A DNA stretch of 64,000 bases from Acidimicrobiales bacterium (GTDB lineage Bacteria > Actinomycetota > Acidimicrobiia > Acidimicrobiales > JAKAVM01), in NCBI GenBank assembly GCA_027452005.1, contig DAIDHF010000004.1, positions 1 to 64,000 of the forward strand. Reading direction: 5' to 3'. Within the stretch, counting starts at the first letter, position 1; every line of letters begins with the position of its first letter. The translations under genes were made by a program, and so were the position numbers. Below, one piece after another: positions 1 through 64,000 of the stretch. The notes below the pieces were generated by a model. The model made no database searches and was not told the origin of the DNA. It worked only from the letters and a program-made list of their open reading frames with translations.

Positions 1-696
1 ACCGTATCTGGAACCAAGGCCTGTGTGCCTTTCGGGATGGCGGCCCACTACGCCCTCGTTCCTGCCTGCGATGAGTTCGGGGGTGTTGGAATCTTTGTAG
101 TCAATCTGAGCGCTAAGGGGGTCAAGAGATACCCCCAACTCAACACCGCTGGCCAAGTGGAGGCCAAGATTGAACTCACCGGTGTCGAGGTAGATTCCAA
201 TTTCGTGCTCGGAGATCCCACCGGGGATCCAGGGCGGGGGACTGAGATAATCTCGTGGATTCAAGAGCGAGCCGTGACCGGAATCTGTATGCTCCAGGCG
301 GGGGTCACTAGTGAGGCCCTCCGGCTCACTTCTGAGTACGCCAAGACTAGAGAACAGTTTGATCGCCCAATCGGGAGCTTCCAGGCCGTGGCCCAGAGAT
401 GCGCTGATGCTTACATAGATGCCGAGGCCATTAGACTGACCGCACTTCAAGCCGCCTGGCGGATTGATGCAGGGATGGACAGCACTAAGGCGGTCTCGAT
501 AGCCAAATTCTGGGCGGCTGAGGCCGGCCAGAGAGTCCTGGCCGCCGCCCAGCATATTCACGGAGGCGTTGGGGTCGACCGAGACTACCCCCTCCACAAG
601 TACTTTCTGGCCGCAAAGGTAAATGAGCTCACCTTAGGGGGCGCTCAAGAACACCTCAGTTGTCTAGGAGACGCTTTAGCTCAGGAGCCAGTGTAG
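1..696 (+). CDS. Acyl-CoA dehydrogenase, C-terminal part (5' end outside window)
   Basis: ORF open at window start; motifs TREQFDRPIGSFQAVAQRCAD and AAQHIHGGVGVDRDYPLHKYFL typical of ACAD C-terminal domain. Confidence 0.9.
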   Translation, partial: TVSGTKACVPFGMAAHYALVPACDEFGGVGIFVVNLSAKGVKRYPQLNTAGQVEAKIELTGVEVDSNFVLGDPTGDPGRGTEIISWIQERAVTGICMLQAGVTSEALRLTSEYAKTREQFDRPIGSFQAVAQRCADAYIDAEAIRLTALQAAWRIDAGMDSTKAVSIAKFWAAEAGQRVLAAAQHIHGGVGVDRDYPLHKYFLAAKVNELTLGGAQEHLSCLGDALAQEPV

Positions 697-1289
697 GTTT
701 CTTGGCAACAATCCCGGTTCACGAACTTACACGCAGTCAAATTGCCCGTAGAGAGCGGGTTGTTCGTGCTGCCATGGAGCTGGCCTCAGAAGGGGGTTAT
801 GAGGTAGTCCAGATGAGAGACGTCGCTGCCAGGGCCCACGTAGCCCTTGGAACGATATATCGGTACTTTTCTTCAAAAGATCATCTCCTTGCGGCAGGTC
901 TTGTTGAATGGGTCGGAGAGCTCAATCAAAGGCTTCAGGTTAGAAAACTTCATGGCGACACGACCTTAGAAAAGCTTCTGGAAATACTTAGAGCTTCAAC
1001 CTCAAGCCTTGAAAGAGAGCCCAACATGGGTGCGGCCATGGTAACCGCAATAACCTCCCCAGATCCATCCGTGTCCCAGTGTCAGCAAGACGTCAGCGCT
1101 GCAATGATTGAGATCCTCTCTCTGGCAATTGCTCCCGATCAGGAAGACAGGAGAGACGGGATAATCTCAGTCCTTCTTCATGTATGGTTTTCGTCCCTAC
1201 TGGGCTGGGTAAATGGATGGAGGAACGTGAGTACAGTTGGGCAGGAGCTAGAAATTGCGGCAAAGTTGCTTTGTGGACAGATCCCATGA
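660..1289 (+). CDS. TetR family regulator, KstR-like (true start probably downstream of 660)
   Basis: N-terminal HTH RRERVVRAAMELASEGGYEVVQMRDVAARAHVALGTIYRYFSSKDHLL resembles the mycobacterial KstR N-terminus as recalled; C-terminal WFSSLLGWVNGW; next to steroid-type genes. Confidence 0.8.
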   Translation: MSRRRFSSGASVGFLATIPVHELTRSQIARRERVVRAAMELASEGGYEVVQMRDVAARAHVALGTIYRYFSSKDHLLAAGLVEWVGELNQRLQVRKLHGDTTLEKLLEILRASTSSLEREPNMGAAMVTAITSPDPSVSQCQQDVSAAMIEILSLAIAPDQEDRRDGIISVLLHVWFSSLLGWVNGWRNVSTVGQELEIAAKLLCGQIP

Positions 1290-1317
1290 ATCCCAGGTTC
1301 AAGGAGTACAAGTAGCC

Positions 1318-2025
1318 ATGCCCGGACCAAGTAGTTCGCTAAGAGCCATACAAGAAGTAGGGGGGGGCTCGTCTGGAGATCGAAGAATTCCGGGAAGACG
1401 CGGTCAGGAAACCCGAGACCGTCTCTTGAACTCTACTGCCAAATTGTTGGTAAATACCTCGTGGAGAGATATAAAGATTATTGACATTGCCCGTGAGGCC
1501 AATACTTCTCCGGCTACCTTTTATCAGTACTTCGAAAATCTTGAGCAGGCAATTTTGGAACTTGCAGAAAGACTAGCCGGGGATGCCCAGCAGCTAGCCG
1601 AGTTGGTTGCTGGTCAGTGGAAAGGTGATCAGGCATGGGAAACCGCCTACCGGGTAATTCAAGGATTTATGGAGTTCTGGGAATCTAACCGACACATATT
1701 TAGGGTGGTCGACCTGGCTACCGAGGAAGGAGATCTCAGATTTCGAGGACTTAGAACCCGGGCTCTGAATGCAATTACCGTAGCCCTGTCTGCGGTTATC
1801 AATCAGGCACAAGGAGAGGCTAAGAACAAGACTGATCTTGATCCAATGGCAACTGCCGGGGTAATCGTTGCCATGATGGTAAATGTTGCCGCCCACCGGC
1901 ACGGATTTGAGTTTTGGGGGATGAAGACGGCCTCACTGGTTGACAGTCAGGCCCGGATACTTTACTGGAGTGTTACCGGGAAAACTCCTCCTCCTGGCCG
2001 CCCAGATTTGGGTGGTCAGTCCTAA
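1318..2025 (+). CDS. TetR family transcriptional regulator
   Basis: HTH RLLNSTAKLLVNTSWRDIKIIDIAREANTSPATFYQYFENLEQAI; ATG at 1318 preferred over ORF-track start 1255. Confidence 0.82.
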   Translation: MPGPSSSLRAIQEVGGGSSGDRRIPGRRGQETRDRLLNSTAKLLVNTSWRDIKIIDIAREANTSPATFYQYFENLEQAILELAERLAGDAQQLAELVAGQWKGDQAWETAYRVIQGFMEFWESNRHIFRVVDLATEEGDLRFRGLRTRALNAITVALSAVINQAQGEAKNKTDLDPMATAGVIVAMMVNVAAHRHGFEFWGMKTASLVDSQARILYWSVTGKTPPPGRPDLGGQS

Positions 2026-2070
2026 TATGAGCCTTGAGACCCTTGGTTTGTCTGGGAGTACCTTCTAGAC

Positions 2071-3261
2071 GTGGATCTTAGATTTTCACCGGCCGAAGAG
2101 GCTTTTCGCAGAGAACTTGTCGCCTGGCTGTCTGTAGAGGTGCCGAAGGTGGGACCACCACCAGACAAAGACGACTGGGATGGACGACGCAAATTTGATC
2201 TGGCCTGGCAGAGGCGTCTATTTGATGGCGGGTTCGCTGGAATTGACTGGCCCAAAGATGTTGGAGGCCGTGGAGCGAGTCCGGTTGAACAGATGATCTA
2301 TCTGAGCGAGTCCGAGAAAGCACACGCACCTTACGTAGGGGTGAACTTTGTCGGCCTTCTCCATGCCGGACCCACAATTGCAACTCTGGGTACCACCGAG
2401 CAAAAAAATCGCTATCTTCCAGAAATTCTCATGGGAAATGAAGTGTGGTGTCAAGGATTCTCTGAGCCTTCTGCTGGGTCGGACCTGGCCGCACTAGAGA
2501 CCAAGGCGATTCGCGACGGAGACGAGTACGTCGTGTCTGGCCAAAAGATTTGGACCTCCCATGCCCAGGTGGCCGATCTGTGTGAACTCCTGGTCAGGAC
2601 GTCAAAGGAGGGTCCAAAGCACAAAGGGATCACGTGGCTGATTATGGACATGAGGTCTCCCGGAATTGAGGTTCGTCCCCTCAAGACCATTGGTGGATCA
2701 ACTGAGTTTTCTGAAGTCTTCTTGAACGAGGTAAGAATTCCAATTGAAAACCGGGTTGGTAAAGAGAACGAGGGCTGGAAAGTAGCGATGGTTACTTTTA
2801 GCTTCGAGCGCGGCACGGCGTTTCTGTCTGACCTGATTCGCTCAAGAGAGCTACTAAAATCACTTGTCCAACTCTCATCCATTCCAGGTAAGTCTGGGAA
2901 GGCAAAATGGGAAAGTGACGCGCTCCGCCAACAGGTCGGGTTGCTAAGTGGGGAACTAGACGGATTGTGGTCTCTGACTCGACGAAACATATCCCAGGCT
3001 TCTAAAGACGGGGTCCCAGGAATAGGTGGCTCGGTTTTCAAGCTGTATTACTCGGAGCTTCGACAGCGCATAAGTGACCTGGCAATAAAGGTCTTGGGAC
3101 AAAGACTCATGTCTTATGACGGCTTTGGTGACCCCGTGGCAACTGAGCACGTTGAGGCCTATATTTACTCCATCTCCATGACTATTGCCGCAGGGACCTC
3201 TCAAGTCCAGAGGAACATAATCGCCGAGCGAATCCTAGGTCTTCCAAAGGAGTCCCTTTGA
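2071..3261 (+). CDS. Acyl-CoA dehydrogenase (long type, FadE26/FadE29-like)
   Basis: EPSAGSDLAALETKAIRDGDEYVVSGQKIWTS; C-terminus GTSQVQRNIIAERILGLP; GTG start. Confidence 0.92.
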   Translation: MDLRFSPAEEAFRRELVAWLSVEVPKVGPPPDKDDWDGRRKFDLAWQRRLFDGGFAGIDWPKDVGGRGASPVEQMIYLSESEKAHAPYVGVNFVGLLHAGPTIATLGTTEQKNRYLPEILMGNEVWCQGFSEPSAGSDLAALETKAIRDGDEYVVSGQKIWTSHAQVADLCELLVRTSKEGPKHKGITWLIMDMRSPGIEVRPLKTIGGSTEFSEVFLNEVRIPIENRVGKENEGWKVAMVTFSFERGTAFLSDLIRSRELLKSLVQLSSIPGKSGKAKWESDALRQQVGLLSGELDGLWSLTRRNISQASKDGVPGIGGSVFKLYYSELRQRISDLAIKVLGQRLMSYDGFGDPVATEHVEAYIYSISMTIAAGTSQVQRNIIAERILGLPKESL

Positions 3262-3307
3262 GATCTAATCGCCACTCCGGGGCTTTGGATGACCTACAAC
3301 TACGTAC

Positions 3308-4297
3308 ATGGGAGCCAGAGTGAATCTTGACCTAACACATGAGGAGATCGAGTTCTCCCAGACCGTTGAAGATATATGTAAGAGAAATTTTGCGATTGAC
3401 CAACTACGTGCCAGCAAAGGTACGATTAACAGGTTGGCCTGGAACGTCCTGGGCGACTCGGGAGTGTTTGGTTTGTGCGCCCCCGAGAGCATTTCGGGCC
3501 TTGGACTTCCAATAAGTTATGCCATCGTGGTCTGTGAGACGATGGGACGTTTTTTGGTTCCAAAGCCGGTCATTGACTCAATCTCATTGGCCCCACACGT
3601 TAGAGAAGTCCTATCGGGCGCCTGGATCTGCTCGGTCACCTCTGAAAGTGACGGCTTGGTGGTTGTCGAGCACTACTCGGACATCGACGCACTAGCGCTC
3701 TATAGATCAAAGGGGCTAGAACTAATTGATTTTGCAGATCTCGACGTAATTGGTGCTCAAATCCCACTTGATCCACTTTGCCCGGTTGGGAGGTTAGAAG
3801 ATATTCCCACGGGAAGAGTAATTTGCAAAGGCGCCGAGCTTACGGACTTTATATATCGTCACGAGATTCTACGCTCCGCTTATCTAGTCGGGATTGCAAG
3901 CCAAGTACTTGAGTTAGCAGTCCAATACGCCAAGTCTCGAAATCAGTTCTCCCGACCAATTGGCTCGTTTCAGGCCATAAAGCACCTACTTGCCGACGGA
4001 CTGGTGAGAGCCGAACTGGCCAGGGCGCAACTTTATGTCGCCGGGGTTACCTTTGACGAACCTGAGTGTGGCAATCTGGAGCGAGCAGTTTATTCGGCTA
4101 AGTTGTTGGCTACTCAGGCGGCCGTGACTAATTCTAGGACCGCCATCCAAGTTTTTGGCGGGATGGGATTTACCTGGGAGGTTGACGTTCACCTCTTTCT
4201 CAAACGGGCCCTATTGGTCTCGGGAGGTCTTGTAAGCAGTGAAGAATGTTGTGAACTTCTAGCCGGGTCATTCTACGAGGAGTCTCTAAGTGACTAG
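3308..4297 (+). CDS. Acyl-CoA dehydrogenase (short partner subunit, FadE28-like)
   Basis: AKSRNQFSRPIGSFQAIKHLLAD; AIQVFGGMGFTWEVDVHLFLKRA; shortened middle domain. Confidence 0.85.
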   Translation: MGARVNLDLTHEEIEFSQTVEDICKRNFAIDQLRASKGTINRLAWNVLGDSGVFGLCAPESISGLGLPISYAIVVCETMGRFLVPKPVIDSISLAPHVREVLSGAWICSVTSESDGLVVVEHYSDIDALALYRSKGLELIDFADLDVIGAQIPLDPLCPVGRLEDIPTGRVICKGAELTDFIYRHEILRSAYLVGIASQVLELAVQYAKSRNQFSRPIGSFQAIKHLLADGLVRAELARAQLYVAGVTFDEPECGNLERAVYSAKLLATQAAVTNSRTAIQVFGGMGFTWEVDVHLFLKRALLVSGGLVSSEECCELLAGSFYEESLSD

Positions 4298-4330
4298 AAG
4301 AGAACCTAAACCCGCAACAGGAGCAATCAG

Positions 4331-5524
4331 GTGAACTTTTCCTTTACCCAAGAACAGATCGAGCTAAAGCAGTCACTGGAAGAGTACTTTTCAAAACTAA
4401 TGACGCCCGAAATCCGCCGGGCCCTAGACGAGGAGGGCGAAGGCGGGACTACTTATAAGCGCGTGATTGGTCAGATGGGAGCTGACGGGATGCTTGGAAT
4501 TGGCTGGCCCGTCGAGTTCGGAGGAGGTGGAAAGTCTGCCCTTGATCAATTCATCTTGTTTGATGTAATCAGGAGAGCCAGGGCACCGTTTCCCTTTGTC
4601 ACGGTAAACACGGTTGGGCCGACCTTGATGAGGTTTGGTACCCGGGCTCAACAAGACGAGTTTCTCCCCAAGATTCTCTCGGGACAGGTGATCTTTGCAA
4701 TAGGTTACACCGAACCCGAAGCAGGAACCGATCTAGCCGCGCTCTCTACAAAGGCCCGTCGGGACGGGGACGTGTACGTGGTAAACGGGTCAAAGGTATT
4801 TACCTCTGGGGCCGACATGGCTGACTATATCTGGCTGGCCTGTAGGACTAACCCGCAAGGTCCAGCACATAAGGGTATCTCAATTCTAATAGTCCCAACC
4901 TCGTCTCCGGGTTTCAAGTGCACGATAATCAACACGGTTGGAGAACTAACCACGTCAGCAACCTACTATGATGACGTCCGGGTACCCGTTGAGTATCTAG
5001 TCGGCGGCGAGAACGAGGGTTGGAAGATGATAACCACCCAGCTCAACCACGAACGAGTTGGCCTTTCGGCTTGGGGGGGACTAGCTCATCGTCTCTTGAA
5101 CGATCTAATCAAGTGGGCAAAAACAACTCCGGTCAACCCGACAAACCCAGACGGACCAACCATGATCGACCAGCCCTGGGTACAGACGGAGTTGGCCAGG
5201 GCCTACGCAATACTAGAGGCTGTCAAGCTCCAGAACTGGAAGATGGCCGCAAACATGAGTTCAGGCGACCTCGCCCCGGCAGAGTCATCTGCAGTCAAGG
5301 TATTTGGCACAGAGCAACTCGTGGTAGCTTACCACGTCATGCTCGCCGTACTCGGGAACTACGGCTTTATCCGGCCGGGATCCCCCGGGAGCGTACTGGC
5401 CGGGGAGTTAGAGCGAGCAGCCCGGGGGGCCCAGATCAACACCTTTGGTGGCGGAGTAAATGAGGTTCAGCGCGAGATCGTGGCCTGGCTTGGTCTAGGG
5501 ATGTCCCGGGGAGCTAGGAGGTAG
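4331..5524 (+). CDS. Acyl-CoA dehydrogenase
   Basis: YTEPEAGTDLAALSTKARRDGDVYVVNGSKVFTSGA; FGGGVNEVQREIVAWLGLG. Confidence 0.92.
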   Translation: MNFSFTQEQIELKQSLEEYFSKLMTPEIRRALDEEGEGGTTYKRVIGQMGADGMLGIGWPVEFGGGGKSALDQFILFDVIRRARAPFPFVTVNTVGPTLMRFGTRAQQDEFLPKILSGQVIFAIGYTEPEAGTDLAALSTKARRDGDVYVVNGSKVFTSGADMADYIWLACRTNPQGPAHKGISILIVPTSSPGFKCTIINTVGELTTSATYYDDVRVPVEYLVGGENEGWKMITTQLNHERVGLSAWGGLAHRLLNDLIKWAKTTPVNPTNPDGPTMIDQPWVQTELARAYAILEAVKLQNWKMAANMSSGDLAPAESSAVKVFGTEQLVVAYHVMLAVLGNYGFIRPGSPGSVLAGELERAARGAQINTFGGGVNEVQREIVAWLGLGMSRGARR

Positions 5525-5552
5525 TCGGTAACGTGGGAGTCGGACATATATC

Positions 5553-6110
5553 ATGACAAGCTATAACTTAGAGGAAGAACTTAGTAAGTATGTTGGCAAG
5601 TCTGCGGGGGAACCCTTTGTAGCCCTCGACGAGGTCAACTTGCCCATGATTAGGCACTGGTGTGAGGCAATGGGGGATCGCAACCCAATTTACTCAGACC
5701 CCAAGGTTGCTAGGTCGTACGGACACCCAGGGGTAGTGGCACCGCCAGCCATGCTCCAGGCCTGGGGTATGCGAGGGCTGGGTTTTGAGGACCCAGATAA
5801 AAGCTCGCTCAGGACAACCTTTGACGAATTGATGGATCTTTTGAATGAGAACGGTTACTCATCTGTCGTGGCGACTAACTGCGACCAGAGCTATGGGCGA
5901 TACCTACGCCTCGGAGACCGAGTGGTGGCCCATCCCACCATTGAGTCAATCTCCGATCTGAAAACGACCGGGTTGGGCACGGGTTACTTTGTGACCACGA
6001 CAACCCAGTACAAGACACCCGAGGGAGAGCAAATTGGATTCATGAAGTTTCGGATTCTAAAGTTCAGTCCCAAAACCACTTTCAACCACGCTTCAAATAG
6101 TACGAGTTGA
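5553..6110 (+). CDS. MaoC-like (R)-hydratase domain protein, equivalent to the N-terminal half of ChsH2
   Basis: Hotdog/MaoC sequence EVNLPMIRHWCEAMGDRNPIYSDPKVARSYGHPGVVAPPAMLQAWGMRG. Confidence 0.8.
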   Translation: MTSYNLEEELSKYVGKSAGEPFVALDEVNLPMIRHWCEAMGDRNPIYSDPKVARSYGHPGVVAPPAMLQAWGMRGLGFEDPDKSSLRTTFDELMDLLNENGYSSVVATNCDQSYGRYLRLGDRVVAHPTIESISDLKTTGLGTGYFVTTTTQYKTPEGEQIGFMKFRILKFSPKTTFNHASNSTS

Positions 6111-6132
6111 CCCCAAAAAGGAGATATAGAAA

Positions 6133-6555
6133 GTGTCACTAGCCACGTCTAGCCACAAGCCCAAACGACCCAGACCTGCCATTACCCAGGACATCGAATT
6201 CTTTTTTACAGGAGCCAAAGAGCACAAGTTGCTCATACAAAAGTGCTCAAAGTGCTCACTACTTCGCCATCCACCACTCCCGTGTTGTCCGGAGTGCAAC
6301 TCGTTTTCCTGGGAGACAATTGAATCAAAAGGGCTTGGTACGGTGTACAGTTTTGTGGTCAATCACTATCCTCAGGTTCCCGCTTTCGACTACCCGTTGG
6401 TGGTCGGGCTAATTGAACTAGACGAAGGTACACGGATCGTGTCGCAAATTGTCGACTGTGAACCCGGGGAAGTATTTGTCGGAATGGCCCTAGAGGTGAA
6501 GTTCTTAGAGTGTGACGACGAACTCACCCTGCCAGTATTTGCCCCAAGAAAGTAA
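6133..6555 (+). CDS. DUF35 zinc-ribbon/OB-fold protein, equivalent to the C-terminal half of ChsH2
   Basis: Four-Cys ribbon CSKCSLLRHPPLPCCPEC followed by OB-fold GLGTVYSFVVNHYP. Confidence 0.85.
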   Translation: MSLATSSHKPKRPRPAITQDIEFFFTGAKEHKLLIQKCSKCSLLRHPPLPCCPECNSFSWETIESKGLGTVYSFVVNHYPQVPAFDYPLVVGLIELDEGTRIVSQIVDCEPGEVFVGMALEVKFLECDDELTLPVFAPRK

Positions 6556-6562
6556 CTACTGA

Positions 6563-7690
6563 GTGGACTTTACCTTTTCACCCGAACAACAAGGTGTCTT
6601 TGAGACAGCTCGGGGACTTCTTGAGGCAAAAGCTACTCCTGAGCGAGTTGCAGTAATCGAAAAGTCCTCCAGAGTATTTGACCAAGAGCTATGGAGCGAG
6701 CTGTGCAAGACGGGTTTAGTTTCCTTGACCACATCTGAGGAATTTACAGGAGCTGGACTGTCCATGGTCGAGGCCGCTACCTTGCTGGTAGAACAGGGCC
6801 GTCGAGTAGCCCAGGTTCCACTACTAGGACACCTGGTTGGATCCTGGCTACTAACCCGCTTATGTACTGCCAGTACAGGTCAGCACTACCTACCTTCTCT
6901 CGCTTCTGGAGAGTTGATCTGTTGTGTCGGACTCTCTGGGTTGAACTCAACTAGAGAGCTAGACGGACACCTGGTGTCGGGAGACCTACTTGCAGACGGA
7001 TCGTTGATACTTACCGGTACGTTGCCCTGTGTCCGGTCACTTACCTTGGCCCAGGTCCTAGTTGTGGCCTTCAAGATAAATGGCACATTAGGGGAGGGAC
7101 TGGCTGTGGTGGATCTAAATGCCCAGGGAGTGAATATTTCTAAGATAGAAACCACTGACCTCCAAGAGTGGGGTTGCCTTGTCCTTGGACAGGTCAGGGT
7201 TGATCCCAACAATGTATTGGCCCTATCAGTGGGTTCCACTTGTGAGGCCGTGGAGACCGCCTACAACGCCTACCTGGTTGGTCTGTGTGCCTTGCAATTT
7301 GGGGTCTGTGATCAGGCCGTCATCGAGGCGGCCGCCTACACCAGCCAGCGTCATCAATTTGGCAAGCCCCTTGCGAGTTTTCAAGGGGTTGCCCTTAGGG
7401 CGGCCGACTGTTTTATCGATGCCCAGGCTATTGGTACTACCATGTGGCAAAGTGCCTGGAAACTGTCGGAGGGCTTAGACTGCACGAAAGAGGTGGCCGT
7501 GGCAAAATGGTGGGCGGCAGAGGCTGGCCATCGCGTCGTTCACGGGGTACAGCACCTTCACGGGGGAATGGGGGCCGATGTTACCTACCCCATTCACCGG
7601 TATTTTCTATGGGGCAAGCAACTCGAACTAGAGATGGGAAGCGGCCCGGTGTGCCTAATTAGCCTTGGTCGAGCATTGGCGGCCAGCTAG
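6563..7690 (+). CDS. Acyl-CoA dehydrogenase (partner-type subunit)
   Basis: FGKPLASFQGVALRAADCFIDAQAI; GVQHLHGGMGADVTYPIHRYFLWGKQLEL. Confidence 0.9.
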   Translation: MDFTFSPEQQGVFETARGLLEAKATPERVAVIEKSSRVFDQELWSELCKTGLVSLTTSEEFTGAGLSMVEAATLLVEQGRRVAQVPLLGHLVGSWLLTRLCTASTGQHYLPSLASGELICCVGLSGLNSTRELDGHLVSGDLLADGSLILTGTLPCVRSLTLAQVLVVAFKINGTLGEGLAVVDLNAQGVNISKIETTDLQEWGCLVLGQVRVDPNNVLALSVGSTCEAVETAYNAYLVGLCALQFGVCDQAVIEAAAYTSQRHQFGKPLASFQGVALRAADCFIDAQAIGTTMWQSAWKLSEGLDCTKEVAVAKWWAAEAGHRVVHGVQHLHGGMGADVTYPIHRYFLWGKQLELEMGSGPVCLISLGRALAAS

Positions 7691-8098
7691 GTGTTAGTTC
7701 AGCCCGAGTTCTCAGTCGGGGACGAGATTCCAGCCCTGACTATTCCAATAACCCGAACCTTGATTGTAGCTGGAGCCATTGCGTCAAGGGACTACCAAGA
7801 TGTCCATCACGACGCCGAGTTGGCCAAGGCCAAGGGGTCAAAGGACATCTTTATGAACATCTTGACCACCAACGGACTCGTGGGTCGGTTTGTAACCGAT
7901 TGGGCCGGGCCCCATGTCCGCCTAACGGAGATCTCGATCCGCCTGGGCGCTCCTAACTATCCAGGGGACACCATGGTCTTATCCGGAGTCGTGTCACAGA
8001 TCAGCCAAGATGGTGAGCAAGTCAAAGTCGACATTACTGGGACGAACACACTTGGAAACCATGTAACCGGGACCGTCTCATTTTCCATAAGAAAGTAA
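7691..8098 (+). CDS. MaoC-like hydratase, ChsH1-like
   Basis: Hotdog sequence GAIASRDYQDVHHDAELAKAKGSKDIFMNILTTNGLVGRFVTDW; abuts upstream ACAD stop. Confidence 0.8.
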   Translation: MLVQPEFSVGDEIPALTIPITRTLIVAGAIASRDYQDVHHDAELAKAKGSKDIFMNILTTNGLVGRFVTDWAGPHVRLTEISIRLGAPNYPGDTMVLSGVVSQISQDGEQVKVDITGTNTLGNHVTGTVSFSIRK

Positions 8099-8113
8099 CC
8101 AGGAGAAAGAAAA

Positions 8114-9304
8114 ATGACAGATCTGTCAACAAGAAATACCATAGCCAGAAAGACCGCCATAGTTGGGATAGGGGCCACTGAGTTCTCCAAGGACTCGGGT
8201 CGAAGTGAGCTTCAACTCGCAGTTGAGGCAACCCTGGCGGCAATTTCCGATGCAGGGCTCAAGCCGGGCGATATAGATGGCATGGTGACCTACTCTGCAG
8301 ACACCAACCCTGATATCGACATAGCTCGGGCTGCCGGGATTGGAGAGCTTACTTTTTTCTCGCGGGTTCACTACGGAGGCGGGGCGTGCTGTGGGACCAT
8401 ACTCCAGGCCGTCCTGGCCGTGGCGACCGGGGTGGCTACCAACGTAGTGTGCTACCGGGCATTCAATGAGCGGTCCGGGAACCGGTTTGGGGCTGGAGTT
8501 CAAAATCGTCCCCCCGTCCCGAGTGCCGAGAACGCTCAGTTTGCCTGGTATGCACCTTTTGGCCTTCTAACCCCGGCCCAGTGGGTGGCTATGTTTACCC
8601 GACGTTATATGCATCAATATGGGGCAAGTGGAGACGACCTGGGCCGTGTGGCCGTGGCAGGCCGGGATTTTGCCTCTACAAACCCTAAGGCGTGGTTTTA
8701 TAACAAGCCAATCACTCTAGAAGACCACCAGAACTCTCGCTATATTGCCGAGCCCCTCAGACTTTTGGACTGCTGCCAGGAGAGTGATGGAGGCCAGGCA
8801 GTCGTCGTAACCACCTTGGATCGCGCCAGAGACCTTCCCAACCGACCAGCCATTATTGCTGGTGTGGCCCAGGGAGCTGGGGAGAAACAGGACATGATGA
8901 CCAGCTACTACCGAGACAATATTGCTCACCTCCCTGAGATGGCTCTAGTCGCGAGGCAGATCTGGGAGATGTCTGAGGTGGGTGTGAAAGACTTATCTTG
9001 TGCGATCCTTTATGACGCATTTACACCATTTGTACTGATGCAGCTGGAAGATTTCGGGTTTTGTCCCCGGGGCCAAGCAAAAGACTATGTCAAGGATGGC
9101 AATATTGGTCGTGGTGCCAAGACCCCCATAAATACTCACGGGGGCCAACTCGGAGAGGCATACATCCACGGGATGAACGGGATTGCCGAGGGGGTTCGCC
9201 AGATTCGGGGAACTTCGCCGAACCAACTAGACAAGGTGGAAAATGTCTTGGTGTCATCGGGAACTGGGGTCCCGACAAGCGCCATGGTCCTCACCCAGGA
9301 CTAA
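8114..9304 (+). CDS. Lipid-transfer protein/thiolase-like aldolase (Ltp2-like)
   Basis: Thiolase-like fold: AIVGIGATEFSKDSGRSELQLAVEATLAAISDAGL; C-terminal PINTHGGQLGEAYIHGMNGIAEGVRQIRG; last gene of igr-like array; AGGAGA upstream. Confidence 0.88.
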   Translation: MTDLSTRNTIARKTAIVGIGATEFSKDSGRSELQLAVEATLAAISDAGLKPGDIDGMVTYSADTNPDIDIARAAGIGELTFFSRVHYGGGACCGTILQAVLAVATGVATNVVCYRAFNERSGNRFGAGVQNRPPVPSAENAQFAWYAPFGLLTPAQWVAMFTRRYMHQYGASGDDLGRVAVAGRDFASTNPKAWFYNKPITLEDHQNSRYIAEPLRLLDCCQESDGGQAVVVTTLDRARDLPNRPAIIAGVAQGAGEKQDMMTSYYRDNIAHLPEMALVARQIWEMSEVGVKDLSCAILYDAFTPFVLMQLEDFGFCPRGQAKDYVKDGNIGRGAKTPINTHGGQLGEAYIHGMNGIAEGVRQIRGTSPNQLDKVENVLVSSGTGVPTSAMVLTQD

Positions 9305-9469
9305 GCTGCCCTAGCGCGGGCCTCGAGGAGCGTAAAACCACCTAGTTGGTCCTAGCAGTTTTTCAAGAATCCGTCTATGTAGCGTATGTTATCCTGCTAA
9401 CTTAGAGTTTGAGGTTGCTACCAAAACCGGGGCCACCTTGGGCCAAACGTCTACACACGGAGGGCATAG

Positions 9470-12400
9470 TTGCCACTATTTCTTCATCTCACTCAAGTGT
9501 CCGAATATCACTCGCCTCGTGGATCGCGAGTTTTTAGTCACCGAAGTTCTAATGGCTATAGGACGGGGAAAACAAAGGGGCTTATTCGAGTAGCCGTTGG
9601 AGTGTTCACGGTAGCCGCGACACTTGCCGTGACCCAGGTTGGAGCTTTTGGAGTCGTGGCGCCGGCTACTTCCCCCATTGCCGTGGGCATTGTGCAAAAC
9701 GTAGATACAACTAATTCAGTCAACTCAGTTGATTGCACTAGCTCCTCATTTTGCATGGCAGTTGACGGGGCATCCCCAAGTAACTCGGTGATCTTCAACG
9801 GGTCGAACTGGACGGTCACCTCGACAGCGTTATCCCCTGCAACGCCTTTAGCACACGTGTCGTGTGTAACCAGCTTGATTTGCTTTTCAACTGACGGTAG
9901 TTCCATATATGAATACAAGTCAGGAAACACACCCCCATGGTTTTCAGTTACACCCACTCCAAGTCCTGCATCGGTATTCTCCTCGATTAGTTGTGCAAAT
10001 TCGGGAGCTGGTTTCTGCGTTGCAGTTGGTGCAGCCGGAGAAGTCTATGAATACAATGGAACAACTTGGTCGAGTGCCATCAGCAACGATTCCACGAACA
10101 ACATTACCTCTGTGTCGTGTCCTAGCTCAACCTTTTGTGCGGCTGTGGATTCGGCGGGCAATACCGACATGTTCAACGGAGCTACTTGGACGGTAACGGC
10201 GGCCCCAGTACCAACTCATACTCCTACAATAGTCCCGGCCTTCACATCGGTATCTTGTTCAACCCTTAGCTTCTGTGTGGCCACTACCTCAACCCCTGAC
10301 ACCGCAGGGTCCTCGTACATGCTTTACTACGTGTACCAATCCAATGGAACCTCGGTTGCCTGGAACTACTACCAGTCCACCGATCTAAATCCCATGGCAT
10401 CAGTCAGTTGTCCTACCGAGACAGTTAGCCCCAACAGCCTTGGAGTATTTTGTCTGGCAAGCGATAAACCAACTTCTGCTTCGTCAGGGTATCTGTTCTT
10501 TAACGGAGCCACCTGGTCCCAGTCAACTCTGGTCGATTCGACGTCTGCTATTACCCAGGTTAGCTGCATCTCTCCGACGCTTTGTTATGGCTCAGATGGA
10601 ACCGGAGATGTGGTCCTTTACAATGGCCAAGGTTGGGCTTATCCACTTCCGTGGTCGCCAAACCCGGTTGACGCAGCACACGCACTTACCTCCATATCCT
10701 GTCCGCTTAGTGCAAGCACAGTCTTTTGCGCCGCTGGTGATGGAGCCGGAAACGTATACCTGACGTCTTCAGGAACCACTTGGTCTGATTCAGTAACCAC
10801 CCATGACACAAATCCAATAAATGCGATTACGTGTTCCAGCTCAACCTTTTGTATGGAGACCGATTCGCTCAAAAATACCAACACGTATAATGGAACCGTC
10901 TGGGGTGCCTCGGTTACCGCAACTGGTCTTACCAACGCTCTGACATCAATATCGTGTATTAGCTCCTCCCTGTGCGTAGGGGCCGACTCAACGGCCACCA
11001 CGCCTTACCAGTGCACTGGCGGGCCGCCTTGTACTTGGGCTGCCGGAACTGCCGGAACCAGCGCCTATAATGCGGTGTCATGTGCCTCGGCGACGTTTTG
11101 TATGGCCGTTGGGCTAAGCGGAGAGGCTGCAACATATCCGGGTTCTGGTACTACCTGGGCTCCAATCACGGCAGTTGACACGAATAATTTTACCGCCGTG
11201 TCATGCATGTCGAGTTCGTTTTGTCTGGCAGTAGATAACCTTGGCTATGCCTACGCCTACAACGGGACAACCTGGACGAAGGAAACCGGGGCCAAGATTG
11301 ACGCCAACGCGTCGCCCGCATTGGACTCAGTTACATGTACGAGTGTTGAGTACTGCGTGGCCATGGACGGGACAAATGGGGACGCGTATGTAGACGTGGG
11401 AGGGTTCTGGTCGCAGAAAGAGGCGGTGGACTCCGGGACAACTAGTGTGGACGTCTCCTGTGTTGCCGTGGGCTACTGCTTTGCAACTGACAACGGGGGA
11501 AACATTTTGGAGTTAGCCAATACCCCGCCTGCTCTTTCGGGGGCCCCAACAGTTGCCCCGTCGGGTTCGGGATCCCTTCAGGCGACCTGGACAGCACCCA
11601 GTCCACCTGGAGGTTTTGGTGGAGTTTCGTCAGGGTCTTACGTGGTCACTTTGATAAACGCGTCGACCACCCCGGTGTCTGAGGAGAACTTTCCAAATGC
11701 GACCACAACTTACACTGCTAGCAGTCTTCAGAAAGGTGACTCGTATGTGTTCTGTGTGTCAATTGTAACTCAGCTTGGAGAGTCCCTTCCCAACTGTGCC
11801 AGCCCGGCCACGGTTGTTGGCAACCCTGGCGGGGTAGTCTTTGTGGCCCACACGTCGAGTTGCACGGTCGGGTCTAAGCCAACTGGCCTTACATCACTCT
11901 CACCGATTCCGACCAACCCGTATGGGAACGGATACGCAGGGGCCTTTGCCGACATGGGACCGTTCTATCTATGCGTTACTGATCCCAATGGGTATGTGGT
12001 TGATGCCTCCTCCAGTGTCACGGTTGGCTTTTTCGCCTTCAACAATGGAAACTTTGCCAATGGGACAATTTTTTCTGGAACGCCCTACGGTCCTCCTCTG
12101 CCGAGTATTGGCGGTCTAGATTCGGTGACAGTCTCCTCTGGTAGTGCAGCCTCTAGTGCTGTCTACTTTGGGACCCCAACAGCTGGGGCTAGTTATACGG
12201 TTTGGGCTAATGCCCCCAATCAATTTACTCCCAACTGTGGGCTGGGATCTTCAGGATATGGTTGTGCGATCGTGAACGCCGACGTCCAGGCCGCCCCATC
12301 TGGAGTCGGATCTCCAAGTGTGGTTGTAGCCCCGAACACGGCAGCATCAAGTGCTACGTACACTGTTACCTTTACCGCAACGTCGGCATTGAGTACCAGT

Positions 12401-14431
12401 GACTACTATCTTATAGATGCTTCTGGCGGAGCAGCTGGGACAGTATTCCCATCTCTTAGCACCGACTACTCGGTTACCGACCTTACCAATGCAGCTGGGA
12501 CTGGCCTGGAGAGTGTAAGCCCCGTACCCTTCAATACGGGTTCAACGGTTGCAATTGAGGTCCCAGGACCAGTCAGTGCTGGTGATGAGATTCAGCTCAC
12601 AATTTCAAATGTGACTAATCCCTCGTCTCCTGGGTCTGCTGATTACATGTACGTGTATACCAGCCAAGACGGACTACCTACCAAGACAAACTCGTACGCT
12701 ATTGGGGTCGGGTCGACCATGGCGATCCTGTCAGGTAATAATCAGAGCACCGGACTCGACCAGGCCTTTGGTTCAGTGCTTGAGGTGGTAATTAAAAATG
12801 CGAGTGGGGTCGTCCAGCCCAATATTCAGGTCACCTTTACGGCCCCTATCCAAGGTGCATCAGGCACCTTTCAGGCTTCTGGGTCTTATCTTGAGTCTGA
12901 CACGACTAACGCCCAAGGGGTAGCTACGTCAAGCATCTTTACGTCTAACTCTACCGGGGGAACTTATACGATTTTTGCGAAGGCCCCTGGGGTGAGCACG
13001 GTTATCTTCACCATGACAAACGGGTCCAATCAAGCCATTTCAACGATCAACTCGGCACTGATTGCAAGTCCGACCCTGGTGGCAGCGAATGGAGTCACTC
13101 CGACCTTGTTGACCGTTACTCTAATGAATGGATCAAAGGTGCCCGTACAGAATAAAACAATCTCCGTGGCCGCCTCTAGTGGTACATCTGCTGTTGTAAC
13201 TGCGGTGAATCCCGTAACTAACTCAAATGGGCAAGCGACGTTTGAAGCTACTGATACGGTAGCAGAGACGGTCACCTTTACAGCCTCTGACACGACGGAC
13301 TCGGTAACAGTAAACGAACAGGCCCAAGTTACCTTTACCGCTACCCCGGTAGTAACGGTAAACCCAACCCAGCTGAACTTTACCTCCCAGGCGGTTGGGA
13401 CCAAGTCAACCTCACAAACGGTTACCTTCAAGAATGGTGGGGGAGAGAGTCTGACTATTTTCAACATAACCGTTCAGGGACCCGATCAAAACGACTTTAC
13501 GATCTCGGGCACAAACTGTTCGGGAACCCAACTCGGGGCAGGCCAGAGTTGTTCAATCTTTGTAGAGTTCACCCCGGTTGGTACGGGTACGAGAAGCGCC
13601 TCTCTGGAGATTATCGACAACGCAGTAACTAGTCCGCAGATTATCACGGCCACCGGGATAGGTTCGGGCTCCACCACGACCACTTCGGCTACCGGATACT
13701 GGTTAGCCGGATCCAATGGACAGGTATATCCCTTCAAGGCTGCTGGCAACTTTGGGTCGGCGGCAAATATTGCCCTTGCCGCGCCTGTAGTTGGAATGGC
13801 CGACAACATCACCCAGACCGGTTACTGGTTGGCGGCTTCTGACGGTGGAGTGTTTACCTATGGTGCTGCAAACTTCTGGGGTTCGGCGGGAAATCTACGC
13901 CTAGTTGAACCAGTAGTTGGGATTGCGGCAACCCCGGTTGGCAAAGGTTACTGGCTAGTTGCCGCCGACGGTGGAATATTCTCGTATGGGAATGCCGTTT
14001 TTTACGGGTCTATGGGTGGGATAAATCTGACGGCTCCAGTAGTTGGGATGGTCGCCACTCCTGACGGGCGGGGATACTGGGAGGTTGCCTCCGACGGAGG
14101 CGTCTTTACCTTTGGGGACGCCTCATTTGAGGGTTCGGCATCTGGACTGGCTGCGGCCAATGTGGTCGGAATGGCTACGACTCAAGATGGTCTTGGTTAC
14201 TGGTTGGTCGACTCCTTTGGCGACGTATACAACTTTGGGGATGCGGCCAGTTATGGAGGTGCCAACGGTGCACCAGCCTCGGCAATTGCGGCTACTCCTG
14301 ACGGCAAGGGGTACTGGATTGTAACCGTTCTAGGTCAGGTGATTACATTTGGTGACGCCGGATTTGGGGGAGACCTTTCATCGGCGCCACCCACTTACCC
14401 GGTTATAGCAATCGTCCCCGTACACAGTTGA
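9470..14431 (+). CDS. Large secreted repeat protein: about 14 SxSC-x(5-7)-C propeller-like repeats, Ig/FN3-like and choice-of-anchor-like modules, C-terminal GYW repeat array
   Basis: 1653-aa ORF; hydrophobic N-terminus GLIRVAVGVFTVAATLAVTQVGAFG; repeats such as SVSCPSSTFCAAVDSAGN; C-terminal GYWLVAADGGIFSYGNAVFYGS repeats. Confidence 0.85.
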   Translation: MPLFLHLTQVSEYHSPRGSRVFSHRSSNGYRTGKTKGLIRVAVGVFTVAATLAVTQVGAFGVVAPATSPIAVGIVQNVDTTNSVNSVDCTSSSFCMAVDGASPSNSVIFNGSNWTVTSTALSPATPLAHVSCVTSLICFSTDGSSIYEYKSGNTPPWFSVTPTPSPASVFSSISCANSGAGFCVAVGAAGEVYEYNGTTWSSAISNDSTNNITSVSCPSSTFCAAVDSAGNTDMFNGATWTVTAAPVPTHTPTIVPAFTSVSCSTLSFCVATTSTPDTAGSSYMLYYVYQSNGTSVAWNYYQSTDLNPMASVSCPTETVSPNSLGVFCLASDKPTSASSGYLFFNGATWSQSTLVDSTSAITQVSCISPTLCYGSDGTGDVVLYNGQGWAYPLPWSPNPVDAAHALTSISCPLSASTVFCAAGDGAGNVYLTSSGTTWSDSVTTHDTNPINAITCSSSTFCMETDSLKNTNTYNGTVWGASVTATGLTNALTSISCISSSLCVGADSTATTPYQCTGGPPCTWAAGTAGTSAYNAVSCASATFCMAVGLSGEAATYPGSGTTWAPITAVDTNNFTAVSCMSSSFCLAVDNLGYAYAYNGTTWTKETGAKIDANASPALDSVTCTSVEYCVAMDGTNGDAYVDVGGFWSQKEAVDSGTTSVDVSCVAVGYCFATDNGGNILELANTPPALSGAPTVAPSGSGSLQATWTAPSPPGGFGGVSSGSYVVTLINASTTPVSEENFPNATTTYTASSLQKGDSYVFCVSIVTQLGESLPNCASPATVVGNPGGVVFVAHTSSCTVGSKPTGLTSLSPIPTNPYGNGYAGAFADMGPFYLCVTDPNGYVVDASSSVTVGFFAFNNGNFANGTIFSGTPYGPPLPSIGGLDSVTVSSGSAASSAVYFGTPTAGASYTVWANAPNQFTPNCGLGSSGYGCAIVNADVQAAPSGVGSPSVVVAPNTAASSATYTVTFTATSALSTSDYYLIDASGGAAGTVFPSLSTDYSVTDLTNAAGTGLESVSPVPFNTGSTVAIEVPGPVSAGDEIQLTISNVTNPSSPGSADYMYVYTSQDGLPTKTNSYAIGVGSTMAILSGNNQSTGLDQAFGSVLEVVIKNASGVVQPNIQVTFTAPIQGASGTFQASGSYLESDTTNAQGVATSSIFTSNSTGGTYTIFAKAPGVSTVIFTMTNGSNQAISTINSALIASPTLVAANGVTPTLLTVTLMNGSKVPVQNKTISVAASSGTSAVVTAVNPVTNSNGQATFEATDTVAETVTFTASDTTDSVTVNEQAQVTFTATPVVTVNPTQLNFTSQAVGTKSTSQTVTFKNGGGESLTIFNITVQGPDQNDFTISGTNCSGTQLGAGQSCSIFVEFTPVGTGTRSASLEIIDNAVTSPQIITATGIGSGSTTTTSATGYWLAGSNGQVYPFKAAGNFGSAANIALAAPVVGMADNITQTGYWLAASDGGVFTYGAANFWGSAGNLRLVEPVVGIAATPVGKGYWLVAADGGIFSYGNAVFYGSMGGINLTAPVVGMVATPDGRGYWEVASDGGVFTFGDASFEGSASGLAAANVVGMATTQDGLGYWLVDSFGDVYNFGDAASYGGANGAPASAIAATPDGKGYWIVTVLGQVITFGDAGFGGDLSSAPPTYPVIAIVPVHS
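13690..14430 (+). repeat. C-terminal GYW(L/E)VASDGGxFxFGDAxFxGS protein repeat array (about 6 units)
   Basis: GYWLAGSNGQVYPF / GYWLAASDGGVFTYGAANFWGS / GYWLVAADGGIFSYGNAVFYGS / GYWEVASDGGVFTFGDASFEGS / GYWLVDSFGDVYNFGDA / GYWIVTVLGQVITFGDA. Confidence 0.85.
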
Positions 14432-14446
14432 ACTGAGTTCTCGGGG

Positions 14447-17290
14447 CTAATTAGGTGCCAGACCCACAACCGGGGGACTGAAACCAAATTCACCGGTCGC
14501 TTGTCCGAGGTCCAAGGAGGTGCCATAGTTAGCCACGTCACCGCTTGAATCAATCATCCAAAAGCCCGTTCCAGCTAGATTGGAGGTGGCGTCGACCACC
14601 GGGGCGGCCATGGGAATTTCACCATAGATTCCGGAGAAGTTGGCATCCCCGTAGGCCCAGATGTTTCCCTCTTGGCTAGCGAGTAGGTATCCCTTCCCAT
14701 CTATTGAGGGCATAATCGCTACCACCCCGGCCTCGGGAGACGGCGTTCCATAAAAGTTGGCATCCCCAAAGGCAAAGACACCTCCGTCAGAGGCCACGAG
14801 CCAGTACCCGCCGCCATCGGGTGTGCTTGCCATTCCCACGACCGGCTTGGCCAAATCAAGTCCTCCGGTAGAGCCATAAAAGTTGGCATCCCCAAAGGTA
14901 AAGACACCTCCGTCAGAGGCCACGAGCCAGTACCCGCCGCCATCAGGGGTCCTAGCCATTCCCACGACCGGCTTAGCTAAGTTGATTCCTTGTAGAGATC
15001 CATACAGCGCTGCATTTCCAAAGGAGTCTACCTGGCCCGATGCTGATACTGCCCAGTAACCCTGGTCTAGAGAGGATAGGATAAATCCTCCCGAGTCACT
15101 AGATCCGCCCACGACGCAGTATGAGTTCGAGACGCATGTTACCGAGTCCACCCTACCAATTACCTGAGAGCTTCCCGGAACTGGCGTCCACGAAGAGCTT
15201 GTCGAGGTTAACTGGTAGATTGAAGTGTCCAGTCCAATCTGGCCAGCACTCCAACAGGTACTACCTGTCGTTTGCAAGACACACGAGATCGAGTTGAGAC
15301 TAAGTTGGGTAGGCAAGCCAGAGTTGTCTGGATCCCAGCTAGATCCAGAGTCGGTAGTCACATATATTGATGAGATACCATCTCCATTTGAATCTAATAG
15401 CCAACATTGAGCTGGGCTAGTACATGACACCGCCGTCTGGGTAGCCTGGAATGTCGATGGGACTGACTGAGTCACCCACGATGACCCCGCGTCAGTCGTT
15501 GAAAACACCTCCAGGGTTCCGGCAATTGGTTGAGGCGAAGAGCTGGTTGGTACGATGCCGGTAACCAAGCAGTCTTGACTGTTTACACAAGAGACACTCT
15601 GGAGAATGGAATTATCCGGAATAGGTCCAGGAGCCAGCGCCTGCCAGGACTTGCCCGAGTCTTGTGATTCATATATGGACGCTCCAATAAGTGATAGACA
15701 CATCCCAGAACTTGTGCACGACACATCTACTACTGTTCTTCCGGGCAGGCCAGACGTCGGAAACCAGCCAAATCCACCATTCGTTGTGTAAAAACCGTAG
15801 TAACCAAGGGCGACACAATCTTGGGTTGAGGAACACGAAATAGAATCTAGAACTGTCTGGTTTAGATACGGCGACATGGTTACATACCACGAACTACCCC
15901 CGTTTTGTGTTGCCATAATTGGAGAACTATCTTGACCAGTTGCAAAGCACTCACTAGCTGAAGGACACGCTATCGATGAAATTTCGGGAGTTGATGGTTC
16001 TCCTTGGTATGTATTTGACCATGTCGTCCCGAAGGCAGAATGGGCCAGATAACTAGACAATACTTGAGGAAGGACGTCGGTTCCGTTAGCTCCCAGGGAC
16101 TGGTCGTAAGTAACCGTCCCGAGACATCCAGTACCGGGTTGACACACCAAAGCAGACGCCCCAGTCGATCTTTGAGAAGTACTTGTTTGAAGTGTTGACT
16201 GGTTCCAGCTAGAGCCACCGTCGAGAGTATAAGCTATGGCGGCCATAGAACCTGACTCGCCTGCAACCCAACAGGTGGTCGGGCTAACACAACTAATCGA
16301 GGTAATTGTCCCATTTGAAGAGGATCCAAATGGGCTAGAGGGTGCATTAGACCAGGTATTTCCACCGTTAGTCGTGAGTTCTAAATATGGGTAGTTCCCT
16401 AGGTCAATACTTCCAGAATATCCACCAGCCCAACACGCGGTTGAAGAAGGACAGTAAATGGAGTTGAGTTCACTAGACCCTAACGATCCTCCGGTATATT
16501 GACTGCCGTCGACCTGCCAACTAACTCCTGCGTTGCTCGTCTCGAAAAGTTGATACGGAAACGACCCTGACTGTGTTGGATAGATGGTCCCGGCCGCAAT
16601 ACACGTGCTGGAGTCATTGCACGAAATTGAGTTGAGGCTACCAAACGTACCTTGAGCTTGCTCGGACCAGCTAGCCCCAGAGTTGTTTGAGTATTCAACT
16701 AACCCGTACGACGAGTTCGGAATCGAGTTGGAGTACTCGGTCCCAACCGCCCAACAGACATTGGAATCTGGGCAAGACACCGAGTTCAACTCGGAGGAGC
16801 CAGGAAGTCCTTGTGAGGGTTGCCATGACTGACCTGCATTGGTCGTATAAATTGCCTGGGCCCCTGTTTCAAGTTGCTCACTAAGACTCACCGGCGTAGG
16901 TGTACTTGCAGAGGACCCAACTACCACGCAGTCGAGGGCACTTGGGCAAGCGATTGACGAAAATGGACCTAACTGGCCAGAGAAATCCTGCAACTGAGAC
17001 CAACTAGTACCAGAATTAGTTGTCTCGAGGATATAACCTCCCGTCCCGGCCATCTCGCCCACGGCCAGGCAGTGACTAGTAGTCATGCAGGCTATTGAAT
17101 TGATCTTAAGCCCACCGGAGCTATGGAAGAGAGATGTCCGTTGTCCAGAAACATCCGAGCTTGTTTTTTGGGAAACTCTAATATGAGGGCCAGCATCCTT
17201 TTGCCGTGCTAGGCCATTGGCTGGTGGCAGGAAAGTAGTAAGCAGTCCCACCAAAGCAAGCTTCCAGCCAAGAGCTGCGATGCTACTCAT
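14447..17290 (-). CDS. Large secreted repeat protein: BNR/Ycf48-like propeller repeats plus C-terminal GYW repeat array
   Basis: 947 aa; repeats SISC(x5)C(W/V)AxG with TTNGGxSW Asp-box-like blades; C-terminus GYWLVASDGGVFTFGDANFYGSTGGLDLAKPVVGMASTPDG; N-terminal hydrophobic segment. Confidence 0.85.
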   Translation of the reverse strand: MSSIAALGWKLALVGLLTTFLPPANGLARQKDAGPHIRVSQKTSSDVSGQRTSLFHSSGGLKINSIACMTTSHCLAVGEMAGTGGYILETTNSGTSWSQLQDFSGQLGPFSSIACPSALDCVVVGSSASTPTPVSLSEQLETGAQAIYTTNAGQSWQPSQGLPGSSELNSVSCPDSNVCWAVGTEYSNSIPNSSYGLVEYSNNSGASWSEQAQGTFGSLNSISCNDSSTCIAAGTIYPTQSGSFPYQLFETSNAGVSWQVDGSQYTGGSLGSSELNSIYCPSSTACWAGGYSGSIDLGNYPYLELTTNGGNTWSNAPSSPFGSSSNGTITSISCVSPTTCWVAGESGSMAAIAYTLDGGSSWNQSTLQTSTSQRSTGASALVCQPGTGCLGTVTYDQSLGANGTDVLPQVLSSYLAHSAFGTTWSNTYQGEPSTPEISSIACPSASECFATGQDSSPIMATQNGGSSWYVTMSPYLNQTVLDSISCSSTQDCVALGYYGFYTTNGGFGWFPTSGLPGRTVVDVSCTSSGMCLSLIGASIYESQDSGKSWQALAPGPIPDNSILQSVSCVNSQDCLVTGIVPTSSSPQPIAGTLEVFSTTDAGSSWVTQSVPSTFQATQTAVSCTSPAQCWLLDSNGDGISSIYVTTDSGSSWDPDNSGLPTQLSLNSISCVLQTTGSTCWSAGQIGLDTSIYQLTSTSSSWTPVPGSSQVIGRVDSVTCVSNSYCVVGGSSDSGGFILSSLDQGYWAVSASGQVDSFGNAALYGSLQGINLAKPVVGMARTPDGGGYWLVASDGGVFTFGDANFYGSTGGLDLAKPVVGMASTPDGGGYWLVASDGGVFAFGDANFYGTPSPEAGVVAIMPSIDGKGYLLASQEGNIWAYGDANFSGIYGEIPMAAPVVDATSNLAGTGFWMIDSSGDVANYGTSLDLGQATGEFGFSPPVVGLAPN
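14759..15010 (-). repeat. Near-identical 126-bp (42-aa) tandem repeat units in the GYW array
   Basis: ggcatccccaaaggYaaagacacctccgtcagaggccacgagccagtacccgccgccatc occurs at 14759 and 14885. Confidence 0.85.
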
Positions 17291-17382
17291 CTAAACCATA
17301 CTAGGATGCAAGATTCCTAACATGCAATGGCGGCCTCTCGGGAGCGCCTAAAAGTAGAATCTCCAAGTTTCCTAAATATATG

Positions 17383-19035
17383 TCATAAGCTTTCAAGGAC
17401 CCCCAGTCTCCCCTTTTCGCTAAGCAGGTTGCGGATTTCTTTGATGTCAGTCTCGCACAGCAAGTCATACTCAAGATCCTTTGCTCGGCGAATGTAAACC
17501 GGATCTTCGCACTCCCAGTACTCCTTTCGAAGCTGGCGCTTGACTACCTTGTTGGACTCGGTGCGTGGCAGTTCGCGACAGACGCGGACATATTTTGGAG
17601 CCCACTTGGTCCCAAGATCACGTTGTTGACCAAGAAACTCACCAAAGCGGCTAGGGATAAAACTCTGACCCTCCTTTAGTTCGAGTGCCACCATGACCTG
17701 GTCACCCACCAAGGTATCTGGAACTGCGTACACGGCACACAGAGCTACCTCGTCTAGGCGGGAGATAATACGCTCTATGGGAGCCGCTGCAAAATTCTCT
17801 CCATCAACCCGTATCCAGTCAAAGCTGCGACCGGCAAAGTAGACAAATCCGGATTCATCAACGTAAGCCAGGTCACCCGTCCAGTACATGCCATCCTTCA
17901 AGCGTTCTTTTGTGGCATCGTCGTTGTTCCAGTAACCCTCAAATGAGGCGGCACCAAACTGGTTTACCATCTCCCCAATGGCCTCATCTGGGTTGAGCAA
18001 TTTTCCATCAAGGTCGATCTGCGCCCTCGGGCACTCTTGGCCGGTCTCTGGATTTAGAACAAGCGTCCCGTTGGGGAGTGGACCCAGGGCACCGGCGGGG
18101 GTGTCGTCGCTTCTAGAGACCACGGCACCTCCTTCGGTAGAACCATAGGCGTCGGTAATCTTGCACCCAAAGCGTCTGGAGAAGTTCTCAACGTCCACCT
18201 GGGTTCCTTCATTCCCAAATCCACGTATGAGCGGGTTATCTGAGTCGTTAGGGCGTTCTTGGGTTGCCAGTACGTATGCCAACGTCTTGCCTACGTAGTT
18301 GAAGTAAGTTACGTTGTATTTTCTTACGTCTTCTAGAAAGCCAGACGCCGAAAACTTTCTACGAAGACACAGGATTGATGCGGCAGAAATCGTGGGACAC
18401 CAGTTTGCCATAAGAGCATTAGAGTGGAACAGGGGCATTGCACAGTAGCAAACGTCCTGGGCGGTAAGCTCAAACATCTGGGCCACGATTGATCCGATCA
18501 TAGCCAGTCTTCCTTGAGAACAGATCACGGCCTTGGGGGCTGACGAGGTGCCTGACGTGAAGATGAGCAGAAGTACAGACTCCTTGGTGGGCTCACCAAA
18601 ACGGGGTACCTGGTATATCCCTGAAAAGTTTTCTAGACTTGCCTTATAGTTAGCATCGTCAATATTTATTACGATCCGGGGATCAACTTTTGCGTCTTCC
18701 AGAAGAGAAAGGTAGCTGGAGTCGGTTACGATAAGATCACACTGGGTATGGGAGATGTCTCTAGCCAACTCGTCTCCGCGTCTGGTCGGATTGATTCCAA
18801 CCAAGGTCGCATTTCCTAGAGCACAAGCACCTAACCACATCGGGTATTCGGGTATGTTGTCGAGGAGGACCCCGACGTGGAACTTGTCCGTGCTCCGTAA
18901 CGATTCAATAAACTGGGACCTGAATACACACTGGGTAACGTACTCCTGATAGGTCCAGGTCCGGTCTTCAAATATAATTGCCGTACCTGGATCATCTTTG
19001 CGAGCCAGTAAAATCTCGGCAACGGTTTCTGGCAT
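17383..19035 (-). CDS. Acyl-CoA synthetase (FadD17-like)
   Basis: AMP-binding core LLIFTSGTSSAPKAVICSQGR, YGSTEGGAV, YWTGDLAYVDESGFVYFAGRSFDWIRVDGENFAAAPIE; ATG at 19035 chosen over 19122. Confidence 0.88.
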   Translation of the reverse strand: MPETVAEILLARKDDPGTAIIFEDRTWTYQEYVTQCVFRSQFIESLRSTDKFHVGVLLDNIPEYPMWLGACALGNATLVGINPTRRGDELARDISHTQCDLIVTDSSYLSLLEDAKVDPRIVINIDDANYKASLENFSGIYQVPRFGEPTKESVLLLIFTSGTSSAPKAVICSQGRLAMIGSIVAQMFELTAQDVCYCAMPLFHSNALMANWCPTISAASILCLRRKFSASGFLEDVRKYNVTYFNYVGKTLAYVLATQERPNDSDNPLIRGFGNEGTQVDVENFSRRFGCKITDAYGSTEGGAVVSRSDDTPAGALGPLPNGTLVLNPETGQECPRAQIDLDGKLLNPDEAIGEMVNQFGAASFEGYWNNDDATKERLKDGMYWTGDLAYVDESGFVYFAGRSFDWIRVDGENFAAAPIERIISRLDEVALCAVYAVPDTLVGDQVMVALELKEGQSFIPSRFGEFLGQQRDLGTKWAPKYVRVCRELPRTESNKVVKRQLRKEYWECEDPVYIRRAKDLEYDLLCETDIKEIRNLLSEKGRLGVLESL

Positions 19036-19156
19036 TTTTTGATTTTCCCTTCTAGATATCCCCTGGTAGATACGTAAATTGAAACCTGATCTAAAATTAG
19101 CTGATGGTGTGTCAGATTTCAACTAAGTTTTGTAAAGGAGCTTTGAACAGGAGACT

Positions 19157-20053
19157 TTGATGAACTACTCAATTGGGTTCCCCTGGGGGGCGACGCTTGA
19201 AAGCGGGGAGGTGTTTTCGGGAGTTATGGCCCGTGAACTCGCCAGAGTGTGTGAGCAAGCAGGATACGGGGCAATTTATATAACCGATCATCCGGCACCG
19301 CCCAAGAGTTGGTTGACTAGTGGTGGGCATCCAAGTGTCGACCCCTTTGTTGGGCTTTCGTTTCTAGCTGGGGCGACTGAGTCTATAAAACTTCACACCC
19401 ACCTCTTGATTCCGGCATTACGAAATTTGATTTTGGTCGGAAAGTCACTTGAAGGCCTCAATAATCTGGCACCTGGGCGGGTAATTTTAGGAGTGGGTAG
19501 CGGTTATCTCAAAGACGAGTTTGAGGCACTTGGTGTGAATTACTCGGCGAGGAATGAAATCCTTGACCGATTCTTGTCAACTAATAGTGCTGTTGACCGA
19601 CAAGGTCAAGAGAGAAATACAGTAGCTAACTGTCCTATTTGGATTGGAGGCAACTCAATCCGAGCTATTGATCGGGCAGCCAAATGGGGAGATGGTTGGA
19701 GCCCGATGGCCACGACTACAAAGGCTTCGTCAACCCTCAAGACTCCAGGGATTGAATCACTAGAAGATCTAAAGTTCAAGATTGAAGCTCTCACTGAGCG
19801 CTGGGGGAAAAACAATAGACCAGGGAGGCCAACAATTTGTTATACACCACGGTGGGCAATGATGGGTAATAATAAGTTTCCCGATGTAAGTCAGGTGCGA
19901 GAAAGCCTAGAGGAGTTGCAATGTATCGGGGTTGAATGGGTCTGTTTGAGCCTGCCAGCGAAAAGCTCAAGTGAACTACGAGACAATCTGGCCAGGTTTG
20001 CTGAAGAGTTTATAGGTGATAAGCAGCCATTACGTCTCAAAGAGATTTTCTGA
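19157..20053 (+). CDS. LLM-class (F420- or flavin-dependent) oxidoreductase
   Basis: ARVCEQAGYGAIYITDHPAPPKSW, APGRVILGVGSGYLKDEFEALGV, PIWIGGNSIRAIDRAAKWGDGWSPM. Confidence 0.88.
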   Translation: MMNYSIGFPWGATLESGEVFSGVMARELARVCEQAGYGAIYITDHPAPPKSWLTSGGHPSVDPFVGLSFLAGATESIKLHTHLLIPALRNLILVGKSLEGLNNLAPGRVILGVGSGYLKDEFEALGVNYSARNEILDRFLSTNSAVDRQGQERNTVANCPIWIGGNSIRAIDRAAKWGDGWSPMATTTKASSTLKTPGIESLEDLKFKIEALTERWGKNNRPGRPTICYTPRWAMMGNNKFPDVSQVRESLEELQCIGVEWVCLSLPAKSSSELRDNLARFAEEFIGDKQPLRLKEIF

Positions 20054-20165
20054 TTGTCGGCTATGAACGCATTGGTTCGAGGAAAACTATGTTCTTGAAG
20101 ACTAAACCGGATTTCAACGTGATATATAAGGAGTCTCGTAAGAGAGGATTAAAACCGAACTTTCT

Positions 20166-20453
20166 TCATGCCCAGTTCTCAATTCGAAGACCTGGAACCC
20201 GACTAAACTCTTTAGTGTTGTTAGTCACCAAAATTGCATCTAGAGGTAGAATCTCAAGCGGAGACAAAAACAGTTCAAGTGCTTGTTTATTCCGCTCAGA
20301 TTTACTTTTGGCTACGCCGTATGCCAGTTCGGCGGCCGCAACAGTAGAGATTGCTATATCTCCGGTCCGTTTAGTGCGAAAATGATCGAAAACATGCTCA
20401 GGTTTTGAATTTATAACGTAAATACAGATGTTGGTATCTAAAAGATAGCTCAT
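20166..20453 (-). pseudogene. VapC-type PIN toxin with in-frame internal deletion (95 aa)
   Basis: MSYLLDTNICIYVINSKPEHVFDHFRTKRTGDIAISTVAAAELAYGVAKS...LEILPLDA runs directly into ILVTNNTKEFSRVPGLRIENWA; about 37 residues with the GPxDxxIAAHA region are missing. Confidence 0.75.
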
Positions 20454-20564
20454 TTAGTCATGGAGGTCGGTGCGCAGATCTGATTCAGGTTGACATCGAT
20501 CTATCTGGAAATCAGGCTCAAAAGATGATAGGGCTGATTCAAGAATTTGCCACGAGCTTTCCAT
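20454..20564 (-). pseudogene. VapB-type antitoxin reduced to its C-terminal toxin-binding part (36 aa)
   Basis: Not in ORF track. Minus-strand ORF MESSWQILESALSSFEPDFQIDRCQPESDLRTDLHD; AGGAG 8 nt upstream; stop abuts vapC ATG (TAAATG); AbrB/SpoVT-like N-terminal domain absent. Confidence 0.65.
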
Positions 20565-20583
20565 CTACAAAACTCCTAGTTTA

Positions 20584-20610
20584 GTGGTATATACTTGAAG
20601 TTTATACCAC
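20584..20610. promoter_or_regulatory. 27-bp near-perfect palindrome upstream of vapB remnant (likely operator)
   Basis: GTGGTATATACTTGAAGTTTATACCAC; 12 of 13 base pairs match around a central G. Confidence 0.65.
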
Positions 20611-20673
20611 GATACCTTCCAGACTGCAGTTTTGGGCGAAATTCTAGATTTTATACTTGTGAATCTTTTATAA

Positions 20674-20760
20674 AACTGTTGTGATACTTACCGACATCTC
20701 ACCGAAGAATTGGATGCCCCAGTTGTCCAGCAGCAAATCCGTAACAATCGGCGAAGTTAG
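20674..20760 (+). pseudogene. Possible tyrosine recombinase (integrase) C-terminal remnant
   Basis: Frame ending at TAG 20758-20760 reads NCCDTYRHLTEELDAPVVQQQIRNNRRS; resembles the (D)TYxHLxxE active-site tail of phage-type integrases. Confidence 0.3.
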
Positions 20761-20801
20761 TTTGTGACGGTCCTCGAGCTAACCTGCTTGACCTCAACGT
20801 A

Positions 20802-21473
20802 TTACCTTGGCATCAACCCGTTTAGGAGTAGGTCAACAATAAAGTCAGCAACTACAACAGATGATAACTCGTCGTCGGTGACAAGACGCCGAAGGGCAAC
20901 CTGGCCGATCAAAGCGGCAACAGAAAAGGCAATCATTTTTGGCGGTCCTTGACGAATCCGGCCGGTCTGTTGGGCGGCTACAATGGCCACCTCAATGTCT
21001 CCAATAAATCTCTCGTAGATCCCAAAGAGGTGTTGTTCGAACTTATCTCCCAGTGACAAGGAGTCTCTAAAGAGCAGCCTTGCTGCCTGTCGGTCGTTTT
21101 CAAAGAACTCCAACGTGGCCCGAATAGCGTGCTTAATTGCGCTCAGGGCAACCTCGGGGTCGTTGTTGGCCAGGGCGTTGTCGATAACTGACTGACCGAT
21201 GTGGGCTCTCAGAGCCATCTCCTCAGAGTCCATAAGGGCATGGAACAGGGCTTCTTTGGAGTCGAAGTACCAATATACCGTTCCATAGGAAAGTCCGGCC
21301 TCTTTGGCGACATCGGCCATGGTGGTCGAGTGAAACCCTGACCTCGCAAACACGGTCTTTGCGGCCGACAAGATCTCGTCTCTTCGCTTTCCCTTTTCCT
21401 CGTCGTTGGAGGCCCTGCGCATGTTCCGTCCCTCGACCGACAGTTCGGGAGCTGGTGGATCGGTCACCCTCAT
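20802..21473 (-). CDS. TetR family transcriptional regulator
   Basis: HTH RRDEILSAAKTVFARSGFHSTTMADVAKEAGLSYGTVYWYFDSKEALFHALM. Confidence 0.92.
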   Translation of the reverse strand: MRVTDPPAPELSVEGRNMRRASNDEEKGKRRDEILSAAKTVFARSGFHSTTMADVAKEAGLSYGTVYWYFDSKEALFHALMDSEEMALRAHIGQSVIDNALANNDPEVALSAIKHAIRATLEFFENDRQAARLLFRDSLSLGDKFEQHLFGIYERFIGDIEVAIVAAQQTGRIRQGPPKMIAFSVAALIGQVALRRLVTDDELSSVVVADFIVDLLLNGLMPR

Positions 21474-21533
21474 ATTATAGGTCCTTTAGAGCCGCAGCTT
21501 TGGGATTGACCCTTTCGTCGCCAAAAAGTCGCG

Positions 21534-21543
21534 ACCGGCCGGT
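21534..21543. promoter_or_regulatory. ACCGGCCGGT palindrome upstream of tetR (possible autoregulatory operator)
   Basis: Perfect 10-bp palindrome about 60 bp upstream of tetR start. Confidence 0.3.
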
Positions 21544-22122
21544 TCATATCTCGGGACCTTGTCCTTGAGGGGGCCATGGATCTACCCCCGGCTCTAAGGG
21601 TACCTGAACGTTTCGAAGAAACCCGGACACGGCCGAATAGGTCACTATAAGCATTACTAGCTCAACTAGCTCCTGGTCACTCTCAAAATGTTTCGACATC
21701 TCTTCCCATGCCTTCACTGAGAACGAACCTGTCTGTGCGTACTCGTCTACGCACCTGAGCACGGCGGACTCTTGAGGGCTATACATACCCTGGTCGGCCT
21801 CCTCCCAGTCACGCACGGCCTCGATGGCGGCTTTGTCGACCCCCAACATCTGAGCGATTGAGTAGTGTTGGGTCCACTCGTAAACCGAGTTGGTAACCCA
21901 GCCGGTCCTAAGAATCACGAGCTCCCTTAGTCGAACGGACAGGAGTCCCTTGAAGAGCAGAGCTAACAGCCAGTCGTTGAAGGGTTTTGCCAGAGTTGGG
22001 TGGGACAGGAGTATCTGGAAGATCGAAAGTCTGGCCATTCCTTCGGGAACCCCGGCCTGGGTTGCCGCCTCAATGGCCTCGTCGTGGGTGAGCATCGACA
22101 CTCTACACTTCTCATTGCTCAC
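21544..22122 (-). CDS. Carboxymuconolactone decarboxylase family protein
   Basis: RLRELVILRTGWVTNSVYEWTQHYSIAQMLGVDKAAIEAV. Confidence 0.85.
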   Translation of the reverse strand: MSNEKCRVSMLTHDEAIEAATQAGVPEGMARLSIFQILLSHPTLAKPFNDWLLALLFKGLLSVRLRELVILRTGWVTNSVYEWTQHYSIAQMLGVDKAAIEAVRDWEEADQGMYSPQESAVLRCVDEYAQTGSFSVKAWEEMSKHFESDQELVELVMLIVTYSAVSGFLRNVQVPLEPGVDPWPPQGQGPEI

Positions 22123-23213
22123 GCTGGAGTCACCACCCCATGAACTGGGGGAGTCTTTGGAGTTTCCCCGGCCATCTCTAGGATAAGTTTATCAACGCTC
22201 TCAATACCAACTACCTCTCTGTCCAGGTCGGCAAACGGGAACTCTCCACCTGCCAGAATATCCAAGGCTTTTGAGTATGCCGCCGAGTCAACCCCTAGGG
22301 CACCCAATATTGTGATCTCCTTGTAAACGATCAAATCTGGCCACAGTCCTGGGGCCTGGCCTACCCCGCTTGTCCCTGCCATGACCACCCGTCCCCCGGG
22401 CTTGACTAGTTTGACCGCCTGACCAAAAGCACTCGGGGCCTTAGCAGTTACGTTGACCACCACGTCGGCCAGGGTTCCAATTGCCTTTACCAATGCCTTG
22501 TCCGGTTCGATCTCGTCTACGTCAACAGTAAGGTCTGCCCCGAAAGCCTTGGCACTATTCAAACGAGACTCATCCATCTTACCCTTCCCGGTGATTGCTA
22601 TATACCCCGCTCCGGCCAGCTTGGCTGCTACCACCGCACATATCCCGCGAATCCCGGGTCCCAAAATCGCCACCACGTCACCACGCTTTACTTCAGGGAT
22701 GGTGGCCCCCCATCTCAGTCCTGCCCCGAGGGGATTGAATAAGGTGGCCATGACCGGATCTAAGTTGTCGGGCACCTTGTGCAAGATGGTATCTGGACCC
22801 AGGTACTGGTGGCTGGCATATCCACCCCATAGATGTGGGTTCTTGGACACCGGGATAAATCCGTACATGTCGCCCAAACCGTGAGAAACGCACTGACGAT
22901 AGTTCCCCGACCTGCATTGGTCGCAATCTCGACAGGACTGAAATACCTCTACCGCGACCCGGTCGCCAACGGTTACTCCCCAGAGCTTCTGAGCCTGGTC
23001 CCCAATCTCCTCTATGATTCCGACCGACTCGTGCCCAGGGATGAACTCAAATCCTGATGGTATTGCCCCGGTGTACTGTTCATGGTCAGTCCCGCATAAC
23101 CCACAAGCCTCAATCTTGAGGATAGCATCGTTATCAGATATTATAGGCAGGTCAAACTCACGAGTCTCTAGGGACCTGGGTTTAGTCAGCACGAGGGCCT
23201 GAGCGCGGGTCAC
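22119..23213 (-). CDS. Zinc-binding alcohol dehydrogenase (MDR family)
   Basis: CGLCGTDHEQYTG, PGHESVGIIEEIG, four-Cys structural zinc site CRDCDQCRSGNYRQC; overlaps next gene by 4 bp. Confidence 0.92.
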   Translation of the reverse strand: MTRAQALVLTKPRSLETREFDLPIISDNDAILKIEACGLCGTDHEQYTGAIPSGFEFIPGHESVGIIEEIGDQAQKLWGVTVGDRVAVEVFQSCRDCDQCRSGNYRQCVSHGLGDMYGFIPVSKNPHLWGGYASHQYLGPDTILHKVPDNLDPVMATLFNPLGAGLRWGATIPEVKRGDVVAILGPGIRGICAVVAAKLAGAGYIAITGKGKMDESRLNSAKAFGADLTVDVDEIEPDKALVKAIGTLADVVVNVTAKAPSAFGQAVKLVKPGGRVVMAGTSGVGQAPGLWPDLIVYKEITILGALGVDSAAYSKALDILAGGEFPFADLDREVVGIESVDKLILEMAGETPKTPPVHGVVTPA

Positions 23214-23224
23214 CCCAGACCCCC

Positions 23225-23659
23225 CTAAGGAACTATCCGGTAGACCTGGACGGCGTGAGCAACCGTGTTACCGTCGCTGTCTCGGGCAGTAATCTCGGTA
23301 AAAATTAGTTCCTTGCCACGCTTTATTGTCGTGGCAGCACACAACAAGTCGGACTTCTTGGCCGTTCCGACGAATTGGACACTCATTGAGACCGTTGAAG
23401 CTCGCATCCCCTTGTTGAAGTCATGATTCGACCATGCCGCAGCCGCGCCTGCCGTGTCCAGGACCGATGCTACGACCCCCCCGTGGTATACAATTCCATC
23501 ATTGGTCAAGTCGTCACGAAAGGGCAACCTGACAACTACGTCGTCTGGGTCGTACTTGTCAAACACGATCCCCAGACCGCTCAAAAAAGGTGTGGATGGC
23601 ATAACCTTTGGTATGGAGTTGCGAGCTGCAACCTGTTGTTCTTCGGTTAATTCTCCCAT
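23225..23659 (-). CDS. PaaI family hotdog thioesterase
   Basis: LTNDGIVYHGGVVASVLDTAGAAAAWSNHD, VQFVGTAKKSDLLCAATTIKRGKELIFTEI. Confidence 0.85.
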   Translation of the reverse strand: MGELTEEQQVAARNSIPKVMPSTPFLSGLGIVFDKYDPDDVVVRLPFRDDLTNDGIVYHGGVVASVLDTAGAAAAWSNHDFNKGMRASTVSMSVQFVGTAKKSDLLCAATTIKRGKELIFTEITARDSDGNTVAHAVQVYRIVP

Positions 23660-23758
23660 GTTTACCCCCTTGTGTATTGTTTGCTTATATCTGGTACTGC
23701 AATAAGACCTAACTTGTTGTTCCCGGGCACATTCGTGCTCTGGGCCTTGGTTGGCTCT

Positions 23759-24736
23759 CTATATGGATGTCACGAACTGCCCTGTTTGCTTGAGTGTGGC
23801 CTCAGCTTGAGAGACGATTGACTTGACAAGTTCAGCGGCCGGGATGAGAGACGAGATCGCCCCGATTCCTTGACCGGCCGGGTAGCACTCTTTGTCTGGG
23901 TCTATGTTGGGAGTCTCCTCGTCACCCCCTAAGTGAAAGGCCCCGTTTTGCATGGACTTGGCGGCCTGCATGGGGAATTTCTCAAGCTCGTCTGGATGAG
24001 AGTCCCAGTAGTCGGTGTACGAGTTTTTTACGGCCCTTAGGGTCTTGCCAGAAAACCCCCGGGAGATAACCGTTCCATCTTCGGCTGTTTCAATTAGCTT
24101 GTCCTTATAACCAAGCACCGCCCTGGCCTCTGGGGTTGCTATAAATCTTGTCCCGATCCAAACTCCGTCGGCTCCGAGAGCGAGAGAGGCAGCAAGTCCC
24201 CGGCCGTCAAAGATCCCGCCTGCGGCTACTACCGGAACCTGTCCAGCCACCGCGTCCACGATCTGGGGGACCAAGGGCATAGTGGCCACGGTACCGGTAT
24301 GTCCCCCGGCCTCGGTTCCTTGGGCCACAACTACATCGCATCCCGCGTCAATCGCCTTTTTAGCGTGGACGACCTTCCCACACATATTTATCACGAGTAA
24401 TCCACTTGCGTGGCACATCTCCACTACCTGGGCCGGGACTCCAAGGCCAGCCACAAACACCGAAGCCCCACCTTGAATGATTAGTTCTACCTGTAGGGCC
24501 ATATCACCTGGCATGGCAGTAAGTAGGTCAACCCCAAATGGCTTGTTAGTCTGAGCACGAACCTTGCGCATCTCTTCGACCATCTGATCGTTGAGCATTG
24601 TCGAGGCACCCAAGCATCCAAACCCACCGGCCTCAGACACGGCTGCGACTAGACGGTTGTAGGAGACCCCACCCATCCCGGCCAGCATAACCGGATGGTC
24701 GACCTTGAGAAGTTCAGTTAGGCGAGTGCGGATCAT
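23759..24736 (-). CDS. Nitronate monooxygenase/2-nitropropane dioxygenase family protein
   Basis: HPVMLAGMGGVSYNRLVAAVSEAGGFGCLG; VVAQGTEAGGHTGTVATMPLVPQIVDAV; PVVAAGGIFDGRGLAASLALGADGVWIGTRF. Confidence 0.93.
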   Translation of the reverse strand: MIRTRLTELLKVDHPVMLAGMGGVSYNRLVAAVSEAGGFGCLGASTMLNDQMVEEMRKVRAQTNKPFGVDLLTAMPGDMALQVELIIQGGASVFVAGLGVPAQVVEMCHASGLLVINMCGKVVHAKKAIDAGCDVVVAQGTEAGGHTGTVATMPLVPQIVDAVAGQVPVVAAGGIFDGRGLAASLALGADGVWIGTRFIATPEARAVLGYKDKLIETAEDGTVISRGFSGKTLRAVKNSYTDYWDSHPDELEKFPMQAAKSMQNGAFHLGGDEETPNIDPDKECYPAGQGIGAISSLIPAAELVKSIVSQAEATLKQTGQFVTSI

Positions 24737-24845
24737 AGATGGCCTCCGATCAGTGGTACGGGCGCTTTTTGGTTAGGGTCAGCCTGACGGCTTCAGACGG
24801 GCCCGTGCTTAGGTACTCTAGCACTACACCCAGCTATGTTATAAC

Positions 24846-24863
24846 TGACTGATGTATCAGTCA
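24846..24863. promoter_or_regulatory. Operator-like inverted repeat TGACTGAT-GT-ATCAGTCA
   Basis: Perfect 8-bp arms; upstream of the minus-strand nitronate monooxygenase gene, with TTATAA just downstream on that strand. Confidence 0.5.
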
Positions 24864-26399
24864 AGTAGCCTGGGCTGGCATGGTCTGGGGAGCGGTCACC
24901 GGGTACTGGGCCATCGGAACCGGGATCTCATTTAGCTGGTTGGCCTGGCACTCTCGTTGGACTGCGGGAGAGTCCTGAGAGGTCGTGGCCAGCTCTGGCA
25001 TGGAAGACGCACCTCGAGTCACCGACAGGGTAGAGGTGAGATCTCCAACAGTCTTGCGTCTCCATGCCGAGATATTGGGGACCGAGATTCCAAAACGGGT
25101 CTCTAGGAATCTGAGAATTGACGTGTGATCAAAGAGGTCAGAGTTGATGTATCCCCCTGTAGAAAACGGAGAGGCAACAATCATGGGGACTCTAAAGCCA
25201 AGTCCAATTGGCCCAGAGATGTTTTGGGCGTTAGCCGGAAGGGGACTCACAGTTACGTACTCACCGGCGGTTCCAGCAGGAGCAACCGGCGGGGCCACGT
25301 GATCGAAGAACCCGTCGTTCTCGTCATAGGTAATAAACACGGCCGTCTTGGCCCACAACTTGGGGTTTGACGACAGGGCACTTAGAACCTGGTCGATAAA
25401 CCACCCACCCCTAGACGGGGGAGCCGGGGGGTGCTCGTCATATCCTAACGGAGCCAATACCCAGCTGACAGCTGGCAGGTTGTCAGTTGCCACGTCGTGC
25501 GCAAAGTCGCCCTCAAAGGAGTAGTTGAAAGCGTTTGAGTAAAGGGTGCTCGTTGGGTCTTGATACTGTTTGAAGTACAGCAAGATGTTATTTGAGATCG
25601 CCATTGCGAGAGGACTACCCGGTTTATACTGTGGCCCAATTGGGTTGTAGACCTTCCAGGAAATACTACGCTTGGAAAGCAGTTCAGGAACGGTCGTCCA
25701 AGATACGCTAAATTCAGCTTGTGAGGACAAGTTAGTTATAAGGATCGGACCACCAGCCTCGCCAGTGGGGTCCAACATACCAGTCATAGACATGAGCCGG
25801 TTAGGATGCGTTGGTCCCATGACTGAACAGTGGTAACTATCGCACAGCGTGAAGTTGTCGGCCAGACTAAAGTGGAATGGAATATCGGCTCGTTCATAGT
25901 ATCCCATCGTGAGAATGCCGTTGGTCGCTCCATCTACCTGGGGAGAGGTATGAGTTGACACAAACGCGTCCATCTTGCCCTGGTTCCAGCACTCGTGCTG
26001 GGGCCCCCAGCTGTGAGAGAGGTCCGCTGTACACTCGGCCATCTGGGTCTGGGTGTTGAGATGGAACGGGAGGAGGTGTCCATTGAAGCCTGCCGGGGCA
26101 CCGGGCCAAACCTGGGAGAAAACCCCTGATTTGAGTGCAACCGGATCGGAAAACCCTCTAGATGACTTGTAGGTCCCAAAGTAGTGGTCAAAAGACCGGT
26201 TCTCTTGCATCAAGACCACCACGTGTTCAATAGCCCCGATGTCAGACCCGGCTGGGGCAATCTTGGCGGCCCCAGCCGCTGTGGACGGCTTCGGCGACTT
26301 GGTCGATGACGAGCAACCTGCGGCTGCCAGGCCCAGGCCACCAGCCAGAGTGGCGGCCAGGAGGTCTCTTCTAGAAATCTGGTTTTTGTTATCAGTCAC
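24861..26399 (-). CDS. Phospholipase C/phosphoesterase family protein with Tat signal
   Basis: Tat-like NQISRRDLLAATLAGGLGLAAAGCSSS; IEHVVVLMQENRSFDHYFGTYKSSRGF; FITYDENDGFFDHVAPP. Confidence 0.92.
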   Translation of the reverse strand: MTDNKNQISRRDLLAATLAGGLGLAAAGCSSSTKSPKPSTAAGAAKIAPAGSDIGAIEHVVVLMQENRSFDHYFGTYKSSRGFSDPVALKSGVFSQVWPGAPAGFNGHLLPFHLNTQTQMAECTADLSHSWGPQHECWNQGKMDAFVSTHTSPQVDGATNGILTMGYYERADIPFHFSLADNFTLCDSYHCSVMGPTHPNRLMSMTGMLDPTGEAGGPILITNLSSQAEFSVSWTTVPELLSKRSISWKVYNPIGPQYKPGSPLAMAISNNILLYFKQYQDPTSTLYSNAFNYSFEGDFAHDVATDNLPAVSWVLAPLGYDEHPPAPPSRGGWFIDQVLSALSSNPKLWAKTAVFITYDENDGFFDHVAPPVAPAGTAGEYVTVSPLPANAQNISGPIGLGFRVPMIVASPFSTGGYINSDLFDHTSILRFLETRFGISVPNISAWRRKTVGDLTSTLSVTRGASSMPELATTSQDSPAVQRECQANQLNEIPVPMAQYPVTAPQTMPAQAT

Positions 26400-26526
26400 A
26401 ATTCATCCAGATTACGAGAGTGTGAACACCCAGGCACGCATTTTGGTAACAATCCTTTCCAGGGCCTCTATGACCTGGTCGGCAATCGTTCGTCGGTACA
26501 ACCACTCGGTTTGGCGGTACGTTCTC

Positions 26527-26740
26527 CGGTGACGTCCTCTGATGGCTGAAGCCACCAGCTTCCTGCTGGCCTCTACCAGAGAGCTCTTCTCAGCCATTCC
26601 CCTACAGGCGCTTGAAGGACCCGTCCAATCCCGTTGCCATCCACTGTACACCTCGGGTGTGACGCCCCCCGGGCCGTCGCCCCGAACCCCGATTCCCCTG
26701 ACGGCTGAAGCTGCCAGTCCCCTCGGGGTAACTTGATGGA
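26527..26740 (+). repeat. Intergenic repeat copy A (two half-matches to copy B separated by about 140 bp)
   Basis: 26527-26558 cggtgacgtcctctgatggctgaagccaccag and 26698-26740 ctgacggctgaagctgccagtcccctcggggtaacttgatgga both match the reverse complement of 55234-55288. Confidence 0.8.
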
Positions 26741-26974
26741 GCGACCGCGTGACCTACTCACAAAACCGGCCTGTCGTGGCCTGGCTAGGGGGGACCGGCG
26801 CTAACAACGTAACCGTCTAGATCTTTTGGTATATGACGGTACCTTTGGCCTAACCGTGCACTTATAATCTTTGGCCTCTATGGCCGGACTGGAAGGTAAA
26901 CTCGCAAATGCTCACCTGGCTGTGGCATGTTTGGTAGGCAGGTCAACAAGTAACAAGAGGAAGGAAGTACTGCC

Positions 26975-27895
26975 ATGCAAGGGGAAGGTCGCCCACTGGA
27001 AGGAAAAGTCGCCATTGTAACCGGGGCTGGAGGTGGGATAGGCCGAGGAGAGGCCCTCCTACTTGCCGCACAGGGTGCAAAGGTCCTGGTAAATGACCTC
27101 GGTGGGACCCTCGGGGGAGATGGATCCGACCAGTCAGCCGCTCAAAAGGTGGTAGAGGAGATTGTTCGCGCTGGAGGGGTTGCCGAGGCCAACCACGATG
27201 ACGTGGCTAGCTGGGATGGGGCCAAGGCACTTATCGACCAGGCAGTAGCCCACTTTGGTGGCCTGGATATCTTGGTCAACAACGCCGGGATTCTGCGTGA
27301 CGGGATGTCCTTCAATTTGACCGAGGCAGACTGGGACGCAGTGATAAAGGTCCACCTAAAGGGACACTTTGCCCCGACTCACTTTGCGGCCACTTTTTGG
27401 CGCGAACGATCCAAGGCTGGCAACCCGGTCAAGGCAAGTGTCATCAACACGTCATCGGAGTCCGGGCTCTATGGTAACGCTGGCCAGTCCAATTACTCGG
27501 CCGCCAAGGCCGGGATCGCCTCACTCACCCTCGTCTTGGCCCGGGAACTGGAGCGTTACGGGGTCCGGGTGAACGCCATAGCCCCCCGGGCTCGCACCCG
27601 GATGACCGAGTCCACTTTCGGTGATCTCTCGACTGGAGGGACCTTTGACGTTTGGGATCCCCACAACGTGGCTCCGGTCGTGGCTTGGTTGGCTGGCGAC
27701 CGCGCCGAAAACATTAGCGGCCAGATCTTCGTGGTCTATGGCGGGACAATCGAGCTCATAGAGCCCTTCCGAGTAGTATCAAAGATTGCGAAAGACAACA
27801 GATGGACCCCAGAAGAACTCGCCGAGCGATCACGAGAGCTTTTCGGAGATCGTTCTGGCAGAGTGCCCGACTTTCCGGTCAACTTCTTCGACTAA
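26975..27895 (+). CDS. Short-chain dehydrogenase/reductase (hydroxyacyl-CoA dehydrogenase-like)
   Basis: LEGKVAIVTGAGGGIGRGEALLLAAQGAKVLVNDLGG; NNAGILRD; YSAAKAG. Confidence 0.93.
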   Translation: MQGEGRPLEGKVAIVTGAGGGIGRGEALLLAAQGAKVLVNDLGGTLGGDGSDQSAAQKVVEEIVRAGGVAEANHDDVASWDGAKALIDQAVAHFGGLDILVNNAGILRDGMSFNLTEADWDAVIKVHLKGHFAPTHFAATFWRERSKAGNPVKASVINTSSESGLYGNAGQSNYSAAKAGIASLTLVLARELERYGVRVNAIAPRARTRMTESTFGDLSTGGTFDVWDPHNVAPVVAWLAGDRAENISGQIFVVYGGTIELIEPFRVVSKIAKDNRWTPEELAERSRELFGDRSGRVPDFPVNFFD

Positions 27896-28000
27896 CCTGG
27901 CTACTCGCGCGACTAGCGACACGAAGTTTGTAAGATCTTCTTGAGTCTCACAATGGGCAAAATAGCGCCACCAAATCCTCGGCTATAAATAGAGGGAGCA

Positions 28001-29191
28001 TCAACGGAGAACCAACCCGGTAACCCGGTCTAAGTGGAAGTCGACAGTTCCCCACAAGTTCGCAAGGGCCCATGACCGTTTCATGTACATGTGTAGGTCG
28101 TGTTCCCACGAGTACCCAATTGCCCCGTGGCACTGAAGAGACGTCTTGCCCGCCAGGCGGGCCGCTCTGGAGGCGTACACCTTGGCAAAGGACACGTCCC
28201 TCAAACACTCATCCCAACGCCCAGCAATATCATCGTCTGACATGGAGTGGCTTACTAGATCCTCTACAAACCGGTCTAGATTAAAAGCCGCATAATAAAC
28301 AGGATGCCTGGCGTGGTCAAGGGCAAGATATGAGTTGGCCAAATGATGCTTGACGGCCTGATTGGATCCAATGGTGACCTGGAACTGGGTTCTGTCTTTT
28401 GCATAGTCCACAGCCATGGAAATCATCTTGTCTGCCAAGCCGATCAGTTGTCCGGCCACAACCAGGGTACACCGTTCGATGGTTATCTGCCTTACTAGCT
28501 CGATTAACGTTTTAGTCTTCTTGTCGAACTGATCAATCGGGAAAGTCAGGTCAAGGTTAATAATCCCGCCGCGATTGAACTGCCCTTGGTCGACCCAGGA
28601 GAGTTGATAGGAGTGGTCGACTGACCGCGCCGGGACCTGAGCGACTGGTGGGGTGGCCTGGCCTAGAGAGGGTCTTGGTCTGTTAGGGTCGTCCCACATA
28701 AGACCCCGAGCTAGTCGGGGACCTTGACCCTCATAACATAACAGGACCAGGTCACTTGCCTCTCCCCAAGCCACCGGGTCAGTTGGCCTCAGTTGAACCG
28801 TGGCCACCTTGGTGCCTGAGACTAGATTGTTGAAATCTTCTTGGCCCGGACCTTCCAAGAGATCACCCCCGGCTAGGCCAAGAGACCATAACAGAGACAA
28901 ATGCCCGACCACCGCGCACGTGTGCTCGACAACCGGACCCACAAACGCACACCGTCCCAGTTCCTCGGCGGCCAGACAGACCTCGACTAAACCCATCCCA
29001 AGACCTCCCAGATCTTGAGGGGCCAATAGTGAGAACATCCCCACCTCGCCTAGGACCCCCCAGGCCTTCTGGTCAATTGGGTGTAAGCCCTCAAAGATTT
29101 CGCGCAGTCTCTCAGGGGTGAACTCTTTGGACAAGACCTCACCTAGGGTGTCTCGAAGGTCGAGTTGATCTCGGGTAAATGAGAAGTTCAT
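28001..29191 (-). CDS. Acyl-CoA dehydrogenase (partner-type subunit)
   Basis: AKDRTQFQVTIGSNQAVKHHLANSYLAL; LQCHGAIGYSWEHDLHMYMKRSWA. Confidence 0.9.
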   Translation of the reverse strand: MNFSFTRDQLDLRDTLGEVLSKEFTPERLREIFEGLHPIDQKAWGVLGEVGMFSLLAPQDLGGLGMGLVEVCLAAEELGRCAFVGPVVEHTCAVVGHLSLLWSLGLAGGDLLEGPGQEDFNNLVSGTKVATVQLRPTDPVAWGEASDLVLLCYEGQGPRLARGLMWDDPNRPRPSLGQATPPVAQVPARSVDHSYQLSWVDQGQFNRGGIINLDLTFPIDQFDKKTKTLIELVRQITIERCTLVVAGQLIGLADKMISMAVDYAKDRTQFQVTIGSNQAVKHHLANSYLALDHARHPVYYAAFNLDRFVEDLVSHSMSDDDIAGRWDECLRDVSFAKVYASRAARLAGKTSLQCHGAIGYSWEHDLHMYMKRSWALANLWGTVDFHLDRVTGLVLR

Positions 29192-30348
29192 CGCCGTGGT
29201 AGCCCCAAGAGTCGTTCGGCAACTATATTTCTCTGAATCTCGTTGGTCCCTGCATATATCGGGCCAGCCAAAGAAAATTCAAAGCCCTTCATCCACTCGG
29301 ACTCCAAGTGCCCCATTCCACCGAGTATTCCCAGGGCGGTCTCGTGAATCTCAATGTCCATTTCTGACCAAAATATCTTGTTCAGAGAGCTTTCGGGACC
29401 TGGCTTTTGGCCGGCCACGATCTTAGAGACCGTGGCATCGGTGGCCAACTTGTAGGCCTGTGCCTTCATCCAACACTCGGCCACCTGACGTCTATAACGG
29501 GAATTTTGAGCTAAAGAGTCTTGGGCGAGTTCCCCCTGGCGGGCCTTGTATAGGTCTATTAGACGATCCACAGCAGCCATAAAGCGTCCCGGGCTTCTAA
29601 GACTTAGTCCCCGCTCAGATCCGGTCGTGGCCATTGCCACCTCCCATCCGCGGTCAACTTCCCCGAGGATGTTGGAGTCGTCAACAAACACGCCGTCGAA
29701 GAAGACTTCTGCAAACCCGACGTCTCCGTCAAACTTGTTCACCGGCCTCACGGTTATCCCAGGTGAAGACAGGTCGACTAAAAAGTAGGTCATTCCCCGG
29801 TGCCGGTCAGCCTGAGGGTCGGTCCTAAACAGGCCGAAGAGATGCGTACAAAATGCCCCCCGAGTGGTCCAGGTTTTCTGACCATCTAGTATCCAGCCCC
29901 CGGCGGCCTCGTCTCGGGTAGCCCGAGACGATATGCCAGCTAGGTCACTCCCGGCGTTGGGTTCAGACCATCCCTGACACCACATGTCCTGGGTCGAGGC
30001 CATCCTGGGGAGTATCCGGTCCTTTTGTTCTTGGGTCCCAAACTCAAAAACGGTCGGGGCTAGGAGGAAGATCCCGTTCTGGGCAACCCGCTGGGGTAGT
30101 CCAGCCGAGTAGTACTCCTCCTCAAATATCAGCCACTCCCAGAGTGACGCGTCTCGGCCTCCGTAGCGGGCAGGCCACGACACGACCGCCCAACCGGCCT
30201 CATATAGAACCTTCTCCCAGGCCCGGTGAACGTCAAAACCTTCCCGTGTGTCACCCGGGGGCATAGGTAGTTTGGGGGCATTTTGAGTAAGCCACTGCCT
30301 GGCCTCGTGCCGAAACTGGATTTCCTGGTCACTATATGTAAGGTCCAC
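29188..30348 (-). CDS. Acyl-CoA dehydrogenase (long type)
   Basis: WSEPNAGSDLAGISSRATRDEAAGGWILDGQKTWTTRGA; YAGTNEIQRNIVAERLLGLPRR; 4-bp overlap with 28001..29191. Confidence 0.93.
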   Translation of the reverse strand: MDLTYSDQEIQFRHEARQWLTQNAPKLPMPPGDTREGFDVHRAWEKVLYEAGWAVVSWPARYGGRDASLWEWLIFEEEYYSAGLPQRVAQNGIFLLAPTVFEFGTQEQKDRILPRMASTQDMWCQGWSEPNAGSDLAGISSRATRDEAAGGWILDGQKTWTTRGAFCTHLFGLFRTDPQADRHRGMTYFLVDLSSPGITVRPVNKFDGDVGFAEVFFDGVFVDDSNILGEVDRGWEVAMATTGSERGLSLRSPGRFMAAVDRLIDLYKARQGELAQDSLAQNSRYRRQVAECWMKAQAYKLATDATVSKIVAGQKPGPESSLNKIFWSEMDIEIHETALGILGGMGHLESEWMKGFEFSLAGPIYAGTNEIQRNIVAERLLGLPRR

Positions 30349-30369
30349 CCATGTATTATGCTCTGTCTG

Positions 30370-30834
30370 ATGGAAATAGCCAAGAACGCCGTTGTGGCCA
30401 TTGAGGGTTGGTTCGACCCGTCCCCGTCTAATCCAGCCCTACTAGGTACTCAGTGTACGGAGTGTTCAACTTTTTACTTTCCGCGCGAGGAGTTATTCTG
30501 CAAGAATCCCAGGTGCTCTTCGACCAGTTTCGACCAGGTCAGGTTGAGTTCAAGAGGGACTATCTGGTCCTTTACCGATGCCCAGTACCAGCCACCCCCG
30601 CCATATGTTTCCGGGGACCCCTTTGAGCCCTTTGCCCTGGTGGCCGTGGAGCTTGAACGCGAAAAGATGGTCGTAATGGGCCAAGCCGCCCACGGATATC
30701 AGGTAGACGACCTGAGTGTGGGTATGGCCGTTGAACTCGTAGTAGAGACCCTATATGAGGATGAAAATAACTCGTACCTGATCTGGAGATGGAAGCCAGA
30801 TGGGGCCTCAAAGACTTCAAAGCAGGCCCCCTAG
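30370..30834 (+). CDS. DUF35 zinc-ribbon/OB-fold protein
   Basis: CTECSTFYFPREELFCKNPRC ribbon; SSRGTIWSFTDAQYQPPPPY; ATG at 30370 preferred over 30283. Confidence 0.85.
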   Translation: MEIAKNAVVAIEGWFDPSPSNPALLGTQCTECSTFYFPREELFCKNPRCSSTSFDQVRLSSRGTIWSFTDAQYQPPPPYVSGDPFEPFALVAVELEREKMVVMGQAAHGYQVDDLSVGMAVELVVETLYEDENNSYLIWRWKPDGASKTSKQAP

Positions 30835-32033
30835 TGGGGCGTGTCGAGCCCGTTGCGGTCTTAGGTATTGGGATGCATCCGTGGGGCAAGTGGGGGAAGA
30901 ACTTTGTTGAGTACGGTCTCGTGGCCGCCAACGCGGCACTAAAAGATGCCGGACTCACCTGGTCGGATATCGAGTTTATATCTGGGGCCGATACCATAAG
31001 GAACGGGTACCCGGGATTTATAGCCGGAGCAACCTTTGCGCAAGCTCTTGGCTGGAACGGTACCAGGGTCTCTAGCTGCTATGCGGCCTGCGCCTCGGGA
31101 GCACAGGCTCTGGCCAACGCTCGGGCCCAGATCCTAGCCGGGCTTTGTGACGTGGCCCTGGTGATTGGTGCTGACACTACCCCAAAGGGATTCTTTGCGC
31201 CCGTGGGAGGAGACAGGAAAGACGACCCAGACTGGCTTAGATTTCATCTCATGGGGGCCACCAATCCGGCCTACTTCGCTCTTTATGCTCGGCGCAGGAT
31301 GGCCTTATACGGCGACACTCACGCGGACTTCGCCATGGTCAAGGTGAAAAACTCCCGACACGGGCTGGCTAACGAGTTTGCCCGGTATCGAAAGGAGGTA
31401 AGCGTCGAGGAGGTCCTGGCCTCGCCGGTGGTAGCTGATCCCTTGCGGTTACTTGAGATCTGTGCCACCTCAGATGGGGCGGCTGCCTTGGTGGTGACCT
31501 CGTTAGATTTTGCCAGGAAACATTCGGGGCTTAGTGGAGCTGTCAAAGTGGCTGGAATCTCTACAGTTACCCCTAGCTTCCCCAACACGGTAATTGAGAT
31601 GCCCAACTTCTCGACCGATTCGGCGGTTACTCACGAGATCTCGGGTCCGACCTTTAGGGACTCGATTGCCTGGGCCGCATACGAGGAAGCCGGGATAGGC
31701 CCCCAAGACGTCGACCTGGCAGAGGTCTATGACCTGTCGTCGGCCCTGGAGTTGGACTGGTATGAAAATATCGGGCTGTGCAAACCCGGTGAGGGCGCCC
31801 GGCTGATCCGCGACGGGGACACCCAGATTGGGGGGAAGATCCCGGTGAACCCTAGTGGGGGACTGTCGTGCTTTGGAGAGGCAATACCGGCTCAGGCACT
31901 CGCCCAGGTGTGTGAGATGGTTACCCAGCTTCGAGGTAACGCAACTGGCCGTCAGGTCGACGGGGCAAAAGTTGCGGTAAGTGCCAACCAGGGTCTCTTT
32001 GGCCACGGGTCAAGTGTGGTGGTGACCAAGTAA
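30834..32033 (+). CDS. Thiolase-like lipid-transfer protein/aldolase (Ltp-like)
   Basis: VEPVAVLGIGMHPWGKWGKNFVEYGLVAANAALKDAGL; SSCYAACASGAQALANARAQI; GTG at 30834 overlaps preceding TAG (TAGTG). Confidence 0.88.
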   Translation: MGRVEPVAVLGIGMHPWGKWGKNFVEYGLVAANAALKDAGLTWSDIEFISGADTIRNGYPGFIAGATFAQALGWNGTRVSSCYAACASGAQALANARAQILAGLCDVALVIGADTTPKGFFAPVGGDRKDDPDWLRFHLMGATNPAYFALYARRRMALYGDTHADFAMVKVKNSRHGLANEFARYRKEVSVEEVLASPVVADPLRLLEICATSDGAAALVVTSLDFARKHSGLSGAVKVAGISTVTPSFPNTVIEMPNFSTDSAVTHEISGPTFRDSIAWAAYEEAGIGPQDVDLAEVYDLSSALELDWYENIGLCKPGEGARLIRDGDTQIGGKIPVNPSGGLSCFGEAIPAQALAQVCEMVTQLRGNATGRQVDGAKVAVSANQGLFGHGSSVVVTK

Positions 32034-32041
32034 TCTTCTTG

Positions 32042-32557
32042 TCACCGGTCAGGACTGGCAAGGTACACTTTTCTGGAAAACAGGTTACTTGGATTGGTCA
32101 CCCGGTCTAAGAAAACCAGTCCGTTTAGGTGGTCGATCTCGTGCAGGACTGCCCGGGCTTCAAAGCCCCGGGTGGTAATCTCGATCGGCCTTTCCTCATG
32201 TGTCAGGCCGGTTAGGCTAATCTCAAATGCCCGAGGGATGTCGGCCGTGAAGTGGGGTACGCTCATGCACCCCTCTCGAATAGTCTCAAGGCCCTGCTTG
32301 GTTTGAATTTCGGGGTTGAAGAGTACAATTAGACCGTGGCATTCGGTGGTTTTCTTGTGACCTGACACGTCAAGTGCAAATGCTCTCAGAGGTATGCCAA
32401 TCTGGTTGGCCGCTAGGCCCACACAACCAGGGGATGCCCGCATGGTGTCTATCAGGTCTTGGGCCAGATTAGACTCAAAATCCGAGATTTTTGCGACCGG
32501 CTTTGTTGGGGTAGATAAAACGGTGTGCGGAATTTCCAAGACCTGTCGGATAGCCAC
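32042..32557 (-). CDS. def: Peptide deformylase
   Basis: Motifs GCVGLAANQIGIPLRA, REGCMSVP and VLHEIDHLNGLVFLDR. Confidence 0.92.
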   Translation of the reverse strand: MAIRQVLEIPHTVLSTPTKPVAKISDFESNLAQDLIDTMRASPGCVGLAANQIGIPLRAFALDVSGHKKTTECHGLIVLFNPEIQTKQGLETIREGCMSVPHFTADIPRAFEISLTGLTHEERPIEITTRGFEARAVLHEIDHLNGLVFLDRVTNPSNLFSRKVYLASPDR

Positions 32558-32574
32558 TGAAAAATCCCAGAAAT

Positions 32575-33150
32575 CTAGAGAGTACTGTCTTCAACCGGGC
32601 TAGCCGATATCTGAATGTTCAGCTTTCCTGCCACGATTGAAAGTGCGTCTTGCAACTCGGACTCGTCCACGGCGGCGGGGACTTGGGCGTGGATCACCAT
32701 GGCGTAGACCGCCTGGGTAGACCCCGAGGAGAGTTGAGTGCGCAGGTTCAAGATGTTTACCGAGTGCTCAGCCAGACAGGTACTCACCGCGTGGACTATC
32801 CCAACCCGGTCCTGCCCGTAGGCATTTATATACCATTCTTTCCCGAGTTGCGAATCAGCTGGCCCCCCGGTGATCTCACTAGAGCTTGCAGGTGCTAGGA
32901 CGGAATCGTCGAGTGGTCTGGCCACAATTGTCAGACCTAACTCACTTGAGAGCTCCGTCAAAGAGAGTTCTAAGTCTTGAGCATATATATCCTTAGGCGA
33001 TGACACTACCAGCATCATCGCAAAGTGTCCGTGTAAGATCGCCATCTCTGAGTCCTCAATCGAACACGACGTTAGGGCCAACACCTCGGTTACCGAGGCC
33101 ACAATTCCCGGCCGATCCGGGCCGATGATGGTTATGCACGAGAGATTCAT
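32575..33150 (-). CDS. Two-ACT-domain protein (GcvR-like)
   Basis: IIGPDRPGIVASVTEVLA and YGQDRVGIVHAVSTCLAEHSVNILNLRTQL. Confidence 0.88.
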   Translation of the reverse strand: MNLSCITIIGPDRPGIVASVTEVLALTSCSIEDSEMAILHGHFAMMLVVSSPKDIYAQDLELSLTELSSELGLTIVARPLDDSVLAPASSSEITGGPADSQLGKEWYINAYGQDRVGIVHAVSTCLAEHSVNILNLRTQLSSGSTQAVYAMVIHAQVPAAVDESELQDALSIVAGKLNIQISASPVEDSTL

Positions 33151-33225
33151 AAACCACCAATTGTAGGCCAGGAATGTAATAAGTTGATAGCTTCCAGTTC
33201 TCCATATGAAGCCTAGTGTGCCAGC

Positions 33226-33241
33226 ATTAGAATATTCTAAT
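33226..33241. promoter_or_regulatory. Perfect 16-bp palindrome ATTAGAATATTCTAAT in divergent intergenic region
   Basis: Self-complementary sequence between ACT-domain gene (start 33150, minus) and ArsR gene (start 33434, plus). Confidence 0.5.
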
Positions 33242-33433
33242 TGTCAGTTGCGTATTGGCGTGAGATGACTTACAATAGGTTACACAATCTGGGGAAATTT
33301 GGTGCGCGCTTGATTCAATACAAATGCCCTTCTCCCTGGAAGGTCCTTGGGTAACCAGGAATTAGCTGGACGTGTTCTACAGGTGTGAGCCTCTTAGGGG
33401 GTTCACTAAATGGATAATTGCTAGGAGAGAGCG

Positions 33434-33868
33434 ATGCGCATTATAGAAGACAGCCCATCGACAGACGAGGTGCTTGACGAGAGTCAAGTTCTGGATGGGA
33501 TTGAGAGCAAGTACGAGGACTCAATCTCACTTGACTCTGATCTAAGGCAGGAGCTTGACGACGTGGTGTCCTCGATGTGTCGGGCCCTGAACGACCCAAA
33601 GCGCCTAGTAGCCCTTTATGCCCTTAGAGACGGTCCCCACACGGTTACAGAGTTGTGTCAAGCCCTACGAGTTCCACAAGCAAATACCTCTCAGCACTTG
33701 GCCGTGTTGCGTGAGCGAGGTCTCGTGGCCACCGAAAGACAGGGCAATCGGATCTTGTACTCTCTGAGGCACCCAAAGATTTTGGATGCCGTGGATGTCA
33801 TGCGTGACGTGTTGGCCGATGAACTGGCCCGAAAGCAATCAAGTAGGTCAACCCGCCCGGTTCACTAG
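33434..33868 (+). CDS. ArsR family transcriptional regulator
   Basis: RALNDPKRLVALYALRDGPHTVTELCQALRVPQANTSQHLAVLRERGLVATERQGNRILYSL winged helix. Confidence 0.92.
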   Translation: MRIIEDSPSTDEVLDESQVLDGIESKYEDSISLDSDLRQELDDVVSSMCRALNDPKRLVALYALRDGPHTVTELCQALRVPQANTSQHLAVLRERGLVATERQGNRILYSLRHPKILDAVDVMRDVLADELARKQSSRSTRPVH

Positions 33869-33908
33869 GCTAACTATCTCTGGGTCAGGCCATTGCTTGG
33901 CGCAAGCT

Positions 33909-35321
33909 TTACTTCAGAGACAGCCACTCTTGTTCTAATATGCCCAGCTTTGACTTGGGTTGTGCGCTTACGTGTGGCCAGAGTTCTTCTGCAATCTCTC
34001 GCCAGTTGGCCGTGGCCCTTAGTTGGGCCAGTAGAGCGTAGATGCCTAGGTTGATCCGCTGGATCAACACAAAAGCCGGCGGTACGGTGGCAAATTTAGT
34101 CACCGGGTTGGACGTGGCTAGTACGGTTCGCAGTAACTTGGTGGACAGTTCAGGGGTCACCTGGTACTCGCAGTTGTCCTTGACCAGTTCGTAAAAAGTG
34201 GAAAAGTACTCTGCTACCTCTTGGGTAGACACTTTAGCATTTTCTTTCAGGAGCCCGGCTTTCTCAATAACTCTTCGAAACTCGTCAATGTCTCGATGGG
34301 TGATCATTGTTCGGACCATCTCGTTGAAGATGACCGACTCGTTCTGGGTAAAGCGCTTGACAAGTCCAAAGTCCAAAAAGGTTACTTTTTTAGACTTAGT
34401 AAATAGATAGTTACCCGGATGTGGGTCCCCGTTGAATGCGCACAGCGAGTACAGGCTTCGAAAGACGAACCTAAAGATAACTTCCCCGGCCCAGTCTCGA
34501 TCTGATTGGTCCCAAGATGTGATCTCTGAGAATCTAACCCCGTCAACATACTCACTGGTGAGTACCTTAGTAGTGGATAGCTCATCTATCACCCTGGGAA
34601 TCCCAATAAAGGGATGTGACTTATAGAACTCTGAGAAGAGCCGCTGGTTATCTGCTTCAACCTTGTAGTCGACCTCTTCAAAGAGTCTCACCCGGAGTTC
34701 TTCAACAATTGGCTTGGGGTCGAGATGAGGAAACATCATCCCGATAGCTGAAAACAGCATCGACGCATTACTCATATCGGCTTTCAGGGCCTTTTCAATT
34801 CCGGGATACTGAACCTTGACGGCAACCTGGATCCCAGACTTGGTTACTGCCCTATGAACCTGACCTATGGATGCGGCCGCAAAAGGCCTCTCTTCAAAGT
34901 CCGCAAATACTTTATCGGGGAGCTTGCCAAGCTGTTCATAGATTACCTGAGACGTGATTTCATAAGTCATAGCTGGCATGTCTGCCTGGAGCTGCGAAAG
35001 GGCCTTGCGAGTTTCTTCAGGAAGGCTTTCATCCAAATAGGAGGCCATCTGCCCGAGTTTGGCTGCCAGGCCCTTCATTCCTCCTAGGGTCTTTGCAAAG
35101 TCTTCAGAGGCCTTCCGGCGATTTTCTTCAATCACTAACTCCTTGCGAGATTTTGGAACCAGCAAGATCTTTGCCCGGCCGTACAAGGCTTTTGCTCCGA
35201 GTTTTAGGCTCGCTAGAACTAGCTCTCCGGATCGGGCCAGCCTAGAACTGGTCGATATCAGTCTCGACCTGTGGGAGGCAGGACCTGTCTCTGGCTGACC
35301 ACCTGTGTTTGAGGATCCCAA
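33909..35321 (-). CDS. ABC1/UbiB (AarF) atypical kinase family protein
   Basis: KGLAAKLGQMASYLDESLPEE (KxGQ-type), AAASIGQVHRAVTKSGIQVAVKVQYPGIEKAL, NGDPHPGNYLF, TFLDFGLVKR. Confidence 0.93.
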   Translation of the reverse strand: MGSSNTGGQPETGPASHRSRLISTSSRLARSGELVLASLKLGAKALYGRAKILLVPKSRKELVIEENRRKASEDFAKTLGGMKGLAAKLGQMASYLDESLPEETRKALSQLQADMPAMTYEITSQVIYEQLGKLPDKVFADFEERPFAAASIGQVHRAVTKSGIQVAVKVQYPGIEKALKADMSNASMLFSAIGMMFPHLDPKPIVEELRVRLFEEVDYKVEADNQRLFSEFYKSHPFIGIPRVIDELSTTKVLTSEYVDGVRFSEITSWDQSDRDWAGEVIFRFVFRSLYSLCAFNGDPHPGNYLFTKSKKVTFLDFGLVKRFTQNESVIFNEMVRTMITHRDIDEFRRVIEKAGLLKENAKVSTQEVAEYFSTFYELVKDNCEYQVTPELSTKLLRTVLATSNPVTKFATVPPAFVLIQRINLGIYALLAQLRATANWREIAEELWPHVSAQPKSKLGILEQEWLSLK

Positions 35322-35342
35322 AGTAGTTGTACTATCGCCGGA

Positions 35343-36971
35343 CTAGTTTGAGGAGGTTGCGTTTAACTCGGCCAAGGCAATGTCTCTCATCTTCTTGTAG
35401 TCAACTTTACCCGAGGGACTTCTTCCTATAGTGGTGACCCCAATAGTCCGTTTGGGCGCCTTGTAGCCAGCCAGGTGGGACTTGACAAACTTGGACACGT
35501 CTTCACTTTCGAGGGACTCACCGGGGTCAAACTGTACGAGCGCCCAGATCTCCTCCCCGAACTTGTCGCTCGGAACGCCCACAACCGCACAATCTAAAAT
35601 TACAGGGTGGAGTTTTAGAACCTCTTCTACCTCTTCGGGATATACCTTTTCGCCGCCCGTATTTATACACTGCGACCCCCGTCCCAGTACGTGTACCGTC
35701 CCATCGGCATCTACCTGCGCGTAGTCTCCAGGAACAGACCATCTAACCCCGTCTATAACCGGAAAAGTCTTGGCAGATTTTTCTGGATCCTTGTAGTATC
35801 CAATTGGGGTCCGACCCCGTACGGCCAACTTGCCCACGAGTCCCGAGCCAGGTTCGATCTCGTTCCCATCCTCGTCGATGACCTTTGCAAATTCACCTAT
35901 GGAAAAAGAGGCGGTCTTTGCCTGGCCTCCAGCCGATGAGACCGATTGGCCCAAGCCCATGGCCTCAGATGAGGAGAACGCATCTACCACCAACATGGCC
36001 GGGTGATGGCCTAGAAGTCTCTGCTTGGAGCCTTCTGAAAACATTACCCCAGAAGAGATTATGATCCGAAGTGACGACAGGTCCCAGTTGCCCGGCCTTT
36101 CGTCAAGCGCCTTGAGTATTGGCTTAGCAAACGCGTCGCCCACTAAAGAGATCACGTTTATCTTCTCTTGCTCTACACAGTCGAGCAGTTCTTCGGGACT
36201 GAAGTTTGGAGACGCCAACGTAGCCACACATCCTCCACTATTTAGAGCGACAAAGGCCGTAAAACAGCCGGTCCCGTGCATGAGAGGGCAAGCGGAAAGG
36301 TGTATCGGGCCCGGGACACTAATTATCTTTCTGACGTCGTCTGGGGTTCCATGCTCGGGGAAACGAATTAGCGACCCGTTATTTAGGACACCAAAAAGAT
36401 CATCTTGACGCCACATAACCCCCTTGGGCATTCCAGTGGTCCCACCCGTATAGAGCATGATCAAATCATCACCTGAACGTGATCTGGATAGGTTGACTCT
36501 TTCAGAGCCCGAGAACTTGTCAATTAGTCCCTCATATGAGTGTGCCCATTCCGGACACAGGTCACCAGCAGAATCGGCTACCCATATCCAGGTAGTTATC
36601 TGGGGGAGTCTGTCACGTAACACGTTAACGGATTCCTCAAAGCTGGATTGAAATACCACGACCTTGGTGTCGGCGTTTTCCCAGAGGTACTCAAGTTCGC
36701 CTACCCCATATCGATAGTTAGTGTTGATTGGAACGTACGAGGCCTTAAGCGACGCGAACACGGTTTCTAGGTACTCGGGTCGATTATAGAGATATATGGC
36801 GACCTTGTCCTGGTGGTCGAGGCCAAGATCTACTAGTGCCCCTGCCAACGCGCTCGCCCGTGAGTTGAATTCAGCCCAACTTGTCCGGTTCCCTCCATGG
36901 GCCAACGCTGGCGCATCCGGGATCTTCTCGGCCACTGCTTCCCAGACATCGGCAAAGTTCCAGTTAGACAT
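35343..36971 (-). CDS. Acyl-CoA synthetase (AMP-forming, FadD-like)
   Basis: DLIMLYTGGTTGMPKGVMWRQDDLFG; GDYAQVDADGTVHVLGRGSQCINTGGEKVYPEEVEE; ATG at 36971. Confidence 0.93.
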   Translation of the reverse strand: MSNWNFADVWEAVAEKIPDAPALAHGGNRTSWAEFNSRASALAGALVDLGLDHQDKVAIYLYNRPEYLETVFASLKASYVPINTNYRYGVGELEYLWENADTKVVVFQSSFEESVNVLRDRLPQITTWIWVADSAGDLCPEWAHSYEGLIDKFSGSERVNLSRSRSGDDLIMLYTGGTTGMPKGVMWRQDDLFGVLNNGSLIRFPEHGTPDDVRKIISVPGPIHLSACPLMHGTGCFTAFVALNSGGCVATLASPNFSPEELLDCVEQEKINVISLVGDAFAKPILKALDERPGNWDLSSLRIIISSGVMFSEGSKQRLLGHHPAMLVVDAFSSSEAMGLGQSVSSAGGQAKTASFSIGEFAKVIDEDGNEIEPGSGLVGKLAVRGRTPIGYYKDPEKSAKTFPVIDGVRWSVPGDYAQVDADGTVHVLGRGSQCINTGGEKVYPEEVEEVLKLHPVILDCAVVGVPSDKFGEEIWALVQFDPGESLESEDVSKFVKSHLAGYKAPKRTIGVTTIGRSPSGKVDYKKMRDIALAELNATSSN

Positions 36972-37076
36972 CTTCCCCTCTTTCGAATAGTTGTTAGGTC
37001 GAAAAATTCGCCAAGTGGCGTTCAACCAGCCTAGTCTTTTATAAAGAAAATATGAAAACCAAGAGGGGAGATTAGT

Positions 37077-38216
37077 TTGGATTTTGAGCTTCCGGGGGAG
37101 GATGATCCTCAGCGCCTTAGCATACGAGAGTGGTTTTTAGACCACCCTAGTCCAACTGGTCAAGAACTTGCCGAGGCAGGTTACGTTGTTCCGCACTGGC
37201 CTAAGCCCTGGGGGATTGATGCGAACCCGGTCACCCAGATACTAATCGACCAGGAAATTCGCAGAGCCCGGGTAAACCGGCCAAACAACCCAATCGGGAT
37301 CGGCTGGGCCGGTCCGACTATATTGAGCGCCGGGACCCAAGAACAAAAAGATCGGTATCTCTTCCCGATTATCTCCGGCCAGGAGATTTGGTGTCAGTTA
37401 TTTTCCGAACCCCAGGCTGGATCGGACTTGGCATCTCTTGAAACACGGGCCGTGGCCGATGGGGATGAATTTATTATCAACGGGCAGAAGATTTGGACCA
37501 CCTACGGTCATGAGGCCCAGTTTGGGATCTTGATTGCTCGGACCAATCCTGACGTGCCAAGACAAGAGGGGATTACCTACTTTATCTGTCCCATGGACAG
37601 TCCAGGTATTACGGTAACGCCAATCGTAGACATGACAGGGCTTCACGCTTTCAATCAAGTGTTCTTGGATAACGTGCGGTTACCGCGCGAGAACGTGGTC
37701 GGAGAGGTCAACGATGGATGGAGGCTTGCCAAGGTAACCCTTGCCAATGAACGAGTTTCTCTGTCAACTGAAGGGGCAATATGGGGCTCGGGTCCAACCA
37801 TCTATGACGTTGTCCGTCTTGCTCGGGACCATGGTGGAATATCAGACAAGATAATGAGGCAGAGAATTGCCCAAGCCTATACTCGGGCCGAGATACTAAG
37901 ACTCATCAGGCTTAGAACGGTAACTGCCGCAATCAAGGGTGTCGCTCCGGGACCAGAATCTTCAATTAGAAAGGTAATGTCTGACGAGCACGGTCAAGAG
38001 GTGATGGGGATAGCCAAAGATCTCTCTGGCGTTGCAGGTATGCTCAACGCAAGTTTGCCTCTCGAATATTCGGGGATTCAAGATGACCAAGCCAACGCGT
38101 TGATGTGGGGATTTTGCTACTTGTTTACCCCGGCCTTGACAATTGGTGGCGGGACCGCCCAGGTGCAAAGGAACATTATCGCTGAAAAAGTTCTCGGACT
38201 GCCAAAGGATCAATAG
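37077..38216 (+). CDS. Acyl-CoA dehydrogenase
   Basis: FSEPQAGSDLASLETRAVADGDEFIINGQKIWTTYG; GGGTAQVQRNIIAEKVLGLPKD; TTG start. Confidence 0.92.
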   Translation: MDFELPGEDDPQRLSIREWFLDHPSPTGQELAEAGYVVPHWPKPWGIDANPVTQILIDQEIRRARVNRPNNPIGIGWAGPTILSAGTQEQKDRYLFPIISGQEIWCQLFSEPQAGSDLASLETRAVADGDEFIINGQKIWTTYGHEAQFGILIARTNPDVPRQEGITYFICPMDSPGITVTPIVDMTGLHAFNQVFLDNVRLPRENVVGEVNDGWRLAKVTLANERVSLSTEGAIWGSGPTIYDVVRLARDHGGISDKIMRQRIAQAYTRAEILRLIRLRTVTAAIKGVAPGPESSIRKVMSDEHGQEVMGIAKDLSGVAGMLNASLPLEYSGIQDDQANALMWGFCYLFTPALTIGGGTAQVQRNIIAEKVLGLPKDQ

Positions 38217-38217
38217 G

Positions 38218-39696
38218 TTGCTTCTAAGAACTCGCCTGGTTGGATTGACTGGGCTTCTTATATTTGGGCTCATATTGCTTGGAGGATGCGCAACCAGCGC
38301 TTCACCCGCAAGTAACACGGCGAGCCTAGGGTCAAGTGCACTACCAACCGGGCTAGTGTCTCACGTGGGCAGGTGGCTAGTGGACCAGTCGGGTCGAGTA
38401 CTCCTATTTCACGGGGTGAACATGGTCGACAAGACGGCCCCATTTTATCCATCTAGCGAGGGTTTCTCAACAGATGACGCAAAGTGGCTCGCGCAAAGTG
38501 GATTTCGCGTCGTCCGACTAGGAATTTTGGCAACCGGATTAATGCCGTCTCCCGGCGTGGTTTCCCAGTCCTATATCAACCAAATTGCCAAAACGGTCAA
38601 CCTACTTGGCTCTCACGGAATTTACACTTTGGTCGACTTTCATCAAGACGGTTACGGGCCATCTATCGGCTCCGACGGGTTTCCGAGCTGGATGGTAGAA
38701 ACAAACGGGAAGGTAAACAACGGGGTCGGATTTCCTCTGTATTACATTGCTAATCCAGCGGTTCGGCAGGCTTTTCAGTCCTTTTGGGGCGATCAGAGGT
38801 CTTCTGACGGACGTGGGCTTGAACAGGACTATGGCATCATGTTTAAGGCGGTTGCACGCAAGTTCGCTAACAACCCGTACGTTTTGGGATACGACCTTTT
38901 CAATGAACCTTGGCCTGGGAACGTGTGGAAATCATGTCTGTATAACTCCAATGGTTGTCCAGGCCTTACTCATCAAGAACTAGACAAGGCATATTCGATC
39001 GCCACTAAGGCAATTCGCTCCACTGGAGACCACCATCTTATTTTTGGCGAGCCATTCGTGCTCTTCAACTTCGGAATGGCTGGGACCACTTTGTCTTTAC
39101 CGGGTAACGACAAGAACTCTGGAATGAGTTTCCACATGTATACACTTACCCCAAGTCGAGAACCTGACGTAATTTCCAATGCCATTAGCTGGTCAAAGAA
39201 AACCGGAGGGGCGCTACTTAACACCGAGTGGGCTACGAGCAACTTTGCACCGGATGCAATCAGACAGTCTTCAGAGCTTGACCAAGCCCTTTTGCCCTGG
39301 ATCTACTGGTCTTTTGACGGTGGACTGGTGAAAGATGTCTTACAGCCTCCAACTGGGGCAAATCTAGTTGGAGGAGACGTAACGGCCGTAGTTCAGCCGT
39401 ATCCACTTGCTGTAGCTGGTACTCCTCTCAGTTTCTCTTACGTAAATTCCGACAGGACCCTGACATTCAGCTGGTCTACCACCGGAGTGGGTTCAAAAGG
39501 GCATTCGCCACACGCGGTAACTTCATTCGAGGTCCCATCAGAGGTATATCCCAACGGATACTTGCTTTCCATAACCGGAGGTAAAATACTGTCAAAACCG
39601 TGTGTCTCAATCGTCGAGCTAAAGGCATATTCTGGGGCGAGAAAAGTAACGGTGACCATCTCTCCAGGGCCATCTTCGAGCTGTGCTCACGGCTAA
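38218..39696 (+). CDS. Endoglycoceramidase-like GH5 glycosidase, predicted lipoprotein
   Basis: TTG start; lipobox-like FGLILLGGCATS; LFHGVNMVDKTAPFYPSSEGFSTDDAKWLAQSGFRVVRLGI; LVDFHQDGYGPSIGSDGFPSWM; YDLFNEPWPG; LLNTEWATSN. Confidence 0.85.
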   Translation: MLLRTRLVGLTGLLIFGLILLGGCATSASPASNTASLGSSALPTGLVSHVGRWLVDQSGRVLLFHGVNMVDKTAPFYPSSEGFSTDDAKWLAQSGFRVVRLGILATGLMPSPGVVSQSYINQIAKTVNLLGSHGIYTLVDFHQDGYGPSIGSDGFPSWMVETNGKVNNGVGFPLYYIANPAVRQAFQSFWGDQRSSDGRGLEQDYGIMFKAVARKFANNPYVLGYDLFNEPWPGNVWKSCLYNSNGCPGLTHQELDKAYSIATKAIRSTGDHHLIFGEPFVLFNFGMAGTTLSLPGNDKNSGMSFHMYTLTPSREPDVISNAISWSKKTGGALLNTEWATSNFAPDAIRQSSELDQALLPWIYWSFDGGLVKDVLQPPTGANLVGGDVTAVVQPYPLAVAGTPLSFSYVNSDRTLTFSWSTTGVGSKGHSPHAVTSFEVPSEVYPNGYLLSITGGKILSKPCVSIVELKAYSGARKVTVTISPGPSSSCAHG

Positions 39697-39720
39697 ATCG
39701 TAAAGATCACTCGTCAATTA

Positions 39721-40047
39721 ATGCATCGTGAACAGATCTCGAATTTGGATAACTGCTATGACTTGCAGCTTGACGGGGTGCTACTGCGCATTAAAGTTAT
39801 TGCCGGAAGTCCGAAGGATCAGATTTTAGGAGAAAGTGCAGGTTTGCTTCGAATAAAGATTGCCGCTCCACCAGTTGAAGGACGAGCGAATCGGGAACTG
39901 TGCAAATATCTAGCACAGATTTTTAGGATTTCGAAATCCGATGTTGAAATCCTAAAAGGATTTCACTCATCTAGTAAGGTAGTTAAGCTCTATTCAGTTG
40001 ATCCGGTTCTGTTTAGAGAAAACCTATTCGTTAGTGTTGAAAGATAG
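39721..40047 (+). CDS. DUF167 (YggU family) protein
   Basis: LRIKVIAGSPKDQILGESAGLLRIKIAAPPVEGRANRELCKYLAQIF. Confidence 0.88.
   Translation: MHREQISNLDNCYDLQLDGVLLRIKVIAGSPKDQILGESAGLLRIKIAAPPVEGRANRELCKYLAQIFRISKSDVEILKGFHSSSKVVKLYSVDPVLFRENLFVSVER
39921..39964 (+). repeat. Clustered inverted repeats of GGATTTC/GAAATCC inside the DUF167 gene
   Basis: TTTTAGGATTTC...GAAATCCTAAAA (12-bp arms) and GAAATCC-taaaa-GGATTTC (7-bp arms) overlap. Confidence 0.8.
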
Positions 40048-40096
40048 CCACGTTGGGCCACTCAATAAGGAAGACCGCCGTTAATTTGGAAGTCTC

Positions 40097-42562
40097 CTAA
40101 TTTACCAGGTTGGCCGGATGCAGTTCAGGGGGGTACCAGTACCCATCCGAAGCCAGCCACCATCCAGGATAAGGTGCCGATAGGATCTCATTGCTAATCA
40201 CTTCCTGGTACTGACTTGTAGCAGTTTCGGACATAGTTGATTGTGTTACGGGCTCTACCGCAGTTCCATTAGTTGTCATGCTTGCATCTCCTATTGATTG
40301 TTGTTGCGATAAATTAGCTTGTTCCGTAAGAGGGTATGAGTTTGTCGGAGGCTCCCAGCGATGATCGCGGTCTTGGTGTGGCGGCGCCCAATCTTGAGCT
40401 ACCAATTCTACGTGCGGTGGATCCCACGGATTACCACCCGACTGATTGAAGTGCTCTTCGGTCTGCCATATGACTGATCCTACGGCTTCGTCAGTTGGCG
40501 TTTCGGGAATTGACGAAGTAGGCGGTGGTGGTAGTAATGGTTGCTGAGCATGTGGCACCATGTGCGGAGGTGTAGGATCACCTAGCGGGGGAACACTTGG
40601 CTGGGCTACGGGGGTATGTTCTGTTCTGGCTATAGGCGGAAGGTGGGAAGTTGAGGAATTAGCTCCCGGTACTGATGGTTGACTCGGAACCGACGTGTGA
40701 ATCCCTTGAATAGGAAGTTGACTATATACCGGTGGTGGCGGGGGAACACTTGCAACCGGTGGTGGCGGGGGAACACTACTTCCGTTGCCGGCATGTGGAG
40801 GTAGATTGGCATTGGAGGGCTCTCCAGCTTGACTACCAGGCCCACTGCCCTCTACTGAGAACTGGGAGAGAGCAGGGTCTTGAATCCTTGGACCACTCGG
40901 CGCTAGGTTGCCTTGGACCAGGACATCTTGGTTGATATCGGACGGACTTGGACCTTCGCCACCGGCAACCACAACCTTGTTACGCCCTGTCTCCTTGGCT
41001 TCATATAATGCCGTATCAGCACGTCGAATCAGATCGTCTGGATTTGCGTCGTCTCCTTGTACAGAGGCGCAACCGAACGATGCAGTAATCTCAAGTGTCT
41101 GGCCATCTTCAAGAGCGATTGGAGACTCGCATATGCTTTGTCGCATTCTCTCGGCAGCTAGCTTTGCACCTTCGACCGAAGTCATTGGAAGGACCACCAA
41201 GAATTCCTCGCCTCCCCAACGACCTAATAGGTCCCCTGATCTCAATGTTTTCATCATTCGGGCGGTTACCTCACAAAGTACAGTGTCACCAGCATCATGG
41301 CCGAAGGTATCATTTACTCTCTTGAAATGATCAACATCTGCAATAAGTAGAGACATTGACTGGTTGTGGCGTTTGACGGTCGACACGGTTGAACTCAAGT
41401 GATCATCAAGGTGGCGTCTGTTGTAAATTCCAGTTAACGGGTCAAGTCGGGAGACGAGGTCGAGTTCCTGGGTCAGTGCCTGGAGTTTGTTTCTTCCCTC
41501 CAAGAATCGATAGAACAACTCCGCAGCAAAGATAACAATTAGTGCGTACACGGCAAATAGAGCCCACTGAACTAAAACGGTGTGGCCACTAATAGTTGCA
41601 AATAGCTGAGAGTTAGGAACCGCAATGGCTAGTTTCCAAGGAGTCCCGGCGATACTTTGGGTTACGAAATATGATGGGACACCTTTGTTGGTAGTGTAAA
41701 AGCCACTCGATGCATGTCCGATGGCTTTCTTGAGTCCTCCGTCAATTGCAGACAACAGTTGAAATCCACCTGAAACACCACTGATTGCTGGACTTGAGGC
41801 CAGAACAAACTGGTTTGAATCAAGTAGAAATACCTCGTGATGAGAGTACTCAACTGCGTTATTTAGGAACTTAGACAAAGGAGTCTGGCCAATTTGGTAA
41901 GAGCCGATCAAAATTCGCTCACCGAATAAAGTATTAAATGCTGACGAAATCTCTACCACGGGTGTGGGATCTTGAGTCGCGGTTGGATTGGTCAGGTTTG
42001 AAACCACCGATTGACCCGGCTTCAAATTTGGCAAGCCAGTTATAATTTGCTCGCCCAAAAATGCAAAGTTCTGTTGCTGGGTCTCTTGAATTCCGGCCGT
42101 CTTGGAATTTAGTTGAGAGATATCTAGGACTACGCTGTCTTGGGAAGTCACCAAGACAGCTTCTTGAAATCCAAATACGTCTACAAGTTCTTGGAAAATG
42201 TCTTGGTCAACCGGGGTCTGACCCGATACCGGAAAATACGGTCCATCGAGGTATTTTTCGGCCTCTTGGAGTTGGTGTTGCTCCAGTTGGTCAATATAGG
42301 CCGTTACGAACGACCCGGTTACTGGTGCCCTTGCACGAAAGGTACCCTCTAGCTGATTTCGCTGTGAATCTTGGGACAGCTTCAGGGCAAAGGCAGGGCC
42401 GCCAATAACTACAAGTAGTACGATCCCAATAATTGAATAGATTTTGGTTTGGCTTGAAGATTTATGGGATCGACGCTGGGAGATGCTGGGCAACTCCTGT
42501 CCAAGCACCTCTCCTTCGGGAGTCTGACTCCCTGCTACCATTTCCTGGGCCGACACATTCAT
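40097..42562 (-). CDS. Membrane sensor diguanylate cyclase (Cache-like sensor + GGDEF) with Pro-rich linker and Trp-rich C-terminal motif
   Basis: TM KIYSIIGIVLLVVIGGPAFAL; GRWGGEEFLVVLP active GGEEF; SVPPPPPVASVPPPPPVY; C-terminal APYPGWWLASDGYWYPPELHP. Confidence 0.9.
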   Translation of the reverse strand: MNVSAQEMVAGSQTPEGEVLGQELPSISQRRSHKSSSQTKIYSIIGIVLLVVIGGPAFALKLSQDSQRNQLEGTFRARAPVTGSFVTAYIDQLEQHQLQEAEKYLDGPYFPVSGQTPVDQDIFQELVDVFGFQEAVLVTSQDSVVLDISQLNSKTAGIQETQQQNFAFLGEQIITGLPNLKPGQSVVSNLTNPTATQDPTPVVEISSAFNTLFGERILIGSYQIGQTPLSKFLNNAVEYSHHEVFLLDSNQFVLASSPAISGVSGGFQLLSAIDGGLKKAIGHASSGFYTTNKGVPSYFVTQSIAGTPWKLAIAVPNSQLFATISGHTVLVQWALFAVYALIVIFAAELFYRFLEGRNKLQALTQELDLVSRLDPLTGIYNRRHLDDHLSSTVSTVKRHNQSMSLLIADVDHFKRVNDTFGHDAGDTVLCEVTARMMKTLRSGDLLGRWGGEEFLVVLPMTSVEGAKLAAERMRQSICESPIALEDGQTLEITASFGCASVQGDDANPDDLIRRADTALYEAKETGRNKVVVAGGEGPSPSDINQDVLVQGNLAPSGPRIQDPALSQFSVEGSGPGSQAGEPSNANLPPHAGNGSSVPPPPPVASVPPPPPVYSQLPIQGIHTSVPSQPSVPGANSSTSHLPPIARTEHTPVAQPSVPPLGDPTPPHMVPHAQQPLLPPPPTSSIPETPTDEAVGSVIWQTEEHFNQSGGNPWDPPHVELVAQDWAPPHQDRDHRWEPPTNSYPLTEQANLSQQQSIGDASMTTNGTAVEPVTQSTMSETATSQYQEVISNEILSAPYPGWWLASDGYWYPPELHPANLVN

Positions 42563-42773
42563 TGGTCTCTTACAACCTCCCAGGTAATTTTTGCACGCGT
42601 GGCCCTCTTGGGCGTGTATATCACTCTAAATAGTGTCGTCAGGTTTGATTGGAATCTTTACCCAACCCACTTGAGGCTATCCGACCAGGGCTTTTCTAAG
42701 ACTCTTACTCGATCTATCCAAAGTAGCCTCTATCAGGAAAACGAGTTTTTCCAATAATTTATGTCAAAAAGGG

Positions 42774-44510
42774 CTACTGATTCATCCAAATCGAAGTTGG
42801 GAAAAACTGCCCCGCATTAAATCCATAGGCCGGTGTTCCATCCGGACAGGTCAAACCTCGAAAGTTCATGGTGTGATCGTCTGCAGCACACATCCAAAGT
42901 GTCTGCCATCCAAAGAGGAATGGAAGGTTTTCAACGAGCCGTTTGTTCACGTTCTGATAGGCCGTGATTCTCTGCTGGGGATCTGGATTGGTTCTACCCT
43001 CTTGAAGATATATCTCAAGAGCTGGGTCGTCGTAGCGGGCCAGATTTAGCGCAATCGCCCCTGGGGGACCCATAGTTGTGGTGCTCAAGAACGGATAGTT
43101 CTGGTCCGGGTCAGCAGCACTAAAGAACTGGAACAGACCGACCTGGTATTTGCCCTCAACAAGATTCAAGGTGTATGTGTCTTGAAGCATAGTTGTTGTT
43201 GTAATCTCAATCCCGGCGGCCTGCCACATGGTTTGGAAGGCATTCATAAGTTCGACGTATCGAGTCTGAGATGGCCCAGAAAGATTGATTGTGAGGGGCC
43301 CGGGGTGTTGAGCTTTATATTGGGCTACGTACTGCTTTGCCTTGTTGAGGTCAAATGTGGGGTACTGGTCGGCTATGGCCTGGGAATACCACGGATAACC
43401 GGGAGGAAATAGCCCGGGTGACAGCTCGGGAATGTCATCGAAAAACGTAGCCCGGATCTTTTCCCGATCAGAGGCATATGCCAAGGCTTGACGAACCAAC
43501 AGGTTTGCTGTGGGTCCACTCTGACAGTTCATTATCAGGTTATCAATAGACGGCTCACCGACAACCCCATGGGCATCGTTGTATAACTGAAACGACGAAT
43601 CGCCGTAAAGATCGACATAGTTCTGTGGGTCCTGAGAGTGCATCAGGTTGATACCGCCTGACCGGAGCGTGGCTTCGCGACTCTGGTCATCAATGATCGG
43701 CCTAAACTCAATCGCATCAAGATAGGGGAGTCCTGGGCGCCAGTAGTGTGGATTCTTGGTAGCATTGAAGCTGATGTTCTGTGTCCACTCGGAAAAGACG
43801 AAGGGGCCTGTGCCAACTGGATTGGAGTTGGCGGCGTCCTGAACACTCCCGTCGGGATTGATGTACTTGGGAGTAATCATGTATCCACCCTGGCTCGTTA
43901 GTTCTGCCGGGAATGCAACCCAGGGCTGGCTCATTTGGATAGAAACTGTAAGATTATCAACTTTTGACACGTTCACGATTGGCTTGAGAGCAATACCGGT
44001 CAGAATAGACACTTGCAGGGCGTGAAGGTTTGCAATAACCGCGTCAGCATCACAGGGAGTGCCGTCGTGAAAATACACGTTAGGACGCATCTGGATTGTC
44101 CAGTTATCATAAGAAGAATTTGGTGTTATAGCCTGTGCAAGATATGGCTTGACGGTTCCATCTTGGGCAAGGATCGCTAAGGGATCCAACACGGTGTTGG
44201 CGTAAGAAAAACCAGTGGCGTCAAATCTTGAGGTCGGTGATGCTGGACTGAGACCACTCACCTCCGAGTAGGTCCCGATTACCACTTTCCCGCCTGGCCG
44301 AGGTGTGAGTTTAGAGATCCCTATGTCCGGGTTTACGGGAGTTGCGTAGTTCGTGGTACTTGACCCGCCATTCGATGATCCACACGCGGCCAAAAGCCCT
44401 GAAGCGCTTCCCCCGAATGCCGCAAATCCTGCTGCGCCTTTTAGACCCCCAGATAAAAATGAACGACGGTCAATACTCTTGGCCACAAACAACTCCTTAG
44501 CTTCCCTCAT
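42774..44510 (-). CDS. ABC transporter family 5 substrate-binding protein (Tat/lipoprotein-like)
   Basis: SIDRRSFLSGGLKGAAGFAAFGGSASGLLAACGSS; GTGPFVFSEWTQNISFNATKNPHYWRPGLPYLDAIEFRPI; start at ATG 44510 inferred. Confidence 0.88.
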   Translation of the reverse strand: MREAKELFVAKSIDRRSFLSGGLKGAAGFAAFGGSASGLLAACGSSNGGSSTTNYATPVNPDIGISKLTPRPGGKVVIGTYSEVSGLSPASPTSRFDATGFSYANTVLDPLAILAQDGTVKPYLAQAITPNSSYDNWTIQMRPNVYFHDGTPCDADAVIANLHALQVSILTGIALKPIVNVSKVDNLTVSIQMSQPWVAFPAELTSQGGYMITPKYINPDGSVQDAANSNPVGTGPFVFSEWTQNISFNATKNPHYWRPGLPYLDAIEFRPIIDDQSREATLRSGGINLMHSQDPQNYVDLYGDSSFQLYNDAHGVVGEPSIDNLIMNCQSGPTANLLVRQALAYASDREKIRATFFDDIPELSPGLFPPGYPWYSQAIADQYPTFDLNKAKQYVAQYKAQHPGPLTINLSGPSQTRYVELMNAFQTMWQAAGIEITTTTMLQDTYTLNLVEGKYQVGLFQFFSAADPDQNYPFLSTTTMGPPGAIALNLARYDDPALEIYLQEGRTNPDPQQRITAYQNVNKRLVENLPFLFGWQTLWMCAADDHTMNFRGLTCPDGTPAYGFNAGQFFPTSIWMNQ

Positions 44511-44843
44511 TTGAACTATTGCCCGATAACACCTTGAACAAGCGTGTGTTGCCGTGGCAGTAGTTTCCTGCAACTTCCAACTAATACCCCAGGTTACTCG
44601 TTGGTAATACGCCATAATACTAGGGCCTAGAGTGGTCGTGCATTCGCATTCTGCACAAATGCCATCAAAAGAACACACGTTCGGTATTTGTGGACTTTAG
44701 TCAAGTAGGCTGACTTTGACAGATAGTAGGGAAGTTCTAGAGCCTTACGTCACGATTTGTCGAATTCAAAAATGAAACTAAAGTAACTCATTAGTAATAC
44801 CCGACAGGCTGAGAAGTTCAGTGAGAGAGGTGGAGAGATACCA

Positions 44844-46706
44844 ATGGCAACGAGCAACTTGAACGGTTCAAATAAGTCCACAGGAGCGAACAGAAAGGCT
44901 GAAATCTCGCCGAGTTCTCAAGTCGGACTTGACTATTCGAGTCTCGACGGGGCCATAGGTCTGAACTGGTTCCAGTTGGACCCAGATTTAGAGTCAATTG
45001 TCACTCGTAACCTACCTCCAGAAGACCACGCTTGGGCGAGATCTAAGCTCGACTCACTTGGGAGTCTCATCGGCGGGCGAATCGCCCGTAATGCAGACAT
45101 CATTGACCAAAACCCCCCGAAACTGGTCCCATATGACAACTGGGCGCAGATTGCAAATAGGATAGATCACCACCCGGCCGCAATTGATTCTAAGACCGCA
45201 CTCTGGGAGGTCGGATACGTATCGGGATTTGCTCGAGATGAAAAGGATCGGGGAAGGCCGGTACCGGGGGTGGTCCTAGCGGCTGCAAACTATCTACTCT
45301 CCCAGGCCGACACGGGAATGGTCTGCTCGTTAGGTATGACTAGCGGTGTGGCTGGATTGGTCGAGGCCTATGCGCCTTTAGACATACGAGGTGAGTTACT
45401 CGAAGGGCTCAAGGCCGACAGTTTTGATAGAGGGACTGACGGATCAATGTTTTTGACCGAACGAGATGGAGGATCTGATCTGGGGAGCACTGTCAAATGT
45501 ACGGCCCGCGACATTGGCGACGGCCGAGTGCTGATAAACGGTGAGAAATGGTTCTGTTCTAATATTGACGGGGCTGCAATTGCCCTACTGGCAAGACCCG
45601 AGGGCGCACCCATGGGCTCAGCTTCTATCGGGCTGTATCTGGTTCCCAAGACTAAAGATGATGGAACGCCTAACTCCTATACCATGAGGAGACTAAAAGA
45701 CAAGCTCGGTACGCGCTCCGTGCCAACTGGCGAGGTCGTGTTCGAGGATGCAATTGGGTACGCCTTGCGTCCGACCGAGATCAGACCGGGTTTGGCTGAT
45801 GCCCCAGGTGATCCCACATCAGATGCCGGTGGACTCAACCGAATGATGGAAATGGTCAACGGGTCAAGATTTGGGGTAGCCCTGATGGGACTGGGAATTG
45901 CACGACGGTCCTTTTTGGAGGCCGCAATCTGGGCTTACCACCGAAGAGCCAAGGGGAAGCTCTTGATTGACCTACCCTTAGTGAAAGAGCAGTTAGTTGA
46001 CTGTCTGGTGCGTCTAGAAGGCGCTCTGGCCTTTAGCTTTGAGTGCGCCCTGGCAAACAGATACGACTTTGGTGGACTGTTTCGGAGAATATGCGTACCG
46101 GCCGCCAAAGTTAGTCTGTGTCGGTTGGGGCTTGACAATGCCATTTATGCAGTGGAGCTCTTTGGCGGCAACGGGTACTGCGAAAACTTTGGAATGACTC
46201 GGTTACTACGTGATGCGCAGTGCCACACGATCTGGGAGGGAAGTGAAAACATATGTCGACTAGACGTATTGAGAGCGATCAGAAGACACGATAGCCATGA
46301 GGCCATTTTTGAAAGAGTTGGTCAAACTAAGAATCTAGTAAAGTCGGCCGCGCTGGCCTCACCTGCGTTAGCTGAGTTGTCGTCGTATATATCTGCCCGA
46401 GAAGAGAACCTTAGGAGCCTCGTAAAACAGGCCTTTGATGCCCCCCCTGAAATATCCGAGGTGCTCTCGGCAAGAATAACTGACTCCATTACTCATTTGG
46501 TTGGGGTCTCCTTGTTGACCGAGCAGGCGATTGAGACAGATAGCGCTCGGAAGATGCTTGTTGCACTGAGATATATAAGGAGCATTGACCCAGGATTTAG
46601 CAACCGATCTAGTATGGACCTCGATCAGATTGCACAAGTAGGGGCAAGGGAGATAGTTGAATATCAACCGGTCTCGGCAGACCTACTTGCTCGGGCAGTT
46701 GCTTGA
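44844..46706 (+). CDS. Acyl-CoA dehydrogenase, large AidB-like type
   Basis: MFLTERDGGSDLGSTVKCTARDIGDGRVLINGEKWFCSNIDG; ELFGGNGYCENFGMTRLLRDAQCHTIWEGSENICRLDVLRA. Confidence 0.9.
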   Translation: MATSNLNGSNKSTGANRKAEISPSSQVGLDYSSLDGAIGLNWFQLDPDLESIVTRNLPPEDHAWARSKLDSLGSLIGGRIARNADIIDQNPPKLVPYDNWAQIANRIDHHPAAIDSKTALWEVGYVSGFARDEKDRGRPVPGVVLAAANYLLSQADTGMVCSLGMTSGVAGLVEAYAPLDIRGELLEGLKADSFDRGTDGSMFLTERDGGSDLGSTVKCTARDIGDGRVLINGEKWFCSNIDGAAIALLARPEGAPMGSASIGLYLVPKTKDDGTPNSYTMRRLKDKLGTRSVPTGEVVFEDAIGYALRPTEIRPGLADAPGDPTSDAGGLNRMMEMVNGSRFGVALMGLGIARRSFLEAAIWAYHRRAKGKLLIDLPLVKEQLVDCLVRLEGALAFSFECALANRYDFGGLFRRICVPAAKVSLCRLGLDNAIYAVELFGGNGYCENFGMTRLLRDAQCHTIWEGSENICRLDVLRAIRRHDSHEAIFERVGQTKNLVKSAALASPALAELSSYISAREENLRSLVKQAFDAPPEISEVLSARITDSITHLVGVSLLTEQAIETDSARKMLVALRYIRSIDPGFSNRSSMDLDQIAQVGAREIVEYQPVSADLLARAVA

Positions 46707-46709
46707 ACC

Positions 46710-46728
46710 GTTGGCTGTTGTTGCCAAC
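46710..46728. terminator. Possible hairpin between convergent genes
   Basis: GTTGGC-tgttgtt-GCCAAC between stops of 46706(+) and 46728(-); no clear U-tract. Confidence 0.3.
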
Positions 46729-47537
46729 TAGTCTACAGTTACCTCGTGTTGGGCTAATTCTTCTGGTCGTTCTTTCCTTGCAATGTTTTGCTTGTAGAGC
46801 AGTACCCCCATTACGAAAAACCCAACCAGAGACATAACAATTCCAGTTACCTCAACCGCGTCAAATGGAGGATTGACGTCCAGCCACAAGAACTCGTCGA
46901 AAAATCGAGCTGCCCCCCAAAAGGCAAACAGACCAAAGAAGACCAAAAGGTTTGGGCCTCCATTTTTCGTAACATACTTTTCAATCTGCAATAGAATGAT
47001 AAATACAGCGAATGATTCAATTGATTGAAATATTGGGGCTGGGATCCGTTTCCCAACCTCCCCGGCGTAGTACATGCCGTACCAGGAACTAGTTACCCGT
47101 CCACCTCCAGCGATCATCAGCTGAGGACCCAAGAGTCTTCCCAGAGCCCAGGCCGCCATTAGAACCGGGGCGACAAGATCGAGGAGCTTAGACAGGGAGA
47201 CCTCCGACTGAGATGACTTGGCCTTCCAGGTCCCAACCAGGCCCCCCAAGGCGAGTCCACCAAATGATGACAGTCCCCCGTGCCAGATCGCCACGATATC
47301 CCCCAGGTTGTGACTATAGAAGCTCCAGTTGGCCGCCACGTGGACGATTCTGGCCCCCAAGATAGAGGACACGATTACCCAGATAAAGGTACTCCCGAGC
47401 CAGGTGTCGGAGTATCCGTTATCCCGGAGCCGCTTGGCAAGGTACCGGTAGGCAACCCAGAAGGTAACTGCCAGGCCAATCCCGTATGTGTGAATCTGAA
47501 GGGGGCCTATGTGAAAAACGACTGGAATTGGCTTCAT
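46728..47537 (-). CDS. lgt: Prolipoprotein diacylglyceryl transferase
   Basis: FHIGPLQIHTYGIGLAVTFWVAYR, IWHGGLSSFGGLALGGLVGTW, multiple TM segments, FDEFLWLDVNPPFD. Confidence 0.87.
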   Translation of the reverse strand: MKPIPVVFHIGPLQIHTYGIGLAVTFWVAYRYLAKRLRDNGYSDTWLGSTFIWVIVSSILGARIVHVAANWSFYSHNLGDIVAIWHGGLSSFGGLALGGLVGTWKAKSSQSEVSLSKLLDLVAPVLMAAWALGRLLGPQLMIAGGGRVTSSWYGMYYAGEVGKRIPAPIFQSIESFAVFIILLQIEKYVTKNGGPNLLVFFGLFAFWGAARFFDEFLWLDVNPPFDAVEVTGIVMSLVGFFVMGVLLYKQNIARKERPEELAQHEVTVD

Positions 47538-47602
47538 CTCAGCTATAGATACTATCGCAACTTGGACGTGAGTTTTCTTAGCCCAAGTAGTAGATTGCAG
47601 GC

Positions 47603-48283
47603 ATGGGTGAAATCATTCAATTTCCGTCAAACGGGACAGATGGACAGGGTTATCTTGCCACTCCACCATCTGGATCGGGTCCAGGGGTGGTAGTTATTCA
47701 AGAGTGGTGGGGTCTGGTCGACCACATCAAAGACGTTTGCGACAGGTTTGCTTTAGAGGGGTTTACGGCTCTAGCCCCTGACCTGTACCGGGGCGAGGTC
47801 TCACGTGAACCCGACGAGGCTGGCAAGCTAATGATGGCCATGGCACTAGATCGGGCCGCAAAGGACATGAGCGGGGCCATAGACGAGTTGGTCCGGCGGG
47901 GTTCAAAAAACGGGGTCGGGGTAGTTGGGTTTTGCATGGGGGGTGGGCTTGCACTGGCCCTGGCTTGCCAAAGACCCGACAAGGTTCTGGCTGTGGCTCC
48001 ATTCTACGGGGCAGTACCCTGGCCAAACTACCAGCCCGATTACTCAAAGATTACAGCCAAGGTACGCGGACACTACGCCGAGCTTGACGACTGGATGACC
48101 CCAGAAAAGGCGCGAGAGCTAGAGAAAACCCTGACCGATCTTGGAAAAGATGCCCGGATTACAATCTACCCCGGTACCCAGCATGCATTTTTCAATGACA
48201 CCAGACCCGAGGTCTTCAATCCCCAGGCATCACAGTCGGCCTGGAAGGACACGGTGGATCTATTTAGGACAACCCTTAGTTGA
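47603..48283 (+). CDS. Dienelactone hydrolase family protein
   Basis: GPGVVVIQEWWGLVDHIKDVCDRFALEGFTALAPDLYRG; VGFCMGGGLALALA; GTQHAFFND. Confidence 0.93.
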   Translation: MGEIIQFPSNGTDGQGYLATPPSGSGPGVVVIQEWWGLVDHIKDVCDRFALEGFTALAPDLYRGEVSREPDEAGKLMMAMALDRAAKDMSGAIDELVRRGSKNGVGVVGFCMGGGLALALACQRPDKVLAVAPFYGAVPWPNYQPDYSKITAKVRGHYAELDDWMTPEKARELEKTLTDLGKDARITIYPGTQHAFFNDTRPEVFNPQASQSAWKDTVDLFRTTLS

Positions 48284-48359
48284 ACCGTCAATCCAGAGGC
48301 TCGAAATGGGCAAGATCTCTAGTTGAACACTTTAGCTAATTGTAACTAGCATTTGACCC

Positions 48360-49295
48360 ATGTCTGAACGAACCCGAGACCTACCAAGAAGATCGTGCCT
48401 GTCTGTTCCCGGCTCTAGTGAGAGATTTCTAGAAAAAGGGCCAACAATTGCGGCGGACATGACCTTCTTAGACCTAGAGGACTCAGTGGCCCCCCTCGAG
48501 AAGGAGGCCGCCAGGGCCAAGGTGGCTGAAGCGATCAAGAACCTTGACTGGGGGGATCGAATTATCTGTGTCCGGGTAAACGCCTGGGATACCAAGTGGA
48601 CCTACGGGGACGTAATTGAAGTGGTTTCCAAGTCTGGTGAACGTCTAGAAGAGATAATGTTGCCAAAGGTGCAGAGCGCGGCCGAGATTGTCGCCCTTGA
48701 CCTGTTACTTACCCAAGTAGAACTCAACTGCGGACTGCCTGTTGGTCACATCGGGATTGAGGCCCAGATTGAGACTACCCGGGGACTCATCAACGTCGAA
48801 GAGATCTGTGCAGCATCAAGGCGACTTGAGACAATAATATTTGGCCCGGCGGACTTTGCAGCCTCCATGGAGATGCCCGTTTTAACCGGAGGGGTCCAAA
48901 TACCCGAGTACCCTGGAGATCACTTTCACTACGTGTTCTCAAAGATCCTCATGGCCGGGCGAGCTAACGGTCTCCAGGTTATTGACGGGCCCTTTCTCAA
49001 GATTAGAGAGATCGACTCATTTCGCGATTACTGCAATCGCACCAAGACCCTCGGATACGATGGAAAGTGGGCCTTGCATCCAGACCAGGTAACCGTTCTC
49101 AACGAGATATTTTCACCCACCCAAGAGCAGTTTGATCGGGCCATTGCAATACTCGATGCCTATAAGGTGGCCACTGAGCAAGATCGCAAGGGAGCTGTAA
49201 TGTTCGGTGACGAGATGATCGACGAGGCCTCGCGAAAGATGGCAAACAAGTTCGTTGCCCGAGGGATCCGGGCAGGACTCAAGCCATCAAGCTAG
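48360..49295 (+). CDS. HpcH/HpaI aldolase (CitE-like; malyl/beta-methylmalyl-CoA lyase-like)
   Basis: RRSCLSVPGSSERFLEKGPTIAADMTFLDLEDSVAPLEKEAAR; IGIEAQIETTRGLINVEEI; IIFGPADFAASM; KWALHPDQV. Confidence 0.9.
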   Translation: MSERTRDLPRRSCLSVPGSSERFLEKGPTIAADMTFLDLEDSVAPLEKEAARAKVAEAIKNLDWGDRIICVRVNAWDTKWTYGDVIEVVSKSGERLEEIMLPKVQSAAEIVALDLLLTQVELNCGLPVGHIGIEAQIETTRGLINVEEICAASRRLETIIFGPADFAASMEMPVLTGGVQIPEYPGDHFHYVFSKILMAGRANGLQVIDGPFLKIREIDSFRDYCNRTKTLGYDGKWALHPDQVTVLNEIFSPTQEQFDRAIAILDAYKVATEQDRKGAVMFGDEMIDEASRKMANKFVARGIRAGLKPSS

Positions 49296-51002
49296 CTCTA
49301 AGAGCCGTCTGGCGATCACCTTTAGGGCCAATGTTTCGTCGGCCCCTTCGAAGATGGACAAAACCCGGGCATCCACGAAATACCTAGAGATCGGGAACTC
49401 CTCAGCAAATCCCATTCCACCGTGGATTTGAAGAGCTTCTCGGGTAACCCACTCGCAGGCCCGGCAAACGTAGGCCTTGACCATGGAGGCCTCCATGGCA
49501 CCCTCGCCCTTTGCCATCAGCCTGGCAACCTGGTATGAAAACTGCCTGGCGGCCTGGATGATTACAGCCATTCGACCAAGCTTTTGCTGGGTGAGTTCAT
49601 AGTCGACTATTGGGCTCCCAAATACCTTTCTAGCCCTTGCATAGTCAAGGGCGGCCTCATAAGCGGCCTGCATGACCCCGACCGCCCGAGCGGCAGTTTG
49701 GAGGCGTCCGTTCTCAAAGCCCTCCATTTGAAGGTAGAAACCGCGTCCCAGCCCGTCGCTCTCTCCAATAAGCTGGTTTGCGGGAACCCACCAGTCATCC
49801 AGGGAGATCTCATATGAGTGCATCCCGCGATATCCAATCGTGTCGATTGGACGGCCTTGGATGTGTCCGGGGGGAAGGTCGGCGGGGCGTTGGTCTTCGC
49901 CTGGGTTCTGGGTGAACTCAAACCCCTTTCCGGGGCCAACCGGCTTGTTGACAATAAACATGGAAAGTCCGCGGTGCCCCTTGGATCTGTCTGGATCGCT
50001 GCGCGCGAGGAGCATCAGGACGTCTGCCCGGGCCGCAAAAGTACACCACGTCTTGACCCCTCGAATCAGGTACCCACTAGGGGGGTCTCCACACGGTGTT
50101 GCGGTCGTGGTAATCCCGGCCACGTCTGACCCGTAGTCAGGTTCGGTAACCGCTACCGCACACAAGATCTCAGCTGAGGCCAACCGGGGGAGCCAGGTTT
50201 CCTTCTGGGCCTGTGTTCCTCCTTTTACCAACGCCCTGGTAAGGATCTCGGGACGAGTTATCAGAGATCCTCCTATTCCAAGAGATGCTCTAGAGAGTTC
50301 CTCGGTCGCCACGACCATGGCCAGATAGTCACCGTCTCCACCTTGGGCAAAGCCTCCGAAGGATTCCGGGACCGACAACCCAAACCCTCCAATCTCAGCC
50401 AGGCCGGAGATAACCGACTCTGGGACGTCCCCGTTAGTGCGGTGGACGTGTTCAGCATGTGGAACGATCTCGTTCTCGGCAAACTTCCGAAAGGTCTCAG
50501 CGGCAAGCTCAAAGTCGCTATCGAGGTGCCGCTCTCCGGGGGTCTGCGCGAACCTGGCCACGACCTCAGGAGATCTCCAATAAGTCAGAAATTCTGATTC
50601 TCCTCCAAAGTCATCAAATCTAAGCCCCCAGATGTCCTCTCTAAATAGAACCCTGGACCGAGCGTCGCAGATAGCATCCGCACAGAATACACAGGCCAGT
50701 TGGGCTTCAAGGTCTCCCAGGGCTCCGTACTCTAGAGCGGACCTGGCCATGGCAAGACCAGCCTTTGCATGGGCTAGTTCATAACAGGCGACCTGGTGGG
50801 TGTCGATTACCTGGTTTACGCTACTGCCTTGAGACTTGAGGTAATTAAGGGCCCGGTCAACCAGTGCCTCCATCTTGTCAAGCTCATATTCGGCCCCACG
50901 CAAGTCAGGCCCAAGTTCTTGGCGGTTGGTTTGTCCAGTTGGACCGTCCGAATTTGGGGAACTCAAAGAAACCTTGTGGCTATCGGGCGAAATTGGGGAC
51001 AT
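49287..51002 (-). CDS. Acyl-CoA dehydrogenase with N-terminal extension (methylsuccinyl-CoA dehydrogenase-like)
   Basis: About 130-aa N-terminal helical extension (HQVACYELAHAKAGLAMARSALEYG); VTEPDYGSDVAGITTTATP; ALQIHGGMGFAEEFPISRYFVDARVLSIFEGADETLALKVIARRLL. Confidence 0.85.
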   Translation of the reverse strand: MSPISPDSHKVSLSSPNSDGPTGQTNRQELGPDLRGAEYELDKMEALVDRALNYLKSQGSSVNQVIDTHQVACYELAHAKAGLAMARSALEYGALGDLEAQLACVFCADAICDARSRVLFREDIWGLRFDDFGGESEFLTYWRSPEVVARFAQTPGERHLDSDFELAAETFRKFAENEIVPHAEHVHRTNGDVPESVISGLAEIGGFGLSVPESFGGFAQGGDGDYLAMVVATEELSRASLGIGGSLITRPEILTRALVKGGTQAQKETWLPRLASAEILCAVAVTEPDYGSDVAGITTTATPCGDPPSGYLIRGVKTWCTFAARADVLMLLARSDPDRSKGHRGLSMFIVNKPVGPGKGFEFTQNPGEDQRPADLPPGHIQGRPIDTIGYRGMHSYEISLDDWWVPANQLIGESDGLGRGFYLQMEGFENGRLQTAARAVGVMQAAYEAALDYARARKVFGSPIVDYELTQQKLGRMAVIIQAARQFSYQVARLMAKGEGAMEASMVKAYVCRACEWVTREALQIHGGMGFAEEFPISRYFVDARVLSIFEGADETLALKVIARRLLELA

Positions 51003-51079
51003 TGGACTTAAAGACCTCTTCTGTAGATGGACTGCTTATAAAATATATCGGCCTAGATAATCTATCCAACTAAGCCGAC

Positions 51080-51739
51080 TCAGCCCACCTTGCCTGCTAC
51101 CACGGTTACCAAGGGTGGTAGAACTATTGATTCCCCGATGAAGTCGTCTTCAGGTATAGAAGTTATTTCGGCCAGGTAACTCGCAATAGGTCCTAAGCCA
51201 AAACTTACCGGGGACTCGGCCCAGGTGTCTCGGACCTCTAGTCCCGTCTCAGCTACCAACTTGGGCAAAATAGCCCCAATGTCCGGGTTCTTGGCGTCGG
51301 CCATTGAAAATGGGTCTCCATTTATACGTCCTGCCGAAGTAATGGGTTCTTGGACAACCACCCACCCACCCACCTTTAGAGCCATGGCCATCTTGGAAAG
51401 TACCGCTGAAGGATCGGTGACATGTAAGAGCAAGAACCGACTGAAGGCTAAGTCCACCTGCTCGGGAAGCAGTAGATCCTCTCCGGCCTGAGTTATTGTA
51501 ATAACTTGGGCGTGGAACTGTGCGGCTAGGCGGGCAACCTCGTTGCAGGCCCCTGGGTCACTGTCGACGGCATATACTCGGCCGTAGGCCCCAACCAGTT
51601 CGGCTAGTGCCACGCTAACGTCGCCCGACCCGGCCCCGACGTCCACACAAGACCACCCGGGTCCAACCTGTACTCGTTGTAGAGCGGTCTCAAGAGGGCG
51701 ACGGTACACGTCATTGCGCAGGGCTAACAATTCAGCCAA
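51080..51739 (-). CDS. SAM-dependent methyltransferase
   Basis: WSCVDVGAGSGDVSVALAELVGAYGRVYAVDSDPGA; FSRFLLLHVTDPSAVLSKMAMALKVGGWVVVQEP. Confidence 0.88.
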   Translation of the reverse strand: MAELLALRNDVYRRPLETALQRVQVGPGWSCVDVGAGSGDVSVALAELVGAYGRVYAVDSDPGACNEVARLAAQFHAQVITITQAGEDLLLPEQVDLAFSRFLLLHVTDPSAVLSKMAMALKVGGWVVVQEPITSAGRINGDPFSMADAKNPDIGAILPKLVAETGLEVRDTWAESPVSFGLGPIASYLAEITSIPEDDFIGESIVLPPLVTVVAGKVG

Positions 51740-51769
51740 TTACCTTAGGTCCTCTTCTAGCTAGAGTTA

Positions 51770-54130
51770 CTACAAACCTTGAGTGCCAGGTCCTCCATCG
51801 GGCGAGGCGATGGCCACCTTTTCTTTGGCTACCCCATTCCCGTTGGAGATTTCAAATGCCGCCATTCCCTTAGCCTCCATCCAGGTCTTGAAGTCATCTG
51901 GGGGAAGCGGTTTGGAAATATAGTACCCCTGGGTCCGGTCGCAACCAAGGTCAACTAGCAAATCGAGGGTTTCACGATCCTCAACCCCTTCGGCGGTTAC
52001 CTGTATTCCTAACGTGTGACTCAGATCCACCATGGACCTCACGATTGCGAAGTCGTGCTCCTCGTTTATTATGTTTGCAACAAATGACCGATCCATCTTT
52101 AGTTCATTTATTGGGAGCCGCCTGAGTGTAGACAGTGATGAGTATCCGGTACCAAAGTCGTCAATGCTCGTGTGGATTCCCAAAGACGATATCTTGTGCA
52201 ACATCTCTTCAACAATTGGCATTTCGTCAATAATTGCACTCTCGGTAATTTCCAGCATGAGTTTCTCAGGGGGGAGTCCAGATTCGGATAGTAACTCCTC
52301 GAGCCAGTCCAGGAGGGAGTAATCATGGAGGTTCCTAACCGAGATATTGGCGGCCAAGTGAAGGTCTAGGCCTTGTTTTCTCCACTCTTGGACTTGGCGA
52401 ACACTTTCAATTCCTACCCATCTGGTTAGTTGGTTGATGAGACCGGAGATCTCAGCCAACTCGACAAAGTGAGCCGGTGACAAAAGTCCACGTCGAGGGT
52501 GCTGCCAGCGCACCAGCGCCTCCATGCCGACTGCCCGTCCCGAGGAAAGGTCAATCTTGGGTTGATAGTGCAGGACCATCTCTCCACGATCAATCGCTGG
52601 GCCGAGTTCCCCGAGAAGCGTAAGACGCCTGATATTGAAGTGAGAGCTATCGGGACTATAAGTGGATTTTCCTACCCCGTTGCGCTTGGCCGCATATAGG
52701 GCCATATCGGCCTTTTGTAGGAGGGCCTCAGCATCGCGTCCATGATCGGGGAAACTGGCAATACCAATTGATCCAGACGCCCTGACCTGAATTCCTGAGA
52801 GCATGAATGGAGGTTCTAGAACACCCTGAATCTTCGAGGTCAACTCATGGCAGGTGTGTTCAGCGTCTTGGGAAACCCGAACCACGGCGAACTCGTCACC
52901 CCCGAGACGGGCCAAAACGTCAGTGGGTCCCAAAACTGACCCCAGTCGCTCTCCAACTTGGCGCAGCAGCTGGTCACCAAACTGATGCCCCAGGGTATCG
53001 TTGATCTCTTTGAACTGGTTTATATCCACCATCAAAAGGGATACCGATTGCCCGGATTTTTCCGCCAATGCCAAAGAGCTTATGAGCTTTTGGTGCAACT
53101 GGACCCGGTTTGGGAGATCGGTAACCCCGTCGTGTAGGGCTTGGTGCATCAGGGCGTTCTGTGCCCCGACCCGCTCGGTGATGTCCTCAATTGAAACGGC
53201 CACCTCCCAGTTGCCAACCGAGAAGATCTGGAGACTATATACCCCAGTTTTTAGCGCCGGAGTGTCGGTGGACGGGGTGACGTCAATATCAATCTTGAAC
53301 GGATTTCCGGTGGCATTAACTCGACGCAGGAGTCCATAAAAGGGTCCCGAGTTGGGCAGTTCGTAGTCCACGTCAGCAAAGGAGCTGCCAACCAAGTTTG
53401 AGATATCAATTCCCGTCGTCGAGATGGTAGCCGGGTTAGACGAGATGAGTGAGATCATCGACGGGTCTATTTCGCCTCTTTCAGGGAGGTTGGCCTCCAA
53501 GCGAAACACGTAAATGCCAACCGGGATCTTCTCCATGATGTTGGCGTATCGCCTAAGGTGCTGTTCGGCCTTCTCACGGGCCAGAGACACGGTTGCTGCA
53601 GCCGCGGCCACGGCTAATCCAATTATCAAGTAGGCCACAATCCCATGGGCCCGAGACCCCCAGAAGAACGCATAGTTAAAGCGCATCGCACCCCACATGG
53701 CCGCCGCTCCAATGACCGCCCCTACCCCGGTTGTGCGAGGCGGGAACAAGATACCTTCGGCTGCCAGTGCGGCAATTCCGGCCATAAATATGGGTGCCCA
53801 CCACTTGGGATATACCGCCACCAAGGAGGCTATATATATCTGATCCAACCACATCATCTGGTAATGAAGACGGTTGGTTCGACGAGTCCACACGTCGATT
53901 ACAATGCTAGATCCAAGGCCAAGAACGGTCATGGCGGCGACGAACCCGTACGTCTTGTCCGTGGCGGGCATTCTGACTATTGCGCTCACAATAACTGCAA
54001 CAATCACGACGTGATGGGAGAAACTTGCCTGATTCCACCACCTAGACTGGGGCACCGAGAAATCTTCTAGCCCACTTGCTGAAGCCAGACCCCTCTTAAT
54101 AACTCTTGAAAGTGAATTGTCAGATTCCAC
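51770..54130 (-). CDS. Membrane GGDEF-EAL protein (diguanylate cyclase/c-di-GMP phosphodiesterase)
   Basis: LARLGGDEFAVVRV; MEALVRWQHPRRG; IDDFGTGYSSLSTLRRLPINELKMDRSFV; N-terminal TM region. Confidence 0.93.
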   Translation of the reverse strand: MESDNSLSRVIKRGLASASGLEDFSVPQSRWWNQASFSHHVVIVAVIVSAIVRMPATDKTYGFVAAMTVLGLGSSIVIDVWTRRTNRLHYQMMWLDQIYIASLVAVYPKWWAPIFMAGIAALAAEGILFPPRTTGVGAVIGAAAMWGAMRFNYAFFWGSRAHGIVAYLIIGLAVAAAAATVSLAREKAEQHLRRYANIMEKIPVGIYVFRLEANLPERGEIDPSMISLISSNPATISTTGIDISNLVGSSFADVDYELPNSGPFYGLLRRVNATGNPFKIDIDVTPSTDTPALKTGVYSLQIFSVGNWEVAVSIEDITERVGAQNALMHQALHDGVTDLPNRVQLHQKLISSLALAEKSGQSVSLLMVDINQFKEINDTLGHQFGDQLLRQVGERLGSVLGPTDVLARLGGDEFAVVRVSQDAEHTCHELTSKIQGVLEPPFMLSGIQVRASGSIGIASFPDHGRDAEALLQKADMALYAAKRNGVGKSTYSPDSSHFNIRRLTLLGELGPAIDRGEMVLHYQPKIDLSSGRAVGMEALVRWQHPRRGLLSPAHFVELAEISGLINQLTRWVGIESVRQVQEWRKQGLDLHLAANISVRNLHDYSLLDWLEELLSESGLPPEKLMLEITESAIIDEMPIVEEMLHKISSLGIHTSIDDFGTGYSSLSTLRRLPINELKMDRSFVANIINEEHDFAIVRSMVDLSHTLGIQVTAEGVEDRETLDLLVDLGCDRTQGYYISKPLPPDDFKTWMEAKGMAAFEISNGNGVAKEKVAIASPDGGPGTQGL

Positions 54131-54259
54131 GGTTAGCTAAATGATAGTCCTTTAGTTGTATCAACACAAACGAATATATCCTGGTAGATGCTTATTTTTG
54201 TACGCATTTGGATGCCATTTGCATAGCACACGCTCCAACAGTACTAGGTTATTCAGGCG

Positions 54260-54682
54260 ATGAAGGCGATAATGCTCCTGTGTGACGCTGCCCAGGTTGC
54301 CGACGGCAAGCTCTATATTTTGGGGGGCGGATGGTCGGTAACCGGTCCCATGCCCGTACCGAGTGCAATTGCAGTGAAGGTGGAGGTGGATTGGTATGAG
54401 GTTGAGCAGATTCACAACTGGGAGATTTCACTCGTTGATGAAGATGGTCACCCGGTTCTCGTCGAAACACCCGAGGGTGACCATGAGCTACATGTCAGAG
54501 GCGAGTTTGAGGTAGCCAAGCCGGAAGGTCTGCCAGCTGGGAGCCCGGTTGATTTCTCGCTCGCCATCAATATGGGCCCCCTGCCCTTAGAAAACGGAAG
54601 GCGATATTCCTGGCGACTAGCCATTGACGGCAACTCTGATGCCTCGTGGTCTCTGGCTTTTTCAACTAGACCTATTGCCTAA
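54260..54682 (+). CDS. Conserved hypothetical protein (DUF6941-like)
   Basis: MKAIMLLCDAAQVADGKLYILGGGWSVTGPMPVPSAIAVKVEVDW; good coding frame between convincing genes. Confidence 0.7.
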   Translation: MKAIMLLCDAAQVADGKLYILGGGWSVTGPMPVPSAIAVKVEVDWYEVEQIHNWEISLVDEDGHPVLVETPEGDHELHVRGEFEVAKPEGLPAGSPVDFSLAINMGPLPLENGRRYSWRLAIDGNSDASWSLAFSTRPIA

Positions 54683-54705
54683 ATGATAACTCGAGGAGGA
54701 ATTAT

Positions 54706-55218
54706 ATGACTGTACACGATCGACCGTTCGGGAGATACTATGAGGATTTTGAGCCCGGTGACATCTACCGGCACTGGCCTGGCAAGACTATTACAGAGGC
54801 CGATGATCATCTGTTTTGTATGATCACCATGAACCACCATCCGCTTCATACCAACGAGTACTTTGCCGAGAATGAGACAGTTCACAAGAAAAACGTGGTC
54901 GTGGGTAATCTGGTTTACTCACTCGTTTTGGGTATGAGCGTTCCAGATGTCTCTGGTTCATGCATTGCCAATCTAGAGGTAGAGTCCTTGATCCACCGGT
55001 TCCCGACTTTTCACGGTGACACAATATATGCAGAGACCCGGGTACTTGACCGGGCAGAGTCAAAGTCCAAGGGTGACCGAGGGGTGGTAACCGTTGAGAC
55101 GAAGGCGTTCAACCAACGCGGGGAAGAGGTCTGTTATTTCAGACGAAAGCTAATGGTCTGGAAGAGCGAGTTTGCTCCGCAGAGAAAACGCCCTTACGGC
55201 GATAACGTCTGGGAATAA
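54706..55218 (+). CDS. MaoC family dehydratase (mesaconyl-CoA hydratase-like)
   Basis: GRYYEDFEPGDIYRHWPGKTITEADDHLFCMITMNHHPLHTNEYFAE; FHGDTIYAETRVLDRAESKSKGDRGVVTVETKAFNQRGEEVC. Confidence 0.88.
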   Translation: MTVHDRPFGRYYEDFEPGDIYRHWPGKTITEADDHLFCMITMNHHPLHTNEYFAENETVHKKNVVVGNLVYSLVLGMSVPDVSGSCIANLEVESLIHRFPTFHGDTIYAETRVLDRAESKSKGDRGVVTVETKAFNQRGEEVCYFRRKLMVWKSEFAPQRKRPYGDNVWE

Positions 55219-55233
55219 AGGCACAAGGGTAAT

Positions 55234-55288
55234 TCCATCAAGTTACCCCGAGGGGACTGGCGGCTTCAGCCATCAGAGGACGTCACCG
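55234..55288 (-). repeat. Intergenic repeat copy B (inverted relative to copy A at 26527-26740)
   Basis: Minus strand: cggtgacgtcctctgatggctgaagccgccagtcccctcggggtaacttgatgga. Confidence 0.8.
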
Positions 55289-55311
55289 AGCTACTCAGAG
55301 TATAACCCGGG

Positions 55312-56265
55312 TTACGTAGCTGGAATTTTCGGTTGGGCCGGGCCGAGGAACTCTAGAACCCGAGCGTTGAACTCCTCGGGTTGTTCCACGTTCATGAAGT
55401 GACCGGCATCTTCAACTATGTGCATCTTGGATTCGGCATTTAGGTATGTCTTTGCTGCAAGTGCTAGCTCGACATCTAGACATCCGTCGTTTCTCCCGTG
55501 CATATAAAGTAGGGGTTGTGGAGTTGGGGCCATTACTGCCGCCTGGTATTGGGCAAGTGAGTCATCATGTCTTGTCGAGTCAAACATTGCCCGGTAGTAA
55601 CCAATTGCACTCGACAAGTTGTCCTCGTTTCTTAGAGCCCTCTTGACATGAATTAGGTCATCGGTTGCGTTATAGCCTGGTGACCAGTCGTTCCAGAGGC
55701 GTTCTATCAAGGCGAGATCATTCATCATAATGGCCGCCTCGGCAAGCGGGACCTGAAAGAAGAACATATACCAGCTGCGCTTGAGCTGATCTACGGAAAA
55801 GAACGCCGAGGCCATTGCTGCTACCGGGGGAACCGCACAGGTGACCACCCGCCGCCAAGCACCAGGTTGATATGCTGCCGCCCCGTAAGCACTAAATGCT
55901 CCCCAGTCGTGTCCGATAATCACGCCCTGATTGCCGGGCGATAGCTGGCTGGCAATGGCACAGGCATCGGCCACTAGGGCTCCGGTCTGGAACGAAGACC
56001 CAGGTGGGGTACTAGTTGGCCAGTATCCGCGTTGGAATGGTGCCACGGCCCGGTAGCCTGCCTTGGCCAGTGGGCCAAGCAGGTATCGCCAGGTATAGGC
56101 GGTGTCGGGAAACCCGTGCAGACATAAGGCGAGTTCTCCATCTTGTGGACCCAGGCCAATAAGCGAGAATTGAACCCCGTTGGCTATGATTGTGAAGTGG
56201 TCAAAGCCGTCAATGGAAGTCTGGCTTTCGTCTTCGACGTGATCGCTGGTAAAATTATCGGACAT
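55312..56265 (-). CDS. Alpha/beta hydrolase (epoxide hydrolase/haloalkane dehalogenase-like)
   Basis: LCLHGFPDTAYTWRYLLGPLAKAGYRAVAPFQRGYW; GVIIGHDWGAFSAYGAA; EDAGHFMNVEQPEEFNARVLEFL; ATG at 56265. Confidence 0.92.
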   Translation of the reverse strand: MSDNFTSDHVEDESQTSIDGFDHFTIIANGVQFSLIGLGPQDGELALCLHGFPDTAYTWRYLLGPLAKAGYRAVAPFQRGYWPTSTPPGSSFQTGALVADACAIASQLSPGNQGVIIGHDWGAFSAYGAAAYQPGAWRRVVTCAVPPVAAMASAFFSVDQLKRSWYMFFFQVPLAEAAIMMNDLALIERLWNDWSPGYNATDDLIHVKRALRNEDNLSSAIGYYRAMFDSTRHDDSLAQYQAAVMAPTPQPLLYMHGRNDGCLDVELALAAKTYLNAESKMHIVEDAGHFMNVEQPEEFNARVLEFLGPAQPKIPAT

Positions 56266-56298
56266 AGTTACAATGGTACATGAGAGAACAGTAGAGAT

Positions 56299-57435
56299 AT
56301 GGCACACGACTGGCTAGACAGATGCCTGACCAAGCTCTGTGAAGTGGAGGGCTCTGATCTCCACATTAAAGTTGGAGCTCCACCGAGAATCCGGGTCAAC
56401 GGAATTCTCTATGAGCTTGAAGGCGAGAACCGGATAGGCCCCGAAGATTCAGAGGCCATGGCATTGGCCATCATGCGCCCCGACGTGGCCGAGCACTTTC
56501 GAAAAGAGCTAGAAGCTGACTGTGCCTACTCGTTGCCCGGACTGGGTAGGTTTCGAGTAAACGTGTACCACCAGCGATCTACCGTGGCCCTCGCCCTGAG
56601 GAGGGTCATGCCTGATCCGGCGACCATAGCCGAGCTGGGTCTCCCTGAAGTCGTTGCCCGTTTAGCAGACGAGGAAAGGGGCCTTATTTTGGTTACCGGT
56701 CCAACGGGCTCTGGTAAGACGACTACTTTAGCTGCCGTTGTTGAACATATAAATCGGTCTCGACCCTGTCATATAATTACCATTGAGGACCCCGTCGAAA
56801 TCTTGCACCGCGATAAAATGGCCTCTATTGAGCAGCGAGAGATAGGAATTGACACGCGCGACTTTGCCACGGCTCTGCGGGCCGCCATGCGCCAAGATCC
56901 TGACGTTATTTTAGTCGGCGAGATGAGAGACCTAGAAACCGTGCAGGCTGCCTTGACGGCTGCCGAAACCGGGCACCTAGTACTCTCAACCCTTCACACT
57001 ACCGATGCGACCGAGTCGATAAATAGGATTATTGACTTTTTTGCTCCCTACCAACAAAAGCAGGCACGGATTGCCTTGGCCTCGGTTCTAAGGGGAACAG
57101 TTGGGCAGCGCCTGGTTAGAACCATCGACGGACATGGTCGGGTGGCAGCTGCCGAGATAATGGTACCAAATGGACGGATTCAGCAGTGTATAACCGACCC
57201 AGAACACACCGATGGAATTCGTGAGATTATACAAGAGGGCGACTACTACGGGATGCAAACTTTTGATCAGTCCATATGTCATCTGTTTGAATCTGGGGTG
57301 ATCGGTCTCAAAGAGGCCCTATTGGCGGCGACCAATCCTCACGACCTCAGGGTAATACTACAAAACAAGGGACTAATCCCAACGGTTGGGGGTCAAGATG
57401 GAGACCTCATGCCACCTAGTGCGGGCGCCGCTTAG
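56299..57435 (+). CDS. pilT: Type IV pilus twitching motility ATPase PilT
   Basis: GSDLHIKVGAPPRIRVNG; LILVTGPTGSGKTTTLAAVVEHIN Walker A; HIITIEDPVEILH; REIGIDTRDFATALRAAMRQDPDVILVGEMRDLETVQAALTAAETGHLVLSTLHT. Confidence 0.95.
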   Translation: MAHDWLDRCLTKLCEVEGSDLHIKVGAPPRIRVNGILYELEGENRIGPEDSEAMALAIMRPDVAEHFRKELEADCAYSLPGLGRFRVNVYHQRSTVALALRRVMPDPATIAELGLPEVVARLADEERGLILVTGPTGSGKTTTLAAVVEHINRSRPCHIITIEDPVEILHRDKMASIEQREIGIDTRDFATALRAAMRQDPDVILVGEMRDLETVQAALTAAETGHLVLSTLHTTDATESINRIIDFFAPYQQKQARIALASVLRGTVGQRLVRTIDGHGRVAAAEIMVPNGRIQQCITDPEHTDGIREIIQEGDYYGMQTFDQSICHLFESGVIGLKEALLAATNPHDLRVILQNKGLIPTVGGQDGDLMPPSAGAA

Positions 57436-57437
57436 GA

Positions 57438-58289
57438 TTGCCTAGAGTAATTTTTCACGGGGTTCGTGGGTCGTTCCCGTGTGGAGGTCCGGACTACCTG
57501 AAGTACGGAGGCAACACGTCATGTGTTGAGATCCGCACCAACGATCCGGAGCCCATTATCTTGGACTTGGGAACCGGACTGGTAAGACTAGCTGACCGCC
57601 TTGAAAGTCGTGAGAACTTTAGGGCTTCGGTACTTCTTAGTCATCCTCACTGGGATCATATTCAAGGCCTCCCATATTTCAAACCGCTTCATGTTACAGG
57701 TTCTCAGATAGAGATTTTTGCGCCCCCGGTTGAAATATCGTGTGGCGAATCTTATAAAGTGCATCTCGGAGATGTGTTCGATAAGGCTTTTAGCCCCCCC
57801 CTCTTTCCGGTAAGCTGGAACCAACTCGGTGGTAAGGTGGCAATTCACGAACTCACCAGTTCAACCTTTTCCATAGGAGGGGCAAATGTAACGTGTGCGC
57901 CGGTTCCACATCCCGGAATCAATCTGGGTTTCAAGATTATCGTAAGCGGGGTTTCGATAGGGTATGTTAGTGACCACCAGATGCCAAGAGATGACCGTGA
58001 AATCGACCCCGAGGTACTGAAACTTATAGAGGGTGTGGACTTACTCATTCACGACGCCCAATACAGCCAGGAAGAGTTCGAGGCCAAAAGTGATTGGGGG
58101 CACTGCACATATGACTATGCCGTCCATGTGGCCCATGAAGCTCAAGTAAAGTGCCTGGTCCCCTTCCACCACGACCCTTCTCATAGTGATGAGGCCATGG
58201 ACCAGATTTCGGCGCACCTGGTTCAAATGGCTAAACAAGTTGGTATAGAGTGTAGAGTCGCCATGGAAGGCATGGAGATCAATCTTTAG
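57438..58289 (+). CDS. MBL-fold metallohydrolase
   Basis: FHGVRGSFPCGGPDYLKYGGNTSCVEI; LLSHPHWDHIQGLPYF; IGYVSDHQMP; LLIHDAQY; LVPFHHDPSHSD. Confidence 0.92.
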   Translation: MPRVIFHGVRGSFPCGGPDYLKYGGNTSCVEIRTNDPEPIILDLGTGLVRLADRLESRENFRASVLLSHPHWDHIQGLPYFKPLHVTGSQIEIFAPPVEISCGESYKVHLGDVFDKAFSPPLFPVSWNQLGGKVAIHELTSSTFSIGGANVTCAPVPHPGINLGFKIIVSGVSIGYVSDHQMPRDDREIDPEVLKLIEGVDLLIHDAQYSQEEFEAKSDWGHCTYDYAVHVAHEAQVKCLVPFHHDPSHSDEAMDQISAHLVQMAKQVGIECRVAMEGMEINL

Positions 58290-58331
58290 GACCCAGGTTG
58301 GTGGGAAGTTCTTGAAAGCGAAGAGTACAAG

Positions 58332-58832
58332 TTGTCGAACATCGAGAGTATAGGCGCTAGTTCATTTGACCAAGCTCGATTTAGGGAAGTTTTAGGGCAC
58401 TTTGCTTCCGGGATAACCATAGTTACGACCCACGACTCTTTAGGGCCTAGCGGGTTTACGTGCCAGTCGTTTATGTCTTTGTCCCTTGATCCAGCCCTCG
58501 TAGCAATTGCCCCATCAAAAACCTCTGATACCTGGCCAAGGTTGCAAGCCGCCAAGTGTGGGTGCATAAACGTATTAGGGGAGAGTCACGAGTCTTTAGC
58601 CCGAAATTTTGCTGGCAAAGGTGAGAACAAGTTTGACGGGGTCGGATACCGAAGCGGCTCCAATGGGGCCCCAATCCTTGACGGTGCTCTGGCCTATTTA
58701 GAGTGTTGCGTACAAGACGTGTACGAGGCCGGTGACCACTACCTGGTAACTCTTGCCGTTTCAGACCTCGGGACGGAGGGCGGGGATCCAATTATCTTTT
58801 ATAGAGGTGGATTTGGTTATTTCCGTGCATAG
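58332..58832 (+). CDS. Flavin reductase family protein (HsaB-like)
   Basis: FREVLGHFASGITIVTTHDSLGPSGFTCQSFMSLSLDPALVAIAPSKTSDTWPRLQ. Confidence 0.88.
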   Translation: MSNIESIGASSFDQARFREVLGHFASGITIVTTHDSLGPSGFTCQSFMSLSLDPALVAIAPSKTSDTWPRLQAAKCGCINVLGESHESLARNFAGKGENKFDGVGYRSGSNGAPILDGALAYLECCVQDVYEAGDHYLVTLAVSDLGTEGGDPIIFYRGGFGYFRA

Positions 58833-59355
58833 TATTGCCCAGGTTGCTGGTGCCAAGTTGGTAAATCTAAAAACAAACCTTGATCTTCGCGGGAGTTTTA
58901 CTGAAACCTACAGGCAGGAGTGGTTCCCCGAATTACCCCCGATGATTCAGTCTAACCGGTCTGATAAGGTTGCTAACTGTGTGGTCGGGCTACACTACCA
59001 TCTTTTCCAGGCCGACTATTGGTACGTGGTTGCCGGGCGTGCCCGGATTGTGCTTTATGATCTCCGGGTAGGATCACCTACTGAAAAGGGCCTCTGGTCT
59101 CAGGATGTATCCGGAGACGATTCAATAGGGATATACGTTCCTCCTGGAGTAGGACACGGGTTTTCATCTTTGACCGATTTGACGTTGTACTACCAAGTCG
59201 ATTCCTACTACAACCCAGAAGATGAGCTTGGGGTTTTGTGGAATGATCCAGATCTCGGGATTGATTGGGGGCTAGTAGATCCAGTTATCTCGGAGCGAGA
59301 TAGCAAGTGTAAGTTATTCTCACAGCTAACAAGGGACGAGCTTCCCCGCTTTTAG
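58807..59355 (+). CDS. dTDP-4-dehydrorhamnose 3,5-epimerase family protein (RmlC-like)
   Basis: NLDLRGSFTETYRQEW; GLHYHLFQADYWYVVAGRARIVLYDLRVGSPT; YVPPGVGHGFSSL; GTG at 58807 overlaps upstream gene end. Confidence 0.85.
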   Translation: MDLVISVHSIAQVAGAKLVNLKTNLDLRGSFTETYRQEWFPELPPMIQSNRSDKVANCVVGLHYHLFQADYWYVVAGRARIVLYDLRVGSPTEKGLWSQDVSGDDSIGIYVPPGVGHGFSSLTDLTLYYQVDSYYNPEDELGVLWNDPDLGIDWGLVDPVISERDSKCKLFSQLTRDELPRF

Positions 59356-62300
59356 CCTTGGGCAATTCCCACAAAGTTTACAGGAGCATTTTCATTTGGG
59401 GGAACAGAGATCTCGCCGGGAGTCGAAAAGACGTCTGCATCACCAAAAGACTCTATAATCCCAGTCTGGGTAACTTCCCAGTACCCCTGTCCCGATGGGG
59501 TGGCAGCTATCCCCACGACTGGCGACATTAGGGTCATAGCCCCGGTTGACCCAAAAAATCCGGCGTCGCCAAAGGCAAACACGCCACCATCTGATGCCAC
59601 CAGCCAGTACCCGTGTCCCGATGGGGTGGCAGCTATCCCCACGACTGGCGATGCCAAGGTCATAGCCCCGGTTGACCCAAAGAATCCGGCGTCGCCAAAG
59701 CTTTCAACATAGCCACCTGACGAGGTCTCCCAAGAGCCAATACCGGCAGCCTCTAGGGTAGTTGCCACGACTTGTTGTCCGAAAAGGTCTCCGGCACTTT
59801 GAGAAAGCAGGGGGGCTGACCCGTAGGTTAGTTGCGACCCGTTCGAGCTACCTAGAATAAGCCCTTGGCTAAGAGGAATTGGCCCGATAATAATCGACAG
59901 GTTTACCTGACCTGTCTTTGGTTGGTTAGAGGAATCAGCGGCCGTGACCGTTACGTTGTAGGTTCCCCCGGCGAGTGGGACCCCGGATATAAGGCCGCCT
60001 TGAGAGAGACCTAATCCCGGAGGAAGGGTTCCAGTGGTAATTGACCATACATAGGGGGTGCTACCACCCTGGGCCTCTAGCTTTACCGAATACTGGGCAC
60101 CCACAATTGCTCCCGGTAACGACGAAGTGAGAGTAGAAAAGCTAGTCGGTGTTACCGAAGGTGCGATAGTTATTGTGAACCACCCGGTGGCTACTAGGGC
60201 TAAAGTTGCCGTGTCGGTTACCTCAAGTTCAATATTTTGAGTTCCCGAGGCCGTGGGAGTACCAGATATAGTTCCCGTTGAACTCGCAACCACCGACGTA
60301 GCTCCAGTTTGAGGCGATACGGTAAGTCCTGAAGGGAGGGTTCCAGTGGTAATTGACCATGTGTACAAACCAGTACCTCCCGAGGCTGACAACATCGCGC
60401 TATAGGGTACCCCGACCTGGCCTTCTGGAAGAGACACGGTTGTTATTACCAAATTTGGTTGTTCTGCCACCGTGATGGTTATGTTTGTTGAGTACGTGTT
60501 GCCTTGGTCATCGGTCGCCGTTACGGTGATGCCATAAACCCCGGTCACATCGGGGGTCCCTGAGATCTGACCAGAACTAGAAAGAACCAGTCCTCCTGGC
60601 AGGCTTGAACCGGTTGAGAAACTTATGGTCCCGATTCCACCGGAGCCACTAAGAGATGCCGAGTAGGCAACCCCTAAAGTTCCCTGGTTGAGAGTAGTTG
60701 TATTTATGGCCAAACCCGTTGGATCACTAGAGATGACAGCGTCGCCTATTGAGTCACTGGCTCCACAAAACGCACTTGTCGGACAACTCACGGCCTCTAA
60801 AGAGAGCGTTCCTGATCCGTCAATCAGGACCGGCGACCGCCATGAACCACTGTTGAATTCCACAAAGTATCCCTTTGAGTCTACTGCCCCACAAAATACT
60901 GTACTCGGACACGATACTGAAGTAAGAGAGCTTCCAGGATCGATAGTCGTGGGCGACCACGATAACCCGCTGTAGGTGTACTCACTCCCGTTGGTCGCCG
61001 TGGCCACGCAAAAGCTGGTCGAGGTACAGGAAATCGAGGTCAAGTCGACTCCGCTTGCCACGGTTAGTTCACTCCAGGCCCCGGTTGAATAGACGTAGGA
61101 GTCCCCGTTGGTAGCCGTGGCCACGCAAAAGCTGGTCGAGGTACAGGAAATCGAGGTCAAGTCGACTCCGGCCGAAATGAGCGTAGCCGACGACCACGAT
61201 CCTGAGTATGTGTACTCGTGTCCGGTCGCATCAACCCCAACGCACTGGGAACTTGACGCAATGCAGTCGATAGAGTCGACAGCGGTTCCCGAGGCGGTCA
61301 AGGTGGTCGCCGTCGACCAGGTCGTACCACTGTAGATGAATGCGAGTCCTTGTGAAGTGCCGGCTGCACACAGAGTTGAAGAAGCGCATGATAGTCCGGT
61401 TACGGGACTTGACGATAGCGAGCTAGGAATGTGCCAGAAGCTCGACGTGGTTACATGGGACTCCAAGTTCTGTGTTTTGGCGCTGAAAGCAGAAAGCTCA
61501 TGGTTGGTTGACGAACTAGCTTGGGTCGAACTAAAGCTCAAGAGCCACTCATTTGAGTTATTGTCGGCCGCTACACACCCGTTGAACTGAGAGCATGAAA
61601 AGGCCGTGATTTGAGTGTTACCAGAAAGCTGTCCAGCAACCCACGAGCCCGATAAGGCACTGTCATTAGCAAATACCCGACCTCGACTGTCGGCTAAAAC
61701 GCATGAACCTTGGGAGGTGCATCCCCCGGCAATCAGGGGAGTCTGTGAATCAATCCCCGCTACGGTCCACGCTGAGGCGCCGCCGGTGGGGTTGGTTGAG
61801 GAGATCACATTGCCATATGAGTCGCCAATAAGGCACAAGGTGGTCGAGCCACACGTCACGAACTCGGGTTGATTGGCCCCGTCTAGGTTGAACTTAGACC
61901 AGCCCACAGGCGACTGGCTGGTCGGGTCGGTGCTTTCTAAAACGTTCCCTTCGTCGTCTATTGCAATGCAAAGTAGCGTGCTCGGGCAGCTAACCGAGAC
62001 TATTGAGTGGCCAGGATCCGCGTAGATTGAACTCCAAGCCGAGGCAGCTCCAATGGGGTCTGAAGAAACAAGAATATTGCCCCGCTGGTCGCCAGCTACG
62101 CACAACGTCGAATTCGGGCACGAAACCGAGTTGATCGGGGTAGAAAGGTCTATGTCATATATGTTGTAAGAACTAGCCCCCTGGGTAGGATTTTCACTAA
62201 AAAGTACGTCGCCGGTTGAATCGACACCTACGCACAGCTGGCTAGAAGGACATGCAATAGAGTTGACCGTCGACTCGGTTTGAGTTGAGGCGTACCCCAG

Positions 62301-63611
62301 TGTTCCCTGGGACCATGAGGGCGACGTGGTATTTACTTGGGACCCCGTGGCAAGGTCAGGGCCAGAGCTCGCAACACAATTGCCTGGACTTGAGCACGCA
62401 ATTGAAGATACCGGACTTGTCCTGTCAAGCCCGACTTGTGACCACTGCGAGGCCTGTTGAGAGTTTGTGTTCAGGTCTTCTTCGATCACGCCCTGGTTGT
62501 CCACCAAAAAGCATGAACTTTCTGTGGGACAGCTAACTGAGCTAGCCCCGAGGTCATTTGTTGGACTCTGTACCCAAGATGATGAACCAGGATCTGTAGG
62601 CAAGTCAGTGTTGACTAGGGATTTTCCCTGGGTGCTAACCGCAACGCACTCATTAGAAGTAGGGCACGTAACAGAGGAAATATTTGTCGACGATGCTATT
62701 CGAATCGTCGACCAGCTTCCGGCTCCGTTGCCCGGATTGGTGGATACCAGTAGATTGCCGTACACATCTGAGGCAACACACGAGTAAAAAGGTGATTGGG
62801 CGACACACGCGAGCGATGTAAGCTGACTCCCTCCGTCAATATTGTAGGAAGTCCACTTGGGGGATCTATCGAAGGGGTTCTGACTAAAGAGAAAGTTTCC
62901 GGACTGGTCAACTGCACCACACCAGGTGCTACTTGGACACGAGAGCCCAGTAAGGCCTACTCGGACCGGGGGGTTAGCCGACGTTTGATCTATCTCGGTA
63001 ATATCCCAGGTTGGAGTGGACGTGAACGCGTTTGAACTAAAAAGAAAGTTACCCGCCGAGTCGACGGCTCCGCACAGGACACTAGAGATGCAGCCAACCA
63101 AGTTTACACTGTTTGGCGTATCGACTTGACTTGCAGTCCACGAACTCTGGCCACTAGATGGAGCGATAGGCAGAGTGCTTGACGTGTACGTCCAACCGTT
63201 CTTGCCAGTGGCTATGCACGAGGTTATATTTGGGCACGATATTGAGAAAATTGACGAGCCTGATGGCGAGCTGTATTCCGCATCCCATTCCTGTGAGGTC
63301 GTCCAGGCAGAGTTCATCTCCAATATCCTTCCGTGACTGTCCCCGGCAACACAGAGTCCAATGGATGGACAGGCAATTGTGTCAATCCCAACTGCCGATA
63401 TCCCGGTACCGGGTGAAAATATCTCTTGAGGCCCGGAGATGGTTGCCGGGAAGTTAGCTGGAAACCCACTTGGAATACTGGTTGGTGCTGTCTTGGGTGA
63501 GCCGTCAGGGGCAAGAGTCGAGGCTCTGGCCCCAGTGACGTTCAATCCAAACACGCACTCGATTATCAAAACAGGAACGATCCAGATTCGAGTGAGTCTA
63601 GATTTTCTCAC
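59352..63611 (-). CDS. Large secreted repeat protein: about 20 SxSC-x(5-7)-C propeller-like repeats, putative Ig (He_PIG-like) domains, C-terminal GYW repeats
   Basis: 1419 aa; signal-like MRKSRLTRIWIVPVLIIECVFGLNVTGARAS; SISCPNITSCIATG etc.; Ig-like GTISGTPTASGTQNIELEVTD; C-terminal GYWLVASDGGVFAFGDAGFFGSTGAMTL. Confidence 0.87.
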   Translation of the reverse strand: MRKSRLTRIWIVPVLIIECVFGLNVTGARASTLAPDGSPKTAPTSIPSGFPANFPATISGPQEIFSPGTGISAVGIDTIACPSIGLCVAGDSHGRILEMNSAWTTSQEWDAEYSSPSGSSIFSISCPNITSCIATGKNGWTYTSSTLPIAPSSGQSSWTASQVDTPNSVNLVGCISSVLCGAVDSAGNFLFSSNAFTSTPTWDITEIDQTSANPPVRVGLTGLSCPSSTWCGAVDQSGNFLFSQNPFDRSPKWTSYNIDGGSQLTSLACVAQSPFYSCVASDVYGNLLVSTNPGNGAGSWSTIRIASSTNISSVTCPTSNECVAVSTQGKSLVNTDLPTDPGSSSWVQSPTNDLGASSVSCPTESSCFLVDNQGVIEEDLNTNSQQASQWSQVGLDRTSPVSSIACSSPGNCVASSGPDLATGSQVNTTSPSWSQGTLGYASTQTESTVNSIACPSSQLCVGVDSTGDVLFSENPTQGASSYNIYDIDLSTPINSVSCPNSTLCVAGDQRGNILVSSDPIGAASAWSSIYADPGHSIVSVSCPSTLLCIAIDDEGNVLESTDPTSQSPVGWSKFNLDGANQPEFVTCGSTTLCLIGDSYGNVISSTNPTGGASAWTVAGIDSQTPLIAGGCTSQGSCVLADSRGRVFANDSALSGSWVAGQLSGNTQITAFSCSQFNGCVAADNNSNEWLLSFSSTQASSSTNHELSAFSAKTQNLESHVTTSSFWHIPSSLSSSPVTGLSCASSTLCAAGTSQGLAFIYSGTTWSTATTLTASGTAVDSIDCIASSSQCVGVDATGHEYTYSGSWSSATLISAGVDLTSISCTSTSFCVATATNGDSYVYSTGAWSELTVASGVDLTSISCTSTSFCVATATNGSEYTYSGLSWSPTTIDPGSSLTSVSCPSTVFCGAVDSKGYFVEFNSGSWRSPVLIDGSGTLSLEAVSCPTSAFCGASDSIGDAVISSDPTGLAINTTTLNQGTLGVAYSASLSGSGGIGTISFSTGSSLPGGLVLSSSGQISGTPDVTGVYGITVTATDDQGNTYSTNITITVAEQPNLVITTVSLPEGQVGVPYSAMLSASGGTGLYTWSITTGTLPSGLTVSPQTGATSVVASSTGTISGTPTASGTQNIELEVTDTATLALVATGWFTITIAPSVTPTSFSTLTSSLPGAIVGAQYSVKLEAQGGSTPYVWSITTGTLPPGLGLSQGGLISGVPLAGGTYNVTVTAADSSNQPKTGQVNLSIIIGPIPLSQGLILGSSNGSQLTYGSAPLLSQSAGDLFGQQVVATTLEAAGIGSWETSSGGYVESFGDAGFFGSTGAMTLASPVVGIAATPSGHGYWLVASDGGVFAFGDAGFFGSTGAMTLMSPVVGIAATPSGQGYWEVTQTGIIESFGDADVFSTPGEISVPPNENAPVNFVGIAQG
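59503..59754 (-). repeat. Near-identical 126-bp (42-aa) tandem units in GYW array
   Basis: ggcagctatccccacgactggcga... at 59503 and 59629, with gtcatagccccggttgacccaaaRaatccggcgtcgccaaag in both. Confidence 0.85.
60990..61223 (-). repeat. Near-identical 117-bp (39-aa) tandem units in the Cys-repeat array
   Basis: gccgtggccacgcaaaagctggtcgaggtacaggaaatcgaggtcaagtcgactccg present in full in both units; units start at 60990 and 61107. Confidence 0.85.
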
Positions 63612-63705
63612 GCTGCAACCGATCTAATTCGCATCTTTGTAATCCTATAAATTCTCGATGAAAGCAGTGTGAGGCCTAAATGTAAGGACCCTCATTCGCT
63701 GGCAC

Positions 63706-63996
63706 CTAGGCTTTTAGTTGGCCATCAGGAGAGTCCTGCCCAAGAGTCCTGATTATAAATGCCAAAACCCGGGCCTCATCTCTCCAGGCGTCATAGCGCC
63801 CAGATGGGCCTCCGTGCCCAGCACCCATCTCAGTCTTGAGGAACACGGTTGTCTCTGGAGAGAGATATCGAATTTTTGCCACCCACTTGGCTGGTTCCCA
63901 GTAAGACACCCTGGGATCGTTTAGCCCAGCCGTGGCCAAGATGGGCGGGAGAATACGACCAGCGACCACGTTGTCATAGGGGCAGTAGGACTTCAT
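63706..63996 (-). CDS. Prolyl oligopeptidase family (oligopeptidase B-like) C-terminus, truncated by window end
   Basis: MKSYCPYDNVVAGRILPPILATAGLNDPRVSYWEPAKWVAKIR; HGGPSGRYDAWRDEARVLAFII. Confidence 0.85.
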   Translation of the reverse strand: MKSYCPYDNVVAGRILPPILATAGLNDPRVSYWEPAKWVAKIRYLSPETTVFLKTEMGAGHGGPSGRYDAWRDEARVLAFIIRTLGQDSPDGQLKA

Positions 63997-64000
63997 GTAC

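Follow-up and report, generated by a model that had tools for sequence, protein, structure and literature searches.

Within the window (the whole stretch of DNA that was analysed, 64 kb in length), the remnant of a vapBC toxin-antitoxin operon belonging to the tRNA(fMet)-type VapC family was found at positions 20166-20610 of the minus strand. Reading along this strand, a 27-bp palindrome is followed by the sequence AGGAG, the ATG of a 36-aa ORF, a TAAATG junction joining the vapB and vapC ORFs, and a 95-aa ORF (Table 1). Two internal deletions have shortened the genes. A preliminary description of this DNA had reported a 36-aa antitoxin ORF which retains the toxin-binding tail, AGGAG, ATG and TAAATG but no DNA-binding domain, and this arrangement was confirmed at its place on the minus strand. 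A scan for a promoter consensus gave nothing above chance.

Table 1. Features of the vapBC remnant and its surroundings (window coordinates)
Feature	Position	Strand	Basis
VapB-type operator, 27-bp palindrome, 12/13 pairs	20584..20610		palindrome scan; -46 to -19 of antitoxin start
Ribosome-binding site AGGAG, 8 nt before ATG	20573..20577	-	read directly; GGAG equivalent in leaders of G001 and other relatives
Remnant vapB, 36 aa: start codon and C-terminal toxin-binding tail	20454..20564	-	alignment with 77-79-aa intact VapBs
vapB deletion scar ATGGAAA, start codon fused to tail	20558..20564	-	breakpoint comparison; ancestral sequence inferred from relatives
Remnant vapC, 95 aa; PIN fold lacking two helices and the catalytic Asp97	20166..20453	-	profile matches, alignment, G001 model
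vapC deletion scar TAGATG, 6-bp repeat	20237..20242	-	breakpoint comparison with G001, G156/G129/G377
748-bp interval holding the remnant	20054..20801		between convergent LLM-family oxidoreductase and TetR regulator genes

The interval occupied by the remnant measures only 28 bp in the sister species G001, where this spot is empty of vapBC. G001 possesses an intact pair elsewhere in its genome, upstream of ftsY (contig C103, locus L090, 3200-3829), encoding a VapB of 77 aa and a VapC of 131 aa. The GC content is 42.6% in the remnant interval, 42.4% in the G001 vapBC pair and 52.7% in the 64-kb window. The operator and the TetR gene are separated by approximately 190 bp of noncoding DNA (20611-20801), to which nothing in the 28-bp gap of G001 corresponds. 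The neighbouring LLM-family oxidoreductase (19157-20053) is shorter than the family models, and TIGR03619 was matched below its cut-off and in two stretches. A genome-wide tendency to in-frame deletions was considered in view of this short protein and dismissed; since the counterpart at the same place in G001 is short as well (285 vs. 298 aa), the oxidoreductase shows no recent loss here. Elsewhere in the window, three very long proteins of 1653, 947 and 1419 aa (9470-14431, 14447-17290 and 59352-63611) carry repeated GYWLVASDGGVF(T/A)FGDA(x)F(Y/F)GS motifs, and similar proteins are present in G001 (L091) and elsewhere in the same genome (L092).

Retained and lost parts of antitoxin, toxin and operator

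Alignment with intact homologues, which the preliminary description had proposed as a check, confirmed both deletions against the G001 orthologue. In VapB, residues 2-42 (about 41 codons) and with them the whole AbrB DNA-binding domain are absent. A Pfam search of the 36-aa ORF returned no match, hence also none to an N-terminal DNA-binding domain of the AbrB/SpoVT type. The remaining tail aligns without gaps to intact VapBs and has kept their W, F, F and R residues, by which it can be assigned as the C-terminal toxin-binding tail; the match to the NCBIfam VapB models NF040493 and NF047862 is weak (E 0.05-0.09) and limited to their last 32-33 positions. In the Shigella complex, Trp47, Phe51, Phe60 and Arg64 of VapB contact helices of VapC and its active-site acids (PMC3384007). 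Because the W, F, F and R of the tail match these contacts, it is plausible that the 36-aa peptide has neutralising activity, and binding of such toxins by the surviving tail is conceivable.

The toxin remnant comprises 95 aa, compared to 131 aa of the intact protein. An in-frame loss of about 37 residues including a catalytic acidic residue had been noted; the reading frame is indeed preserved and Asp97 is gone, but the alignment gave a count of 36 codons (residues 71-106). In a model of the intact G001 protein, the deleted block spans the helices 73-88 and 95-107. Of its columns, 11 show at least 90% conservation; one of these is Asp97, which is identical in all 86 relatives. The acidic residues D6, E42 and E118 have been kept, so the conserved set (D6, E42 and D97, joined by E118 in this VapC group) is incomplete solely through the deletion of D97. 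For the Haemophilus influenzae VapC1 protein it has been reported that the substitutions D99N and D99G, at the residue equivalent to Asp97, abolish toxicity (PMC4229260), and in the Shigella complex the antitoxin residue Arg64 contacts the equivalent of VapC Asp97 (PMC3384007). Judging from these two studies, a PIN nuclease deprived of Asp97 is expected to be inactive. The Pfam PIN profile matched the remnant partially, over the first 75 of its 120 positions (E 3.9e-10; 40.8 vs. a gathering score of 23.6), and the NCBIfam models of tRNA(fMet)-specific VapC as well as VapC proteins of the PDB matched the 95-aa protein in two pieces. The scores remained below the curated NCBIfam cut-offs (117.7 bits vs. 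140 for NF047863; 75.6 vs. 143 for PRK13725).

The palindrome GTGGTATATACTTGAAGTTTATACCAC, described beforehand as almost perfect, proved to be so, and it lies at the operator position of the intact homologues. It is the sole palindrome of this kind in the 64 kb, where 0.07 would be expected by chance. A related AT-rich palindrome occurs at the same position in all seven intact Acidimicrobiales vapBC loci compared, and the spacing to the antitoxin start is identical in the window and G001; on these grounds of position, the palindrome is taken to be the old VapB operator. Relative to G001, both of its arms have changed from GATATA to GGTATA, which suggests that the operator was kept in step with a DNA-binding VapB until that domain disappeared.

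With respect to gene order, TAAATG junction and an operator upstream of an antitoxin-first operon, the locus resembles the VapBC systems of the tRNA(fMet) group, e.g. those of Shigella flexneri (3TND), Rickettsia felis (VapBC2, 3ZVK), Salmonella (6IFC) and the F plasmid (9H6A), with which it also shares the VapB tail motif, the N-terminal half of the PIN domain and the C-terminal TNNxKEF..NW motif. These systems have an AbrB-type VapB, whereas in the window VapB is devoid of its DNA-binding domain and VapC is 36 residues shorter, the third catalytic acidic residue being among those lost.

Relatives and the origin of the deletions

The closest comparisons are the intact vapBC loci of G001 and of other Acidimicrobiales (G181/L002), which show 76% DNA identity to the window over the retained parts; the G001 DNA aligns gap-free over the vapB tail and the first 72 vapC codons. 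Unlike the window, these loci encode a complete VapB of 77-79 aa and a VapC of 131 aa. Neither deletion was detected in any of the seven intact Acidimicrobiales loci compared. Among 80 relatives retrieved from genome_contigs, none has the VapC deletion of the window and all encode a full-length VapC except L035 (3001-3447, a betaproteobacterial MAG), in which the residues following the IGAL motif are suddenly unrelated, with loss of the Asp and the C-terminal part. The same mini-architecture was found nowhere else in approximately 800 genomes of the order and phylum, the 80 genome_contigs loci and viral contigs.

Matches to this family were obtained in 11 of 397 Acidimicrobiales genomes. Apart from the remnant in the window, frameshifts or stops have disrupted three copies (G361:C25, G387:C18 and G227:C224), and eight others are open. 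Since other copies have been destroyed in this way, decay of this VapC family is ordinary in the order. The broken copy on G361:C25 (L113/L128) is a second vapBC, in which the vapB stop codon is lost and vapC contains several stops; G361 carries an intact copy on another contig (G361:C36). In G387:C18 (L129) and G227:C224 (L130), VapC is apparently frameshifted, the remainder being readable in another frame. Remnants of toxin-antitoxin modules in which one or both partners are non-functional, as well as orphan antitoxins, have been described in a Klebsiella survey (PMC7192599) and a review (PMC7354431), and the window locus is similar to them. It differs from the surveyed orphans, which comprise at least 50 aa and were counted as antitoxins, in that only the tail is left and the toxin was cut in frame rather than lost.

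Short repeats in the relatives offer an explanation for both deletions. At the vapC breakpoint, TAGATG is present on the left side in G001 and on the right side in G156, G129 and G377, in the same codon phase and read as Leu-Asp or Ile-Asp codons, and a single copy is left at the scar in the window. At the breakpoint in vapB, where the window reads ATGGAAAGC, the relatives have ATGG or GTGG at the start codon and TTGGA or ATGGA at the tail, again in the same phase. A complete operon for an AbrB-type VapB and a tRNA(fMet)-specific-type VapC has thus probably been inactivated not long ago, each gene losing its block through a slippage event of its own between short direct repeats, a mechanism that we infer from the repeats in the relatives, as we do the presence of these repeats in the window's own ancestor. 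In the toxin gene, slippage between two TAGATG copies would have removed 108 bp with both helices and Asp97 and ended nuclease activity. In the antitoxin gene, slippage from the start region (ATGG..) to the (L/M)-E codons of the tail (TTGGA/ATGGA) would have removed about 123 bp with the whole DNA-binding domain, so that the operator has no cognate repressor any more. Transcription of the operon, if it takes place, would yield the tail peptide and an inactive PIN fragment. Because the repeats share the codon phase, both losses would automatically be multiples of three, and consequently neither the open frames nor the neat start can be cited in favour of selection. Under random frames, two sizeable in-frame deletions without a frameshift have a probability of about 1/9, which is unusual but not significant.

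The sequence stems from a draft assembly of 195 contigs, and it could be argued that the real population is full-length or mixed and that the deletions arose during assembly. This is highly improbable. The breakpoint repeats of approximately 3-7 bp are far below any assembly k-mer, so that collapse is not expected; moreover, two independent errors would be needed, both joining homologous codons in frame, and the locus lies inside a contig of 104,731 bp.

Constraint on the retained codons and possible functions

A codon model with 128 retained codons of eight Acidimicrobiales loci yielded a dN/dS of 0.10 on the window branch against a background of 0.10, values that are based on few taxa and a high synonymous divergence on the window branch. 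When the last part of this branch was assumed to be neutral, fractions above approximately 12-13% were rejected at the 5% level and the best fit was approximately 1-3%. None of 32 columns with a conservation of at least 90% is altered in the remnant VapC, the mean of the other relatives being 0.88. Since the neutral stretch accounts for at most 12-13% of the branch, the sequences imply one or the other: the deletions are recent, or constraint and thus some function persists. The open frames were rejected as a sign of selection, as just 0.1-1 stop hits are expected at neutral fractions of 1-12% of the branch, and for the same reason recent deletion and persisting constraint are inseparable in these data.

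One function to be weighed is that of a minimised pair in which the tail binds the shortened PIN protein, the latter having adopted a new, non-nuclease role, e.g. in binding a partner or in regulation. In favour of this, neither frame is interrupted, the codons kept in the two genes have a low dN/dS, and the conserved columns are unchanged. AlphaFold2 run with homologues produced a compact, reduced PIN-like model of the 95-aa protein (pLDDT 90), to which Foldseek matched VapC structures. As a folding test this model was discarded, however, because its confidence stems from the alignment of full-length homologues and provides no evidence that the fragment folds. Given that two core helices and the residue bound by the antitoxin Arg are gone and that the architecture was seen only once, such a pair is very unlikely.

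On the other hand, the antitoxin tail might have been repurposed. The tail-only VapB, freed from repression by its own DNA-binding domain and made constitutively, would then be kept by selection as an anti-addiction (decoy) peptide which neutralises the VapC of incoming plasmids or other elements, and the catalytically dead, shortened VapC would be a harmless leftover. Orphan antitoxins have previously been proposed to act as anti-addiction modules (PMC7354431; PMC7192599). The tail still has the aromatic side chains and the Arg whose counterparts in Shigella VapB make the contacts to VapC (PMC3384007), ribosome-binding site, start and leader length are retained, too, and the remaining codons are constrained as in intact relatives. 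However, a decoy gives no reason to expect the toxin remnant to be constrained, but its columns show the same degree of conservation as the others; a tail alone also lacks VapB dimerisation, and no relative shares the architecture. The assembly (94% complete) was searched for a resident partner. The remnant was the only VapC of the tRNA(fMet)-specific subfamily detected in it, and neither a second VapB of this kind nor a second operator copy within three mismatches was found. Five other Pfam PIN loci above threshold and one PIN match below it were rejected as targets since none belongs to this subfamily, as were two AbrB-type loci above threshold, neither of which has the same subfamily or tail. 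Thus, a decoy would be without a resident target. The earlier suggestion of a decoy for other VapBC systems found no positive support, and the idea is unlikely. As to an intact vapBC with the same operator, for which a search elsewhere had been advised, G001 has an intact pair with a related palindrome at the same position, and no such pair was found in the same assembly.

Good support exists for the other possibility named in the preliminary description, a decaying module with clean in-frame deletions, from the intact sister orthologue, the phased breakpoint repeats and the additional broken copies. The locus is therefore probably a recently inactivated VapBC remnant. As such, it is a clear example of a toxin-antitoxin module being dismantled while its reading frames stay open, and it cautions that deletions may be clean and in frame without pointing to function. 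Should the tail peptide neutralise VapC, it would represent a natural minimal antitoxin, and the anti-addiction idea would be directly testable.
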